A stretch of 64,000 bases of DNA. Source: Tribonema minus (taxonomy: Eukaryota; Sar; Xanthophyceae; Tribonematales; Tribonemataceae). The notes beneath the pieces were generated by a model. That model saw only the letters and a list, made by a program, of their open reading frames with translations. It made no database searches and was not told where the DNA came from. Below, in pieces: positions 1-64,000 of the stretch (positions are counted from its first letter, which is position 1; every line of letters begins with the position of its first letter). The translations under genes and the position numbers were made by a program. The stretch is taken from assembly GCA_017506865.1 (NCBI GenBank), contig JAFCMP010000145.1:1-64000 (forward strand). The letters are read 5' to 3'.

Positions 1-2
1 GC

Positions 3-461
3 GCTGGGCGACAGGAGGCGCAGGCAGCAGCGTGGCATCAGTGGTACACTGGAACTCCATGGCTCTTTGGCAGTGGTGGAGGAGGAAATTTCACCAGCTC
101 GGAGCGGGCGCGGGGTAACGCGCTGGGGTGCTACAACTGCGGCGGTGATCACCTGTTCCAGCGCACTGCTCGGAGGCATTCAAACCACGCAGGTTGGGCA
201 GCGGCAAGCAGTACAACCGCCCACTGGGTTCAGAAACTTTGCGCCTACGAAACCAGACGACGTGGCAGGCACTCCGGTCGCGCGTACGTGCTTTCAACAG
301 CGGCGATGCCTCCTCGCTTCGGGGGGCCCGCGCGGCAGAGATTCCGCAGATGGGTGGAAAGCGGAAGTGGCGCTGCGGTGGCAGGAGCTACAACCGCTAC
401 GGGGGCGGCTACGGGCCGCCGGCGGCCGTGGCAACAGTGGCAACAGGGGCACCTAGGGTGA
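3..461 (+). CDS. gag: gag C-terminal part with degenerate zinc knuckle (5' partial)
   Basis: The frame is open from the window edge to a TGA at 459-461 and is the same frame as the downstream pol ORF. It encodes a CYNCGGDH motif (from base 129) like a gag CCHC knuckle of the C-X2-C-X3-H type, but the expected last Cys is replaced (Thr at that position). The tail is Gly/Arg-rich. Gag proteins coat the element RNA in cytoplasmic particles; here only the nucleic-acid-binding tail is visible. Because the same frame resumes after two TGA codons (459 and 651), Pol would need stop readthrough, frameshifting or a separate start. The degenerate knuckle could mean decay or a divergent family. Confidence 0.55.
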   Translation, partial: AGRQEAQAAAWHQWYTGTPWLFGSGGGGNFTSSERARGNALGCYNCGGDHLFQRTARRHSNHAGWAAASSTTAHWVQKLCAYETRRRGRHSGRAYVLSTAAMPPRFGGPARQRFRRWVESGSGAAVAGATTATGAATGRRRPWQQWQQGHLG

Positions 462-648
462 GGACCCCCACCCACCTCCTGGGCTGGGGGGGAGCACTTG
501 GAGCCTCTAGTGTCACTGGGGGGGGGGAGTGACGCCCTCCCCCCGACGACATCCAGAGACGCTGCGGGAAGCAGCGGGCGCCTGCGGGCGTCGCGCAAGC
601 TGCAGTGCGCGCGACGTCTGGGGGGCGACGGCGAGCGCCGCCCAAGCA

Positions 649-1350
649 GCTGACGCGCAGCGGGAGCGCTGCGATGGCAGCGGCGCCCTCGGGCGCCGCG
701 CCAGTCGCAGCGCGTACTTCTGGTTGTGGCGGCGCCGCGGCGCGCCGCGCACGCACCAGAGGCACTACGGAGTGCTGTGGCAGGCAGCGGCGGGCCTACT
801 GACGTCGGCAAGCTGCAGCACGCGCGGGCTTTGGCGAGGGTGCCGGTGAGCGCCGCCCAAACGGCTGACGCGCAACGAAGCGCTGCGATGGCAGCGGCGC
901 CCTCGGGCACCGCGCCGGTCGCGGCGCGTGCTGCTGGTTTGGCGGTGCCTGCGCGCGCCGCGCACGCACCAACAGCACCACGGAGGGCTGCGGCAGCAGC
1001 GGTGTCTATGGACGTCGCGCAAGCGGCGCGCGCAGCTTCTTCAGTGGCGCCGTCGAGCCCCGCCCAAGAGGATGACGCGCAGCGGGGCGTTGCGATGGCA
1101 GCAGCGCCCTCGGGCGCCGCGCCAGTCGAGGCGCGTGCTTCTGGTGTGGCGGCGCCGCGACGCGCCGCGCTCGCACCAGCAGCACCATGGAACGCTGCGG
1201 CAGCAGCGGCACCTTTGGGCGCTGCGCTGTCTGCAGTGCATGCAGCTTCTGCAGCAGCGGCGAGCGCCGCCCACGCAGCAGCTGCGCAGCAGAGCGTTAC
1301 GACGGCGCAGCTTCCGTTGAGCGCTGCTGCTGAGGAGGCGCCCACGAACG
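649..1350 (+). repeat. Imperfect Ala-rich coding repeats, pol N-terminal block
   Basis: Imperfect units of about 200 bases each encode variants of AQxADAQRSAAMAAAPSGAAPVAARA. Three clear starts lie near 649, 860 and 1060. GC is very high. The same unit reappears in the middle of the polyprotein at 4190-5130. Confidence 0.75.
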
Positions 1351-4300
1351 CTGCTCAAGCAGCAACGGCGCGATGGAGACCGGCGGCGTTGGCGGCGCCT
1401 GATGGTGCTGCACAGTCGCCGGCGACAACAACTACGACTGTACAGCGATGGCCTATTTTGGGGCGACGTAAGTCCAGCGGCGCGCGGCTACGGCGCGCGC
1501 GCGCGGAGCGCCTGCAGCAGGAGCAGCGCGCTCGACAGCCGGTAGCACCCCTCAGCCCTATTCAGGAGCTTGGTACTCCAGCATGGAGACCCGTGCATGC
1601 TGCGGCGGGTCATGGAGTTGGCGCGCACGCGTCATCGCAAGGGGGGGTGAGGATACCACCAGCACCAGCAGTGAGTAGCTGCAGCACGGCTACAACTGCA
1701 ACTTCTGCGCCGGCAACGGCGCCACATTTGGCGACTGCAGCAGCTGCTGCGACACGACACACGACAACTCCATCTTCTACACCAACTTCAACTCCGACAT
1801 CAACTGCGACTCCCACACATTCCTCAAGACCGCCTTCAGCACCACTCAGCGGCGGCGACGCTGCTGCGGCGGCGCACGCCGCCGACGACGCCGCCTTTGC
1901 AGCGGAGCAGCAGCGCAGGCTGATAGCTCTGCAGCGGCTTCATGCTTTCAAGGTGGATGGCACGGCTCAACCTGAGCCGCAGCGGCGGATGCGCAGCTGG
2001 GCGCCGGCGGCAGAGACCCTTGGCGCCATCGACGAGGTGCTGGACGGCGAGGCGGGCCTGACAGCGGTGGAGATAGCCATGGCAGAGGAGGCGCGCACTG
2101 TTGAGCGCTGCTTCGAGATACTGGCCATGTGGGCGCCGGAGGACGGAGCTGATGACGGGGCGGTCTTGGCATACTACGCTGAGGTGGCAGCGATGGAGGC
2201 CGCAGTACTACCTGTACCACAGCAGGCAAGCATGCCCAACGTAAGGGGCAAACTCTATACTGACGTGCACTCTAGGTTCAAGGCCCGTTTACGCTCTGCG
2301 CGCGCACTACGTTGCAAGTTTTCTAGGGACATTCTCTGGGACACTGGGGCCTCAGTTACTGCCATCAGGGAGCAAGCATTCCGCAAATTAGTTGCATCAG
2401 GAGCCATAGAGCAACGGGATGTCCACCACCTCAGCAAACCTAGGGCAGTAGCCGGTGTTGACACATCCAAGAAGCCACAGCGCGTCACCCACGCTGTAGC
2501 GCTTCACTTTGAGGCTGATGGCCCAGACGGGGTAGCTTTCACTCAGCTGGCGCTCATTGTACCACATCTGCCACACGACATCATCATTGGGCGTGACCAC
2601 ATCAGCAGACATAAGTGGCATGCAAGTCATAGTGGCAGTGGGCCCACATACGTGTATGGCGAGCCATCAGCAGAGCCCACCCCCAGCTTCAGTCCCAAAG
2701 TCCCAGTGTACACCTACGGGGAGGAACGCGATTGGGTGGCAGTAGTGCGCGTCGCAACAGAGCTAGATGGCCTTGAACATGGTGTGCAGACAGTTTGGGT
2801 TCAAGTGATGGAGTCTGATGGGATCACACCTGTCGTCTCCTGCCCGGGAGAACTGGACACAGCACATGTGACCATCGCGGAGGAATTCCTGAATCACATG
2901 TACACACGCGAGCTGACGGTTGGGCTGCATGCCAAGCCGGTCAAGCTCGAGCAGCGGGGGGAGCCCGTCTCGCTGCCACGTGGCACCGTGCTGGGCAAGG
3001 CGCGGCCGCTACGTGAGGTAACTGACAGCGTGCTGGAACGAGACCCGAACGCGCGCGCCACGGCGGTAGACGTTTACTGCGGCGCTGGCGGCCTGGCGGA
3101 GGGGCTCCAGCCCTACTTGAACGTCAAGCTCGCCGTTGACTCTGAGGAGCGCGCTCTTCGGATATACAAGGAGAATCACCCTCATACGGACGTCCGCCGC
3201 CGGGATATGGCGGACCCATCTACGCGCGCAGAGCTCATTGCAGATATGAGGCGGCTGCGCGCCGAGGTCTTATTAGGGGGCCCCCCCTGCCAGAAGTTCT
3301 CAACAGCAGGGGAGGGGGAGACGGCTTTGGGCATGGAGCACCTCTACTACATGCTGGAGGTAGCAATGGGCGCAGAGACCTGCCGACTACTGCAGATTGA
3401 AAATGTTCCGGGCCTTAGGGCGGCACCGGAGCTGGCGGAGTTTCTGCGCTGCGCAGCACACGGCGGCTTCACGGTGCAGCAGGAGCTAGTGATCACTGGT
3501 GCAGACAGCCGCATTGCTCAGACGCGCACGCGTGTGTTTTGGCTGCTGGGGCGACCTGGCACTGGCGAGCACGACAGCGCGCGCATGCAGGCGTCTATGC
3601 ACCAGGCAGTGCAGTTGCTGACATATGCCAAGCAGCAAGCTGAGTACGACACCGTGCGCAACGTCACCAGCGACGTGCTTGACTCCAACGGTCAGCGGCG
3701 CGACTTCTTTGCAACAGTTGGCCGCAACACTAAGGCCAAACAGGTGCACTCTATGGACGGCCCCGCGCCGACCATTCGCGGCTGCACATACCGCCGAAAC
3801 CTGCAGCCTAACATCGACGTGCGACCACAGGATGCTACGCAGGACCCGGCTGAGCACGCGCGCGCGGAGTACCTACCCTGGCATGCGCTGCGCGCCATTC
3901 ACAGCTTCCCCACCTCGTACAAGTGGGATGCTCCAGAGCCGCCTGACGTCACTGCCTACTCACAGATGCTGGCGAACGCGGTGTGCCCGCAAATGGCGGA
4001 CCTACTGGGGGGGATCCTGCTGCAGAGCGGATTGCTGCATGATGTCGTGGACCAGGCGGCGGCATCGTCGCTGCCAGATCCAGTACAAACCCTCATCAAT
4101 TCTGGCACCCACCACGCTTTCGGCAAGTATGGAGTGGCTCTTGCACAGGAGGCGCGCAGACGTGTGGCGCGCGGAGCGCGCGCCCCTCAAGCACAAGCTG
4201 CTGCAGCTGCGGCGGCGCCGGCGAGCGCTGCGACGGCGGCGCCGGCGAGCGCTGCTGCAGCAGAGCCGGCAAGCGCTGCTGCGGCGGCAGCATATACAGG

Positions 4301-7300
4301 CATTGCGCGCAGTGCGCCGCGGGCTGCTGCCGCGGCGCCGCAGGGTGCCGCACAGTCAGCGGCCGCGCCGCGGAGCTCTGCGACAAAAGAGACGTCTTCT
4401 GGCCCCCTACACGGCGACACTGCTGCTGCTGCGCAGGCAGCGGCTGCATGCCGGGGCGCTGCGGCGGCATCGGTGCCGGCTGGCACCGTGCGCGCTGCGG
4501 CCCAAGCTGCCTCAGGGGCGGCTCATAAGGAGGTCGCGCAGGCAACAGTTGCGCGACGGAGCGCTGCGACGGCAGCGGCGCCCGAGGGCGCCGCGCCAGT
4601 CGCGGCGCGTGCTGCTGGTGTAGCGGCTGCGTCGGCGCACGCCTCGCGCGCACCAGTGACACCAGGGAGTGCTGCAGCAGCAGCAGCGCCTGTGGGCGCC
4701 GCGCCAGCTGCAGCGCGCGCAGTCTCTTCGGTGGCGCCGGCGAGCGCCACCCAAGCGGCGGACGCGCAGCGGAGCGCTGCGGTGGCAGCGGCGCCTACGG
4801 GCGCCGCGCCTGTCGCGGCATACGCTGATTCTGCCGCGGCGCCGACCAGCGCCGCGCATGGAGTGGCAACTCAACAGAGCACTGCGGCAGCAGCGGCGCA
4901 TGCTGGCGCTGAACCAGTCGCAGTGCACATGGCCACCGCAGTGGAGTGGGCGAGCTCCGCACAGGCGGCAGCGGCGCAGCAGCGCTCTGCAGCGGCAGCG
5001 GCGTCTGAGGACGCCGCGCATGCGGCAGCGGCTAGTGGGAGCAATGCTGCAGCGGCAGCATCAGTGACAAGCGATACAGCGGCGCAGCCCGCGCACGCGG
5101 CAGGCGCCGCCGCGGCGGCGCCAGCGCGCGCTGGGAGGGAGGAGCACATCTTTGTGCTGGACCTGCGCACTGACATTATGCGCTGCGAGGCGGAGCCGGA
5201 GGGTGACGCCGGCAGCAGCGCTGACGCGACTATTGCGAAGGGCGCAGCAGCCGTGCGAGAGGCGCTGCAGCAACACCTCGGTGAGGCCGTTGACTTTGAG
5301 CCTAGTGGGAGCGCAAAAGTACACATTCCTGACAGCGGCGGCTTAAGTTTGGGGTCATACGTTCACGAAGACCCTAAGGTTAATGCTGCTTTGGCTGAGG
5401 CACGCAAGCACTTGCCAGACTACATGCTGGCAGTGCGCGTTGACCTGCAGGGATGGGACGTTGATCAGGTGGCGTGTTTGTGCCTACTGCTCGCTCAGTA
5501 CAGCAGCAAAATGTTCTCAAAAGACAAGTGGGACATAGGGCATTGTAACACATTGCCCTTCCGCTTTGATCTCAAAGAGGGCAGCACACCGCACCATGAC
5601 CGTCCATATAGGTACTCTCCTGCAATGACGGCTCTGGTCAAGGTCGAAATCGATAAGCTGCTGGCTGCTGGCATCATCCGCCCTTCCAACTCTGAGTGGG
5701 CATCCCCAGTGGTGGCAGTGCTCAAGCCTGATGGCACTGCCCGAATCACCGTCAACTACAAGAAGCTGAACGCCCAGACCAAGATCCCCCAGATCCCCAT
5801 TCCCAACATAGAGGATCTTCTCAATAGTTTGGGGGGCTCAAAGGTCTTCACCACCATGGACATCACCAGTGGGTACTTCACTAGTGCCATAGATGCAGAC
5901 AGCATCCCCCTCACTGCCATGGTCACGTCGTTTGGCTTGTATGAGTGGCTACGGTGCCCACAGGGGGCAGCGGGGGCGCCAGGGCACTTTACACGCCTCA
6001 TGCAGATGGTGCTTTCCGGCCTAGAGCGCGTCCAGCCCTACATTGACGACGTCATTGTGCACTCTACATCCACGGCTCAGCACCTCGACGACCTCAAAGC
6101 CCTTTTTCAGCGCCTAGAGCATCATGGGATGAAGCTAGCCCCCAGCAAGCTGCACATAGGGTGTAAGCACATCAAGTTCCTGGGGCACATTGTGGGCGTT
6201 GATGGCATCAGGCCAGATCCATCCAAAGTTCAAGCCCTACTTGAGATGCCCATCCCCTGCAACATCTCTCAGCTGCGTGCGTGGCTTGGCCTCGCAAACT
6301 ACTACCGGCGATTTATTCAGAACATGGCCAAGCTGGTAGCATCGCTCACCCATCTGATGGCCAAGGGGGTGGACTTCATAGTTGGCAGTGCTCAACAGCA
6401 AGCCATCCGCGAGGTCAACGAAGCCCTGGCGCTTCACACTTGCATGCAGTACCCCGACTACGCGCGCGCCAGCACAGGCGAGCGCCCCTTTGTCCTTGCC
6501 ACAGACGCATGCAAGGAGGGCTTTGGCGCAGTGCTCTCGCAGGCCAACAACGACGGCGCGGAGCAACCGATCGCCTTCACATCTTGCGCGACTCTACCCA
6601 ATGAGCGCAACTGGTCTACTACCGACCTTGAAGCCGGCGCCATCGTCTTCGGCATCAAGAAGTTCAAACACATCCTGTGGGGGACGCCGTTTGTCCTCTA
6701 CACCGACCACCGCGCTCTTCAGTACATCGACAGCCTTCGCGAGCGCACCGCGCGCGGCGCGCGCTGGAGCGAGTTCCTCAGCGCCTTCAACATCACCATT
6801 CGCTACAAGAAGGGCGCGTCACACGGCAATGCCGACGGGCCAAGCCGCAATCCTGTCCCTGCTACACCACAAGATGCAGAGGAGAGCGAGCGCGAGCGGC
6901 TGCTCGAGGCGTACTGCCTGCAGGCCCACGAGTGGGAGCGGCTGGAGGCATTTGCAACAGCAGAGTACATCAACATCTGCACGGAGGTGGTAGCAGCGCT
7001 TCAAGGAGGGGGAGAGGAGCAGATTTCCGCGCTTGCTGAGGCGGCAGACGCTGAGGCGGGTGCATGGGAGTGCTTCGCTGAGCATCCTCAACTGGGCGTC
7101 ATGACGCCTGGTGACTGGCAGCGAGAGCAGCGCGCAGATGCTCAGCTGGGGCCAATTTGCAACATGCTGCTTGGAGCAGGACTGCCAGCAGACGCGGCGC
7201 TTGCAGCCCAGGTACAGAAATGGGCCTTGCAGTGCAGCCTTGTCGTCTGCGGCAACGCTCAGCTCTTGGTGCACAACACCCCCGAATCCCCGCTTCCACA

Positions 7301-9275
7301 GCTTGCCATTCCCCGGTCCATTAGGGATCAAGTTCTTGAGGCGATGCACGGCTCAGCTTGGGCAGGCCACCAGGGCATTAAACGCACATTGGAGCGCACC
7401 CGCGCGCACTGCTGGTGGCCCTCTTGGACCCTAGACGTCAACTACTGGGTTAATCATTGCTGGCCCTGCCAAGCGTTCAAGCACACCGGCAAGCTGTCTC
7501 GCTGGCCCACTATATGGCGCGAGAGGCCCCCCTACGCCTTTCATAGCCTAGCGCTTGACCACTTCGGCCCCCTACCCCTCAGTGCTGGCGGCTTCATGTA
7601 CATACTGGTGGTGATGTGCCTGTTTTCGGGCTGGGTGTGGTGCTATCCCATCAAGCCTGGGGACTACAGTGCTGCTGGCACAGCTGAAGTTTTAGTCAAC
7701 CAGCACAGCACTCGTCACGGTCCCCCTTCTAAGCTCCTCAGCGACCGCGGCAGCCTCTTCATGGCAGAGCTTTCTCAAGCTGTCTACAAGCAGATGGGCG
7801 TCAAGAAGCTTTCCACTACCGCATACCACCCTGAGTGCAACGGCAAGTGTGAGCGTTTCATGCAGGAGCTAGCCCAGATGCTCGCCATGTTAGTTGATAG
7901 TGCCAAGAACAATTGGGCGGACTGGCTACCTCATATCAGTTTTGCCCACAACACTGCCTACAACCGCGCCACCGGCGCAACCCCCTTCCTTCTGGCTACT
8001 GGTCGCGAGGCCGCCGTCGCACTACACCTCATACTGGGCAAGCTTCAACAGCCCTTGGTCAAGCCTGGCACACATCCTTCAGTGTCACAGCTAGTGTTCG
8101 ACATCCTTGAGCGGCAGCGCTCAGCCAACACCATTGCCAACCAACGTCATGCGCTGCGACGGGCTAAGGTGCTCCGCGAGAACACCGAGATCGCGGAGGC
8201 ATTTGGACTACGTCAGTCGTTCAGCGCTGGTGAGCGAGTGTGGTACTACCATGTGCCGCGCACGCATACGGCATCTGCAGACACGGAGCCGGCACCAGTG
8301 GCGGGGGAGTTCAACAAGGCGAAGCGCACACTCTTTAGCAAGAAGCTCTTGGATAGATGGCATGGGCCCTATAGCATAATATTAGCGGGCCCGGCGGAGA
8401 GCGGCGGGGAGCGTGTGCAGGCCGGGTGTCTTCTGGTGGACATCAACGGACGGCCTACGCGCATATCGATGCGCCTCACCAAGAAGTGTCGCGACCCTAG
8501 CGACATGCGGCAGCAGCCGGAAACGTTGCCTGCGGGCTTCTCTCGCTACCTGCTGGCGAAGCACTGGAGCGGGCATTCACCTGGCTCACTCTCTACTGAC
8601 GACGTTGCTGCTCACAACTTCCAGCGGCACGGCGTAGAGGCGATACTTCAACATCGTGTAGCGGCGGCAGCGCGCGGGCGGGGGCACCGCCTACAGTACC
8701 TAATACGCTGGGAGGGTGCAACCAGCGGGGGGATAGTTGACTCGTGGGAGGACTCCGAGCAGCTAGATGAGTGCCCCCAAGTACTCGAGGAGTACTGGTC
8801 TACATTAAACAAGGCCATTGCCTGTCGCGACATTACAGTGGCGGGCTCAAACACTCAGGTGGTCAAGCGTCAGCTGCGACGCGCCGTCAAGGCGCGGGGC
8901 GTTGGCGGCGTTCTGGCCCAATGTGGTGCGGGCTCGTATGAGCTTGCGCCTCTGGCGGAGGCGTTACTCCAGCCACCTGCGACATCGGTGTTGCAGAGTG
9001 CAGCTATCAGCGGACTGCAGCTTATGGCTGTTTTCAAGTTCACGGAGCCAAGCGGCGAAGAGCACCTTACTTGGTGTGAGGGCGAGCTCACAGGCGTAGT
9101 CTCAAAGGGGAAGACAAGGCGTACACAGATAGCTCATAGGGTGTTCTGGATTGTTGAAGGGGTGTATCAGACCCTAGTACTGGACCCTAGCTTGTACAAC
9201 ACGCGCCCAGATGCATCGAATGGTTCTTGGTTCCTAGTTGGCACACAAGCCCAGCTGGAATCATTGCATGTGTAG
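654..9275 (+). CDS. pol: Ty3/gypsy Pol polyprotein with embedded C5 cytosine methyltransferase and chromodomain
   Basis: The frame is open from the TGA at 651 to TAG 9273-9275. The first in-frame ATG is at 888 and a GTG lies at 726; residues below count from 726. An Ala-rich repeat region comes first, then retropepsin (DTGA at 539; HDIIIGRD), a C5 methyltransferase at about 779-1100 (DVYCGAGG, GGPPCQ with Cys855, ENV at 892, QTRTR at 932, ANAVCP near 1084), and a second Ala-rich repeat region. Reverse transcriptase follows (YIDD 1772-1775), then RNase H (TDAC, Asp1927), integrase HHCC finger (His2208) with D2278, D2340 and E2376 (a D,D35E spacing), DRWHGPY, a chromodomain at about 2637-2690 and some 150 unassigned residues. 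Every catalytic motif is intact, so the copy is young or selected. Functions are inferred from motifs; the start codon is unresolved. Confidence 0.9.
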   Translation, partial: RAAGALRWQRRPRAPRQSQRVLLVVAAPRRAAHAPEALRSAVAGSGGPTDVGKLQHARALARVPVSAAQTADAQRSAAMAAAPSGTAPVAARAAGLAVPARAAHAPTAPRRAAAAAVSMDVAQAARAASSVAPSSPAQEDDAQRGVAMAAAPSGAAPVEARASGVAAPRRAALAPAAPWNAAAAAAPLGAALSAVHAASAAAASAAHAAAAQQSVTTAQLPLSAAAEEAPTNAAQAATARWRPAALAAPDGAAQSPATTTTTVQRWPILGRRKSSGARLRRARAERLQQEQRARQPVAPLSPIQELGTPAWRPVHAAAGHGVGAHASSQGGVRIPPAPAVSSCSTATTATSAPATAPHLATAAAAATRHTTTPSSTPTSTPTSTATPTHSSRPPSAPLSGGDAAAAAHAADDAAFAAEQQRRLIALQRLHAFKVDGTAQPEPQRRMRSWAPAAETLGAIDEVLDGEAGLTAVEIAMAEEARTVERCFEILAMWAPEDGADDGAVLAYYAEVAAMEAAVLPVPQQASMPNVRGKLYTDVHSRFKARLRSARALRCKFSRDILWDTGASVTAIREQAFRKLVASGAIEQRDVHHLSKPRAVAGVDTSKKPQRVTHAVALHFEADGPDGVAFTQLALIVPHLPHDIIIGRDHISRHKWHASHSGSGPTYVYGEPSAEPTPSFSPKVPVYTYGEERDWVAVVRVATELDGLEHGVQTVWVQVMESDGITPVVSCPGELDTAHVTIAEEFLNHMYTRELTVGLHAKPVKLEQRGEPVSLPRGTVLGKARPLREVTDSVLERDPNARATAVDVYCGAGGLAEGLQPYLNVKLAVDSEERALRIYKENHPHTDVRRRDMADPSTRAELIADMRRLRAEVLLGGPPCQKFSTAGEGETALGMEHLYYMLEVAMGAETCRLLQIENVPGLRAAPELAEFLRCAAHGGFTVQQELVITGADSRIAQTRTRVFWLLGRPGTGEHDSARMQASMHQAVQLLTYAKQQAEYDTVRNVTSDVLDSNGQRRDFFATVGRNTKAKQVHSMDGPAPTIRGCTYRRNLQPNIDVRPQDATQDPAEHARAEYLPWHALRAIHSFPTSYKWDAPEPPDVTAYSQMLANAVCPQMADLLGGILLQSGLLHDVVDQAAASSLPDPVQTLINSGTHHAFGKYGVALAQEARRRVARGARAPQAQAAAAAAAPASAATAAPASAAAAEPASAAAAAAYTGIARSAPRAAAAAPQGAAQSAAAPRSSATKETSSGPLHGDTAAAAQAAAACRGAAAASVPAGTVRAAAQAASGAAHKEVAQATVARRSAATAAAPEGAAPVAARAAGVAAASAHASRAPVTPGSAAAAAAPVGAAPAAARAVSSVAPASATQAADAQRSAAVAAAPTGAAPVAAYADSAAAPTSAAHGVATQQSTAAAAAHAGAEPVAVHMATAVEWASSAQAAAAQQRSAAAAASEDAAHAAAASGSNAAAAASVTSDTAAQPAHAAGAAAAAPARAGREEHIFVLDLRTDIMRCEAEPEGDAGSSADATIAKGAAAVREALQQHLGEAVDFEPSGSAKVHIPDSGGLSLGSYVHEDPKVNAALAEARKHLPDYMLAVRVDLQGWDVDQVACLCLLLAQYSSKMFSKDKWDIGHCNTLPFRFDLKEGSTPHHDRPYRYSPAMTALVKVEIDKLLAAGIIRPSNSEWASPVVAVLKPDGTARITVNYKKLNAQTKIPQIPIPNIEDLLNSLGGSKVFTTMDITSGYFTSAIDADSIPLTAMVTSFGLYEWLRCPQGAAGAPGHFTRLMQMVLSGLERVQPYIDDVIVHSTSTAQHLDDLKALFQRLEHHGMKLAPSKLHIGCKHIKFLGHIVGVDGIRPDPSKVQALLEMPIPCNISQLRAWLGLANYYRRFIQNMAKLVASLTHLMAKGVDFIVGSAQQQAIREVNEALALHTCMQYPDYARASTGERPFVLATDACKEGFGAVLSQANNDGAEQPIAFTSCATLPNERNWSTTDLEAGAIVFGIKKFKHILWGTPFVLYTDHRALQYIDSLRERTARGARWSEFLSAFNITIRYKKGASHGNADGPSRNPVPATPQDAEESERERLLEAYCLQAHEWERLEAFATAEYINICTEVVAALQGGGEEQISALAEAADAEAGAWECFAEHPQLGVMTPGDWQREQRADAQLGPICNMLLGAGLPADAALAAQVQKWALQCSLVVCGNAQLLVHNTPESPLPQLAIPRSIRDQVLEAMHGSAWAGHQGIKRTLERTRAHCWWPSWTLDVNYWVNHCWPCQAFKHTGKLSRWPTIWRERPPYAFHSLALDHFGPLPLSAGGFMYILVVMCLFSGWVWCYPIKPGDYSAAGTAEVLVNQHSTRHGPPSKLLSDRGSLFMAELSQAVYKQMGVKKLSTTAYHPECNGKCERFMQELAQMLAMLVDSAKNNWADWLPHISFAHNTAYNRATGATPFLLATGREAAVALHLILGKLQQPLVKPGTHPSVSQLVFDILERQRSANTIANQRHALRRAKVLRENTEIAEAFGLRQSFSAGERVWYYHVPRTHTASADTEPAPVAGEFNKAKRTLFSKKLLDRWHGPYSIILAGPAESGGERVQAGCLLVDINGRPTRISMRLTKKCRDPSDMRQQPETLPAGFSRYLLAKHWSGHSPGSLSTDDVAAHNFQRHGVEAILQHRVAAAARGRGHRLQYLIRWEGATSGGIVDSWEDSEQLDECPQVLEEYWSTLNKAIACRDITVAGSNTQVVKRQLRRAVKARGVGGVLAQCGAGSYELAPLAEALLQPPATSVLQSAAISGLQLMAVFKFTEPSGEEHLTWCEGELTGVVSKGKTRRTQIAHRVFWIVEGVYQTLVLDPSLYNTRPDASNGSWFLVGTQAQLESLHV
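3054..4020 (+). other. C5 cytosine DNA methyltransferase domain inside the Pol polyprotein
   Basis: This part of the pol ORF carries the ordered signature motifs of DNA cytosine-5 methyltransferases. These are SAM-binding motif I (VDVYCGAGGLAEGL), catalytic motif IV with the PCQ cysteine (codon 3288-3290), motif VI ENV (codon 3399), motif VIII QTRTR (3519), a short target-recognition region containing TIRG, an RAIHSFP segment and motif X-like ANAVCP (N codon 3975). Such enzymes transfer methyl from SAM to C5 of cytosine in DNA. It lies between protease and RT, with the reading frame unbroken on both sides, so it is part of the polyprotein and not a neighbouring gene. Target sequence specificity cannot be read from the sequence. 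Confidence 0.9.
4190..5130 (+). repeat. Ala-rich coding repeats, block between methyltransferase and reverse transcriptase
   Basis: Same repeat family as at 649-1350, with closest units near 4540 and 4740, preceded by PASAA triplet-like repeats at 4200-4290. It probably acts as a flexible spacer or protease-processing linker between the methyltransferase and RT modules. That role is an inference; the sequence shows only the repetition and maintained frame. Confidence 0.75.
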
Positions 9276-9445
9276 TCACACGGTCATGTGCTTGGTAGAG
9301 ACCCCGGCGTGTGAGAGGCGTCTTGTGCGGCATGCCTTTGCATATTGACTGCGTTTGCACAGGAGTCATTGCAATGTGTAGCATTGGCTTGCGAGTCATG
9401 TTGCATATGTGTAGTGGGTCCCCCTTGCAGTACCCTTTCCAATCT

Positions 9446-9453
9446 AGGGGGGG
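9446..9453 (+). other. Polypurine tract of LTR retrotransposon
   Basis: AGGGGGGG immediately precedes TGACTGTGG, the expected form of a plus-strand primer site next to a 3' LTR beginning with TG. It sits about 170 bases after the pol stop codon. Confidence 0.55.
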
Positions 9454-9960
9454 TGACTGTGGTGACACTGGATGTTGGAGTGTCACCTGTAACTGTTACG
9501 GTTGGCAGTTACGAGTTGTTCGTTGTTGTTTGTTTGGCTCAGACAAGAGCAGCAGCCCCAGAATACACATAGCACAGTTCGGTCAGCTGTGTTGTGTGTG
9601 GGTGTCTTCTCTGCATTGTTCCCTGCACTTGCTGAAGTGTAGTACGGAGACTAGTTGTTTCATCATGATTCAGAAGTCGTCGGGCACACACGTGGCACAC
9701 CATAACTGCGACAGTCACTGTCAATACTGTAGCTGCAGCCAATTTTCAGATATCAACACAAAGCTGATTAGAGTGGCTCAGTGCTGCAATCGTGTTATCC
9801 GGTCTCCCATTTTCTGCACAGTCACAGTAACTGTCAGCCTGAGGCCGCGCTAGCATGACACTGTGACTGTCACACAGTCACTGGCAGTCACTGACTCTGC
9901 AGCTGCTGTAAATAAAATGTAAAAGTGTGTCTCTCAATCTCCTTGTTTCGCGGTTAGCTG
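9454..9960 (+). repeat. Putative 3' LTR
   Basis: Starts TGACTGTGGTGACACT just after the polypurine tract, contains many short GTGAC/GTCAC inverted motifs and an AATAAA polyadenylation signal at 9911-9916. The right end is uncertain: no second LTR is in the window, and the terminal CA could not be placed. Confidence 0.4.
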
Positions 9961-9977
9961 TTGTCTTTCCTTTGCAG

Positions 9978-12900
9978 ACACCCGCACGGCTGTGACGGGC
10001 AGCTTGGTCACGTATGTATCTGGTAACGTCTTCTCCTGCCCTGCTGGCACATCGGTGAGTTGCATCTGGTGATTCACAATGATTAAAATGTGTTGTGTGC
10101 AGCAACAACAGCTCAATGAACAAAGCTATTGCACTCATTGACACTGTTGGCAAGTGATGACGCACCCAAAATCATGTAACTTAAAGGAGCAGCTTGTTTG
10201 CTGGCGAGACTCGTTGTCCTGAGGCTTGTTGTAGGTAGTCTAAGAGTACTCAGAGGCTTGCAGTGTGCTCAGTTACTGTATTAGTTGTTGTCACTGAACG
10301 ACGCTCACTGCCAGTGTCTCAGAAAGATGTGGGTGTTTGCTGACTTGAAAGGCTTCAGCTGCATGGAGGACCATTTTTGCAGACCACACTTACTTCAACT
10401 GCTGATTCTGTGCACCGTGACCGTGACTGTGATGCCTGCTCTGTAAATTGCGTCGTGTGACTCACTGGATGGGCTCGCGGGCAGTGCACTCGTATCTTGA
10501 CTGGATGCCATTGGGCTCGCGGGCGCTGCACTCAAACTTTGCTAATGAATTTTCAATTCATTCTCTGCAACCTGCTGCTGCTACGGTGCACTCCTGCTCT
10601 GCGCGCAGGGCTGCGACTTCAGCCCTCCATCGTCCTTCAAGCCATCCGCCGGCTCTAGCGCGACGCAAGCCGAGTGCAACCAGTACTCTATTGTCCAGGG
10701 CTCGCCGCAGGTGGCCAAGCTCGTGCCGTTCCGGTTCACCGCGCTCCCGACCGGGTTCACGTCCATCTCATCTCTGCAAGTCAAGGTGAGGGATGCCATG
10801 ATGGCCGCTATCAAATGGCTCTGCAGATCTGATTAGCCGAGTCTGTGCGCATCAGCCTGAGGCTGTCGTTACTTGAGGGCATGCAACTGTGCGTGAGTGC
10901 AGTGATGCAGAACCACCTTGCTTCAGACTCTTAGCGCACTGCAGTGTCCAGAACCGGCACCCTGGCATATCTGCGTCGCGCAGTGCGCGAAGCAGAGATA
11001 ATCTTGCAGGCAGCGTACTTTTGTCCTGCGGCTCCAGAAGCAGTGGTGCCATTGCTTGTTGAAGTACACGTCTGAAGACCTACTGACCACACTGTGGCAC
11101 ACGTTCATGCTGTACCTGACAAAGACGCCTGTAACAACAGTTGCTGCTCGCATAATGGTGGCGTCAGGCCGGCGCCGCCTACTGCCTCTGCACGAGCGTC
11201 AAGCTCAACACCAACTACTTCACCGCCAAGTCCAACAAGGGCACTTACTACGACCTGAGCGGCCTGACCATCTGCGGCGTGCGCGGCACGGCTCAGCCAT
11301 CCGCCGCACCGGACATCACGTCTCAGCCCACCACCGCACGCCCAACTTCAACACCCACTTCAACGCCGACGGCCCAGCCGATCGCGAACCCGACCAGCAC
11401 CCCGACCGCCAATCCGACCACCCAGCCAACAGCATCGGTGAGCAAGTTCAACGAACTTGTCTGATTTGCTTACATAGCGGTATACTTGAGGGGTCATGCA
11501 GACCAATCCCTGCACTTTACAACCATGATGACAGTCAGGCACCATGGCTTGTCCAGCTTTGGGCGTAGTACCTCGTCGCTGACAATTCGGACCACTGGTG
11601 CAGATGCAACGGTCAGCCAAGTTGAACTCATCCAGGGCAGGCCAGCATCGAGCTCGTGGCCTGTCAGTGACTGGCAGTTACTGTAGTACTTGAGCCTGTT
11701 GCCAGGGTTGCGGCAGATGGTGAGGCAGCAAACGACCCATGTACTACTTAGTATTACTGAGTGGTGCTTGCGTGCCCTGCCTGTAGTTGGATCAATGCGT
11801 GTGCTGCCATTTCACGTCAGACCTCAGAGTCTGTGGATGCCATTGGTGTGGGTCATGCACTCTCAAGTACACAAGTCAATGACCGCCAACACTCAGGCTG
11901 GTACAGCGCATGTTTTGACGTTGCAGCGCCACTGTCACAGTGCCTGCTGCCAAAGCTGCAGCTGCCAGGCTGAGCGGCTGCACACCAGCCTCAGGCTGAG
12001 GGCAGAGCTGCATCAACATGCTGATGCGTCAGCCTCTTTGTCCGTGTTCCGCCAAACCGCCGCGCCGCTACGTAGTATGTACCGTCATAGCAGCTGTGAC
12101 AGTCGTTTGACGCTCCTACTTCGTGACCCTAAACCCCCCCCCACTCGCCTTACATTTGTCTGCTGAACGACGCTGCTATAATAGCATCCATTTCACATGT
12201 TGGCTTCTGGCTGGGCTGCTGACTGCGAACCTGAGTTTGATCCACTGTGTTGCTATCACATGCGGGGTTTGGTGCCAGGACTGGCCTGCGTCTGCTCACT
12301 GTGTGGCTCTCATGAACACTCGTTCTGCCACCACAGCCCACTGCGAAGCCTACAGCGGAGCCCACTGCTGCGCCCACTGCCAAGCCCACTGCGGAGCCCA
12401 CCGCAGCTCCCACCGCAGTGCCCACTGCCAAGCCCACTGCGGAGCCCACCGCTGAACCCACCGCCAAGCCGACTGCCGAGCCGACTGCTGAGCCTACGGC
12501 AGAGCCCACTGCTAAGCCGACCGCAGAGGTGATTGTGATGACCGGTTGACCACTGCTGAGCATGATTGCGTGTGTATTCCTGAGCGATGGCTGCGGGTGT
12601 CTAGCGGGCATTCCGATCGTACGTTGTGTGTGGTGATGGGCATGACATCCATCAGTGAAGTTGTCGCCGGCAGAGTCAATCGAACGGTATAGCGCACTCC
12701 ATCCGTGTCAAGAGTACCTACTCAGTAGTACTGGTAGTGCTTGAAGTACATTGTTGCCATGGACTTCAAGGGAATATGGCAGCTGTAGGCCACTGTTTGC
12801 TGCCACCAAACAATCATGAGGCCTCCGCACAATTCGTCTGCAGATCCTTCTGCTGAAGTTTGTGGTCACCAGTGCGTGGCTGTAGAGTGCGTTCCACGTG

Positions 12901-15900
12901 AGCATAACGCCAGGCCTTGCATGCGTCAGTGCGTTGTGTATCGTCATGTGGTACTTGCAGGACAAAGCAGGAAACGGGATACTGTCTGTCATGGGTGCAC
13001 AGGCTCGGATCGTTGCAAATGTTACATGGCTGTCGCATGCGCCTGTGCCTCAGGACTGCCACGTACCCCCATTCTCCAATGCTGGGTTGCTCGAACCCTT
13101 CTTGTTGCGCATCATGTCTTGCCATGACCGTTGCGTGGCCGAGCAGTGTCGACGTGCCTAGCTGATCCGTTCTCGTGCTGTGCGACACCATTGCAGCCAA
13201 CTGCCGAGCCCACCGCAGAGCCCACTGCAGAGCCAGCCCACTCCCACGCCGACTGCAGAGCCCACTGCCAAGCCCACGGCTGAACCGACTGCAGAGCCCA
13301 CCGCCAAGCCAACTGCAGAGCCCACCGCTGAACCCCTCTAAGCCCACTGCGGAACCGACTGCAGAGCCCACTGCCAAGCCCACTGCAGAGCCCACCGCTG
13401 AACCCACCGCCAAGCCAACAGCCGAGCCGACTGCAGAGGTGATTGCAGTTACCGGTTGAGCATTGCTGAGCGTCATTGCCTACATGTTCTGCACAATGGC
13501 TACAGATGGCTAGCGGGTGTTTCCATTGTGTGCGCGCGCTGTGTGACGTGTGCGATTTGACATCGTATCATAATGTAACAGCGCGAATGACTGACACCGC
13601 CGGCAGAGTCAGTTGTACGATTGCGTGTGCTGCATCCGTGTCGGACGGGCATACATACCTACTGGACATCAGGGAACGCAGCAGCTGTAGGGGCCCGTAT
13701 TCACGGCTGTCAAATGTGATCACCGCCATGCGTCACTATTTGTTTACCCTTTGCATAAACGTCCGCAAGAGATGCTGATGACTGATGAGAACGGTGCCTG
13801 TGTGTGTGTCCCTTATTGCTGCTGCGCAGCCGACGGCAGCGCCTACCGCCAACCCTACGAGCACCCCTACCGCCAACCCCACTAGCACCCCCACTGCCAA
13901 CCCTACAAGCACCCCCACTGCCACCCCCACAAGCACCCCCACTGCCAACCCCACGAGCACCCCCACCGCCAACCCCACGAGCACGCCAACAGGTATGAGC
14001 GCGAGCAACTGTAGCACACGTAGCGCATATGCTTAGGGGGCCATACAGTTGGGAGCAACCGCACACACTTTTTTTAGCAGGGATTTACATGACAGCATCT
14101 GTCTAAGATGTGACACGCGTGCGGTAACTCGGAGTTTGAAGTTGGCCATATTCGGTTGCGAGTGCTCCAGTGTTGTGGCCATCGTTCACATTCAGCAGGT
14201 CATCACCCTTGGTGCCGTTGGTGAAAGCCTTCCGGTTACTGCAAGCTGTTTCTGACTAGCAAGCTCGCAAGAACGTGCAATACGTTGGCATTTGCACATC
14301 TGAAGTTTTCATCACAAAACATGAAGCAAGCTGGCGGTTATGCACACACAGCGCCTGCTTTGGTGGCACTCATGAAGCACACTTCTCCTACCCATGTTAG
14401 GGTTGGCACAATGCGTATATTTGGATTTTACATACCCGTTAATATACGTATTTTTGGCGTATAATACGTATATACTGCGTATATTAGCGTATATGACAAA
14501 GCCACAATGACATAACTGCCACTTCCTGTTATTGAATTTCTCTCAAACCAAGTGCATTCGAACAGGCTCAGACTGCAGGCTACAGATATGCAAACATCAG
14601 AACAGATTGCACCAAATTCAAAAAGAAAGAACGAAACAGGTTTGTTGATGGTATTGAGACGTTGTTGGACGTGGAACGTTGACTAGCCTAGGCGCCCTCC
14701 TCCAGCAGCTCAAGCATGACCTCCTCATCAAGCACATCGGCAGCCTTCTTGTCGTTGCCCTTGATGAACACCAGCTTCTCGCCCTTTGCAAGAGCGAGGT
14801 TGCTGCGGCACTTGGTGTACACCGTGCCCCACAGCGACCAGTTCCGTTCAGTGGCGCACGCGGTAGCGTGAAACGATAGAAGTCTCACAGCCACCTTGGA
14901 CACAAGAGGGAAGTGCTGGCGGCCTACAGTCTGCCACCAACCGCGGCGCATGGTTCCATTGGCTAGCTGCACCTTACCAGACGCCAGCGTGGTGCGCTCC
15001 ATCAGCGTTGGCAGCGACTCCCACATGACCTCTGGCAAGGGCGCCAGCTGCATGCGAACAAGCTCCGCGGTGATAGCCGCCGCATGCTCCGCTCCGCCCA
15101 GCTTCAGGATGCAGGCCTTGGCAGCCGCGAGCTCCATGGGCTCCAGCGATCCGAAGGGCAAGAACCACTCGCCGTCCGTCTGCACCGCGTAGCAGGGGTC
15201 AACAACGTAGGCGGCCACCCACTCCTTGGCCCGATGCAACTCGTACCGCCGCTCAAACAGCGGCAGCGCGGCTGCGCGGCCCTCGTTGTCGGGATGGGCG
15301 TCAAAGTTGGCGGCGTGCTTCAGCAGCTGCTTCCAAATGGGAAACAACTGGCTGAGCAGCGCCTTATCAGCCTCCAGCTGGTGGATGGCGTCGCTCACCG
15401 GCTGCACCAGCGTCTTCAGCGCACTGGCCTCGCTGAAGAAGCGGTATGCCGGCGTGCGGCCGCGCGCGGGCACCATGGTGGCAGCACCGGCAAACTCGTC
15501 CGCGTGCGTTGTGGTGCCAGAGATGGTGGGCCAGTCGCGCGCGGACGCCATGCGCCTGATGGCCTCCTCAGACGCCAACAGGTCGCAGATGATGAAGTGC
15601 AGGATAGCAAAACGCGTGGGGCAGTGCGTGCGGACGCCCTTGACGCTGCCGTACATCTCCTTCTGCTGCTCGCGCAGCGCGCGCTTGACCGGCTCGCAGC
15701 CGTTGATGGTGTTGGACATCATGAGGCCGGTGGCGTACGCCTTCTTGGACCAGGGCAGCCGCGTAGTCTTGTCGCCGTGAAGGTCCTTGATGAGCAGGGC
15801 CAAAGCATGAGCCTGGCACCCGAGCAGAATCCACTGAGGGTGCTGCGCCTTCATCATGTCCATGGCTTTTCTGTTAGCCTGCGGGTGCAGCGCGACACAT

Positions 15901-18900
15901 GCACATTGCACGAAGATGTTGAGTCAAGCACTAAACTTGATCATGATGCGCGCATCAAGACACCATTAGCACACTTCATTTGTCACACTAGGTATGGTCG
16001 CATACACATGACAAAAAAGAAGCATAGAGAAACTTTGTTACATCAAGAACGGTTGCATAACGTGATATAAGAAGCTTACCTTGGTGTTGTCCATCACCAT
16101 GCCCAGCATCCGGCTGAGATCACCCTCCGTGACCTCGTGTGCCCAGCGCAGATGCTGCTCCTTAATCCACTCGGCGTTCTTGCACACGCCCCGCGCTGCC
16201 TCCACCTTGACGAAGCGGGACCCTCCCTTCGGCTTCAGCACCATCACGTTGATGAGGGGCGCGCCATCGGCGCAGTGATTGCGCCGCCACCCGTCTGTTG
16301 AAAGCTGGAGCAGGAAGAGCTGACGGATCTCCTGCCAGACGTCAGCTCTCACCCGCTCGTACTCCGCGTCCAGCATCTTGTTGGCCAGTTGCTTGCGGCT
16401 AGGGAGGGTGAGGCCTAGGGCCTTGAACGAAGCCAGCAGGTCCTCCTGCTCGATAAGGTGCAGAGCCACGCCGCTTTTGTAGAAGAAGCGGGCCAGACAG
16501 GTGGTTGCCTGGGTGATCTGATGCGCTGAGACCATGTGCTGCCTCACGTCCTTTGCAGGCACAGGGCTGGCCAGTTCACTGTACGAGGCCGCTTGTGTCC
16601 ACTCCCACCTTCCTCTTCCACATCAGTCGCAGCGGCCGCTGCTGCAGCAGCTGACGCAGCCTCCGTAGCGACTGCAAAAGCCCTGGTGCAGGCTCGGCTG
16701 TTCAGGTGTGAAGTTGCCCGAGCCGACGGGTTAAGGGCGCTGAGCTGCTCCGGGCAGCGAAGGCATTGCAGGACAACCTCTGTGGCTGAGAGCATCACCA
16801 CGTCAAAGCTGCTCCACCAATGAGCTCTGCCTTTGAGCTTCTGGCCCCTCAGCTTGTCAAACAGAGCCCTAGCTTCCTTGCCCTTGTCGGGCCCAGGGTC
16901 AGGGGCGTCGTCCATGGCTTGAAGTGAATATACGCAAAAATACGCACCCGAATGGCGTCTACGCGTATATATACGCGTATATACCAATATACCGTATATA
17001 TACTATCTACGCAAGCGCCAACCCTACCCATGTTGCTCACGTGACTCAGCGTTGACAGTGCTATTTGACAAGTTTGAGCTGGCCATGAATCACCTGCATC
17101 ACCGGACAGAGCCTCAATGCGTGCCCTGTTCAGCACAATTGCAACTGCTGCCACTTGATGTAGTAAGCACACGCTCGTCGTGGCACATTGTGTGGGCGCG
17201 TCTACTTCTATAATTGTGAATGCTGCTATTATGCTGACCTCTATCAACCTTCTCGCTGGTGTCAATCTGGCACATTGCGTGCGCGCGTCTACTTCTACAA
17301 TTACGAGTCTGCCAGTTTCTAACCTTCCTTAACCTTTTCGCTGTTGTCCACCTGCCCAAACAGCCTCCCCTACCAGGACTCCCACCGCTGCAGGACCGAC
17401 GGCAACGCCCACTATCAACTGCTCGAACCTCGCCAGCAAGGTGAGTTTCAAATCAGGGCAGGAACAGTAGAGATGGTAGGGTAGGGTAGACTACATGATG
17501 ACTTTTACAACAGAAGCATGATTTACCATTTTCAGCACAGCTGTCTCAGGCACACCAACTGCTCGAACCTCGCCAGCAGGGTGAGCCTCAAAACAGGGCA
17601 GAAAGCAGAAATGGTAGGGTGGGGTAGGCTACATGATGACTTTTACAACAGAAGCATAATTTACCATTTTCAGCGCTGCTGTCTCAGGCACATCAACTGC
17701 TTGCACTTGGCCAGCAAGGTGAGCCTCAAAACAGGGCAGGAGCAGTAGAAGTGGTAGGGTGGGGTAGGGTAGATGACATGATGAATGCCACAACAGGAGC
17801 ACAATGTTGTTTTCAGCGGTGGTGCCTCAGACATACCTGGACTCGCCCCATGTGTGATGGGGGTATACTAAAGTAGTGAGTGGCTTGATCGACGCTGCAA
17901 CCGCAGGTGCCGAGTTGACGTGTCTTTATTTGTATCGTTCTTTTGCGTGGATGAAACTGCAACAGAATGGAGTTGTGTCTCTCCACAAAACAAGCAATTT
18001 AGCCACGGCGGACTTGTGTCTCCCCTCACGACAAGCAATCTGGCCACTTCTTTTGCTTTCTGCGTGATAGAAGTATATTGTTTGATGTTGTCGTGCAGAA
18101 GTGGTCGTGCGAGCATCAATGCTCACGGCGTTGTTGGCTGGCCCGCAGTCTCGTGTGCAATGCCGCTGGCAACGCACCGCGCTGCATATGATCCTTGTGC
18201 ACTGACGCAGATACCTGGCTCATGCCACTGAGATGTACACTTCAATGCTTCACACCTACACACCTGTCTCTGAACGCTCCGAAAAGCCACCCACTATAGT
18301 ACAGGCAGCCGCACTACCCTTACCATGTGCGTGACTCTTGTGCATACATCATGAGTGTTCGGGCGAGCAACATCATGTTTTCAACTTATTCTATCCTTTG
18401 TGTGCTCGGGCACCACCCTGCAGACTTGCAACACCGTTGTCGGCACCACCCCTACCACGGGCACCTGCTACACGACCGCCACCGCACCGAACGGCACAGT
18501 CGGCGGCCCCAGCGCGGACTGCGGAGGCGTGTCACGCGGGTTCGCGTGCTACATCAGCAGCTTCTCGAACGGGCTCTGCACAGGTACGGAGGTCATACGC
18601 GGTGTCGCGCATGTGCGTGCAGTTGAAGAGAGCTCATACGTGGTGTTGCGCATGTAGCTGCAGTTGAAGAGACGTGTCATGCGGATACGCGTGCTACATC
18701 AGCAGCTTTGCCGCAGCGCTCTGCACAGGTACGGAGGTCATACGCGGTGTCGCGCATGTGCCTGCAGTTGAAGCATGTGATTGCTGCGCATGCTTGCAGC
18801 CATGTGCTGTGATGCGGCGCAGCGCCGGTTGTTGAGACACGCGCAGCGCGCACGCGATGGCAACGCTCAGTCAACTTTTGGCTCGTCTACATTTTTAAAT

Positions 18901-20961
18901 GTCAGGATTGACAGGCCCATTCACAGCATTCAACCATTATGATTTAGAGCATCAAAATACTTTCCCGTGAAAGCATATACTTCGTACTACGCTTTTTCAA
19001 AACGCACCATATGGCTGCAGTGCCAGTGACCATGTTGCTGTTTGACAACGCTCAGCTCACGCATACATCAGCGCGCGCACACCATCGTGACTGTCGCTGT
19101 AATGGCATATGCGCTTTTCCAGTGCATGCTCGCCCATGCGGCTACCCAGATATTCAATGTTTACGAATACGAGTTTTACATGTCAATGAGCATTAAGACT
19201 CTGCTGACAGGTCAAGACACCCACCAAGCCTACCTGGGCTCTTCTGCGCCCTAAGCTGAGTAGCATCGACAGAATCACGAACATCACCAGGCGGAATTTG
19301 TGGGTCCTAAGCGAGAATCTCCGATAAACCATTTCTGTTGCCCTAAAGTCTATCATGCACCCTTGTGACTTTCCATGCCAGGCACACTAAATACACTCAC
19401 CAAGCCTGTCATCGACCGCCTGGGCTTTTCTGCACCCCAAGTAGGCCAAGTAGAATCAATGAAACCACGAGCGTGAGTCTTCGGGCCCTCAGCGAGAATC
19501 ACTCATAGACCATTTCTGTCTCCCATACCAGGTACGCCAAACGGCACCTGCTCCTGTGGCAAGTGCGGCTGCTACGCCACCTTCTCCGGAGCCAACTGCG
19601 GCTTCAACAACTTCCAGAACCCCAAGCCCAGTGGGAACATCGGCAATGGCGGCGGCTGCGCGGTAAGTCAGAACAGTCTGTCCAATGAGGGCTGCATGTC
19701 TGACGGTGCTGCTGATGCAGGAAATGCATTTGAGCAGCTCGTCCCTGTGTTGGGTGAACGTTGACAAAACGAGTTCAGTTTGCAGCTTCTGATGCATCCA
19801 GCGGCATCATCAAATGCTGTCAGAACACTGGCAGCGGCTGCGCGTTAAGTGCACATGTCTGTTCAACGAATGAGTGCTGGTCGTAGGGACGCGCTGCAGA
19901 AAGGAATTGAGAAGGTTGCTGCTTGTACACTTCTTCTGATCTGAAGCATTTCGTTTCGGTCTGCAGTGTGAATTCAATCTGCAGCTTCTGATTCATGCAC
20001 CGGCATGCTTCAAGAAGCATTGGGGCTTTCAGATGTGCTCGTCAGAGCATTGGGGCTTTCAGACGTGCTCGTCAGAGTGTGTGTAGATGATTAGATGGCA
20101 CCCTACGTAATGTCAGTCTAGTTTTGACGGCCTACATAGGGCAGCGTCGCATGAGTCAGAGGCAGCTTGGCATTTGCTGTGCCCCTTATGTGCAGGTGCA
20201 TGGTTTTCTACAATTGGGAAACTGTTGCGAAACTGTCATAAGCCGCATTGAAGTTGCAGCCTGCTTCATATGTATGGGCCAAGGCACATCTGCCCTCGGT
20301 ATCACATAAGCCTTTCGCTGCACAACAGTCACAGAATGAAGAAGACATATGCTGATTGGTGCCATTTCATGCACCAGACTGAGTGGATTGGGCACCTATC
20401 GCATGCACATGGAAGTAACTACTTCTTTGTCAGAAGCTCATAGAATGTATGGTGTACATTGGGGTGATAAATCGCAAATGTCACATGTCCAACTGCCTGC
20501 TGCATGGTACAGATGCATGTCTGGTGCTTCCATTCACGGAAAGCGGCTGCGCCATCCCCCATTCCTTTACTGCGAAGGAGCACATGTTGACCAACTTTTG
20601 GCTTCAAAGCCCTCGCACTATTTGTGGAATACATAGTCTAAGACATGTGACGTGCGGACCACTATAAACACATCCTGTATAGCTTTCACAATACCTTACT
20701 GAGCGTTGACAAGCCGAAGACTCATCAGCGTCTCCACCGCCTGCTTTCACTCCTGCGTGCCTGCAGGAAAACAACTGCAACTCGTTCGTCAAGCAGGGCA
20801 CGGGCAGCAGTGCGGCCTGCTGCCCCTCTCTCTGCCCCGCGCGCCGCCTGGCTGATATTCTCATGGGGACGCCCAGACCGGAAGCCAGTTCTAGACAGCG
20901 CACTCCACTAGACCCTTGGTGCGACGTGCACGCATCAGCGGTAGAAGCGGCTTGCTGGTAG
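9978..20961 (+). CDS. PT-repeat, Cys-rich probable extracellular/cell-wall protein, ten exons, 5' partial
   Basis: Exons with matching phases are 9978-10054, 10609-10785, 11168-11437, 12337-12528, 13197-13438, 13830-13992, 17364-17440, 18424-18583, 19532-19662 and 20767-20961. Each is flanked by AG and GT. The product reads as a Cys-containing N-terminal part (GCDFSPPSFKPSAG; AGAAYCLCTSVKLNTNYF), long PTAEPTAKP and PTSTPTANP repeats like those of secreted or cell-wall glycoproteins, then Cys-rich segments (TCNTVVGTTPTTGTCY; CSCGKCGCYATFSGANC; NNCNSFVKQ..CCPSLCP). No family is recognised. The first exon starts in phase 2, so earlier exons lie upstream, perhaps beyond the retrotransposon. Exon 13197-13438 is frameshifted. 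The last exon runs into the sequence ahead of the OTU/RT element, so the true 3' end may be lost. Extracellular location is inferred from composition only. Confidence 0.6.
12337..13520 (+). repeat. Tandem duplication of PT-repeat exon plus following intron start
   Basis: Exon 12337-12528 and its downstream intron (gtgattgtgatgaccggttg) match exon 13197-13438 and its intron (gtgattgcagttaccggttg), including the later GATGGCT and CTAGCGGG words. The period is about 860-900 bases. Confidence 0.6.
13197..13438 (+). pseudogene. Frameshifted PT-repeat exon
   Basis: The exon is flanked by a good acceptor (ttgcag) and the same gtgatt donor as the paralogous exon 12337-12528, but is 242 bases long, not a multiple of three. 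PT-repeat coding passes through all three frames: one base is gained near 13240 and another near 13335, where the middle frame hits TAA. The neighbouring exons both meet in phase 0, so skipping this exon keeps the frame. Assembly error within repeats is an alternative. Confidence 0.55.
13830..13992 (+). repeat. PTSTPTANP coding minisatellite exon
   Basis: An exon made almost wholly of 24-base units encoding PTANPTST. It ends in phase 1 at a gtatga donor. Low-complexity Pro/Thr repeats of this type are typical of O-glycosylated surface proteins. Confidence 0.6.
14390..14398 (+). repeat. Left target-site duplication and TIR of hAT element
   Basis: ACCCATGTT, immediately followed by AGGGTTGGCACAATGCG. 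It is identical to the copy at 17026-17034. Confidence 0.85.
14399..17025 (-). mobile_element. hAT-superfamily DNA transposon in an intron of the PT-repeat gene
   Basis: The ends are inverted: AGGGTTGGC at 14399 and GCCAACCCT ending at 17025, the short TIR type of hAT elements. ACCCATGTT flanks both ends (14390-14398 and 17026-17034), giving the 8-bp target-site duplication expected for hAT plus one ambiguous base. Subterminal regions on both sides are dense in GCGTATAT-type words. It lies between exons 13992 and 17364 of the host gene, antisense to it, so it can be removed by splicing. Confidence 0.9.
14688..16915 (-). CDS. hAT transposase (BED-like finger, DUF659-type, hAT dimerisation region)
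   Basis: Minus-strand coding starts at ATG 16915 (MDDAPDPG), with a BED-like CLRC...H segment that would bind the terminal repeats. It continues as a block with LSTDGWRR and GMVMDNTK, like the DUF659 region of hAT transposases. A GT-AG intron (16079-15879, phase 0) joins DNTK to ANRKAMDMMK and GCQAHAL. The last exon, 15878-14688, carries HPQWILLGCQAHAL and the C-terminal CATERNWS motif of the hAT dimerisation domain. Near 16545-16562 the frame changes by one base between the first and second blocks (SGHKRPRTVN... into ASPVPAKDVRQ). No ordinary intron fits there, so this copy may be inactivated or mis-sequenced. Otherwise it is full length for the family. Confidence 0.85.
17026..17034 (+). repeat. 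Right target-site duplication of hAT element
   Basis: ACCCATGTT directly after the inverted terminal GCCAACCCT; repeats the left flank exactly. Confidence 0.85.
17441..17835 (+). repeat. Tandem copies of exon end + 5' splice site + intron (about 140 bp unit)
   Basis: Three units begin at 17441, near 17580 and near 17719. Each starts with gtgag, carries CAGGGCAGGA, GTAGGGT and CATGATGA(C/A)T words, and the first two end in a copy of the exon tail (AACTGCTCGAACCTCGCCAGC or variant). The real exon is 17364-17440. Confidence 0.8.
18530..18775 (+). repeat. Tandem copy of exon end and donor (about 145 bp)
   Basis: 18530-18625 (exon tail CGTGCTACATCAGCAGCTT, CTCTGCACAG, gtacggaggtcatacg) is repeated at about 18674-18772 with the same donor context. 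Confidence 0.8.
19640..20000 (+). repeat. Tandem copy of exon end with disabled donor (about 175 bp)
   Basis: The exon end GGCGGCTGCGCG|gtaagt at 19650-19668 recurs at about 19830-19848 as GGCAGCGGCTGCGCG followed by ttaagt, so the second donor is lost. The intron tails (CAGTTTGCAGCTTCTGATGCA; CAATCTGCAGCTTCTGATTCA) also match. Confidence 0.65.
20012..20075 (+). repeat. Short tandem repeat in intron
   Basis: The words AGCATTGGGGCTTTCAGA and TGCTCGTCAGAG are repeated in direct order. Confidence 0.7.
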
Positions 20962-23900
20962 TGCAATACTTTTGCCTCTTGCCAGGCGCCTAGTCGCTCT
21001 CTTCACGCTGCAGATGCGTCTTGCCTAGGGACAAACAGTGCTCTTGAGGATCCTGTCACGACAGGGCATTGTGATTTGGCACCAATATCCGGGCCGGCGA
21101 AGGTCACCACCGTGACGGTGGCGACCCGGATACCCTCAACCGTGTGCCATACAGTCACCGTGGAGGAGCAGCAAGACGCGCTGGCAAAAGCCACCAACTA
21201 TGGCTTTTCCACTTGGCACACGGGCCTGCAGGCACTCCACAAACAGGCGCTTGGGGAAAACACAGCGACGCTAGCACGTGGTGGGGAGCTTCGCCCCGTG
21301 AGCAACGTGGGCAACGGCAACTGCCTGATTCATACAGCTCTACACGGCATAGGCAGCGTCGCAGTTGAGCACGGACTGCCGGCCCCAGCGCTGGTGATTG
21401 CCATGCGAGAGGCACTGCTGGACGGGATGGTGGCATACGTCACGCAGGGGGCGGGCAAACAAGGGGCCAGCATGTCATCGATGCGTCAACTGACCGCGCA
21501 TGCCGCAGCCCAACCTGCGTGTACACGTGAACAATTCGACACGTACGGGACACGCGCTCGCTGCCTCGCAATCGAGTACGGCACAAATGAAACGGATAGC
21601 AAGGACAGCGGGCACACGCTCCTGCTGCAACGCCTACAGGAAGAGGGCGTGTGGGGACGGCCCCTCGGTTTGTCTGTGTGGGCCATTGTTGCAGCGGTCT
21701 ACGCGGTCTCGGTGACGGTGTGGCAGGCCAAGCCTCAGGCCACTGGCAGCACGCAAAAATCAACAGGGCTGGTGCTGGCACAACTGATGGGGCTGCCAGC
21801 GGTATTCGCACCGGCGACTCCAGCTCAGCCTGACTGCCATCTGGATGTGCTGTGGACGCCGCCTGGGCTATATACAAATGTGGGACACTTTGAACTGCTT
21901 GTCGCCCCTGCGGCAGCTCCGCCCTTGCCAACCACTATGACAGCGTCGGCGACCACTCAAGCTGACAGCACCCACATCACGGCTCCGAGTCGGACACAGC
22001 CCCGTACTGCGCTGCAGTTGCCACAGCAGCCTGAGCCACTGAGGTGTCCACTATGCACACTGGCATTTTGGCAGCTTGGTCAGAAAGAGGACAGCAAACA
22101 GCGAGGCAAACTGTCAGCTGCGAGCCGCATGGCACCGGTAGTGGCCCACTTCAACGGTGGTAGCTGCACGAGGTCGATGCTGAACCCTGAGGCGAGCACA
22201 TCACACTGTCAGCAAAATCCGGCGGCAGCATACGCCAAGGGCATCCGGCAGCAGGTTGATCACGACCCATCCGGTGACCGTGCCCCTTCAGGCAGCAGTA
22301 CCTGCAGCACTGGGGCACACCATGCCAAGCATGTGCAGGAGATGAGCACCATGTATGGTTGCACGGCAGAAGACTTCCTACGGGCGGTAAGGAAGCTGAG
22401 TGCATGCACAGGTGCCTGCGGCCTGGTCCATATGTCAGCCAGCGCGGGGCAGAGGCAATGCGCGCTGACCTCGCCATGCCACACGTGTCGACGGAATGGA
22501 AGCGCCCCCACGCGCGCACGCCCGGCAGTACCCCCGGGCCAGTCCGAGGGCGGGGGTGCGGGTAGCGACGGCGCGGCCGCGGCGGCGGGGGCTGCCGCAG
22601 CGACACCTCCAAAACTACCGGCGGTGCCGGCTAGTGGCGCTGCCAACTCAAAGTCTAGCAAGAAACGCCCGGCGGCCACGGCAACCGGCGCGCAACGCCG
22701 GCGCCGAACGGCAGCTGCTGCGGCACCGCCTAGCAGCGCCGGCAGCCGCACTCAGTCTGACAGCCTGAGGCTGCAGGACAGCAGCCCCCCCCGCGGGACG
22801 GCCGTGGGATGGGCGGACATGGACGTGGACCCGCCGGACGATGCCGCGTCACCGCCCCCCCCGACCACCACCACCAGTGGCAGGCCCTCAAAGCCCCAGG
22901 CACGAGCATCCCTGGCTTGGGACCTCTCGACGCCCTCGGTCGTCCACGCACTTGACCAGACCAATGAGGCGGATCTACTGCTGCTGCGGTTCACCACGAC
23001 TGCCAACCCCTTCCGCACTCAGCTGCAGTGCACCCAGTGGGCACGGCTAGTGGAGCACGCCACACGACTACTGGCGGACGCCACAGACAGTGCACGTGAG
23101 GCGGCACGGGTGCGCCTCCACCATGGTGCCGGGGCGTTTGCTCATCAGGTTTCTCAGACTCTAGTGCAGCGCGGCTACAGGCTGCTGCACCTGCTAGCAG
23201 CGATGGCCTTTGGTAGGCAACCGGAGGGAACCGGTATGCCGCCTGCGGCCCGGCTGGCAGCGTTGCTGTCTGGCGACTTCGCGGAGCTACTGAGAAAGAC
23301 GCTGTCAGCAGCAGCGGCGCTGCGGGCCCCCAAACCAAACAACGCAGCTATGGCGTCGGCACAAACGAACTTCGATGCCGACTGGACGGAGGCTGACTCC
23401 AGGCAGCAAACAGCATGCGCTGCCCTCTCAGGCAAGCGACGGGGGGTAGGCTTGGCTGCCGCACGACTAGAGGCGCGTGAAGCATGCGCCCCAGCAGACG
23501 AGGTCACGGCACAGGTGCTGGCAGCAAAGCACCCTGAAACTGGCACCCGGCCGGGGGTAGTCGATACGCCAATGGAGCAAGTGCGCGGCCTGGTACGCGA
23601 CGCCCGGCGGCACTGCTTACACAGCGCAGGGGTGGCAACGACCACCGGGCCAGCTGGCAGCGGCAGTCCTGTCTTCGAATCGGGTCAGGCACATGATCAC
23701 AGCGATAGGCCTGAGGATGCTGCCAGCGCAGCCGGACGGCGCCTCGAGGTGGAGGCGGCAGACATACTGTCGACCTTGTCCGCAGCAGGGGCGGGGAAGG
23801 CAGGAGGGCTGGACGGCCTACGCTATGAACACCTCTTGATGGCCGCTGGGCCTGGTGCACCAGTGAAAGCAGCCACCCGCCCCGTGAGCAGTGCCTCGCC

Positions 23901-26900
23901 AGGACTAGCTGGTGATTCAGAATCAGATGTGATGGAACCGGCATTCGCTCATCACCTGGCCAAGGTGTTCACGACGCTGCTTGTTGAGCCCGAACTGCTG
24001 CCGGAGCAATCGCAACGGCTTCTCCGCGCCGCGGCCCTCTCAGGCATAGGACAGAAGCGGCGTCCGATCGCCTGCTCCAGTGTCTGGCGCAGACTCCTCG
24101 GGTCCACAGCGGCACGGAGTGTCAAGGGCAAGATATCGGGGCTGCTGGCCTCCATGTCGCAGTTTGGCGTAGGATACCGGTCTGGCGTCGAGCATGTGGC
24201 AGCGCGCGCGCGCGTGTGGCACGAGCTGTATGGCACCACTATCCAACTGGACTGTGAGAACGCATTTAACAGTGTGGATCGCGCCGCCATTGTGCGGGGG
24301 CTTATGCTCTTCTGTCCGGAGCTGCTCCCGCACTTTGAGTCCGTATACTGTGGTGACACTGCCCCAGAGATGCGGGTGGAGGTGAACGGTGAAGCTCGCA
24401 TTATCTGCTCCCACCTAGGGTGCCAGCAAGGGGACCCTCTAGGGCCGCTGTACTTTGCAGTGGCAGCGGCCTTCCTACTCTTCTACCCTGATGGAGTGAA
24501 TGCGACGCCCGGCAGTATGCCGGCCTACGGCCACAGCACAGCGGAACCGCCAGCCCCGCACTGCGCTTTCCTGGATGACCTCAACGTGCTGCAAGCTGCC
24601 TACTTCGACGATGCAGCGGCCGCTGGGGTGGCAGAGGTGATCCGCCGGCTGGCGGCAGGGGGCCTACGCGTTCGACCAGACAAGTCGCTGGCCATCGCCA
24701 TGCGCGGCACAGTGTTTGATGAAGCGGCCAGAGCACGCCTGCGCGCCCTTGACATACCGTTTGTGGACACCACCATGCCAGAATCCAGTCAGGGCTTTAC
24801 ATCGGTCGGGGTACCGGTAGGGCACCCAGCCTATGTGCACGCTGCCATGAGCAAGCATCTTGTCGACGCAGGGACATGGCGATTGTCGTGGCAGCTAGCT
24901 GGAATGGCGCGGCATCACCTACAGGCAGCACAGTTCATTCTACGCAGGTCACTGACGAAGCGCATGGGCTTCTTAGCTCGGGTCGTTGACACGGCTTTGA
25001 GTGAGACATGGTTGCACGCGTTTGACGGGTTCTGTGCATGGACGCTCGAACGCATGCTGCATCTGCACGGCTGCTCTACCGCGGCAGCCATGAAGTCACA
25101 CCTGCTGGCCGCCTGCACTGCTGGTGACAATGAGGAAGCCAGCAGTGGCAGCGTGCTGGTATTGCCGCGCTTGGGCCCGCCAGAACTCACGGACATCGCA
25201 GTGCCACTGCGGGCGTCACGGTTGCCGGAGCGACGAGGCGGTCTGGGCATGCCGCTTTTGGGGCTACTGGCACCAGCCGCATACACGGCCCAGGCATGCA
25301 CAACACTGAGGCCGGCAATAATTCATGCCACTGTGGCAGCAGGGGCCCTGAGGCTCGGCACTGACGAACACGGCGCAGTCACCTGGTTCGCGCAGCACTC
25401 ATGCGCAATACGCGAGGACCAGGGACTGCCGCCAATCATCGAGGCCGTGCGACGCTCTACGCGAGCGCTGACAGCTGATGGCGGCGAAAAATCACGCACA
25501 GCTGTGGCCGAGCAGCTCCCAGCATCGTTGCTACGGTGGGCAGCAGATACGACGGCCGCAGCGTCGACGCTCCCCACTGCGGTGCAAGCGATCTACGCCG
25601 CAACTGCCGTCACGGAGACAGTGACCACTGAGCCAGCCCCACACACCCACGGCATTGTGCCTGGCGCCGAGGCGGCCGCTGCGGCGGCGACCGTACCTGG
25701 CCCTCAAGCCGCTGCCGCGGCTGCCCCTTCCACGCCCGCTAAAACACAAACTAGCGCGGAAGAAAGCAGCTGCAGCGGCGGGCAGGAGGACGACGACGAC
25801 GACTGGGAGGCCTATGCTGATGAGATCTGCAGGAAGGTAGTGCCCCGCCGCCGGCGCGGTCACTTCACGCACGGACTACAAGCCGGCCTTTCAAATGTTC
25901 TTCGACGTCAATACGAGGATTGCCTGGTGGAGGACCTAGAGGCTGCCTCGGCTGGTGCCGTGGGCAAGCCGACGCAGGCTGCACCTATTGGTGACTCGCG
26001 CGACACCAGCCGCCGCCGCCAACAGGCTAGCGCACGGGTCCTGGCGCAGCTGCGCAGCCAGCGTGCGTCCGGGGCAATGGCGTGGATGAGCGTGCCACCC
26101 ACTGCCAATGACCGCCCGGGTGCGGCGCCCATGTCCAGTATGGCAGCAGCCACGATGATTTTGATTGCGATCTTCATAGACGGGTGGGGCATACAGGGCG
26201 AGGTGTGCCCATGGCGGTGCAGTGATGTGAGCCCCACCTCCACGCATGCGATCAGCTGCCCCAGCCAGCACATACGGGGGCACAACGCGACACACACTGC
26301 CCAAAAGCGGTGCCTGCAGCGCATCTTGAGACAGCACCATGTCTCTATTGTCCGCAATGAGGACGCTAGCGTCTTCAAGGTACCGGGGTATCGGGCGGAC
26401 ACAGTCATTGACCCAGGGTGTCTGCACTTTAGCAGTGCATACCGTAACAAGGGAATAGTGCTAGACACAAGTGTGCGCGCGCCCACAGCGAGCTCGAACC
26501 TGACAGGCAGAACAAATGCCTCGAACACGGACGGCTATGCTGCTGGGGTGGGGGAGGACGCGAAGGTCAAGCACCACACCGGCACCTTGACGTCATCTTG
26601 GGCTTTTGTGCCATTCGTGCAGGAGTCGTACGGACGGCTGGGCAAGCAGACAAGCCTTTTTGTTAAGGAGTTGGCAATGCACTCAGCACTGTGCTCAGGG
26701 GGGGGGAAGGCAGATGTGTTACGCAAGGCCGGGTTAGCTAAGCGTCAGATCCTCATTGAGCTGAGCATATCGCTGGCGCGGGAGTTGGCGGAGCGCGTTA
26801 TGGCGTACACACGTGGAGCGCGAATGCTGGGCTGTGTTGCGGCGCCGGTATCCAAGCTCCTAGGGCACAGCGCAGACTAGGCTGCTGCGTTGACGCAAGC

Positions 26901-26950
26901 TTTTCGATTGCATAGGCAACCCGGCCTCCCTTGGGCCTTTATAAATACAA
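20863..26950 (+). mobile_element. Non-LTR-type retroelement with OTU protease and restriction-like nuclease region
   Basis: The unit is defined by the long ORF. No terminal repeats, polyA tail or target-site duplication could be found, so both borders are approximate. It directly follows the last recognised exon of the PT-repeat gene, and both share one reading frame across the junction. TTTATAAATA lies just 3' of the ORF, near 26938. Confidence 0.6.
20962..26880 (+). CDS. Retroelement polyprotein: OTU-like protease, zinc-finger region, reverse transcriptase, restriction-like endonuclease
   Basis: The frame is open from an amber TAG (20959-20961) to TAG 26880; residues below count from 21076. 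Upstream of the amber codon the same frame holds ATG 20863. An OTU-like cysteine protease is indicated by NGNCLIHTALHG (Cys83) and GHFELLV (His271). A CPLC...H...C stretch may be a zinc finger. The reverse transcriptase has GGLDGLRYEHL, KRRPIACSSVWRRLLG, QLDCENAFNSVDR, CQQGDPLGPLYF (from 1116) and FLDD (Asp1167, Asp1168; Y-x-DD replaced by F-L-DD). The C-terminus has an H-x-C...RGHN stretch, then RADTVI (Asp1775), VLDTSV (Asp1797), a Lys-rich segment and FVPFVQESYG, resembling the PD-(D/E)XK-type endonuclease of R2/NeSL-like elements. Family assignment is by motif only. Confidence 0.75.
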   Translation, partial: CNTFASCQAPSRSLHAADASCLGTNSALEDPVTTGHCDLAPISGPAKVTTVTVATRIPSTVCHTVTVEEQQDALAKATNYGFSTWHTGLQALHKQALGENTATLARGGELRPVSNVGNGNCLIHTALHGIGSVAVEHGLPAPALVIAMREALLDGMVAYVTQGAGKQGASMSSMRQLTAHAAAQPACTREQFDTYGTRARCLAIEYGTNETDSKDSGHTLLLQRLQEEGVWGRPLGLSVWAIVAAVYAVSVTVWQAKPQATGSTQKSTGLVLAQLMGLPAVFAPATPAQPDCHLDVLWTPPGLYTNVGHFELLVAPAAAPPLPTTMTASATTQADSTHITAPSRTQPRTALQLPQQPEPLRCPLCTLAFWQLGQKEDSKQRGKLSAASRMAPVVAHFNGGSCTRSMLNPEASTSHCQQNPAAAYAKGIRQQVDHDPSGDRAPSGSSTCSTGAHHAKHVQEMSTMYGCTAEDFLRAVRKLSACTGACGLVHMSASAGQRQCALTSPCHTCRRNGSAPTRARPAVPPGQSEGGGAGSDGAAAAAGAAAATPPKLPAVPASGAANSKSSKKRPAATATGAQRRRRTAAAAAPPSSAGSRTQSDSLRLQDSSPPRGTAVGWADMDVDPPDDAASPPPPTTTTSGRPSKPQARASLAWDLSTPSVVHALDQTNEADLLLLRFTTTANPFRTQLQCTQWARLVEHATRLLADATDSAREAARVRLHHGAGAFAHQVSQTLVQRGYRLLHLLAAMAFGRQPEGTGMPPAARLAALLSGDFAELLRKTLSAAAALRAPKPNNAAMASAQTNFDADWTEADSRQQTACAALSGKRRGVGLAAARLEAREACAPADEVTAQVLAAKHPETGTRPGVVDTPMEQVRGLVRDARRHCLHSAGVATTTGPAGSGSPVFESGQAHDHSDRPEDAASAAGRRLEVEAADILSTLSAAGAGKAGGLDGLRYEHLLMAAGPGAPVKAATRPVSSASPGLAGDSESDVMEPAFAHHLAKVFTTLLVEPELLPEQSQRLLRAAALSGIGQKRRPIACSSVWRRLLGSTAARSVKGKISGLLASMSQFGVGYRSGVEHVAARARVWHELYGTTIQLDCENAFNSVDRAAIVRGLMLFCPELLPHFESVYCGDTAPEMRVEVNGEARIICSHLGCQQGDPLGPLYFAVAAAFLLFYPDGVNATPGSMPAYGHSTAEPPAPHCAFLDDLNVLQAAYFDDAAAAGVAEVIRRLAAGGLRVRPDKSLAIAMRGTVFDEAARARLRALDIPFVDTTMPESSQGFTSVGVPVGHPAYVHAAMSKHLVDAGTWRLSWQLAGMARHHLQAAQFILRRSLTKRMGFLARVVDTALSETWLHAFDGFCAWTLERMLHLHGCSTAAAMKSHLLAACTAGDNEEASSGSVLVLPRLGPPELTDIAVPLRASRLPERRGGLGMPLLGLLAPAAYTAQACTTLRPAIIHATVAAGALRLGTDEHGAVTWFAQHSCAIREDQGLPPIIEAVRRSTRALTADGGEKSRTAVAEQLPASLLRWAADTTAAASTLPTAVQAIYAATAVTETVTTEPAPHTHGIVPGAEAAAAAATVPGPQAAAAAAPSTPAKTQTSAEESSCSGGQEDDDDDWEAYADEICRKVVPRRRRGHFTHGLQAGLSNVLRRQYEDCLVEDLEAASAGAVGKPTQAAPIGDSRDTSRRRQQASARVLAQLRSQRASGAMAWMSVPPTANDRPGAAPMSSMAAATMILIAIFIDGWGIQGEVCPWRCSDVSPTSTHAISCPSQHIRGHNATHTAQKRCLQRILRQHHVSIVRNEDASVFKVPGYRADTVIDPGCLHFSSAYRNKGIVLDTSVRAPTASSNLTGRTNASNTDGYAAGVGEDAKVKHHTGTLTSSWAFVPFVQESYGRLGKQTSLFVKELAMHSALCSGGGKADVLRKAGLAKRQILIELSISLARELAERVMAYTRGARMLGCVAAPVSKLLGHSAD

Positions 26951-28126
26951 GTCCATACGTACCCCTGGACCTAAGAGCAGGTGTCGATTGTTTCTTGATG
27001 CTGGCACAGTGACATGATGACACAATCAAGCTCTGCATGTCTGACAGTATGTACGACGCTGGCTATTTTATTTGTAGGCAAAGTGATTGTGCGCACTCAA
27101 TTGACTCGTGCCCCACGTCAAGCATGCTGCAGCAAAGAATCTGACGCGCCATTGCTGTTGCTCTTTTCAAGTTTACGATTCACCTACAGCACGCTGCCGC
27201 GCATGACAAATTCTCAAGGGCAGCTTTCATGGCATCCCCACTCGAGCGTGCCACAGTGACAGTGCAGGCAATGGTGGCAATGAAACAGACAGCAGCCAAG
27301 TCAGTTGGTCTCAGGCAAGTGTCTTTAAAAAACAAATGTGTTTAAAAAAGCATTCAGCTGAGCATCACCTCGTCAGTTTGAGGCCACATGGCTTGTTGGA
27401 AGACTGAAAAGACGAGAAAGCGAGCTTAAAGAGTCGGTAGCTAGCGCCCACTGGTGGAACATGGCGCGAGAGTGCGGAGCAGAAAGTGTCAACGCACATG
27501 TGCGCACTCTACGCTTCCAAATACTACAAATGGTAAAATGGCGTAAACAAAGCTGTAGGCAGGGCAACGCTACTTGGAGCTATCGTCATCACCGATCAGG
27601 CCAGCCTGAGCACTGCTGGCCGCCACACAACGTGCTGATGTAACGCCTGTAGCCTCAATCATACGGCGCCGCTTGCGCACCTGGGCTGCTAATCCCTATG
27701 CAAATAAACATGCTGATAAAACGACTCTGGCCTCCATCACACAATACCGCTTGTGCACCCGCGCTAAGCAGCACCAGGACACGAGTCCCGGCTCACAAGC
27801 TGCTGCGCACGGCATCCGTGGCTATAGCACTGTATACGTACATACCACCTTGCAGCAGGGCTCAGTAAGGCGCCTTCGAGTCGGCCGGCGTGCGTGGAAG
27901 AGGCAGCACTGCCCACCAGCTTGACTGGCCGGCCACAATAACCCAGCATCCTTGATGCTAGGCATAATGTGGCATGTGCAACGAGCCGGAGCTCCTCAGC
28001 CAGACCACAGCCCGTGCACGGACAAGAACCAGCCCTTCTCAGGCGCGGGAGGCAGCACGAGCGCAGTGTCCTGCAATCCGTGAAACATAGCAGCAGCAGC
28101 GGCTCGACAGACGCGAAAGCGCGCCT
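26881..28126. other. Spacer without recognisable gene
   Basis: Between the retroelement stop and the peroxidase stop codon. Short ORFs here show no family features. It holds a TATAAATA near 26941 and the 3' flank of the minus-strand peroxidase gene. Confidence 0.5.
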
Positions 28127-31021
28127 CTACGCCCCAGCAGGAAACTGGCTAAACTTGAAGTTCTGCGCCACCTTCGCGTAGTCGGCCGGCACCTTGTAGC
28201 CCGCCAGCGTCATGGCCTGGTACGCCTGGCAAAACTTCTGGCGAAACAGCTCGTCTGCGGCGGGATCGCCAGCCGAGAGCTCCTCCACGATTGGCGCAAA
28301 CGGGCTGTTGGCCGTTTTGCACACGCGGTTGCCGAGCGGCTTGTCGGGGTCGGGGAGCGTCGCGCACTTGAGGATGCGGTCGGAGGCAAAGTTGCCGCCG
28401 CCCTCCCAGACCTGCCACACGTTGCGCAAGCAGGGTCAGGGTTAGGCACGGCCAGGGTAACTGCTGCGTATGGCGCAAGCAGACACACGTTGTCAAGCAG
28501 GCGTAGGGCTGGGCACAGTCGGCGTAACGCTGTTGTCAAGCAGGTGTAGGGCTGGGCACAGTTGGCGGAACGCTGTGTGTTGGACCATTGATGCATTTGT
28601 GGTGCTTCCCTGCGAGGCGCAAATGAAGTTCAACGAGCGAAGGCGACAGCGTACTGGTGGCAGATGCACCCACACACAGCGCAGCTGATAGCATCGCGCT
28701 ATCGTGCACGGGGCTGCTGCCGCTCTTGTCAGAGCTGACTAGCACGCACGACAGGCCAAGATTGTAGCTGACGCAGGCAGGCACGTTGTCAAACAGGTGT
28801 AGGGCTGGGCACAGTCGGCGTAATGCTGTGCATCGGATGTGTGGTTGTGGTGCTCCTCTGCGAGGCGTGAATGAACTTCAACGAGCGAACGCAACAGTGC
28901 TTGTAGCAAATATACCTACGCACAGCGCAGCTGCTAGCACTGCGCTGTCGTGCATGTTAGTGGCTGCCACTCTTGTCTGCGCCGACAACCACGCCACAGC
29001 ACACCAAGATCGTAGTTGAGCACTGATGCACATTAGAAACAGTTCCGTGATGCTGTAAAATGCAGTATCATCGCAAATGCTGCTGCGCTGGACAGCAGTG
29101 CCGACACAGCGCATTGCCCTGCGGCCTGATGGATCTTCTTGAGCCACTGTGCACATCACACACGAGAGATTCATGACTTCGCCATGGGGTATGCACTGTG
29201 CATGTGGTGCCGTACTTGACAACTCTGTGCAACGGCAGGCGCACGGGAACCTGGCCACTGGTGACATGCTGCGAAACCGCTCCCACTTTACATTGGTAGT
29301 GGTGCACAGGCAATAGTGCTCAGGCATTTGGGATCGCGTACTCTGCCGGTTTGTGCGTTTTGCAAAGCACTGAAAGTTGCAGTGTCAGCCTGCACATATG
29401 CTGACATGCAGGTATGCTTGGGGCCTACATATTCACTTGTGTTCAGCGACCAACCCGCTGCTTTGAGACACTGAACACACAGCCTACTATGCTGCTGATG
29501 TATGTCATTGATTCCTGGTCATCAGTACGGCGGATGCATGGGTTAGTAAAGTAGTGCAGCCACCGCGCAAGGTACAAGTATTTTTGTACAGGAGAGTGGC
29601 GGTTGGGATTAGGGTTCACCATGCCTAAACCACACGGTGAGTGCAATGCGATGCATTGAGTGATGCGTACAGCTTGTGCTGGCTGAACGTCATCCCTTGG
29701 CAGTTGTCAGTTTCCGCGTTTCGCACGGGTCACACTTTGTGCGCGTCTGCACGGCTAGTGCTTGCTTTTCAACACCGTACCATCGCTATGCCTTGCATGC
29801 CGCTTTCATACCAATTTGCGCTTTCATACCAATTTGCGGGGGTAAGTCAGAAGTTCATCTTGAAGGTACAGCCGTGTGAAGTCCACACGCTGCCCGCACA
29901 CAACACAGTGTTAATAAACGGCTGCCCCCCATTGCCGCTACTTAGATTCCTAGTCATCGCGCCAACCCGGCGGCAACCATCCCCGCGACCGCTCGACAAC
30001 TACGAGCACTTCGTGCCTACGCGATCACACACGCGCGTTGCTTCAACTTGAAGTTCTACATCAGCGGAGCGTCACCTGCTGGAAGTACCGCGCGTCAAAC
30101 GTGTCCGGCGTCGGGTCCATGCGGCCCGTACCCCGCACGATGGTGCTCATCCTGGCGCCCGTAGCGGTGTCCATGACGTTTTTGTAGGGGGGGTGCGCGC
30201 GGTCGACGCCGACGCTGTGCGCCCCGCTGAGCGTTGCCACAAAGTTGAAGTTATGCACCAGCGGAGCGTCACCTGCTTGAAGTACCGCGCCGGAGACGCG
30301 CCGCTGAGCGTTGCCACACAGTTACAGTGCTGCAAGTTGAAGTTATGCTTCAGCGGAGCGTCACCTGCTTGAAGTACTGCGCGTCGAAGATGTCGGGCGT
30401 CAGGTCCATGCGGCCCGTAGCCCGCACGATGGTGCTCATCATGGCGCCCGTAGCGGTGTCCATGACGTTTTTGTAGGGGGAGTGCGCGCGGTCGACGCCG
30501 ACGGTGTGCGCTCCGCTGAGCGTTGCCACAAAGTCCGCCACCTGCGCGTCTTCCTCCGTGTAACTGCTGTAGACGCCGCTCTTGTCATTGTTCTTGCGGT
30601 CGCCCGTGAAGCCGAACGTTTCCAGGTCGCTCTTGCTGAAGCCCAGGCCCTTGAACTGCGTCGCGTGCAGAGTGGGAAGAGGGGCGGTGGGGGGGGGGAA
30701 GGGCGAGGGGGGGGGGGGGGGGGCATCATCATATAGGGGGAACCCAGGGCGTGAGTGTAAAGTGTACCAGGCAAGTCACTCACGAGTCACTCGTGAAGCC
30801 GCACTGATTCAGCGCGTCCTACGTGAAGCTGCGAGTGTGTAAAGTGCAGGTGCAATGGGGGGGGGGGGGGGGGGGGAGTAGGGATGACAGGATTGCCATA
30901 TTGTGGTAGGTTCTGGGGATGTCCGTGTGCCTTCGCTGCAAGCACGTGCGCGGGCACATTGCCAATCTTCAGCCCTGCGCCCCAAATCTTTAACCCTCAC
31001 GAAGCCGACCATGCCCGCAAT

Positions 31022-31062
<41 letters not shown>

Positions 31063-34000
31063 AAAAGGCACATCATTAATGAGCCAGTTGTGGCGAACAC
31101 ATTTCGCACTACCTGTGACGTGAAGTGGCTCGCCGTACTGAGCAGTTGCTTTCACAGGTGCAAACGCACCCCGCATGCTATGTCCATGTGGAAAAGCAGC
31201 CATGGCACACTTGCCGTTTGGTAAAACAGAATGCGAAATGGCTACCACACGCTCGCTCCCCCCTTTTGTGCGCCTCTTGCTGGTTACTGGCTTTTGGCCC
31301 CAATTTTGTACCTTCAACATTGCCAAAAACCCTAACGAAAGCTTTTGAGCATCTACATGCCCTCACCGTTGTGAGCAGCTTCTCTGTTTTGTACTTCAAG
31401 TACAAGAATTGCCATCTACCCTGGCGAAATCCTCATGAGCACCTACATACCCTCACCGCTGTGAGCAGCTGTTCGACACTCAACCCGGGGCTCGCAGCCA
31501 TGCTGGTGGTGTCATCAAACCCCCCAGGAGGGGCATCTATGCGACCGGGGTACCACGTGCACCCCCCAGTCGGCAGCGCTCCGCGCCGTATCAGGGCGAC
31601 CATGCCCGCGATGCTGATGATGTCGGCGTCTGGCATCTTGGCGCAGACCTTGTTCCTGTCGCCGCGTATCGCAGGCGCCATGCCGGAGTCGCCCTGCACG
31701 CCAAATAGCAAGAAGTTGGCTTTGTACAGGCCTGCAGATGGGGGTGGGGGGGGCATGCGGGGGGAGGGGGGGGGGGGCATACGGCAGGGGGAGAAACAGG
31801 GGAAGATGTTGGAGCGTGCACTCGTTCAAGTTCCTTGAAGGCGCTAATAAGAGCGGGAGCATCACCAGCATTGTGAATGCGAGCCGACACTCGAGTTGCC
31901 GAGTGACTGGCAATGTTCGTCACGAAAACTTCAACGCTCCCTGCACAGGCGCGCATGACGTGTATGACATGCCGACATCCCAATACTCCTCAGTGGACAG
32001 CACGGATCCCCTGAAACTGCCGCTGGCATCCGGGTCACCGATCAGCTCGAGGGCTGCCGTGTGTAGGGCTGCCATGCGATAGGGCATGTAGGTACCTATA
32101 CTTCAAAAGTATTAATCAGGGACCTAGCCGGGTGGTGTTAGATGCATCAGAAGTGCGTAGCATAGCACATTGCAAGCGGGCGCTGGTCAGCGGCATTGCG
32201 CAACGCGCTTCGCGGATTGGCGTGGTTGCGCCACAGAGAGAACATCGACTTGAAGGTGGGGTGTGCAGCAGGAGATTGCGCAGACGCTGCAGCAGCAGAC
32301 ATCACAGCCAAGCAGACAGCAGGGTCTGCATTGGGCGACAGCTTACATATCGGGCAATTGCGGTGCGCTGTCCTGCTCTTCGGGGGGTGGGGGAGGGCAG
32401 CGCGGGGGATGTGGCGCATACGCCAGTCTCATGCGTAGCGCCTATACTAGCGCTTTTTTGTACTGTAGGGGTATGTACGCATCGGCTGCCACGTGTCAAA
32501 GCAGGGTCCATGGCGCCACCCAGCACATTGGAGCCTTGCTGCAGTGTGTAGTATTGGCGCACAGCATGCAGGTTTGGCCCATGAGTACAAGGCAAACCCT
32601 AGCCATCCAGATGGCCAGTCGCTGGCATATATAATGGTAGTCACTGCAGCTGTAAATGAAGCCCCCGCATGCGTACTTGGTTGTGTAACCCTAACCTTGA
32701 CTCAGCAACAAGACAAAATTGCATTGCAACAGAAGGGTTGCTCTCGCCAACAGACCTAACCGACAGGTGTTGTCGGGCACACTTTCTTGTAAGCTTGGCA
32801 GCAGCAGCAACAACGCGTTATGAATGTGCTCTGGCTGTTATCAATCCCTAAACTAACCCTAGCCCTAACCCTAACTTCAAGGTGGCGCGATGATTGCGGC
32901 TGTACAGCCTTCTGACTTCATGTATTTCTCGATTCTGACTGTTTACTCAAAGTTTGAGTCAAGTGCATGCGGTTGTGGTACACATGGCATCGCACCTGCG
33001 TGCTGCGGGAACTTGGAGAAATCCGGGTACGATTTTCTTGCCTCCTGCCACTCCCATCGGATGGAACCGTTGCAGCCGCCTATTGACGCAAAAGAAAGCA
33101 ACAAACAGAAGGATGCTAATAAGAAGTAGGTCTGAGTGAGCACAGGTACACTACTACTACAGGGGGGGGGGGCACATGGAGGAGGACGTAGGGGAGGACC
33201 CCGAGATGCCATTTGGCGGCGGCGGCGTTTGAGTGGTTGTCGTTGCGACACTTTCAGACTGTCATACGACATGTAGATTCCTTACAGCTAGATGCCAATC
33301 ATCTGGGCTTTTTCGCGCCCTGAGCGAGAATTAATAAAAAGTACACTACTCATACCCATGTCCTTTGTTGCAGCCTAACCCTAACCCTCACCCTCACCCT
33401 TGCTTCAAACCCTCGTCCCTCAACCTAACCCTGACTCTGACCCTAGCGACGCGTGAGGCCGGTGTTGCAATGGTCAAGAGCTCCGGAACGACACGCGTTG
33501 AGTGCATTTGCAACGCGGAGAGTTGACAGCAGCGCGCAGGGCAAGGCTGCATTTTGGTGGCTCACCTGCAGACGCGTTGTATGAACAGCATCATGTGACG
33601 CGCGAGTGCTGGAGTGGTCGAGATCTGTCGTGATGTAATGGGTGGTACCCTGGGTATGCATATGTATGTTCGCAATTGCTTATAAACAATCCCGATAGTG
33701 TTGACCGCGCTCGCATAATGTTGGCTTGCTAGCTGTATGTGTGCATGTATATGCCGTACCTCGTGCGTCCGCAAAAAACGCGTGCACTAACTGCAGGCGG
33801 ATGGTGTTCGCTACATCCACATGAAAGCTGTAATTATACTTGCACTTCAAGTTGTAGTACGGACGCGTGACATAGCCGCAAGAAGCAGCGCGCGTGCGCG
33901 CAATCAACCTGATTGATAGACAATGAAGTACACTATCGTCATGAAACGCAAAGCGTACATGGACAAAGAAATCAGCAGAATCATAAGCACGCCAGCGAAA

Positions 34001-34691
34001 GCACAGCAGTGTACCTTAAGTTGTCTGCGTTGTTACGCTGCTGCTGCTTGCAAAGTAGGCACTTGACTCCGTCAGACGTCATGCTGCTGCACAGCGTATG
34101 AGTGTTGAGAACCAATCGGCCGGTGTGCTTCCGTATGTAGTACACGCATCGACGTGCACGGCAACACACTTCAACTTGAAAGTAGGTGACCCCACAAACG
34201 CTGCATGTGAATACACACCCCTCCAGTGCACTCACCGCACTGGGCGTCAAAGCCGTACACGGTATCGGGCAGCCCCATGTTCTCGTTGTATGTGAGGCAG
34301 TCGTGCGATGCGTGCCGAGCACTTCAAGTCGGCAATATGTTGTGCGGGCGATGTGTGCTGGGCGCTGATCGGCCGGTACGCTTCTGTACATACATGCGTT
34401 GACGTGCACGAAAACACACTTCAACTTGAAGTAGGTAGGTAACCACAAACGCTGCACGTGAATACATACCCCTCCAGTGCACTCACCGCACTGTGCGTCG
34501 AGGCCATACACGGTGTCAGGCAGCTCCATGTTATTGTTGTACGTGAGGCAGTCGTGCGATGCGTGCCGAGCCATGTTGCCGGCGAGCTTGTCAGGCCCGA
34601 CGTCACCGGGGTGGAGCGCCTTGTGTCGCTGTTCGTCCGCAATAATGGCTTTCTGGATGAGCGTCTGCGCGCGGTTGAAGCAGAAGTACGC
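28127..34691 (-). CDS. Heme peroxidase (plant/fungal/bacterial peroxidase superfamily), multi-exon, 5' partial
   Basis: Minus-strand exons with matching phase are 34691-34487, 33079-32996, 31731 to about 31500, 30655-30365 and 28411-28127 (TAG stop). The product has the distal heme pocket RHASHDC (Arg codon 34568, His codon 34556), GGCNGSIRW across the next junction, MPDADIISIAG, a WYPGRID segment and proximal-ligand LSGAHTVG (His codon 30508). The tail is WEGGGNFASDRILKC with FRQKFCQAYQAM. Such enzymes reduce H2O2 while oxidising a donor substrate; the subclass is not resolved. The donor of the 31.5 kb exon is unclear and a small exon may be missing before 30655. N-terminal exons, including any signal peptide, were not found upstream of 34691. 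Several exon ends are tandemly copied in the introns. Confidence 0.8.
28500..29025 (+). repeat. Tandem duplication, about 250 bp, in peroxidase intron
   Basis: The words GTGTAGGGCTGGGCACAG, TGCGAGGCG and GCACAGCGCAGCTG recur in the same order in 28533-28785 and 28786-29025; an extra short copy of the first word lies near 28500. Confidence 0.8.
30061..30541 (-). repeat. Three tandem copies of the proximal-heme-ligand exon end
   Basis: The functional exon end (LSGAHTVG...YFKQ, donor at 30364) is followed downstream on the minus strand by an internally deleted copy (about 30325-30273, LSGA fused to SPARYFKQ) and a nearly full copy (about 30255-30076, LSGAHSVG...YFQQ). All keep CAG|gtgacg and then read VTLR-stop. 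The two extra copies lack a convincing acceptor. Confidence 0.85.
30696..30876 (+). repeat. Poly-G tracts in peroxidase intron
   Basis: G runs at 30709-30722 and 30857-30876. On the transcribed strand these are C runs; the first lies close upstream of the acceptor of exon 30655. Confidence 0.9.
31023..31060 (+). repeat. (CT)n microsatellite
   Basis: About 19 CT dinucleotides in the peroxidase intron. Confidence 0.95.
31741..31790 (-). promoter_or_regulatory. C-rich polypyrimidine tract before peroxidase acceptor
   Basis: On the minus strand the region reads as C runs ending in catctgcag, directly before exon start 31731. Choosing this acceptor restores phase with the preceding exon (QHA-G-LYKANF). 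Confidence 0.55.
32851..32876 (+). repeat. Interstitial telomere-like tract
   Basis: ACTAACCCTAGCCCTAACCC-type repeats, degenerate TTAGGG on the other strand. Confidence 0.7.
33175..33343 (+). repeat. Dispersed repeat DR1, copy 1 (terminal-exon-like)
   Basis: Begins TGGAGGAGGACGTAGGGG, encodes EEDVGEDPEMPFGGGGV plus stop (TGA 33230-33232), continues with a conserved 3' segment (GGGCTTTTTCGCGCCCTGAG) and ends at AATAAAAAGTAC. It looks like a copied last exon with 3' UTR and polyadenylation signal. Other copies are at 39899-40067, 40073-40203 and 61894-62068 (reverse). Confidence 0.8.
33374..33448 (+). repeat. Interstitial telomere-like tract
   Basis: CCTAACCCTAACCCTCACCC followed by further CCCTNAC-like units, degenerate near 33430-33448. 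Confidence 0.65.
34096..34573 (-). repeat. Tandem copy of the distal-heme-pocket exon end, donor and intron start (about 240 bp)
   Basis: Exon end 34573-34487 (HASHDCLTYNNNMELPDT) and its intron start recur at 34322-34236 (HASHDCLTYNENMGLPDT) with the same gtgagtgcactgg donor context and a following cggccgat word. Both copies encode the distal His. Confidence 0.85.
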
Positions 34692-37351
34692 CTGCGCGTG
34701 CAGCAGCGGGCGGCAAGCATTGGCGTGAAAGTTAAAACTTTAGTGTGGTATCCTGGCACCCCAGAAGGGGACGGCTGCCCTGCCGAGTGTGCACAAGCTT
34801 TTTAGCTCAGTGGTAAAGCCAGGGTCACCACATTGGTTTTTGTGGTATTGTGAGCCGCCTGACCTGATCGAGCCATAGGTCATGGCAGTGCGTCTCAACA
34901 CACCTATGAGCGCCATACCGCTCGTCGGACCAATTGCCGCAGAGTATACTGCCGCAACAAGCAGGATCCTGTGATGAGCGCGATTCGACCATAGTGGCGC
35001 CAAATGCGCAATTTCAAGTTGAACCGCAACAATCACCCTGTAGTTGATGTATGTATGATCAAGTCGAAGGGACTGCGCACACACAAAGCCTTCTGGTGCC
35101 GCAACCACTGGTAGAAGTTCATGGATGCATGACTCAGAGGTTAGCAGCTGCAACGGCCTGTGCTGCAGCAGGCAGCGTGCATGGCGACGGGGCTATGCTA
35201 GCCCAAATGACATCTATACGCGATGTGTACACTTCAAGTTTGTACAGCATGTATAGGCGATGGCCGTACAACCACGGTGCCTGTGTCAAAATGACAGCGT
35301 GCATTGTGGCACAGTGTACAGTGGCTGCAGTGACTTCAAGGATGTATTTTGATTCATTGCAACCTGTGCCAGCCACCAACACGCATGCCGCACTGTGGTG
35401 CTGTGATCAAAGCACTGGCTTCAGCACCGCAATTGCAGGCTTCGGCCTCGCCCGCCGCCACGGAGGCGCGCTGTAAAGTGTGTGCAATTGCCAACCACGC
35501 CGTGGGGGCCGCACCAATTGGCAGTGTCACTTGGCAAAAGGCTTCATGTACGCAAGCATATATCTGGAAAGTGAGGCACGCTCCTGTGAGCATGCAACGT
35601 AAGGTACGGCAGCCTTGAGCTGGCAACTTGAAGCAGGCAGCCCTATAGCATGGAAGGACATGCAGACTTGCGCCACCGCTTCTGCGTTTGTGTGCGCAGC
35701 TGCCTAGGTGCAGACGGGGCCCTCAGGCGCTTGAACAGGTTTCCTTGCAAAGCTGGCTCAAGTCATTGACAAAATCAATAAGATGATTTGTAGGCCCTGG
35801 GGTCTTGGACCCGTCGGCTTGCTTTGAGAGTTTCAGGCAAAGTTCACACAAACTTTGGGTGACTCACTTTAGGAAAAACTTCAAGTTCTAAAAAGTTCTG
35901 GATAAAAACATGGGTCAGAACAGTTACTGTTCAAGTAGCTGCAACGGCACATGACAGACTGAGCGCAGTACTGTATAGATACTAGTAGTACATAGTACTT
36001 GAGCAGCCTGAGGCGTGCTACAGTGAACGCACTGCGTGGCATCCAGGGTGCACTGGTACATGACTGCTGAGCCTCATCGCGCAACTTGAAGACCGTGACT
36101 GCTGAGTCAGAACCACAACAGCCTGTGACTGTGAGTTGTGTTGCTGCTTGTTGCCTGCGCACTGCCAGCTGGTCGTGCCACTGATCGCGGTCACTGACTC
36201 AGATTCGGAGTCACTGAGTGTGAGATTATGCAAGCAAGCAACCGTTGCGGTTTGCCGACTGTGCAGTCCTTCGTGGTAGCTGTCTGTGCCGCCTGCGTCA
36301 TCTGACTCACTGACAGGCTGACTCCCGCACCAGTGGTGCGTGTCCGCCGTCGATAGCCACAGGCACTCTGCGAGCAGCGCACAATGCCCCTGGTTTGTAG
36401 GCAGTTGCGGGACCCTTCAGGGCGCAAGCCTTCTTAAATCACGTAGCGGCGCACGGCTCGCCGCACTCACTACTAGTAGTAGTCTACTACTAGTACCAAA
36501 TTGAACTTCAGTGAATGCTGCAGTCTGAGATGGGCTAAGCCTTGTGATTTTTGCAGTCACCATACTGGTAACTGCGCGCAAGTGCACATCGCTGCAACCC
36601 GGGCCGGTCACCAATCAGGGCGGCGCCAGAGTTTAGTTGCCAGTCCCTGCGGGAACACCTCAGGCTGGAGGCCTCGAGCTTATTCTGGCGCTGGCTCTCC
36701 AGCGCGTGGGACTACTGCACAGGCGACGCTGACCACGCGCAGCGTTTTGGCGATTGACATTGTCTCGAACTACAAAACTTGAAGTTAGTGTAACATTAAC
36801 AGTATCGTAATTGAAGTCTCGAGCCTGCAGCCACGCTTCACGGTCTGCAGAGGGCTCTCACTGTGTTAGGATTGAGCTTTCGAGTTGCACACAGGAAATT
36901 GCTAGACAGCAGGGATAGTTCCTGAAGATTCTTGGCCAGTTCTGAGGCCAGTTATGAAAGGTTCTGAACTGCAAAATGCTTTGCTTTGAATGCTTGGATC
37001 AGAGCCTTGGGGGAGCTGTAGCGACAGCTTGCAAGGTAGTAGATTGCGGCATAGCGGATTTGCTGTGCATTGGTATTGCATTGACAGTAGTGTAGCTTGG
37101 AAAGGGCTGCAGCATGGGGCTGTAGCTGTGGGGGCAAATAGAGGTTTGGGCTCTCTGGGACTTGATCACCCTTGGATCTCTACCTGCTGCTTGCTACCAC
37201 CACGCTTGAAATAGCATCACTCTGTTAGGTGGAGAAGTCACGATTCGAACCCTAGCTCAGCAGCAGCCAATCGCTGCCAACGACAGCAGCAGCACTCCTG
37301 TGCTAGCTCGCTAACGGGTTTGCCGACAGCAGAATAGAGCTGTTCAGCACG

Positions 37352-37582
37352 ATGCCGACGGGCAGCAAGGGCGGTGGCGAAGCGGGTGGATCTAGGCGAT
37401 ATGCACCACCCGGTTCGTATTCGCACGGTACGCGTGCCTCGGGCGGGCCGCAGGGGCACTTCCAACTGTACCACAAAAGGTTGCGCAATATCTGGTCAGA
37501 CTTTCTTAACCAGATAGCCAGTTGCCTCACATGCACCCCTACCTCACAACTGTGTGCACAGAAGTTGTGCGGAATGGTTTGA
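37352..37582 (+). CDS. Small uncharacterised ORF
   Basis: An ATG-started 76-residue frame (MPTGSKGGGEAGGSRRYAPP...) that is Gly/Ser/Arg-rich with a Cys-containing tail. No homologue is recognised. It could be an exon or chance; the GC-rich first half stands out from the AT-richer surroundings. Confidence 0.2.
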   Translation: MPTGSKGGGEAGGSRRYAPPGSYSHGTRASGGPQGHFQLYHKRLRNIWSDFLNQIASCLTCTPTSQLCAQKLCGMV

Positions 37583-39640
37583 GACTTTAAGGTTCACTTA
37601 GTCTAGTAGCTCCGTTTGGCGCTCATGTATACATGTCATTATGATTGCAAGAGTCTATGCTGACATTCAATTTGCTTGAGCGTGGTGCTGTTACTAGTAG
37701 GTGGGGGGGGGTAGCAGCACGGTGCCACAGTGTAGTGGCAAGGCAGGTGTGTGCAACGTGATCTCTGCAGAGAACATGATGTGATATTCCCGCTTCATTT
37801 GAAAATGCCAATGGCGAGGTGATGGTCCCTGAGCTGGGGCCCGTGCGCTTGACATGGGGTCAGAGTCTGTCTGAGAGTCTCGAAGATTCTCCGGCGGACA
37901 GACTGAGTGACACAGTGACTGTGTCGCTCGGCCTGGCGCCCGCATCTCACTAGGAGTGCCCCCCAGGCTGGGGTAGCACATGAGGTGCTTCTTAAGTTCA
38001 ACTTCATTCAAAGTTTGAACTTCATCATGGCTGCGTCCTGGCCGCAACGCTCAGCTGCAGCAGCAGCAGGGTAGTATTACTTAGTGACTGCTGGCAGAGT
38101 ATGCTGTTGAACTTTTAAGTTATCGGTGCCACAGTGATGCATGCCCTCTTGGTACTGTCATGTTAAACATCAGTGACCATTTCTGTATCACCGTGAATCG
38201 GCATCTGATGCCGCCAGACTTACATGTCTGTGAGTGCCAGGCCCTATAGCTGACAGCCTGAGGCACGAGTTTCTTGCTACAAGGCCGGTGCTACGGAACT
38301 CGGCGGCTCTCACAATCAGTCACAGATCTTCGTTGAACAACTGGCAATGGCACCACGTTAGCCCTGAGGCTCAGGTGATTCAGAGTTTGGAGCGGACTTC
38401 GACGTCTTCGGACATCCGTCGGCCGCCGCTCGGTCATAATGAACATCAAGGTAAAATGATTGTGATCAGTGAAAAAGTAGATTGATTCCCAAGCGATATG
38501 CACTTGCTTGAGGTCAGCAGCAAGCTGAGATAATGAATGGGCACGTCTCAGCGCCCAAAGGGGCTCGCCTCAGCTTGCACATCGACCCGACAGCGTCACA
38601 CTCACGAAGTATTTAGTAAAGCTTCCCTCGATCAAGCTCTACGTTTGCAAAATGAAGCGCATAATATGCCAGCTGCCAGTGAAATGGGCTCACATTGTCC
38701 AAGGCTTGAGTCAAGGTACCGCCGGCAGTCCCATAGCTGTTCATGACGTTCAAGTCCTTCCTGGTGCACTTGCCAGCGCCATGCACCCGGATCATCTGCT
38801 GCATGCATGCCAACCACAACAGAGTGTGCACGATGCGAGGAGGATGTCGAGAAGCGGCAGCAACAGGGCGTTGAAGGCCCCGGGCAGGCATTATATCGCT
38901 GAAGAGCTGTCCGCCAGGTCGCACACCCCCCGCGCTGCCTGCCTCCCTCGAGTTCCTTTGTTTTATAAAAATAGTAACGTTGTGTCGAATTGTACCGAAA
39001 GGGTGTTCGAATTGCCGAAACTTTTTCTAGTGTTGCCGAGGTCCCTGAAGTAGGCGTGCATTGAAGTGCTGTGGCTTAACATGGCACACCAGATGTTACA
39101 CCATCCACCATCAACACGCCTTCAAATGCCAGTGGAAAGTGTCCTGATGATCTTCTCGAGCTTCTTCAAACTTGAAGTTGGCAAAAAGGAGAAAACGACA
39201 CACACACACGCGACGACGCGACAGCGACAGCAGAGAGCGCAGCCAGCCCAATGGAGGTTTGCCATGGCGAGGCTGCCTTGCTTGGTCATCGAGCTGCTTA
39301 TCGAGATGCGTAGTTTATTTACACAAAAGGGAAAGGTCGGGGGGAGCAGGCGCACCCTCGAGTTACACCTGTTGACAGAGACGGAAGCTCAAAAAGATCG
39401 ACGTTTCGACAACCCGTCAACAGACAGGCTGCCGAGCACCAGCAGCATTAAGATAGGCATAAGCTGGAGTAAGCCTCAGAGCGTACTTGCTGGTCGCGCG
39501 GCGGCAGGTCGAGCAAGAGCGTCTACAACTTAGTGCTACTAGTACTTGCTAACGTCATAAACCAACCCGTCGGCGAGCCGACGGCAGGAGGGAGGTGACG
39601 GCAGGAGGGAGGTGAAAGAGGCAAGGCACGCAGTCACCAG

Positions 39641-39715
39641 CTGCAAGACACCGGCATCAAGATGACAGCCTCGGAGTCGTTTGACTTCAAGAAGTTCGTG
39701 CAGAAGGTGAAGTAA
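39641..39715 (+). CDS. Possible terminal exon, uncharacterised
   Basis: After a cagtcaccag acceptor-like site the frame reads LQDTGIKMTASESFDFKKFV...K then TAA at 39713-39715. The composition is protein-like (amphipathic, Lys-rich), but no upstream exon was identified. Confidence 0.3.
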   Translation: MQDTGIKMTASESFDFKKFVQKVK

Positions 39716-39898
39716 CCGCCAGTGATGTACATAATTATGGCATTGTGGGTGACTGTGATTGATTATCCGACTTCAGGCTAGTAATACTCAAAGCTGCAGG
39801 CTGTGTCCCTGCTGTGAGCCACAGTGACAGTTCAAGACTACCGGCTGTTTTATCGCAGTAGTGTACTACAACCAACTTGAAGGTACTACTAGTAGTCA

Positions 39899-40067
39899 TG
39901 GAGGAGGACGTAGGGGAGGACCCCGAGATGCCATTTGGCGGCGGCGGCGTTTGAGTGGTTGTCGTTGCGACACTTTCAGACTGTCATATGGCTTGTAGAT
40001 TCTTTACAGCTAGATGCCAATCATCTGGGCTTTTTCGCGCCCTGAGCGAGAGTTAATAAAAAGTACA
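39899..40067 (+). repeat. Dispersed repeat DR1, copy 2
   Basis: TGGAGGAGGACGTAGGGG start, the same short coding tail and stop (TGA 39952-39954), and AATAAAAAGTAC end. Differs from copy 1 by only a few bases. Confidence 0.85.
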
Positions 40068-40072
40068 TGACG

Positions 40073-40203
40073 TGGCGGCGGCGGCGTTTGAGTGGTTGTC
40101 GTTGCGACACTTTCAGACTGTCATACGACATGTAGATTCCTTACAGCTAGATGCCAATCATCTGGGCTTTTTCGCGCCCTGAGCGAGAATTAATAAAAAG
40201 TAC
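40073..40203 (+). repeat. Dispersed repeat DR1, copy 3 (5' truncated, tandem with copy 2)
   Basis: Starts within the GGCGGCGGCGGCGTTTGA segment directly after copy 2 and repeats the 3' part through AATAAAAAGTAC. Confidence 0.85.
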
Positions 40204-40483
40204 ATGACACATTGTGCCACAGTGAGTAGCTGATCAGCTCGAGCCAGCCTGGCCGCTACTCAGTCACTGCGGTAGTACTAACATGAAGTCCTCAGACTAG
40301 TAGAAGCCCATCAGAATCAGATTTTGTGTAGTTGGCTCAGCTGTTAGTGGCCATTTGATGTGTAGATAGCGCTTGTGTTCCATCGCGGTCACTGAGGCAC
40401 AAATGCGTGTGAGCACAATGTCATGCTTGATGATGTGAGCGCAAGAGTTGGCAAGTTGGCAAAGCATAGTATCTTGCACTTTG

Positions 40484-40517
40484 CATAGGGTTTCCGCCCC
40501 TCAAGCGGAAATGAATA
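40484..40517 (+). terminator. Hairpin followed by AATAAA
   Basis: TTTCCGC and GCGGAAA form a 7-bp stem around a CCCTCAA loop, followed by TGAATAAAC. It resembles an RNA 3'-end element; which gene it would serve is unknown. Confidence 0.3.
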
Positions 40518-41081
40518 AACTTGAAGTACTACTAGCAACTAGATACTGTAGTACTTTCAAACCTTGAAAGTTCAAATTGTTTTCTGCATGTACTACCGCG
40601 CTCAGCCTGGTTGGATTCAATTAAGTTAGCCTCAACATTGTAAACCGTCGGCAATAACCATTCCTGAGCATCACTCATCGATGCATACATCAATCACTGA
40701 TGGCATGGCCCGGCTGTATAGATACTGTGTCATTATAGTTACTGTATGATGCTAATAGTATGTTGCATGCTGACAGAACTAAACACCGTGGCAGAGTAGG
40801 ACACTCAAGGTGGACCCAATGCAGAAGTGCCGCACAGCTGCAGCAGAACCGTGTGACAGCACTTGACCCGGGCAGGCTGGTGTGCAAGAAGTGAGTATAA
40901 TGTAGGTGCTTGTGCAAGGGAGAAACACCTGACGCAGGCCTGGGTCGGAACAGTGCTGAACTGGTGCTGGCCCGAGTCCATGGTGGACTGACAACTTGAA
41001 GAGTAGTTCCACTGTCACAAAGGTGATGACCTGCACAGGTAATACTATCATAATGTAGGCACATGCGGTGTAGGTGTGTCT

Positions 41082-41113
41082 ACATGTATATACATATATA
41101 TGTATATCTATAG
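41082..41113 (+). repeat. TATA/CATA-rich microsatellite
   Basis: Alternating TATACATATATATGTATATC tract, ending in a ctatag acceptor-like site. Confidence 0.7.
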
Positions 41114-44100
41114 GTTTTATACTCCGTCACATGCAATCACTGTGGCACATGGAGTGACACTCAAAGTGTCCCGGCCTGGTCCAGTTATCAAACTTCGAAA
41201 CACGGTGACCGTGAACGTCGGACTCCAAGTCGACGGGTCCGGCAGGCTTTCGGTGAGCATTGCTCATCATTGACAAATTGAAGTCAACCACAGTGACTCT
41301 CACAGTGATTGTGATTGTCTGCTATAAATGATGTGCTCTAGACCGACGGTTCAACAACTTCAAGTTGTGGCAACAATCATATACCAATAATTGTTATACA
41401 ACTCGAAGCTGCAACAATTTTGCAGCCTGAGGCTCCGAGTCGGACTCCGAGTCAGAGGCACTCAGACCGTGAGGCTCCGTGAGTCAGACTGTCAGTAAGT
41501 CGTTGACTTTTCTGGGATTCTTGAGTCAGAATGTTGTGTATATATACTACTGTCATGACTTCCATCATTGACTCTCTAAGAGTCTGAGACTGACAGTGAC
41601 TCACAATGTGCAACACAATCTCAAGACTTGGTGCTGCACCACCGCCCAACACTGGCAGTGTCGTACTACTACAAGTTAAGGTCCTCGCACATCAGCAGAA
41701 GTCACTAAAGTATCTACAAGGTGAACGCTGACTATCGAATACAAATCACGATCATGCCATGATTATCATCATGGATGCACAACTCGTTGACAATTGCCAG
41801 TGGGTACAGCAAACTTTGAAACTTCAAAATATGAACAATTTAACCTTTGACATCGTCAACTGTTACTCTGTAGCACTTATCACACAGATCATTATGGCCT
41901 AACAGCAGCTCTGACAAACACCGCCACGTCATTGTGGCCCACCAGCAGCTCTGACAAACACCGCCACGGTGGTCACGCATGACTTAATCTGCTGTTTGCT
42001 TGAAACTTTGTACTGCGCAGCTTGAAGACAGGCCTTCCGGAACTGCCAGACTAAGTGCCAGTGCTCATGCCGTTCAACTTGGCCGCAGCGCCTCGGAGGG
42101 CTCGGCCGACTCGGAGTTGGAGCCAGCCTCACAATCAATGACATCTGATCGATGTGCCACCGTCTCGGAGGTGCGGAGTCTGTCAGTTACAGTGCCGCAT
42201 GATGCATTCAGTCTGATCACAGGGCTGCCAGCCGTGAAGTGCAGCACCGGTGCATTCCGCCGCACTGCCGCCATGCCAGCCACTGAGTCAGACGGTGCAT
42301 CGCATGACAACGTGCCTGATGATATCATGGTACATGAACAAGTACCGGCACAGCAGCAGCAGCTGCTGCATTCACCATGGCCGCAACGTCAACGAGCTGT
42401 GAAGAATCTTGCACAGCGCTCTACTGGTACACACACCCCTGAAGAGTGGCACATCTGCGCCGGCGGCTGCAGCAATCGCGCCGATGCGGCAGAGCCAGCA
42501 ATGATCAGCCAGCAGCTGGCCGCCTTGATGCAAGAGCGCGACAGTAGTGACGCTGCATTCAAGGCAGAAAAGGAGCGCTGGGCGGTATCACAGGAGACGC
42601 TGCAGCAGCATCTCGACCAAGCCATCTTGGCGCTGGATGCGCAGCGGACCACCTTGGGCCAGATCTCTGCCGCCGCCGCTGCCGCCCGCTCGCTGCGCAA
42701 TGACGGCGCTGCTGTGCTACCATCTAGCAGCCTCAATAACCAGGGAGGAACCACCACAGACACTGCGGCCGGCAGCGGCGCCGGCAACACCCTGTTGAAT
42801 GACAGGTTGGCAGCGCGTTACCCGCCGGATACGCAGCGCTCATCAACAAGCATGCATGTTGGCGGCCCACCATCGCGCAACGCCATCTTGACCATGACCG
42901 TGGAGTCTGTGCAGCGCGTGCAGAGGGGCACTGGCAGTCATAGTTACCGTGGCAGGGGCGGTGCAATGCCTGAGGCAGTGCGCAGGACCAGCACAGCGCC
43001 CGGCGCCACGGTGTCTGCTTCAAGTTCCACGTGGGACGGATCTCACAGGCTCAACATGCAGCGTGACACGCCCGTGTGGCAACCCGCGGCGCCAGCGCAT
43101 GCCACATACCACCACCCCCCCGGGCCTCCTCCACACGATGTGGACACAGTAATGGCCCACTGGGAAGGGCTTGCGCTGCCGGCGGCAACGGACGACTCGG
43201 AGCCTGAGGACGCTGCCAGTGAGAGTCGGCTGCAAAGCCGCCGCAACGGCTTTGGCGCATCCACTAACCGCGACCTGAAGATGCCGTCCTTGCCGACTCA
43301 GTCCAGCACATTCCCTACACACCGGGGGCCTTTCATTGTCGGCGTGAATGGCGGCGACGACAGTGCGGGTGACGGCTGCGGTGACTGGGCCAGACACAGG
43401 ACAACAGCTCCACTGGAAAAAGTAAGTCCATGCCATACCTACTCAATCACTCGACTTGCTGAAAAATTCCAAGTGACTGCAGACTGATCGGTCACGGTCA
43501 CTGCTCAACACCTAGTCATGCCATGCAGTGCTTGGAGAATGCTTCATGTCAACTGTTGAATGCGTTGGGCAAGGCAGCCAGGATGCCATCGCTTAAGCTT
43601 TCAGGTTCAAGTTGACCTCACTGACCCTGTCAGATACTAAAGCCTTCATATTACTATCATGGTGAGATTCTCCTGCATCACAGTAGTGTTTCCACAATGT
43701 GTTTGCCTTCAGTTGCCGGCACTGCATGCCGCCAGCTATCTCTTGCATTCAGTTCATGATGTTGCAACCTGAAAGTGCTGCTTCAATGTGCCGAAATGTG
43801 GTTGTGTGAGTACATAGTGCTTCATAACATACATTATGCCCAGTGGCATGTCTGCTGCAAGTCTGAGCACAGCCCCTCATGCTGCCAGTGCCCACTGGGC
43901 ATGCCAACCATTGGGCAAGTACTACGTGCTCACCCAGCCTGTCCCCCCCTGACCCCCCCGCCCCACCGGCAGTCATTCACCCCCCCCTCCTCCCCCCCCG
44001 TCTGCAGGGGCCCGCTTTAACCCTCCCGCCCGAACAGGTTGACTCATCGGATGCGAGTGTAGCAGGGGTCAAGCGCTCGCCAAGCTTCCTCTACAGCAGC

Positions 44101-46172
44101 TCACCCAACTTGAACGACCGACGTGACGGCGCTGCTCCCGCGCGCAAGCACGTTGCGTGGCCGTCGGAGTCCGACTCTGAGTCACTGCGCCCTGTGCAAC
44201 CCATGGCAGTGCCCTACCCGCATGAGCCCCTGGGTCCCCCCGTGGCGCCACCGTTGCCGCCGCCGCCGTCTCAGGGCCTGTGGGGCACCACCGACGGGCA
44301 GCAGAGCAAGTTGAAGTTGAAGGAGGCGCCTGGCCTCGTGCGCGTGCTGTTTGTGGACTGGGACGGCGTCACCAAGCACACGCGGCGCACTGTGGAGGAG
44401 GCGGAGGCACACCTGGCATCGCTCAGCACGCCGCCGAGCGCTGCCACCATGATCTTCCACTGCTTCAGCAGGTACCACATGCAGTCCCGTTTTGATTGAA
44501 AGCTCATCTGCGCTGCCGTCAGTAACAACCCCCTCTAGCTTTGCCGTTCTGGCTGCCAGTGGTGAGCCCTTCTACTGCCAAAGCACTTCAAGTGTCGCAA
44601 CTTGAAGCTAGGCAAGTATGATGAGTACGATCTTGACCAATCTCTGGCTCGTGATTTCTGCAACACACATGTCAGTGCCGGAGCATATCCAGAATCAACG
44701 TTAACTTCAGCAGGTGCACCGCTTCAGTTTACCCACAGCATATACAGCCTCAGCATACTATGGGCACTGAACATTCACCGTGATCTTATCATGTGGACAG
44801 TGCACAGCGAAGTCTGCCTGTCAGTTTCCTACCCCTTGGCCCGACTTGGCAAAGCTTCCATGAGCACACCTGGGTGTTCACTGTGGCTGCCTGACAGTTG
44901 AGCGGCCAGCAGCCTTCAATCTTGACCTTGTTCAAGTGCATGCAAACTACTCTTCAGCAAGTGCAGCTAGCCGGTGAGCCAGCCTCTGCACGACGCTACT
45001 GTGGGACCTCACCACATTGCGTGCGCTTGTTGCTACTGCTCAGCACCGCCGATACGCCCAACTCATAGTAACCGCGCACTGCCGCCCCCCCGGGGCCCTC
45101 CTTCTCACCGCTCTATTTACATTCATACCAGTTAACAAAGCTTCTGCTCGTAGACTAGTAGCAGCCGCGGCGCTGTGACAGGCGGCCCTGCACGCACAGC
45201 CTCTGCGCGCACACACGCATCAGACTCCCTCTGTGGCAAGCGCTGCCGCCCCTCTCGCTATTGCTTGCTTGAATCCTTACACTTGAACTTACGGAGCTGC
45301 TGCTGCTGCCTCACACCCCTCTCGCTGCCTCTGGTTAAAATCCTTACACTTGAACTTGCTGAGCTGCTGCTGCTCGCTGCTGCCGCAAGCCGCCCGGCAC
45401 GCGCGGCCGGCGCGTGCGTCCCGCTCGCCGCCGTGTGGGACGCCGTCTCCCACTAACTTTCACGCTTATACTTTGGCCTTAACAAGCTGCTGCTGATCGC
45501 TGCTGCCGCAGGCCCCCCGGCACGCGCGGCCTGCGCGCACGCGTCCCCCTTGGCGCCATGTGGGATGCCGTCTTCCACGCCATGCCGCGCCTCGCGGCGT
45601 ACCGCCACGCGTGCCGCGTCTTCACCGACACGTGTAACGCCAAGGACCTGCGGCGCAGCTCGTCGCCGTCGCGCATGCACGGCTTCCACGAGTCCATCTT
45701 CACGGCGCACGACGCGGTCAACGAGGCGCGCGCCGCCGCCCTTGCCAGCGGCAATATGGCGATGCTCGCTGGCGCTGCCGCCGGCGCCGCCGCGGCTGTA
45801 GACAGCGCTGGCAGCAGCAGCGGCGGCAACGGTGGTGGTGGCGGCGGCGGCAGCAACGGCAGCGGCGGCAGCAGCGGCGGCGGCGGCAGCGGCGGCAGCG
45901 GCGGCAGCGGCGGCAGCGGCGGCAGCGGCGGCAGCGGCGGCGGCGGCGACGGCAGCAATGGCGACCACAGCGGCGACTTCCACAGCAGCCGCAGCAGGTA
46001 CAACAATGGCGGTGGCTATGACATGAGGAGCTCCTCGAGCTCGTCATCTCCCGCCCTGTCGTCGCCCACAAGCTCCAATGGACGCCGCAGCACCTCCCCT
46101 GCGCCTTCGCGTGTCAAGGGCGGCAGCGGCAGTGGCGGCAGCGGCGGTGGCGGCCGCAGTGCCTGCTGCTGA
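41114..46172 (+). CDS. Uncharacterised low-complexity protein with coiled-coil segment and C-terminal Cys-Cys, four exons, 5' partial
   Basis: Phase-compatible exons are 41114-41252, 42021-43421 (first ATG 42138), 44008-44471 and 45512-46172 (TGA stop). The first is the least certain. The long second exon is Ser/Ala-rich and has a heptad-like helix (ISQQLAALMQERDSSDAAFK...). The third has KSPSFLYSSSPN-like phospho-motifs, Pro-rich stretches and VRVLFVDWDGVTKHTRRT. The fourth opens PPGTRGLRARVPLGAMWDAV, then a GGS-repeat linker and ends GGRSACC. The terminal CC could be a lipid-modification signal like that of Rab proteins, but no other GTPase motif is present. No family is recognised. A degenerate copy of the exon-4 start lies upstream near 45396. 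Confidence 0.5.
45240..45600 (+). repeat. Tandem copies of the acceptor region and exon-4 start
   Basis: The words CTTACACTTGAACTT, GAGCTGCTGCTG, GCTGCTGCCGCA and CGGCACGCGCGGCC recur with a period of about 115 bases. The 45396 copy encodes VPLAAVWDAVSH then stop, against VPLGAMWDAVFHA in the true exon. Confidence 0.75.
45820..45955 (+). repeat. GGCGGCAGC coding repeat (Gly-Ser linker)
   Basis: Near-perfect GGCGGCAGCGGC units encode a Gly/Ser tract inside the last exon. Confidence 0.9.
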
Positions 46173-48158
46173 GAGCTGCTGCCACTCAGCACACGAGGTC
46201 TGTGGCTGGCTTTCAGATGGTGCCGCCGCTGCTGCTGCTGACGCTGCTGCTGCTGCTGCCGCAGCTGCTGCTGCTGCTGCTACTGCCTCTGCCGCTGTGG
46301 CTGCCGTTGCGCTGCTCTTGTTGTTGCTCCTGCCGCGGCTGCCGCTGTGCTGCTGCTGTGACGGTGGTGTGCCAGTCACACTTGCAGTGGTAGTGGTTGT
46401 GAAGACCGGAATATGGCGACCACTGCCAGTGTTCCCACACGTGCCCCCCCCCTCCCCCCCCACGGCTCGCTTCCCCGCCCCCTTCTCTGCAAGCAGCTGC
46501 CAATGGCAGGTGGCTGCAAGTTGTGTATCCAATAGTTTGCAAGGCGGCGTTTCGCCCTCACTGTGTCCAACACTTGTCATTGCCCGTTGGCAGTTCTGAT
46601 GTAGTACCTTGGCATCGCCTTTTGTCGTCTCGCGAGCACATCATGCCTGCGCTCGGCAACGCGCAATTCGCCACAGCAAGTCCCTTCGTTATCGATGTGC
46701 TGGTGAACAGGCCTACCAAGGGGAGGCAGGCCCGAAAAAGTTGAGCAGCTGCTGGCGCTCCCCCCCCCCTTACCCCCCCCTCAACACCACCTGCATTTGT
46801 GCAGTAAACGATTCATGTTCTCCAACATGAGGCTATCTGTGCCGACCCTGGGCTGCCCGCCATAGATTCTAGGTGTATTGCCACAGTGTGCTCGTAACAC
46901 CACTTGCTGAGGTAGCTACGCGGACTCTTGTTTCTCCAGAGTCATATACCGGTACTAGGCACCGCCGCAGCATGTGGTGTTGACCATCAGCAGGAGCCCT
47001 TCTTAAAATCTTCGTGCATGTCAACCTCCACCAATGCTGACGTGGGTGTGTGTCGTTGGAGTGATGGTCAGTTTGCTCAAACATGCACCAAAAGGTGACA
47101 ATTTGCAACCATGCTGTGCTGAGATTCATTGCCGCCTGCTCAGATTTGATCAGCGATCCCTGACAATGCAAATCAAATGCTCAAATCTGCTGCTGTGCTT
47201 GGTACTGCGCGCAATGAGATGTCTAGCAAGAAGCGCACATTGCGCTGGGTGGTGCTTGGCGTTTCAGGCTCATGCACTCTGAACCCATCTCTCCTGGTGC
47301 TGCTGCAACAGAGTTGGCTCAATGCATAGCTAAGGTGTCGGCCGACTAGCTGCTGTTGGTTAGGACGGTGGTGCATCCAGCTACAGTAGTGGTATGTCTG
47401 CACTAATGGTGCCTTGACACACGGGGATGCATCAGCGCACCCGATACTACTCCTTCGAAGTATGATATCGTTGCAACCAGTGTTCGCAATGCAGCCCCAC
47501 TTCTAATGCATCATATATCAACTGGCATGAAATTCATGCTGTTGACACAATAAGGTAAGGCTGGCGCACCAGAAATGAAAACCATGCACACCCAGCAAGC
47601 AGTATAAGCCTGAATGCATTGCAGCACATGGGACACCAGGTTCGGCTGATCCGTTGTGAACTGTGGTGGCAGCTCGCTTATATGATGAAGCCTACATCAT
47701 CGTTGGCGGCTTCCTGTAAGTACTGAGCATTGACGATTTTGACAAGTGGGCAAATCAGGGTCATTCGTTTTGCCAAGGCGATGCTGCAGTGGACACGCAG
47801 CAAAGTCTCCATAATCCTGCAATGGAACAGTTGATACTCACCCTACTGCAAGGCAACGCCACTGAATCGCTGCTTTGTCGGGGCATGCAGAAAGGTCTCT
47901 TTGCGGTCTGACAGCGACACGGTTGAGCAAGTCATGAAAATCACATGCAAACACATGTCATGAAAACGAATTACAATATCGTAGAGCTCAAGATGACAAG
48001 GAGTGGTCAGCCGCAAGTGCCTTCCACCAATGACTGTGGTCGCCGCTGCTGTAGTCACTGGCCACGAGTCAAACAGTGCCATCATATCCACAGTAGTCAA
48101 AAGACTTCTGTGTGCAAGCTATTTAGCATTCGAGGCATGGGAGTTCAGTATGGAAATC
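46173..48158. other. Spacer between convergent genes
   Basis: The plus-strand gene ends at 46172 and the minus-strand membrane gene ends at 48159. The interval holds (CTG)n-type repeats at 46226-46290, C-rich tracts at 46443-46480 and 46761-46787, and most of a DR2 copy. No gene is supported. Confidence 0.5.
47950..48155 (-). repeat. Dispersed repeat DR2, copy A
   Basis: Minus-strand frame reads MALFDSWPVTTAAATTVIGG then RHLRLTTPCHLELYD. It matches copies at 54628-54780 and 55235-55395 in both DNA and frame. Confidence 0.85.
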
Positions 48159-51100
48159 TCATATTATTCTGAGGCCCTCTCTGCGCTGGCGTTGCATGAG
48201 CCAGAGCTGAGCGAACCCCCCCGCCAGCCCCATCGCCCCCAGCAGCCTAGCGCAAGCGCCCCCCTCCCACCCCCCCGCCGCGGCCACCGTCACAATGTTC
48301 AGCGGCACGGACCACCACACCGCCGCCGCGCGGTGCTTCACCAGGCTGCGGTCCCACAGGTACGCGAGGAACGTCGCGTGCGACGGCAGCGGCAGCAGCA
48401 GCAGCAGCGCGCGCCACGCGGCCGCGGCGAGCGAGAGCGGCGCCGTCGTGGCAGCGCTCGGCGCGTACACGCCGCGCAGCCCCAGCACCAGCCACGCAAA
48501 CGCGAGGCCTGCCAGCGGCAGCACAAGCCTGTTCGCGCGCGTCAGACCCGTCACCAGGTCGCCCTCGTTCTGCAGCAGCGCGAGCAGCGGCGCCGCGCCC
48601 GCCGCCGCCGCCGCCGCCGCCGCGCCGCCGCTGTGCACGCGCGCGCGCACGAGCGCCAGCGCCGCGCAGTACGCCAGCGCCGCCGACAGGTTGCCGAGGA
48701 AGGCCACCATGTGCAGCGCGGAGCCCGCGGGCGGCGCGCGGTCGGCGGCGGGCGGCGCGCCCAGCGCCGGCGGCGCGGCGGCGGCGGCGAGGCGCAGGCC
48801 CAGCGCCGCCGCCGCGTGCGCCGCCGCGAACAGCGACAGCGTCGCCTGGAAGGCGGCGGCGGCGGCGGCGGTGGTGACGGATGGGCTCAGCCAGAGCTGC
48901 GAGGCGATGGTGGCGGGGCCGGCGGCGATGAGGACGGCGTAGGCCAGGGCGCAGCGCGCGGGGGCGGTGGTCCGCGCGCGGTCGAAGTCGCTGGGCGCCG
49001 CGGCGGCGCCGCCTGCGCACGGACAGCACACGACAGCGGAAGCGGCATTGTCGGTGGTTGTCAGCTACAAGGGGAACAAGCATATGTGGTTGACGTAGCA
49101 TGCAAGGCAGCACAGGTACTGGGACGGTCGTGTGATTCTATGCCTTACATCAGGCTTCACGTCACGACGCCGTTTTGCCAGCATGTCAAGTAGGCATCAT
49201 GCCATCTGTCTGTCTACGGTGCTGTCCTTGCAGGGGGTCTGGCATAAGTATAGACTTGCTATGAGAAACGAACGTACTATGGTCTGGAATACAGTTTCAC
49301 GCGCTTTGACACATGCATGACCGTTAACGGCCATGCGCTGACCTGCTTTGGTAAATTAGCACAGTGCATGGCGCGATTCGATGTACTTTGGCAGTACAAT
49401 CACTGGCTTTTCTTCATATTCATCAGTCACCTGCATGTTGCGTACACATGCACTATCTCGTACCTCAAAGTACGTGCTGAGTTGAAGTTGTTGTGCAACA
49501 CGTCTTGTAAGGCATGATCCTTTCACAGTCAGGTTAACTCTACTGGTGTGAACTGCTTATAGTATAAAGGCTATTCCGTCACAATGCCACTTGGCCAAAA
49601 GTTCACCGCAAGCACTGCAGAATCTGTTTGCCATTCACATTTCTGAAGCGCTGTGAAAGCTTCACCATACATGGTCAGATGGTGGTGCAACGCGGCTGCC
49701 GCTGCCGGTGATGCCATGACAACAAGGACGGATGCCCACAGGCGCTGCAGAAGTCGTTCCTGTATACATTTCACGACTGCTTGCACGGGCGCTGCCGAAC
49801 AAAGCCTACACCTTGAAGTTAAATACTTCAAGTAATTATTGAAGTATACTGCTGCAACACACAATTGCCCCCCCCACTCACCAGTGATGATGGCGACCAT
49901 CTCCAGAGAGTTACATACTTCAAGTGCTTGTTGAAGTGTACCGCCGCTCAAACCACTCACCAGTGATGATGGCGACCATCTCCAGAAATAACATACTTCA
50001 TGTACTTGTTTAAGTATACTGCCGCTCAAACACCACTCACCAGTGATGATGGCCACCATCTCCAGAAGCAGGAACGCCACCGCCGCAAACGCAGCCGAAA
50101 ACCAGATGCAGCTCAGCATACCAGGATTCGGCAGCGCCGCGCGGGTCAGCAAGAGCCCCCCGCCCCCCCCCGTCGCAAGCGCCGACACGAGCCTCGCTGG
50201 CAGCGTCCGTGTGGGCGAGAACACCCCCCCCAGCGACAGAATAAACGGCGCGCACGCGCACAGGGCGAGCCACGGCCGCGACCGGAAGGGGTCGGAAATT
50301 TCCGGGTCTGCCCAGGCGGTGTCGCCGAGCTCCGGCTGTTGAAGTTTGCAAGCAGTGCAGTGGCGGCGGGTTGAGCCACAGCGCGTGGTATGCTATGTAT
50401 ATTTTGCGGTGATGTAGTACCTACTTCAACTTGAAGTGCATTTGAAGTTTGCATAAGCAGCAGGCAGCGGCGGCGAGTTGAATCACAGCGCGTGGTATGA
50501 CATATATATTCGGTATTTAGTACTTCAACTTGAAGAACATCTGACCAGGCGGTGTCGCCGAGCTCTGGCTGTTGAAGTTCGCAAACGCAGCGACTTGGCA
50601 GCGGCGGCGCGTTGAGCCACGGTGCATGGTATGGTACGCGCGATATGTAGTGCTTGAACTTGAAGTACAACTGACCTGGGGAAAGCCCCGTGTGTCGTTC
50701 GGATTGGTGTGCGTACACGTAATTGATGTGTAACTGCTGTGCCGCCGGTGGCAGTTAGGTGCAGCCAGACTCGAACACAGCGTCACACACTATGTCCATG
50801 TCAGCTGCACAAGTTTCTGGAAGACTGTACGCGCCAAAGAGGCATGTCTGACGGGCACCCCACAAGGACATTTGCAAAAACAATCGACAGCAGGAGCGCC
50901 ACGCTATGGAAGACAGCTCCAGATCCAACGAGCGCACAAAGCGCACGCGTCCGCTTTGCAATCCACGCCATGCGCAGCTGTGTTGCCCTCCCGCACAGTG
51001 TGTGACACGCACATCACGGAGGTCAATGGCTGCATGCGACTCGCGCATGTGTTTCGAGTCACTTGACTCGTGACTCGCGCGCGTGTTCTCAGCGCTCAAC

Positions 51101-54100
51101 GCTGCCGCATCAGCGCTCCCCACTGCCCGGCGGTCAGCGCAGGGTACTCGCATGTTCTCAGCGCTCAACGCTGCCGCATCAGCGCTCCCCACTGCCCGGC
51201 GGTCAGCGCAGGGTACTTGCTTGGCGCCGCAACGCAACAGAACTACACCGCCGTCTTGACCCTGTAGTAGTAGAAGTAGGTAGTAACTTTACTGCACATC
51301 ACTGATGCCGCCGCCGCCATGACAAAATTGCCCGTGCTCGGAGCGTCACCATGCACAACTACTTCAACTTGATGTCACTCAAAGTCATCGTGCGCAACGA
51401 CTTCAACTTGACAACTGCTTCATCTTGACGTCCTCGTTCAAGTGTACGGCGACAACACGTCATCAACATGCGACGCACCTGCAGCACCGCCAGCGCCACG
51501 CTGGCCGCGCTGCTGGCCACGCTGGTCGCCAGCGCGGCCAGCGCTACTTCAACTTTACGTCTTCCGTTGCAGTGTACGGCGACAACACAAACATCAACGC
51601 GTGACGCACCTGCAGCACCGCCAGCGCCACGCTGGCCGCCAGCAGCGCGGCAAGCGCTACTTCAACTTCACATCCTTTGTTGCAGTGTACGGCGACAACA
51701 CAAACATCAACATGTGACGCACCTGCAGCACCGCCAGCGCCACGCTGGCCGCCAGCAGCGCGGCGAGCGCGCGCCGCTCCCGCACCGCCCCCCCCGCAAA
51801 GAAGCGGCTCAGCAGCGCCAGCCCCCACACCGCCACAGCCGCCGCCGCCGCCGCCGCCACCAGCATGGGCTGCAGCCCCAACCCCCCGCCTCCGAGCGCT
51901 GCCGCTGCTGGCGCCAGGATCGCCGGCGCTGCCGCCGCTGTCGCTGCCGCCACGGCGGCGAAGTGCGCGTAGGCGCGCCGGAGCGATAGCTGCGCGCCAG
52001 TGCTCAGGTTGAGGTCAAACGCGGCGCCGCTGCCGCCGCCGCCGCCGTTGCGCAGCAGGTCAGAGGAGCGCTGCGCCGCCGCGCTGCTGCCGGCGGCGGC
52101 GAAACCGCCTGCCGCCTGCGCTGCTGCCGCGTCGTGTACTGCGCTGGACTGCGGTGGACTGTACAGGAGGAAGGGGGCGGTGTACGCGAGGGAGGCGCAC
52201 ACGGCGGCGGGGAGCGCTGCCGCAGGCGTCGACAGGGGCGCCGCTGCGAGCACCGCCGCTGCCAGCGCTGAGCCTGCAACACGCCAAGAGAGCATTTCAG
52301 GAAATCACATCTGCGTTCAAGAAATCACACTTGCAGTTTACGAGGGGTGGCAGCACTGCTGCTGCCAGCGCTGAGCCTGCAACACGCCAATAGAGTGTTT
52401 CATGAAATCACATCTGCAGTTAAGAGGGGTGCAGGGAGCGCTGCCGCAGGCGTGGACAGCGGCGGTGCTCGCAGCTAGCGCCGAGCCTGCGACAACACGC
52501 AAATAAAGCGTTTCAGGAAACCACATCTGCAGTTGAGAGGGGTGGCAGAACCGCCGCTGCCAGCGCTGAGCCTGCGACACGACACGCAAGTAGAGCGTTT
52601 CAGGACACCACATCTGCAGTTGAGAGGGGTGGCAGCACCGCCGCTGCCAGCGCTGAGTCTGCAATACAACACACGAATAGAGGGTTTCATGAAGCCACAT
52701 CTGCAGTTAAGAGGGATGGCAGCACCGACGCTGCCAGCGCTTCTGGCACAGGAGCTGCTGAGGCCGGCAAACTCGGCACCAACTTCAAGTTAGTCAAACT
52801 GAATTGGTTATCATCAACCCTCAGGGTTTGCATGCTGAGCACTGTAGTTGCTGCCATATGCAGAGAGGTGATGGATTGTTGAATGTGCGTACACGGCGTG
52901 TGGCTGATTTGCACCAGCCATTGTAAGGCACGACAGAAATAGCAGCATCCCAGCCGTGGATGCGTGCAAATGCTAGCACAATCACGCCGCTAGAGCTGAA
53001 GCTGAAGTTGGCCGACAGCAAAAACCTGCAGAAATTGCACGCTGTGCCATACCTCCAGTTTGTCACATCTGATGTTGAGGGTTCCCACCAGTGACATGCA
53101 CTCATCCCATTCGCACAAGCGGTCAACGCAAACTGGCTGCAACTGTAGTCTACTCCATCTTGCGCAGATTTGCTTGTTCACCCCCCCCGCCCTCCCCCTG
53201 TCCCCTAACCCCCCCCGCATTCCTCCTCTTGCGCTCTCCAATTCACCCATATAATCTCACCACCTGTTGCCACGCAACCTGTGCAAATGGTCAGTCAAGA
53301 TATTTAGCAGCACACTTGCTGAGAATCTCACAGCCTCTTTCTTACCCAAGTGAGTCGCGCTCGCCAGCCAGATAGCCCTCAGAGGGACCGACCACGCTCC
53401 GCCCAGTTTGAGCACTGCCGACGCGCAAACAAGGGCAGTCACCCCCAGCAGCCAGGGGCTCAGCAGGGGGTAGCTCTCCTCGTAAGTGAGGGCATCAGGG
53501 TCGCCTTCCACCTCAATCAGCCCTGCCAGCAGCGTTATAAGGTGATAGTGTGGTGAGCAGTGGCAAATGGCAGGGCTCAGCTGGTCGTATCAAGTATGTA
53601 AGGTAGACATCTGAGTGAGGCTTCAAATTGGAGTTGAAGTTGTCCAAGCAGGCGTCTTGCAAAGCGGTGCGCGCTCTGTAGTATCGGGGTCGCCTTCCAC
53701 GTCAATCAGCCCTGCCAGCAGCAGTGTGGGGCAATAGTGTGTGTGTGGTGAGCAGTGCTCAACAAGCTGTCACAAACCGAAAAGTGAGCACACAGCGGAT
53801 GGGGCTCATTTGCTGCGGAAGCACCACCGACAGCAAGCAACGAGCAGAGCAGCTAGTCGTCTTGCAGCCATGTCTGAAGCAGCAGTGTAAGGCGATGGTG
53901 TGTGGTGAGCAGCATTGAAATGGCAAACGCTCAGCTGGACATATTGGGTGGCAAGGTAGCGTGGCTGCAACTGGAAGTTGGGGTTGAAGTTGCCCAGATG
54001 CAGTCGCAAGCCTGTAGCGTGTCTGCTAGCATCTTTGGCCTCAAATACTTGCGGCCATCAGGCTTCGCCGTTGTGAATGCTCGTGCTCTGTAGGCGTGCC

Positions 54101-57100
54101 TGCTAGCATCTCTTGCATCAAGTACTCGCGACCAGCAGACTTCACCGCCTTGAACTCTGGTGCACAACTTCACACCGCACCAACAGGATCAACAGGTAAC
54201 GTGCATGACACCCAGGAGCCAGCAGTGAGGGCGTCTGCGGCAGTGTGCAAGTTATTAGGGTTGGGGTGTGGCTGAAACCCGGCAATCACCCTGCATGCAC
54301 CTACTTGCAGTTCACATGTCAGTTTGCACTACCTACTCCACACTGCGTGCTGCGCAACACGGCATAATGCTGCACGTACGCTAATGAAGTGTCAACATAC
54401 AAGCCATTCATGCCGTGTCACTGCAGTAGGTATGTATAATTCAGGGTTAGGGTTGGGGTTTGGGTTAGGGTTGCAGCCACAACAATCTGCTGGCTGCTTT
54501 CCCACCCCTCCGCAGTACTTGGTGCGCGATGCGGCAGAGTGCTGCAGGTTTGCACTTCAAGTGCAACAACCTCTCTATGGCGTGTCACTGCGGTAAGGTA
54601 TGTATCACTCAAAAAGCTTGTACACAGAAGCTTTTTTTACTACTGTTGATATGATGGCACTGTTTGACTTGTGGCCGATGACTGCAGCTGCGGCGACCAC
54701 GGTTATTGGTGGAAGACACTTGCGGCTAACCACTCCTTGTCACCTAGAGCTCTACGATCTTGTGATTCGTTCCCATTCACCTGTCATAGCCAGACCCGCA
54801 GCGTGTGCCAGCAGCAGCAGTCCCGCAAGACCCGGTGCGGTGTCTGTTACTGCGAGACCTGCGTAACAGCATCACAGCAGCAATACTTCATGGTGAAACA
54901 ACGTTGTCATCACAGTCGAAACATAACATGGCAACATCAGCTGTTGATGGCCACTCGGGCAAGTAATGAGCCATGGTCCAGCAAGTGATGTGGTCCTTGT
55001 GACTGCAAGACAGGCGCAATAGCATCATAGCAGCAACATGTAATGGTTCGACATCATGCGCACATGAGCTGATAATGGGGATTTGGCAAAGTCATGAGCT
55101 ATGCTCCACAACAAGAGTAATTGTTGCAAAGCAGGGCCTCACAATATAAGGAACTCTGTGGTGGGCTGCCGGCTACCGAACACGTGAGACCTTTCCATAC
55201 TGAACACCCATGCCTCGAACGCTAAAAGCCTGCACACAGAAGTCTTCTTGACTTCTGTGAATATGGTGGTACTGTTTGACTCGTGGCCAATTGCTGCAGC
55301 AGCGGCGACCACGGTTATTTCTGGAAGGCACTTGCGGCTAACCAACCCTTGTCACCTAGAGCCCTACGATGTTCTGATTCGTTTTCATCAAGGCTACATA
55401 GCAGTGCTGCACAAGCTCTTGCACGAATTGCGCAAGGTCAACTTCAGGCTGCCATGCGAACGAGATTCTCGGTGTTTTGCGGATGACAACTGATGTGTAC
55501 AGACCTTCTTTCCCGGGAGTGTGACACTCAGTGCAGTGCTGGTTATGTGGCAGTCTCTCAGGGCTAATTCCTACCCTGATCATAACCGCTCTTGCATGAG
55601 GTAGGTTCAAGATCCCTGAGTTGAGGGTCATTATTTGAACATGACACCTTCGGGTGTCAGTGTAGTGACTGTCCACCATACAAACTTCAACTTGTACTTC
55701 CAGTACACTTTGAAACATTGGAGCCATGTACGTAAACATGATTATAATGGCTCGCACAGTAACCACACGGGGGCAGGTACCTACATACCTGGTACCAGCG
55801 CGAACCCCGCCCCCAGCGCAATCGCCATCAGCGACAGTCCCCTCAGCGGCACGTCACCCCCAAACTTCAACCCCAGCGGCAGCCGCACCGCCGCCGCCAG
55901 GCTCACGTCCAGGCCCCACAGGGAGCGCGCTGCCACCGCCGCCGCCGCCGCCGCCGCCACCGCCACCGCCCCCGCATACGCCGGCAGACTCCAGCTCACC
56001 GAGAACAGCGCCAGGGCCAGCGCCGCAGCATCGAGCAGCAGCAGCGCCGCCGCGCCGCACCCCAGCCAGCCCCCCCACAGGTGCGCTGCCGCCACCGCCG
56101 CCGCCGCCGCCGCGCGCGCCCCCCCCCCCCCCCCCCCCCCCTCCCCTCCCAGCCCCCCCCCCTGAGGGCGACGCGACCCCCCCCTCATAGAGCGCGGCAG
56201 TGCTCGACGCACGCGCAGCACGCCGCCGCCCGCCGCCGTGCGGCCTGCGGAACGGCCGCGACAGGAGCCACGCCGCGGCGAGCGCGGCATAGGCGCGCGC
56301 GATGCGCGCCGCCGCGCTGTCGTACAACCCCCCTGCTGTTGAGCGCTGCTGCAGAGGCTGCTGCAGCAGAGGCGGTGGCAGGGGGGGGGGCGCGGACAGC
56401 CACTGCAGCGCGCCCGCGGCGGCGGCGACTGCGATGAGCGCGGCGAGCTTGAGCTTGCGGCGGAGGCGGCGCTCTGCTGCTGCAGCTGCCGCTGCGCTGC
56501 TGCCGCTGCTGCTGCCGCTGCTGGCGGCGCCTGTGGGACGGGGAGCGAGTGAGAGTGATGGCGGAGCGTAGGTGATGATGGCGGTAGCAGGTGCTGAGCA
56601 ATGTCACGCAGGGCACGGATGCGGTATGTGGGTGGTGCTGCTGCTGCTGCTGCTGCTCTGCATTGAATGAGAATACTTCACAGCGTCCTGATGTTGTGAT
56701 GTGGCTATTGCCTGGGCGCACACTGATGACAACTCATCAATTCATCAGTGACCATCGTCAATGCAGTACGACTCCGCTGGCACAGGCGGTAACCAGTGAA
56801 CGCAAAAACTGCTGGGTCGCGTGGGTGTGCTGTTGAACGCAAAAACAAGCTTCTACAAAGCTTGAATTTGCGGCTGGCATCAAACACTACACTTCAACAC
56901 CAAGCAACGGCAAGGGATTCCGTGCACCCGGGCACGTGGCAGTGGCAGCACTGAGGCATGTGTACACATGCTGGACAGCGGCAGTGCTCGAGACGTGTCC
57001 AACATGAGCGCTGACTCTCTGCTTCTTGTTTGCACGTACACATGCATGTCTCCATGAAGCTGCAACTGCCACTCAGCGAAGCAAGCTCACGATACCTACC

Positions 57101-57411
57101 TACCGTACGCGGCAGCGGGAAGCGCTCACCTGGCTCCAGCACCGCACGCAGCACCAGCACTGCTGCCGCGCTCTGCGTCCACAGGGCAATCCAGGGCAGC
57201 GTAAGCCAGAGCACAGCGTGTGCCCACCGAGAACCTTCCGCGATCTGAGGAACAGTACCGCCCCAAAGGTTTCCGTAGCCAGCGTCGGCTGAGAGGGAGA
57301 GCTGTGAGCCCATGAATGTGGCGATTGGGGCCACCAGAAGGCAAATGACAAGTGGCAGCGTTGAGGGTGACCCTGTTTCCGGGCCCTGTTGACGGTGCGT
57401 TTGGGGGGGGG

Positions 57412-57445
<34 letters not shown>

Positions 57446-59436
57446 AGGGGGAGCACCATAAAGTCAGCAAAGCAGTGGGTTTCAGTATGCATTGCACATC
57501 GGCGAGCAACAGAGGCACACTTGTTGTGGCAGCAAACACAAAGCACACTGTGCCCGACCCTGAATTCGAACATTTTGAGAAAAAGCATTCATGACGAGAT
57601 ACTGAACTTGAAGTACACAGGTTTGACCAACATTGCCAACGTGCACCCACTGACACACATCTGTACCGCGATGTGCGTCAAGCCCAATTTAGAGCTACTG
57701 CAGTCAACGTGGTCTGCAGCGTAATGTATGAGGGCGAATCACCTCGCAGAGCACTGCAACCAGCGCACGCAGGCGTGATGGACTCGCCGTCTATGATACA
57801 TAACCCCTGTGCAAGTGCCTGATAACAGAGCATCATCATACTTCCAAGCTGAAGAGCACACATCGAGCACGCAGGCGCACATGCAACGACTGTCAGCACC
57901 ACTGTCAGAATCTGCCATATTGGTATTACCTCTGACATTTGCCATGCCGAAATCAACAGAAGGTGGCAGAGCACTGCATGCATAGCACAACCGCCACATA
58001 CCCCCGTGAGTCCATTCAGGAATTCCTCACAAAACTCAACAATCCATTCAGTGCTACACCATGAACTGCAACACAACGACACCTCACCTTCACCATGCTC
58101 ATGAGCCACAGAGCGCCGCAGAGCACTGCCATGGTGCATGCAGGCGCTGCGTAACTGCCATCAAACAGATCCGTCGCCCCCCACGCAATCAGCGCGCAGC
58201 ACGTTACGGGTAGGTATGCAGCGACGTGCGAGTTCAGCGACCGGTACAGCGGCAGTTCGTCCACCGCCAGCCACCTGATGCCACAGTACAGCAGGTGTAC
58301 ATGAGCGTCAGCGATCGCATACGCACATACCTCTATTCCGGGACTGGTGTCAGAGTTGGGTATGGTGCAGCGGGGTGATGGCTAGGTCTGCACTGCATCT
58401 CCAGCCATCATTACAGCAGCAGCTATTAAGGGCAGCAACCGTATAACTTCAGCACAGGTGCATTGCAACTCTGCCAGGTACTTGTGTGACAAAAAGAGTT
58501 CTGCCCATCACGGGCAGTGTTCCGCCAGCTTGGCATGACAAGGTATAAGGTATTGTTGTGACAGGAAATGGTGCGATTCCACCATTGATCACTGTGGCAT
58601 ATAAAGGCAAAGCAGCTCTGTGAAGACAATGTCAGCGGTTCAGTTCATTGCCCACGCCCCGTGTGTACAGTACTCAGCAGCTGAGAGTACCTTACTGCAA
58701 GCAGGTTGCATGGCCCCCAAAATGCATACTGCGCTTGTTGCAGGGTCCCCCAAGAGCACGCCCCTACGTTGGGGCTAGGTCCACGTAATCTAACGCTCAC
58801 TGACCCCTACGCAAAGCACTTCAGGTCCAGAGTATCATATACTGCAGCACCGTAAATTAGCGCTGAGCGGGCTGCATCACTCAAATATGAAGTGCATGCG
58901 GCTCTTTGCGCAACAGCACATGATTTGACACGGATCCAGAATTTCAGCTGCAAAACGATTAGGTCCATGTTTGTTCAGGCAAATGTCACTATGATTCCTG
59001 TTGCTGGCTTCTGCTCCAGCAGCGGCAAAAGCAATTGCAAAGCTCAGCAGAAGGCAAGCTCGGCGTACACAATACCTGCAGTGATTGGCAGCAGGCGTTC
59101 GTGCTTGAGTAAAAACAGCAAATTGATGTGTAAACTTCAACGATTCGTACCTGAACTGCAACACTCCCCAGCCTGTGACTTGCAGGACGAAAATCAGCAC
59201 CAGAACCCTCACCAACACTCCCCGCCCTCTCCTGCCCGCTCCAGCGCCGCTGTCACGCCACCCACAACCATGCTCAACGTCCACGCCGTCAGCGTTCCAT
59301 AGCGGTGGCCTAGCAGATCCAGGCAGTAGGTGACCATCAGCCCCAGGGATGTGATCAGCGTGGAGGCATGATCGCACTGGGACACAGCCACGCAGGAGGC
59401 TGGCAGAGCGAGCGCCAGCATCTGCCAGCAATTCGC
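48159..59436 (-). CDS. Uncharacterised Ala-rich multi-pass membrane protein, eight exons, 5' partial
   Basis: Minus-strand exons with GT-AG borders and consistent phases are 59436-59213, 58274-58088, 57385-57130, 56530-55789, 53522-53346, 52273-51723, 50335-50041 and 49012-48159 (TGA). Many hydrophobic segments suggest at least ten membrane spans, for example TLPLVICLLVAPIATFMG, AGSALAAAVLAAAPL, AFAAVAFLLLEMVAIIT and ALLAASVALAVLQ. Polar landmarks are VDELPLYRSLNSH and EGDPDALTYEESYPLLSPWL. No transporter or enzyme family is recognised. In exon 56530-55789 the frame before and after a 23-base C tract (56119-56141) differs, so the exon needs a length change there to read through. The first exon starts in phase 0, so upstream exons are likely. 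Four junctions are tandemly multiplied in the introns. Confidence 0.6.
49870..50060 (-). repeat. Triplicated exon end plus donor (about 80 bp unit)
   Basis: GAGATGGTNGCCATCATCAC followed by TGgtgagtgg occurs at the true exon end (50041) and twice more in the intron (donor starts near 49961 and 49882). Units include ACTTCAAGT and TTGAAGTATAC words. Confidence 0.85.
50300..50690 (-). repeat. Tandem copies of acceptor and exon start (about 110 bp unit)
   Basis: GAGCTCGGCGACACCGCCTG preceded by AACAGCC is present at the true exon start (50335) and near 50545-50578. The upstream intron words (TTGAGCCAC or TTGAATCAC, TGGTATG, CTTGAACTTGAAG-like) occur three times. Confidence 0.8.
51084..51221 (+). 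repeat. Perfect 69-bp tandem duplication
   Basis: TGTTCTCAGCGCTCAACGCT through GGGTACT is repeated almost exactly at 51084-51152 and 51153-51221. Confidence 0.9.
51425..51785 (-). repeat. Triplicated exon end plus donor (about 120 bp unit)
   Basis: The exon end encoding ALLAASVALAVLQ, its gtgcgtc donor and the first intron bases (through GTCGCCGTACACT) recur three times. The true exon end is 51723. Confidence 0.85.
52270..52745 (-). repeat. Five tandem copies of acceptor plus exon start (about 90 bp unit)
   Basis: Each unit has an AACTGCAGATGTGG word, a tgNNgcag acceptor and then GCTCAGCGCTGGCAGC. The true exon starts at 52273. Confidence 0.85.
53500..53940 (-). repeat. Tandem copies of acceptor plus exon start (about 190 bp unit)
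   Basis: GGGTCGCCTTCCAC, TCAATCAGCCCTGCCAGCAG and GTGGTGAGCAGTG words recur at 53501-53570, 53688-53760 and partly near 53885-53940. The real exon begins at 53522. Confidence 0.75.
54444..54474 (+). repeat. Interstitial telomere-like tract
   Basis: GGGTTAGGGTTGGGGTTTGG then GTTAGGG, degenerate TTAGGG units in an intron. Confidence 0.7.
54628..54780 (+). repeat. Dispersed repeat DR2, copy B
   Basis: Reads MALFDLWPMTAAAATTVIGG then RHLRLTTPCHLELYD on the plus strand, antisense to the membrane gene in whose intron it lies. Confidence 0.85.
55235..55395 (+). repeat. Dispersed repeat DR2, copy C
   Basis: Reads VVLFDSWPIAAAAATTVISG then RHLRLTNPCHLEPYD. Same orientation as copy B, about 610 bases downstream. 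Confidence 0.85.
56119..56141 (+). repeat. 23-base C homopolymer inside a minus-strand coding exon
   Basis: On the coding strand this is a poly-Gly-encoding G run. A second C run lies at 56153-56162. Upstream and downstream hydrophobic reading frames differ. Confidence 0.95.
57413..57444 (+). repeat. 32-base G homopolymer next to a splice acceptor
   Basis: As transcribed on the minus strand this is a C run ending about 28 bases upstream of exon start 57385, in the position of a polypyrimidine tract. Confidence 0.9.
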
Positions 59437-59893
59437 CTGCGGCGGCTGTGTGAGGAGGTGCTCATGTGGTCGTTGAAGGTGGTTCCTGCCTCCAGAGGCG
59501 TACAGCGGGACGCCTGTGCAGTTCGTCGTACTGTGCCTGCGCAGCATTGGCGGCTGTGAGTCGATCTGCCGTTTTCTGAATGCCGTATGGGCGGCATGGC
59601 TGGTGTCCATGGCTGCTGCTTCAGCTGAGCTCCCGATGTGATCCAGAAACTGAGAACTTACTTGCGCGAAGTCTTCCGTCAAGCTACATGTGGAGTGCTC
59701 CGGTGCCACGGCTGCCCAGCCGCTCCGGCCTACCAGTTGCAACTTTGCTGCCGCTGATCGCCGCTGCTATGAGCACACCCGGTCCATCACTCCTTGGAAA
59801 ATGTTCACACTATTCACTTCACTCCAGTTCAAGTTGTACTTGAAGTGCAACGATACGCGCTTACCCTAGGCAGTCGTCGTGACCTGCGCAGCG

Positions 59894-60188
59894 ATGGCAG
59901 CAACAGCATCAAGGCTCCCGTGCAGCACCGCTGCAGCTGATCAAGCGCTCAGGGCTGTCAGGCTCGGACACTGGATGGGTAGGTTAGGTATAGGACAAGC
60001 ACCGTTGATCACATACCTACCCAGCGTGCAACCGCTGTGAGCTCACACAGGTGGAGAGGGAGGGAGAGCAGCAGCAGCTAGCCTCGATGCTTGCAGAGAA
60101 CGAGGCGGAATCAGGAGTGCAGGCGCTACGATTCAAGTACCGTTCAAGTCGGGCTCGTGCATCATACATGCGAACAGTGAGTGATTGA
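59894..60188 (+). CDS. Small two-exon candidate gene, helical product
   Basis: ATG at 59894 (MAATASRLPCSTAAADQALR...), donor after 59978 in phase 1, acceptor cccag at 60024 and exon 60025 onward in the matching phase. It encodes CNRCELTQVEREGEQQQLAS and a charged helical tail, ending with TGA 60186-60188. A donor-like gtgagt at 60177 could lead to further exons. It is divergent from the membrane gene and may share its promoter region. No family is recognised; support is frame and phase only. Confidence 0.3.
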
Positions 60189-60702
60189 AGAGAGCACAGA
60201 GAGTAGCACCAGTCAACACAGCAGAAGGCCGCGGCAGCCTCAAGGGTACCTTCTCTGAAGGTTTCCGCGGTCCGCGACCTCCTGAACTGCGGGCTTGAGG
60301 TCTGTGTATGCCTAGGGCGATGCAACAAATTCTCGAGATGACACGACGCACGCCCCAGACGCTGCAGCGATCGTCTGACAATGGCAAATACACACTAGGG
60401 CGCTGACACCAGAAGCAGCCTGGCTTGTCGGGAGACACATATGCTCTCCCTGTGAGCAGCAACACACACGTGCTGCTGCTCCACAGCGCTCTCTGCTGTC
60501 TGAATGGCAATGCGCTGTCAGTGCTCTATACTAACACATGCTGACAAATTGAGTGGCGGAACTAGGTAGAGCCCAGAGGTACCATGGTGCCTGCAACATA
60601 GACTTCCTTCTTCGCAGGTGTTGTAGCAGCATAGTTGACGCACTGGCTGCATGCTGGTGCGAAATAAATAGAGGGCACCATGGCCTGGGCTTGTAGCAAT
60701 AA
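60189..60702. other. Spacer without supported gene
   Basis: Only short ORFs without features on either strand. Confidence 0.4.
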
Positions 60703-61010
60703 TTAACCTCTAGCTGCATCGGACATAGGCCAGGCTGAAAGCCTGAATTGAAATCCTTGTGGTGTGGAAGGGGATCCGGGCAAGCCCTCCGTGACGGCCC
60801 CCCGACCTACTGCTCTCACAGAGGGGTCTGTGTAAATCGCGTAGTTGTCTCCAGAAAGATCCTTAACACTGACGGCGGTTGGCAATGTGTATGCAATACT
60901 GAATCGCAGGGGGTAGCACTTGTTGTTTTCCCTCCTCTGGGGGTATGGAGGCTTTTCCGCCGTCTCCATACTTCCCGGGCCGTCCCTATGTCCAATTCAA
61001 GCCGTAGCAA
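60703..61010 (-). pseudogene. Possible retroelement RNase H relic
   Basis: A minus-strand frame contains NYAIYTDPSVRAVGRGAV, resembling the first RNase HI motif (YTDGS...GaGaV) of LINE-type elements, with Gly replaced by Pro. An adjacent frame has LELDIGTAREVWRRRKS. Stops and frame changes suggest decay. This is a weak assignment from a single motif. Confidence 0.3.
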
Positions 61011-61481
61011 AATATATGATGTCTTGCGTAGTTAGCGTCCCCCGATTTGGTCTCCACCTTGTTGCGGTGCGGGGGCTTGGTGGTGAGCCTTAGGCAAGCT
61101 TACTGCTGTACTAAGAGAGACCCGGGTAAGTGCATATGGCCTGGGCTAGGTGGGGAGACGTGGTCTGGGCTACTCTGGAGGCAGAAATGCTTGTTGTCGA
61201 AATGTGGAATTTGTGGTCTGCATTAGCGCTCAGTATGCTGAAGTATGTGCACATTTCCGTCTGCCATTCTTTTCTTTCAGGAATGGTGATTCGAATTTCG
61301 CACCTTGCATGTCCATCCTGAGCGCACATCCGCACACGCACATGTCAAATGTCCATTGTTTGAAGCATAAATATGCAATGTTGCATGAGTTTGAGTGCAG
61401 CATTCAGTAATATCAGTCTAGTACTTGCGATCACAGTGGTATTAAAGTAACCAAGCAGAGTATATACCTGAACACAAGCTT

Positions 61482-61560
61482 CAATTCTTCCACTTATGAC
61501 CACTTGCTTACGTGCCTTTGAACAATTCTTCCACTTATGACCACTTGCTTACGTGCCTTT
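61482..61560 (+). repeat. 38-bp direct tandem duplication
   Basis: CAATTCTTCCACTTATGACC then ACTTGCTTACGTGCCTTT, at 61482-61519 and 61523-61560, identical. Confidence 0.95.
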
Positions 61561-61893
61561 TAAACGCCCACCAACCATCTTGCATAATGCAGTCAGCTTT
61601 GACCTATATAAGTATTACTCTCTTCGGTGAAGCATTAGACGCTGAATGCTCCATTCGACACCTTTGTGTTTTCAATTTGTTCGTATGTGAAGCTTCATCT
61701 GCTTTATCATCTGCTGTAACCTGTTGCAGTAATAACCCAATCAGGCTCATGTCCTAGGAGCTGCAGTGCTGCAGTTCATGAAGTCCCAAGTTTTGGCGAC
61801 AATATCAACCTCCTAGTAGTATGTACCTCAGTTAAGCAGCACCTCCAGCTACATGGTGCGCTGCAGGTGTCCCTACTGCAATGCGTGACCACT

Positions 61894-62068
61894 GTACTTT
61901 TCATTAATTCTCGCTCAGGGCGCGAAAAAGCCCAGATGATGGTCTAACTTGATGCTGCTGTACGGAATCTGCATGTCGTGTGACTTCTGAAAGTGTCTCA
62001 ACGACAACCACTCAAACGCCGCCGCCGCCAAATGGCATCTCGGGATCCTCCCCTACGTCCTCCTCCAC
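61894..62068 (-). repeat. Dispersed repeat DR1, copy 4 (reverse orientation)
   Basis: Read on the minus strand it starts TGGAGGAGGACGTAGGGG, encodes the same PEMPFGGGGV tail with stop, and ends near AATGAAAAGTAC, so the polyadenylation hexamer is mutated. It is more diverged than copies 1-3 in the 3' segment. Confidence 0.8.
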
Positions 62069-62210
62069 TGTACTATAATGCTAGCTGAGTTTCAAAGCGC
62101 TACTACATACTAACATCAACGCCGAACGCCAGCAAAACAGATGTGTGATGAGTATGGGCGTGTGTGTGTGTGGTGGGGGGGGGGGCGAATAAGTTCGAAT
62201 AAACGTTTTA

Positions 62211-62290
62211 TTTATTAATAAAATTTCGAACCAAGACCGATGCTCTTGTGTAACCCCTAAACGAAAACCTAGTGGATGTGTCTTATGCCC
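62211..62290 (-). pseudogene. rps3: Plastid-type rps3 N-terminal fragment (probable nuclear plastid DNA)
   Basis: Minus-strand translation reads GHKTHPLGFRLGVTQEHRSW followed by F, matching the N-terminal signature of plastid ribosomal protein S3. Codons are AT-rich (CCACTAGGTTTTCGTTTAGG), unlike the GC-rich surroundings. Downstream the match is lost within about ten residues at an AT-rich stretch next to a poly-G run. The initiator region is altered and no organellar neighbours are present, so a short nuclear insertion is the likely explanation. Confidence 0.5.
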
Positions 62291-62653
62291 TGACCTTCGC
62301 AGGCTCGCGAGTGTTTGTCTTGCCCAATGTAGCACGTGTGTAGCCCAGGGGTCAATGGTGGCAAGGGGGGAAGTTTCAGCATGGCGAATTGTTCTAAAAT
62401 TTGGCAAGTCAATTTCACAACCATGACGTAAATGGTGCAGTGCCCTTGGCTCAGCATCGCTGCATAGAGACCATGTTGCTATCATTTTGCCAACACCGAC
62501 GAGGACGGCGCGCTCACTAGCACTGCTCAGTGCACTTTTGTTACTGAAGTGGCCCTGTTTAAAAAACGATTGCACTCTATTTGGCGGTAGTTTCCCACAC
62601 TTCACCATGACCAAATCAACTTCAAAAACAAAACGTTTCTGGGTGGATTTTGC

Positions 62654-62671
62654 TGGCGCCACGTTGGTGAC
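62654..62671 (+). other. Possible tRNA primer-binding site
   Basis: TGGCGCCACGTTGGTGAC begins with TGGCGCC, a common start of retroelement primer-binding sites, 130 bases before the gag-like ORF. The preceding bases do not end in CA, so an LTR border is not confirmed. Confidence 0.25.
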
Positions 62672-62786
62672 TCCCACCCTGTGTGCCTGCTGTTCAGCCA
62701 ACGCTCGGCACCCTCCACGAGGGGCAGCCGCCACCGTGTCCCAGGGGCGGGGCAGGGCCCGCCCCATTTCAACTTCAAGTCGTTTC

Positions 62787-64000
62787 ATGCCATCCGAAGC
62801 GATGGAGGTGGTGCTGCCAGCGGCGACTGGCGACACGCCAGCTGGCCCAAATGGTCGCGCGGCCACCCCTCCTGCTGCTGCTGCCTCGTGGGCGGCCAAA
62901 GCCGCCAAAACTGCGACAACACCCCCGTCGCTTACAGCGAAGAGCAACCTGCTTCGGGAGGAGGCACGGCTGCTGCACGGCCACGATGGAGCCTACTTCA
63001 CTCCCCGAGGCAGCTACACGCCAACCCCAGCCCCATCCGCCCTCACTCCAGGGCAGCTATACCAACAGGCGAGCGAGATGTTCCACGCCGCGGAACAGGA
63101 GCAGTACTTCTTCGTGCCCCCCGCTGTCGCGGCGGTGGGGCGCCAGGGTGGAGCCGCTGCGGGCCGCCTCATGGCGATGGCGGCGCGCGTGCAGGGCCGT
63201 CCGACAGCGGAGGGACAGCCATTTGTGCCGCCGGCGGCGGCAGCCGGCACAGACCTAGTCTCGTTTACGGTGGATCCAGTCACCTGCTACACCCAGGAGC
63301 ACTTGGCTGCCTTGCCGGCCAGCGTCCGCGCACTGTTAGCAGAGCTCGCGCCGGCCCGTCAGCCTCACGAGCGCGAGCGCAGCACCCCTGCGGCGGCTGC
63401 ACAGCGCCGCGCCCGACTCACGCGGGGGCGCCAGCAGCTGCTAGCGGCGGCGCTCACGCACATGCACGACGCGGCGAGGGCCGGCGCTGGAGACGCTGCC
63501 TCACTTGCGTCCCTATTCAAGGGTGCAGAGACGCTGGGGCCTCTGTCGCCTCGCGATGACTTCCGCACGCTATGCTTGCGGGCGCCGGCCGCGCTCGTTG
63601 ACGCGGCGCTCGGAACGGTCGGCGACTCCGCTGACTTCAGCTTCAGCGGCTTCCGCCTGCGCATCACCCGCGCTGGTGACATGAGCGCCCCGGTCACGGT
63701 CACCGTGCGCGGCGCGCCGGCGGCGTGGTCTGCAGCGCAGCTTGCAATGCTGCTTGCGCCCGCACTCGCAGCTCCTGGCATGCCCATCGCGCCGGTGCGC
63801 TTGCGGGCGGGCGGCGGCGGCACTTCCGCCGCCTTTCTGCTGCTGGCCAGCGCTCTGAAGACCTGCGGCGTAGGCATTAACGGTGCGGCCTCATCCGCGG
63901 CGCCGGCGTCGGCGGCATCGCCAGGCGCCGCGGGTGTTTGGGAGCTAACAGTGGTCCGCGGCGTTGCGCGGCGACTCGCGCACTCGGTCCTATGCGCGGT
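62787..64000 (+). CDS. Gag-like uncharacterised ORF, 3' partial
   Basis: ATG 62787 opens a frame of more than 400 residues that is still open at the window end. The product begins MPSEAMEVVLPAATGD and is Ala/Pro-rich at the N-terminus. It has a helical middle (QLYQQASEMFHAAEQEQYFF; LTRGRQQLLAAALTHMHDAA) and a C-terminal part with FRLRITRAGDMSAPVTVTVR. Length, composition and lack of introns resemble retrotransposon Gag or LINE ORF1 proteins, and a possible primer-binding site lies upstream. No zinc knuckle is visible yet. A host gene exon is the alternative. Confidence 0.4.
   Translation, partial: MPSEAMEVVLPAATGDTPAGPNGRAATPPAAAASWAAKAAKTATTPPSLTAKSNLLREEARLLHGHDGAYFTPRGSYTPTPAPSALTPGQLYQQASEMFHAAEQEQYFFVPPAVAAVGRQGGAAAGRLMAMAARVQGRPTAEGQPFVPPAAAAGTDLVSFTVDPVTCYTQEHLAALPASVRALLAELAPARQPHERERSTPAAAAQRRARLTRGRQQLLAAALTHMHDAARAGAGDAASLASLFKGAETLGPLSPRDDFRTLCLRAPAALVDAALGTVGDSADFSFSGFRLRITRAGDMSAPVTVTVRGAPAAWSAAQLAMLLAPALAAPGMPIAPVRLRAGGGGTSAAFLLLASALKTCGVGINGAASSAAPASAASPGAAGVWELTVVRGVARRLAHSVLCA

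Follow-up and report, generated by a model that had tools for sequence, protein, structure and literature searches.

Why would a transposon encode its own silencing mark? The question is posed by the window analyzed here (the whole stretch of 64,000 nucleotides, which starts where contig C145 starts), in which a pol gene of the Ty3/gypsy type carries a C5-cytosine methyltransferase (MT) domain; it is a testable one, as families that keep the usual motif IV coexist with families in which it is altered, there are two domain orders, and some copies are very young. The pol gene is a single uninterrupted open reading frame (654 to 9275, 2873 amino acids; protein P0001, 2849 amino acids, is the part from 726 to 9275) that encodes, in this order, a protease, the MT, a reverse transcriptase (RT), RNase H, an integrase and a chromodomain; like all features of the element given below, it lies on the plus strand. 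The retropepsin-like protease (2313 to 2645; P0001 residues 536 to 624) is known from a motif scan, with the motifs ILWDTGAS (from 2331) and IIIGRD, while the Pfam search of the window pol gave no protease match; a homologous protease stretch is also found in family B. After a spacer (2646 to 3017; 49% identity to L030) comes the MT domain (3018 to 4055), recognized by a Pfam match (3063 to 4001; residues 780 to 1092), alignment, an AlphaFold2 model and fold comparison. It is followed by an alanine-rich linker (4056 to 5345), whose repeats at 4432 to 5035 are common to the N-terminal linker (642 to 1429), and by the Ty3-like RT and RNase H (5544 to 6878; Pfam RVT_1 at residues 1666 to 1823 and RT_RNaseH at 1919 to 2021). 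The integrase (7308 to 7832) combines an H2C2 zinc-binding domain above the Pfam cut-off (residues 2195 to 2253) with an rve core (2283 to 2369) that scores 30.9 bits, below its cut-off of 32.6, and the chromodomain (8634 to 8801; residues 2637 to 2692; 29.0 bits, cut-off 25.1) lies C-terminal to the integrase core. A purine tract (9446 to 9453) adjoins a 3' LTR of 212 bp that is common to other copies (9454 to 9665; TG..CA form, 9458 to 9665).

Since the contig starts at position 1 of the window, inside gag, the window lacks the 5' LTR and most of the gag gene; what is left is the C-terminal part of gag (1 to 456), with a knuckle-like CYNC..H stretch in frame 3 and a TAG at 454 to 456 in frame 1, and it is frame-shifted relative to another copy, C340. 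The claim of the preliminary description that all other gypsy domains are intact thus holds for the pol frame but not for the element as a whole. In C340, both 212-bp LTRs are present, apart by one mismatch and one gap, and a gag frame of 1095 codons ending in TAG is followed in the same frame by a pol of 2936 codons. The readthrough signal past this stop is weak (z -1.95, matched by 8 of 200 shuffles), and none is seen in the window copy (z 0.24). A possible 4-bp target-site duplication, CCGC, flanks the copy on contig C84 (L014), which has both LTRs and a still-open pol but lacks gag and some of the protease region; no such duplication is seen in C340.

The window element is a Ty3/gypsy LTR retrotransposon: RT and RNase H precede the integrase, the LTRs of C340 are direct, and the RT is nearest that of Ty3 (best PDB match Ty3-G, E = 2.4e-61, vs 9.5e-37 for the next best non-Ty3 chain). 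The order RT-RNase H-integrase is the same in yeast Ty3, which is not known to have an MT or such linkers. A DIRS element was considered and rejected, as the window pol has the Integrase_H2C2 domain and the sub-cut-off rve match, and no tyrosine recombinase is among its Pfam matches. Beyond the window family (family A), a chromodomain is seen in L030 at 24.4 bits, just below the cut-off of 25.1, and in the family B copy L021 (47% by tblastn); none was found in L027, L029 and L031, where the frames read were cut at the end.

The Pfam match of the MT domain to DNA_methylase (PF00145; E = 2.5e-18) covers positions 3 to 316 of the 324-position profile, and CGAGG, GGPPCQKFS, ENVPG, QTRTR and the X-like LANAV, corresponding to motifs I, IV, VI, VIII and X, follow each other in order. 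Pfam, motif and alignment evidence thus bears out the initial observation of ordered MT motifs between the protease and the RT of a chromodomain-bearing Ty3/gypsy pol. Ten residues (G22, G24, G25, A39, D41, C91, E128, N129, R170 and R172) are invariant in a 16-row alignment that combines 10 MTs from these elements or from related database entries with 6 further MTs, to which the window MT is 22 to 25% identical; judging by these conserved residues, the enzyme looks catalytically competent. In certain other families motif X reads ADLF or ADLV, and motif IV is altered, with the cysteine kept, to SSC in family E (L031) and TRC in family H (L124), making these two MTs candidate weakened enzymes. 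The AlphaFold2 model (pLDDT 82.4, pTM 0.86) has the predicted two-domain fold of C5-MTases.

In both sequence and fold, the window MT has its closer counterparts among bacterial MTs, DNMT2 and DNMT1, with DNMT3 more distant. Searched alone against the PDB, it has 14 matches, which include a prophage MT, DNMT2, M.HaeIII and DNMT1 and no DNMT3; nor is DNMT3 among the 55 PDB matches of an MT profile, 3 of whose 11 rows are bacterial-type and lean it that way. The tree leaves room for DNMT3 kinship, with p-AU values of 0.105 and 0.293 when DNMT3A is held with group 1 (families A, A2 and B) or group 2 (C, D, E, G, I and J), respectively, in a tree from which the MT of KnitGypsy-Dnmt3 is absent. That this MT was acquired separately from the DNMT3-type MT of the Klebsormidium Gypsy element is accordingly plausible, the p-AU of 0.105 still allowing such kinship. 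The closest sequences outside the element group in a protein search are stand-alone Dcm-type MTs (P0010, P0014, P0017 and P0023), which, like those of the prokaryote loci L032 to L111, have the YYRHPR..PSPTIRG region and resemble the element MTs also past motif VIII but are single proteins of ~300 amino acids, 22 to 25% identical to the window MT. A scan of the genome_contigs collection, which holds prokaryotes only, with bacterial-type queries yielded bacterial and archaeal loci (80 of the 578 confirmed were kept). Two viral_contigs scans for a viral source gave 2 and 14 pattern matches, none of them confirmed, and a long-protein search with the MT region of P0001 gave no match. A search of the genome for DNMT1-RFD found nothing, its control being likewise without a match anywhere.

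The genome carries many such elements. Near-identical copies of the window family, with the same domain order, occur at many independent loci, and the aligned copies of family A share 98.8 to 99.9% identity with the window copy, a sign of recent mobility. Among the best 99 of 597 candidates in an RT search, six copies, C340 included, sit in a 2936-amino-acid open frame, and the best 123 of 378 PF00145 candidates matched the profile, ~48 of them (by hand count) in open frames of more than 2000 amino acids. The preliminary description would have been undermined by related copies that lack the domain; in 66 of the 74 related RT copies checked, an MT lies 0.8 to 2.8 kb upstream on the same strand (35 of 39 at ≥94% RT identity, 19 of 22 at 73 to 84%, and 12 of 13 at 51 to 65%), and the MT-less copies (4, 3 and 1, respectively) include ones that are broken or near contig ends. 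This pairing used 81 of 99 RT rows and 75 of 123 MT rows, the others being mostly short pieces, and the left-out MT rows could only lower the MT count. Seven further RT matches at 37% identity had no MT in the search with the window MT, but a divergent one (PF00145, E = 2.2e-9) is present in L124, the only one of the seven that was read. The element first noted is therefore real but not single: an MT is present in all 11 gypsy families read from the genome, namely, A, A2 (L030), B, C (L027), D (L029), E (L031), F (L022/L025), G (L019/L023), H (L124), I (L125) and J (L126), and a second domain order exists. The MT itself led to eight of the 11 (A to G), while H, I and J were selected by RT alone, and all three have it; the count excludes one RT subgroup ~64% identical to L027 (e.g., C323:67038-68147). 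The two RT searches covered about 100 best of 597 and of 622 candidates, and gypsy elements without an MT may exist in the genome. Three MT frames of 367 to 390 amino acids with no other Pfam domain (L001, L002 and L003, on contigs C223 and C181) perhaps belong to a different mobile element or to inserted viral DNA; in the tree, L001 and L002 branch separately from the element MTs.

The protease precedes the MT in families A and B, and by eye seemingly also in family H. A protease-like stretch follows the MT in four families (C, D, E and G), an order that I and J also show by eye; for A2, the piece read covers only the protease-MT spacer, and in family F no protease-like stretch was found. The active-site variants DCGA, DPGA and DNGA replace DTGA/DSGA in the protease-like stretches of L027, L029, L125 and L126.

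How often was the MT captured? The RT tree contains three clades, A+B, F+H and C+D+E+G+I+J, each with support of 100/100, and the MT tree has the same three (100/99, 98/92 and 99/90, respectively); over 12 representatives, MT and RT identities are correlated (r = 0.889). All 18 element MTs fall on one side of a single branch (93/90; 73/81 with fewer rows) in a tree that includes a single representative each of DNMT1, DNMT2 and DNMT3A and is without DNMT5, DNMT6, ChloroDNMT, giant-virus MTs and the KnitGypsy MT. The RTs of broken copies are represented in the trees by their longest open piece, and the MT rows G_L019 and P0002 may have out-of-frame tails. These sequence relationships favour, without establishing it, one old capture followed by co-descent of MT and RT. 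It is only favoured because the two trees disagree on F+H, which joins A+B in the RT tree rooted on Ty3 (83/84, with long branches flagged) and C+D+E+G+I+J in the MT tree (99/93).

The rival that survives best, possible but somewhat doubtful, is that related bacterial-type sources were captured independently two or more times, once by the ancestor of group 1, with the order protease-MT-RT, and once by that of group 2, with the order MT-protease-RT. The unlike MT positions, the disagreement on F+H and the identity of only 18 to 26% between the MTs of the two groups, which does not exceed the value for the window MT against the six further MTs of the alignment, all keep it in play, and the joint branch of the element MTs is not starred; it has to contend with the shared three clades, the correlated divergence and the gathering of the element MTs on a single side of that branch. 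The conflict over F+H and the finding of 8 of the 11 families through their MT take weight from a single capture and add it to two.

Between families, dN/dS of the MT is low, at 0.24 (window and L030), 0.18 (L020 and L026) and 0.20 (L029 and L031), compared with 0.13 for the RT of the window/L030 pair, all at a dS of 1.26 to 1.70, which is near saturation. Within families, the L027/L028 pair gives 0.07 on 6 changes, and three broken family B pairs give 0.42, 0.63 and 0.96 on 12 to 16 changes. As diverse relatives in the genome keep the MT, it looks like a long-kept working part and no accident.

The explanation that we prefer, at even chances, is that this is a young Ty3/gypsy element whose Pol includes a working-looking MT, captured once from a bacterial type and kept, that methylates the element's own cDNA. 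A gypsy ancestor would have retained the bacterial-type enzyme as part of Pol, with its order relative to the protease changing after the capture. The MT would be made within the Gag-Pol polyprotein (in C340, gag and pol share one frame with one UAG between them), packaged in the particle alongside the RT, and methylate the double-stranded cDNA no later than integration; each new copy would thus arrive in chromatin with the mark in place. Such marking may hide the cDNA from a host attack on unmethylated foreign DNA or may keep new copies silent in a way that the host tolerates, and the chromodomain may add targeting. This likely role of the MT is inferred, and it is a reasonable one because the SymbioDIRS-Dnmt3 enzymes of Symbiodinium methylate CG in yeast (PMC5890265). 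A wider and more tentative version has one bacterial-type capture founding the whole Ty3/gypsy radiation in an alga with a red-type plastid, the MT having become a standing Pol enzyme, as regular a component as the protease or RNase H, and labelling each new cDNA as self ahead of integration; if true, this would be an anti-restriction-like strategy in a eukaryotic retroelement.

Rather unlikely, in our judgment, is an enzyme that works mainly in trans on host chromatin, silencing competitors or spreading methylation. Sheer numbers speak for it (378 PF00145 candidates and, from either of two RT searches, ~600 candidates), as does an excess of CpG transitions in older copies; its position inside Pol, from which packaging with the RT is expected, speaks against it. 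The CpG analysis compared CpG with GpC sites in element copies only; 13 of 16 copy pairs could be aligned, and 9 of these entered the test. In the six older pairs, some of which share copies, the odds of transition are 1.6 to 3.4 times higher at CpG than at GpC (uncorrected p from 0.036 to 4e-12), and CpG transversions also exceed GpC ones in five of the six; the three young pairs had too few changes for the comparison. The transition excess fits 5-methylcytosine on the older copies, for which either a host enzyme or an element enzyme could be the source.

Still less probable is a DNMT2-like action on RNA (the genomic RNA or the tRNA primer) that would aid reverse transcription or packaging. 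DNMT2 chains rank high in both the profile search and Foldseek, but the top VIA Z values of the model belong to M.HaeIII and DNMT1 (25.8 and 25.3), with DNMT2 at ~20.5, and the GGPPCQKFS of the window MT lacks the DNMT2 signature, PPCQPxTRIG, which is found in the DNMT2-like host gene L004 (present in the genome, split across two open stretches).

An assembly chimera or chance passenger, which the start of contig C145 within gag and a head-to-head pair on contig C101 might suggest, can be set aside, given the same domain order at many independent loci, the protease followed by an MT in the database protein P0009 as well, and the 66 of 74 copies in the genome survey. The pair in question (C101:627001-642999; L009 and L010) consists of two window-family copies joined at positions equivalent to window 2233 and 1343, by either an inversion or an assembly fold-back.

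The MT-bearing retrotransposons found in print are separate captures: DNMT3-type MTs in dinoflagellate DIRS elements and in a charophyte Gypsy, and an orphan type in dinoflagellate LINEs (PMC5890265). KnitGypsy-Dnmt3 of Klebsormidium nitens, whose repeats are said there to be DIRS-like in arrangement, shares with the window family an embedded C5 MT in an intronless Gypsy Pol, several copies and purifying selection on the MT (PMC5890265), but here the LTRs are ordinary, the MT bears a closer likeness to bacterial MTs, DNMT2 and DNMT1, the window family has a chromodomain and one genome contains many families. SymbioDIRS-Dnmt3 and SymbioLINE-Dnmt of Symbiodinium are likewise MT-bearing retrotransposons of high copy number under purifying selection, and the SymbioLINE-Dnmt MTs, an orphan lineage, resemble those described here in not being DNMT3-like; these systems are DIRS or LINE elements of a dinoflagellate host, in contrast to a Ty3/gypsy element with an rve integrase. 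KnitGypsy-Dnmt3 and SymbioLINE-Dnmt had no activity in yeast, a result that its authors call inconclusive (PMC5890265). What is new here is a non-DNMT3-like MT, seemingly old, in every gypsy family read from one genome. No report of such a gypsy radiation was found in the open-licence PMC literature (PMC5890265, PMC12344493, PMC6338049, PMC12477816, PMC12730594, PMC9998398 and PMC12480563 among it), a scope that leaves most subscription papers and all preprints outside; gypsy elements with cytosine MTs may already be known from other algae.

As to the host, the genome contains a fragment of the RuBisCO large subunit (L129), for which the top PDB match has E = 4.8e-34 and the match to 1gk8, from Chlamydomonas, 2.6e-17; the top chains being of form ID (red-type), the fragment suggests a red-type plastid, provided that it is no contamination. 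A search for the Chlamydomonas-type telomere pattern found none. Two other elements share the window. An open frame of 1972 amino acids (20962 to 26880), with a marginal RVT_1 match and, by eye, an OTU-like N-terminal stretch, belongs to a LINE-like element that is very young and very numerous: the 40 copies listed for a 2-kb piece of it, of 676 candidates, are ~100% identical, for which reason the repeat was rejected as an MT-free control for CpG decay. On the minus strand, positions 14688 to 15911 hold a hAT transposase-like frame (Dimer_Tnp_hAT, E = 2.5e-8).
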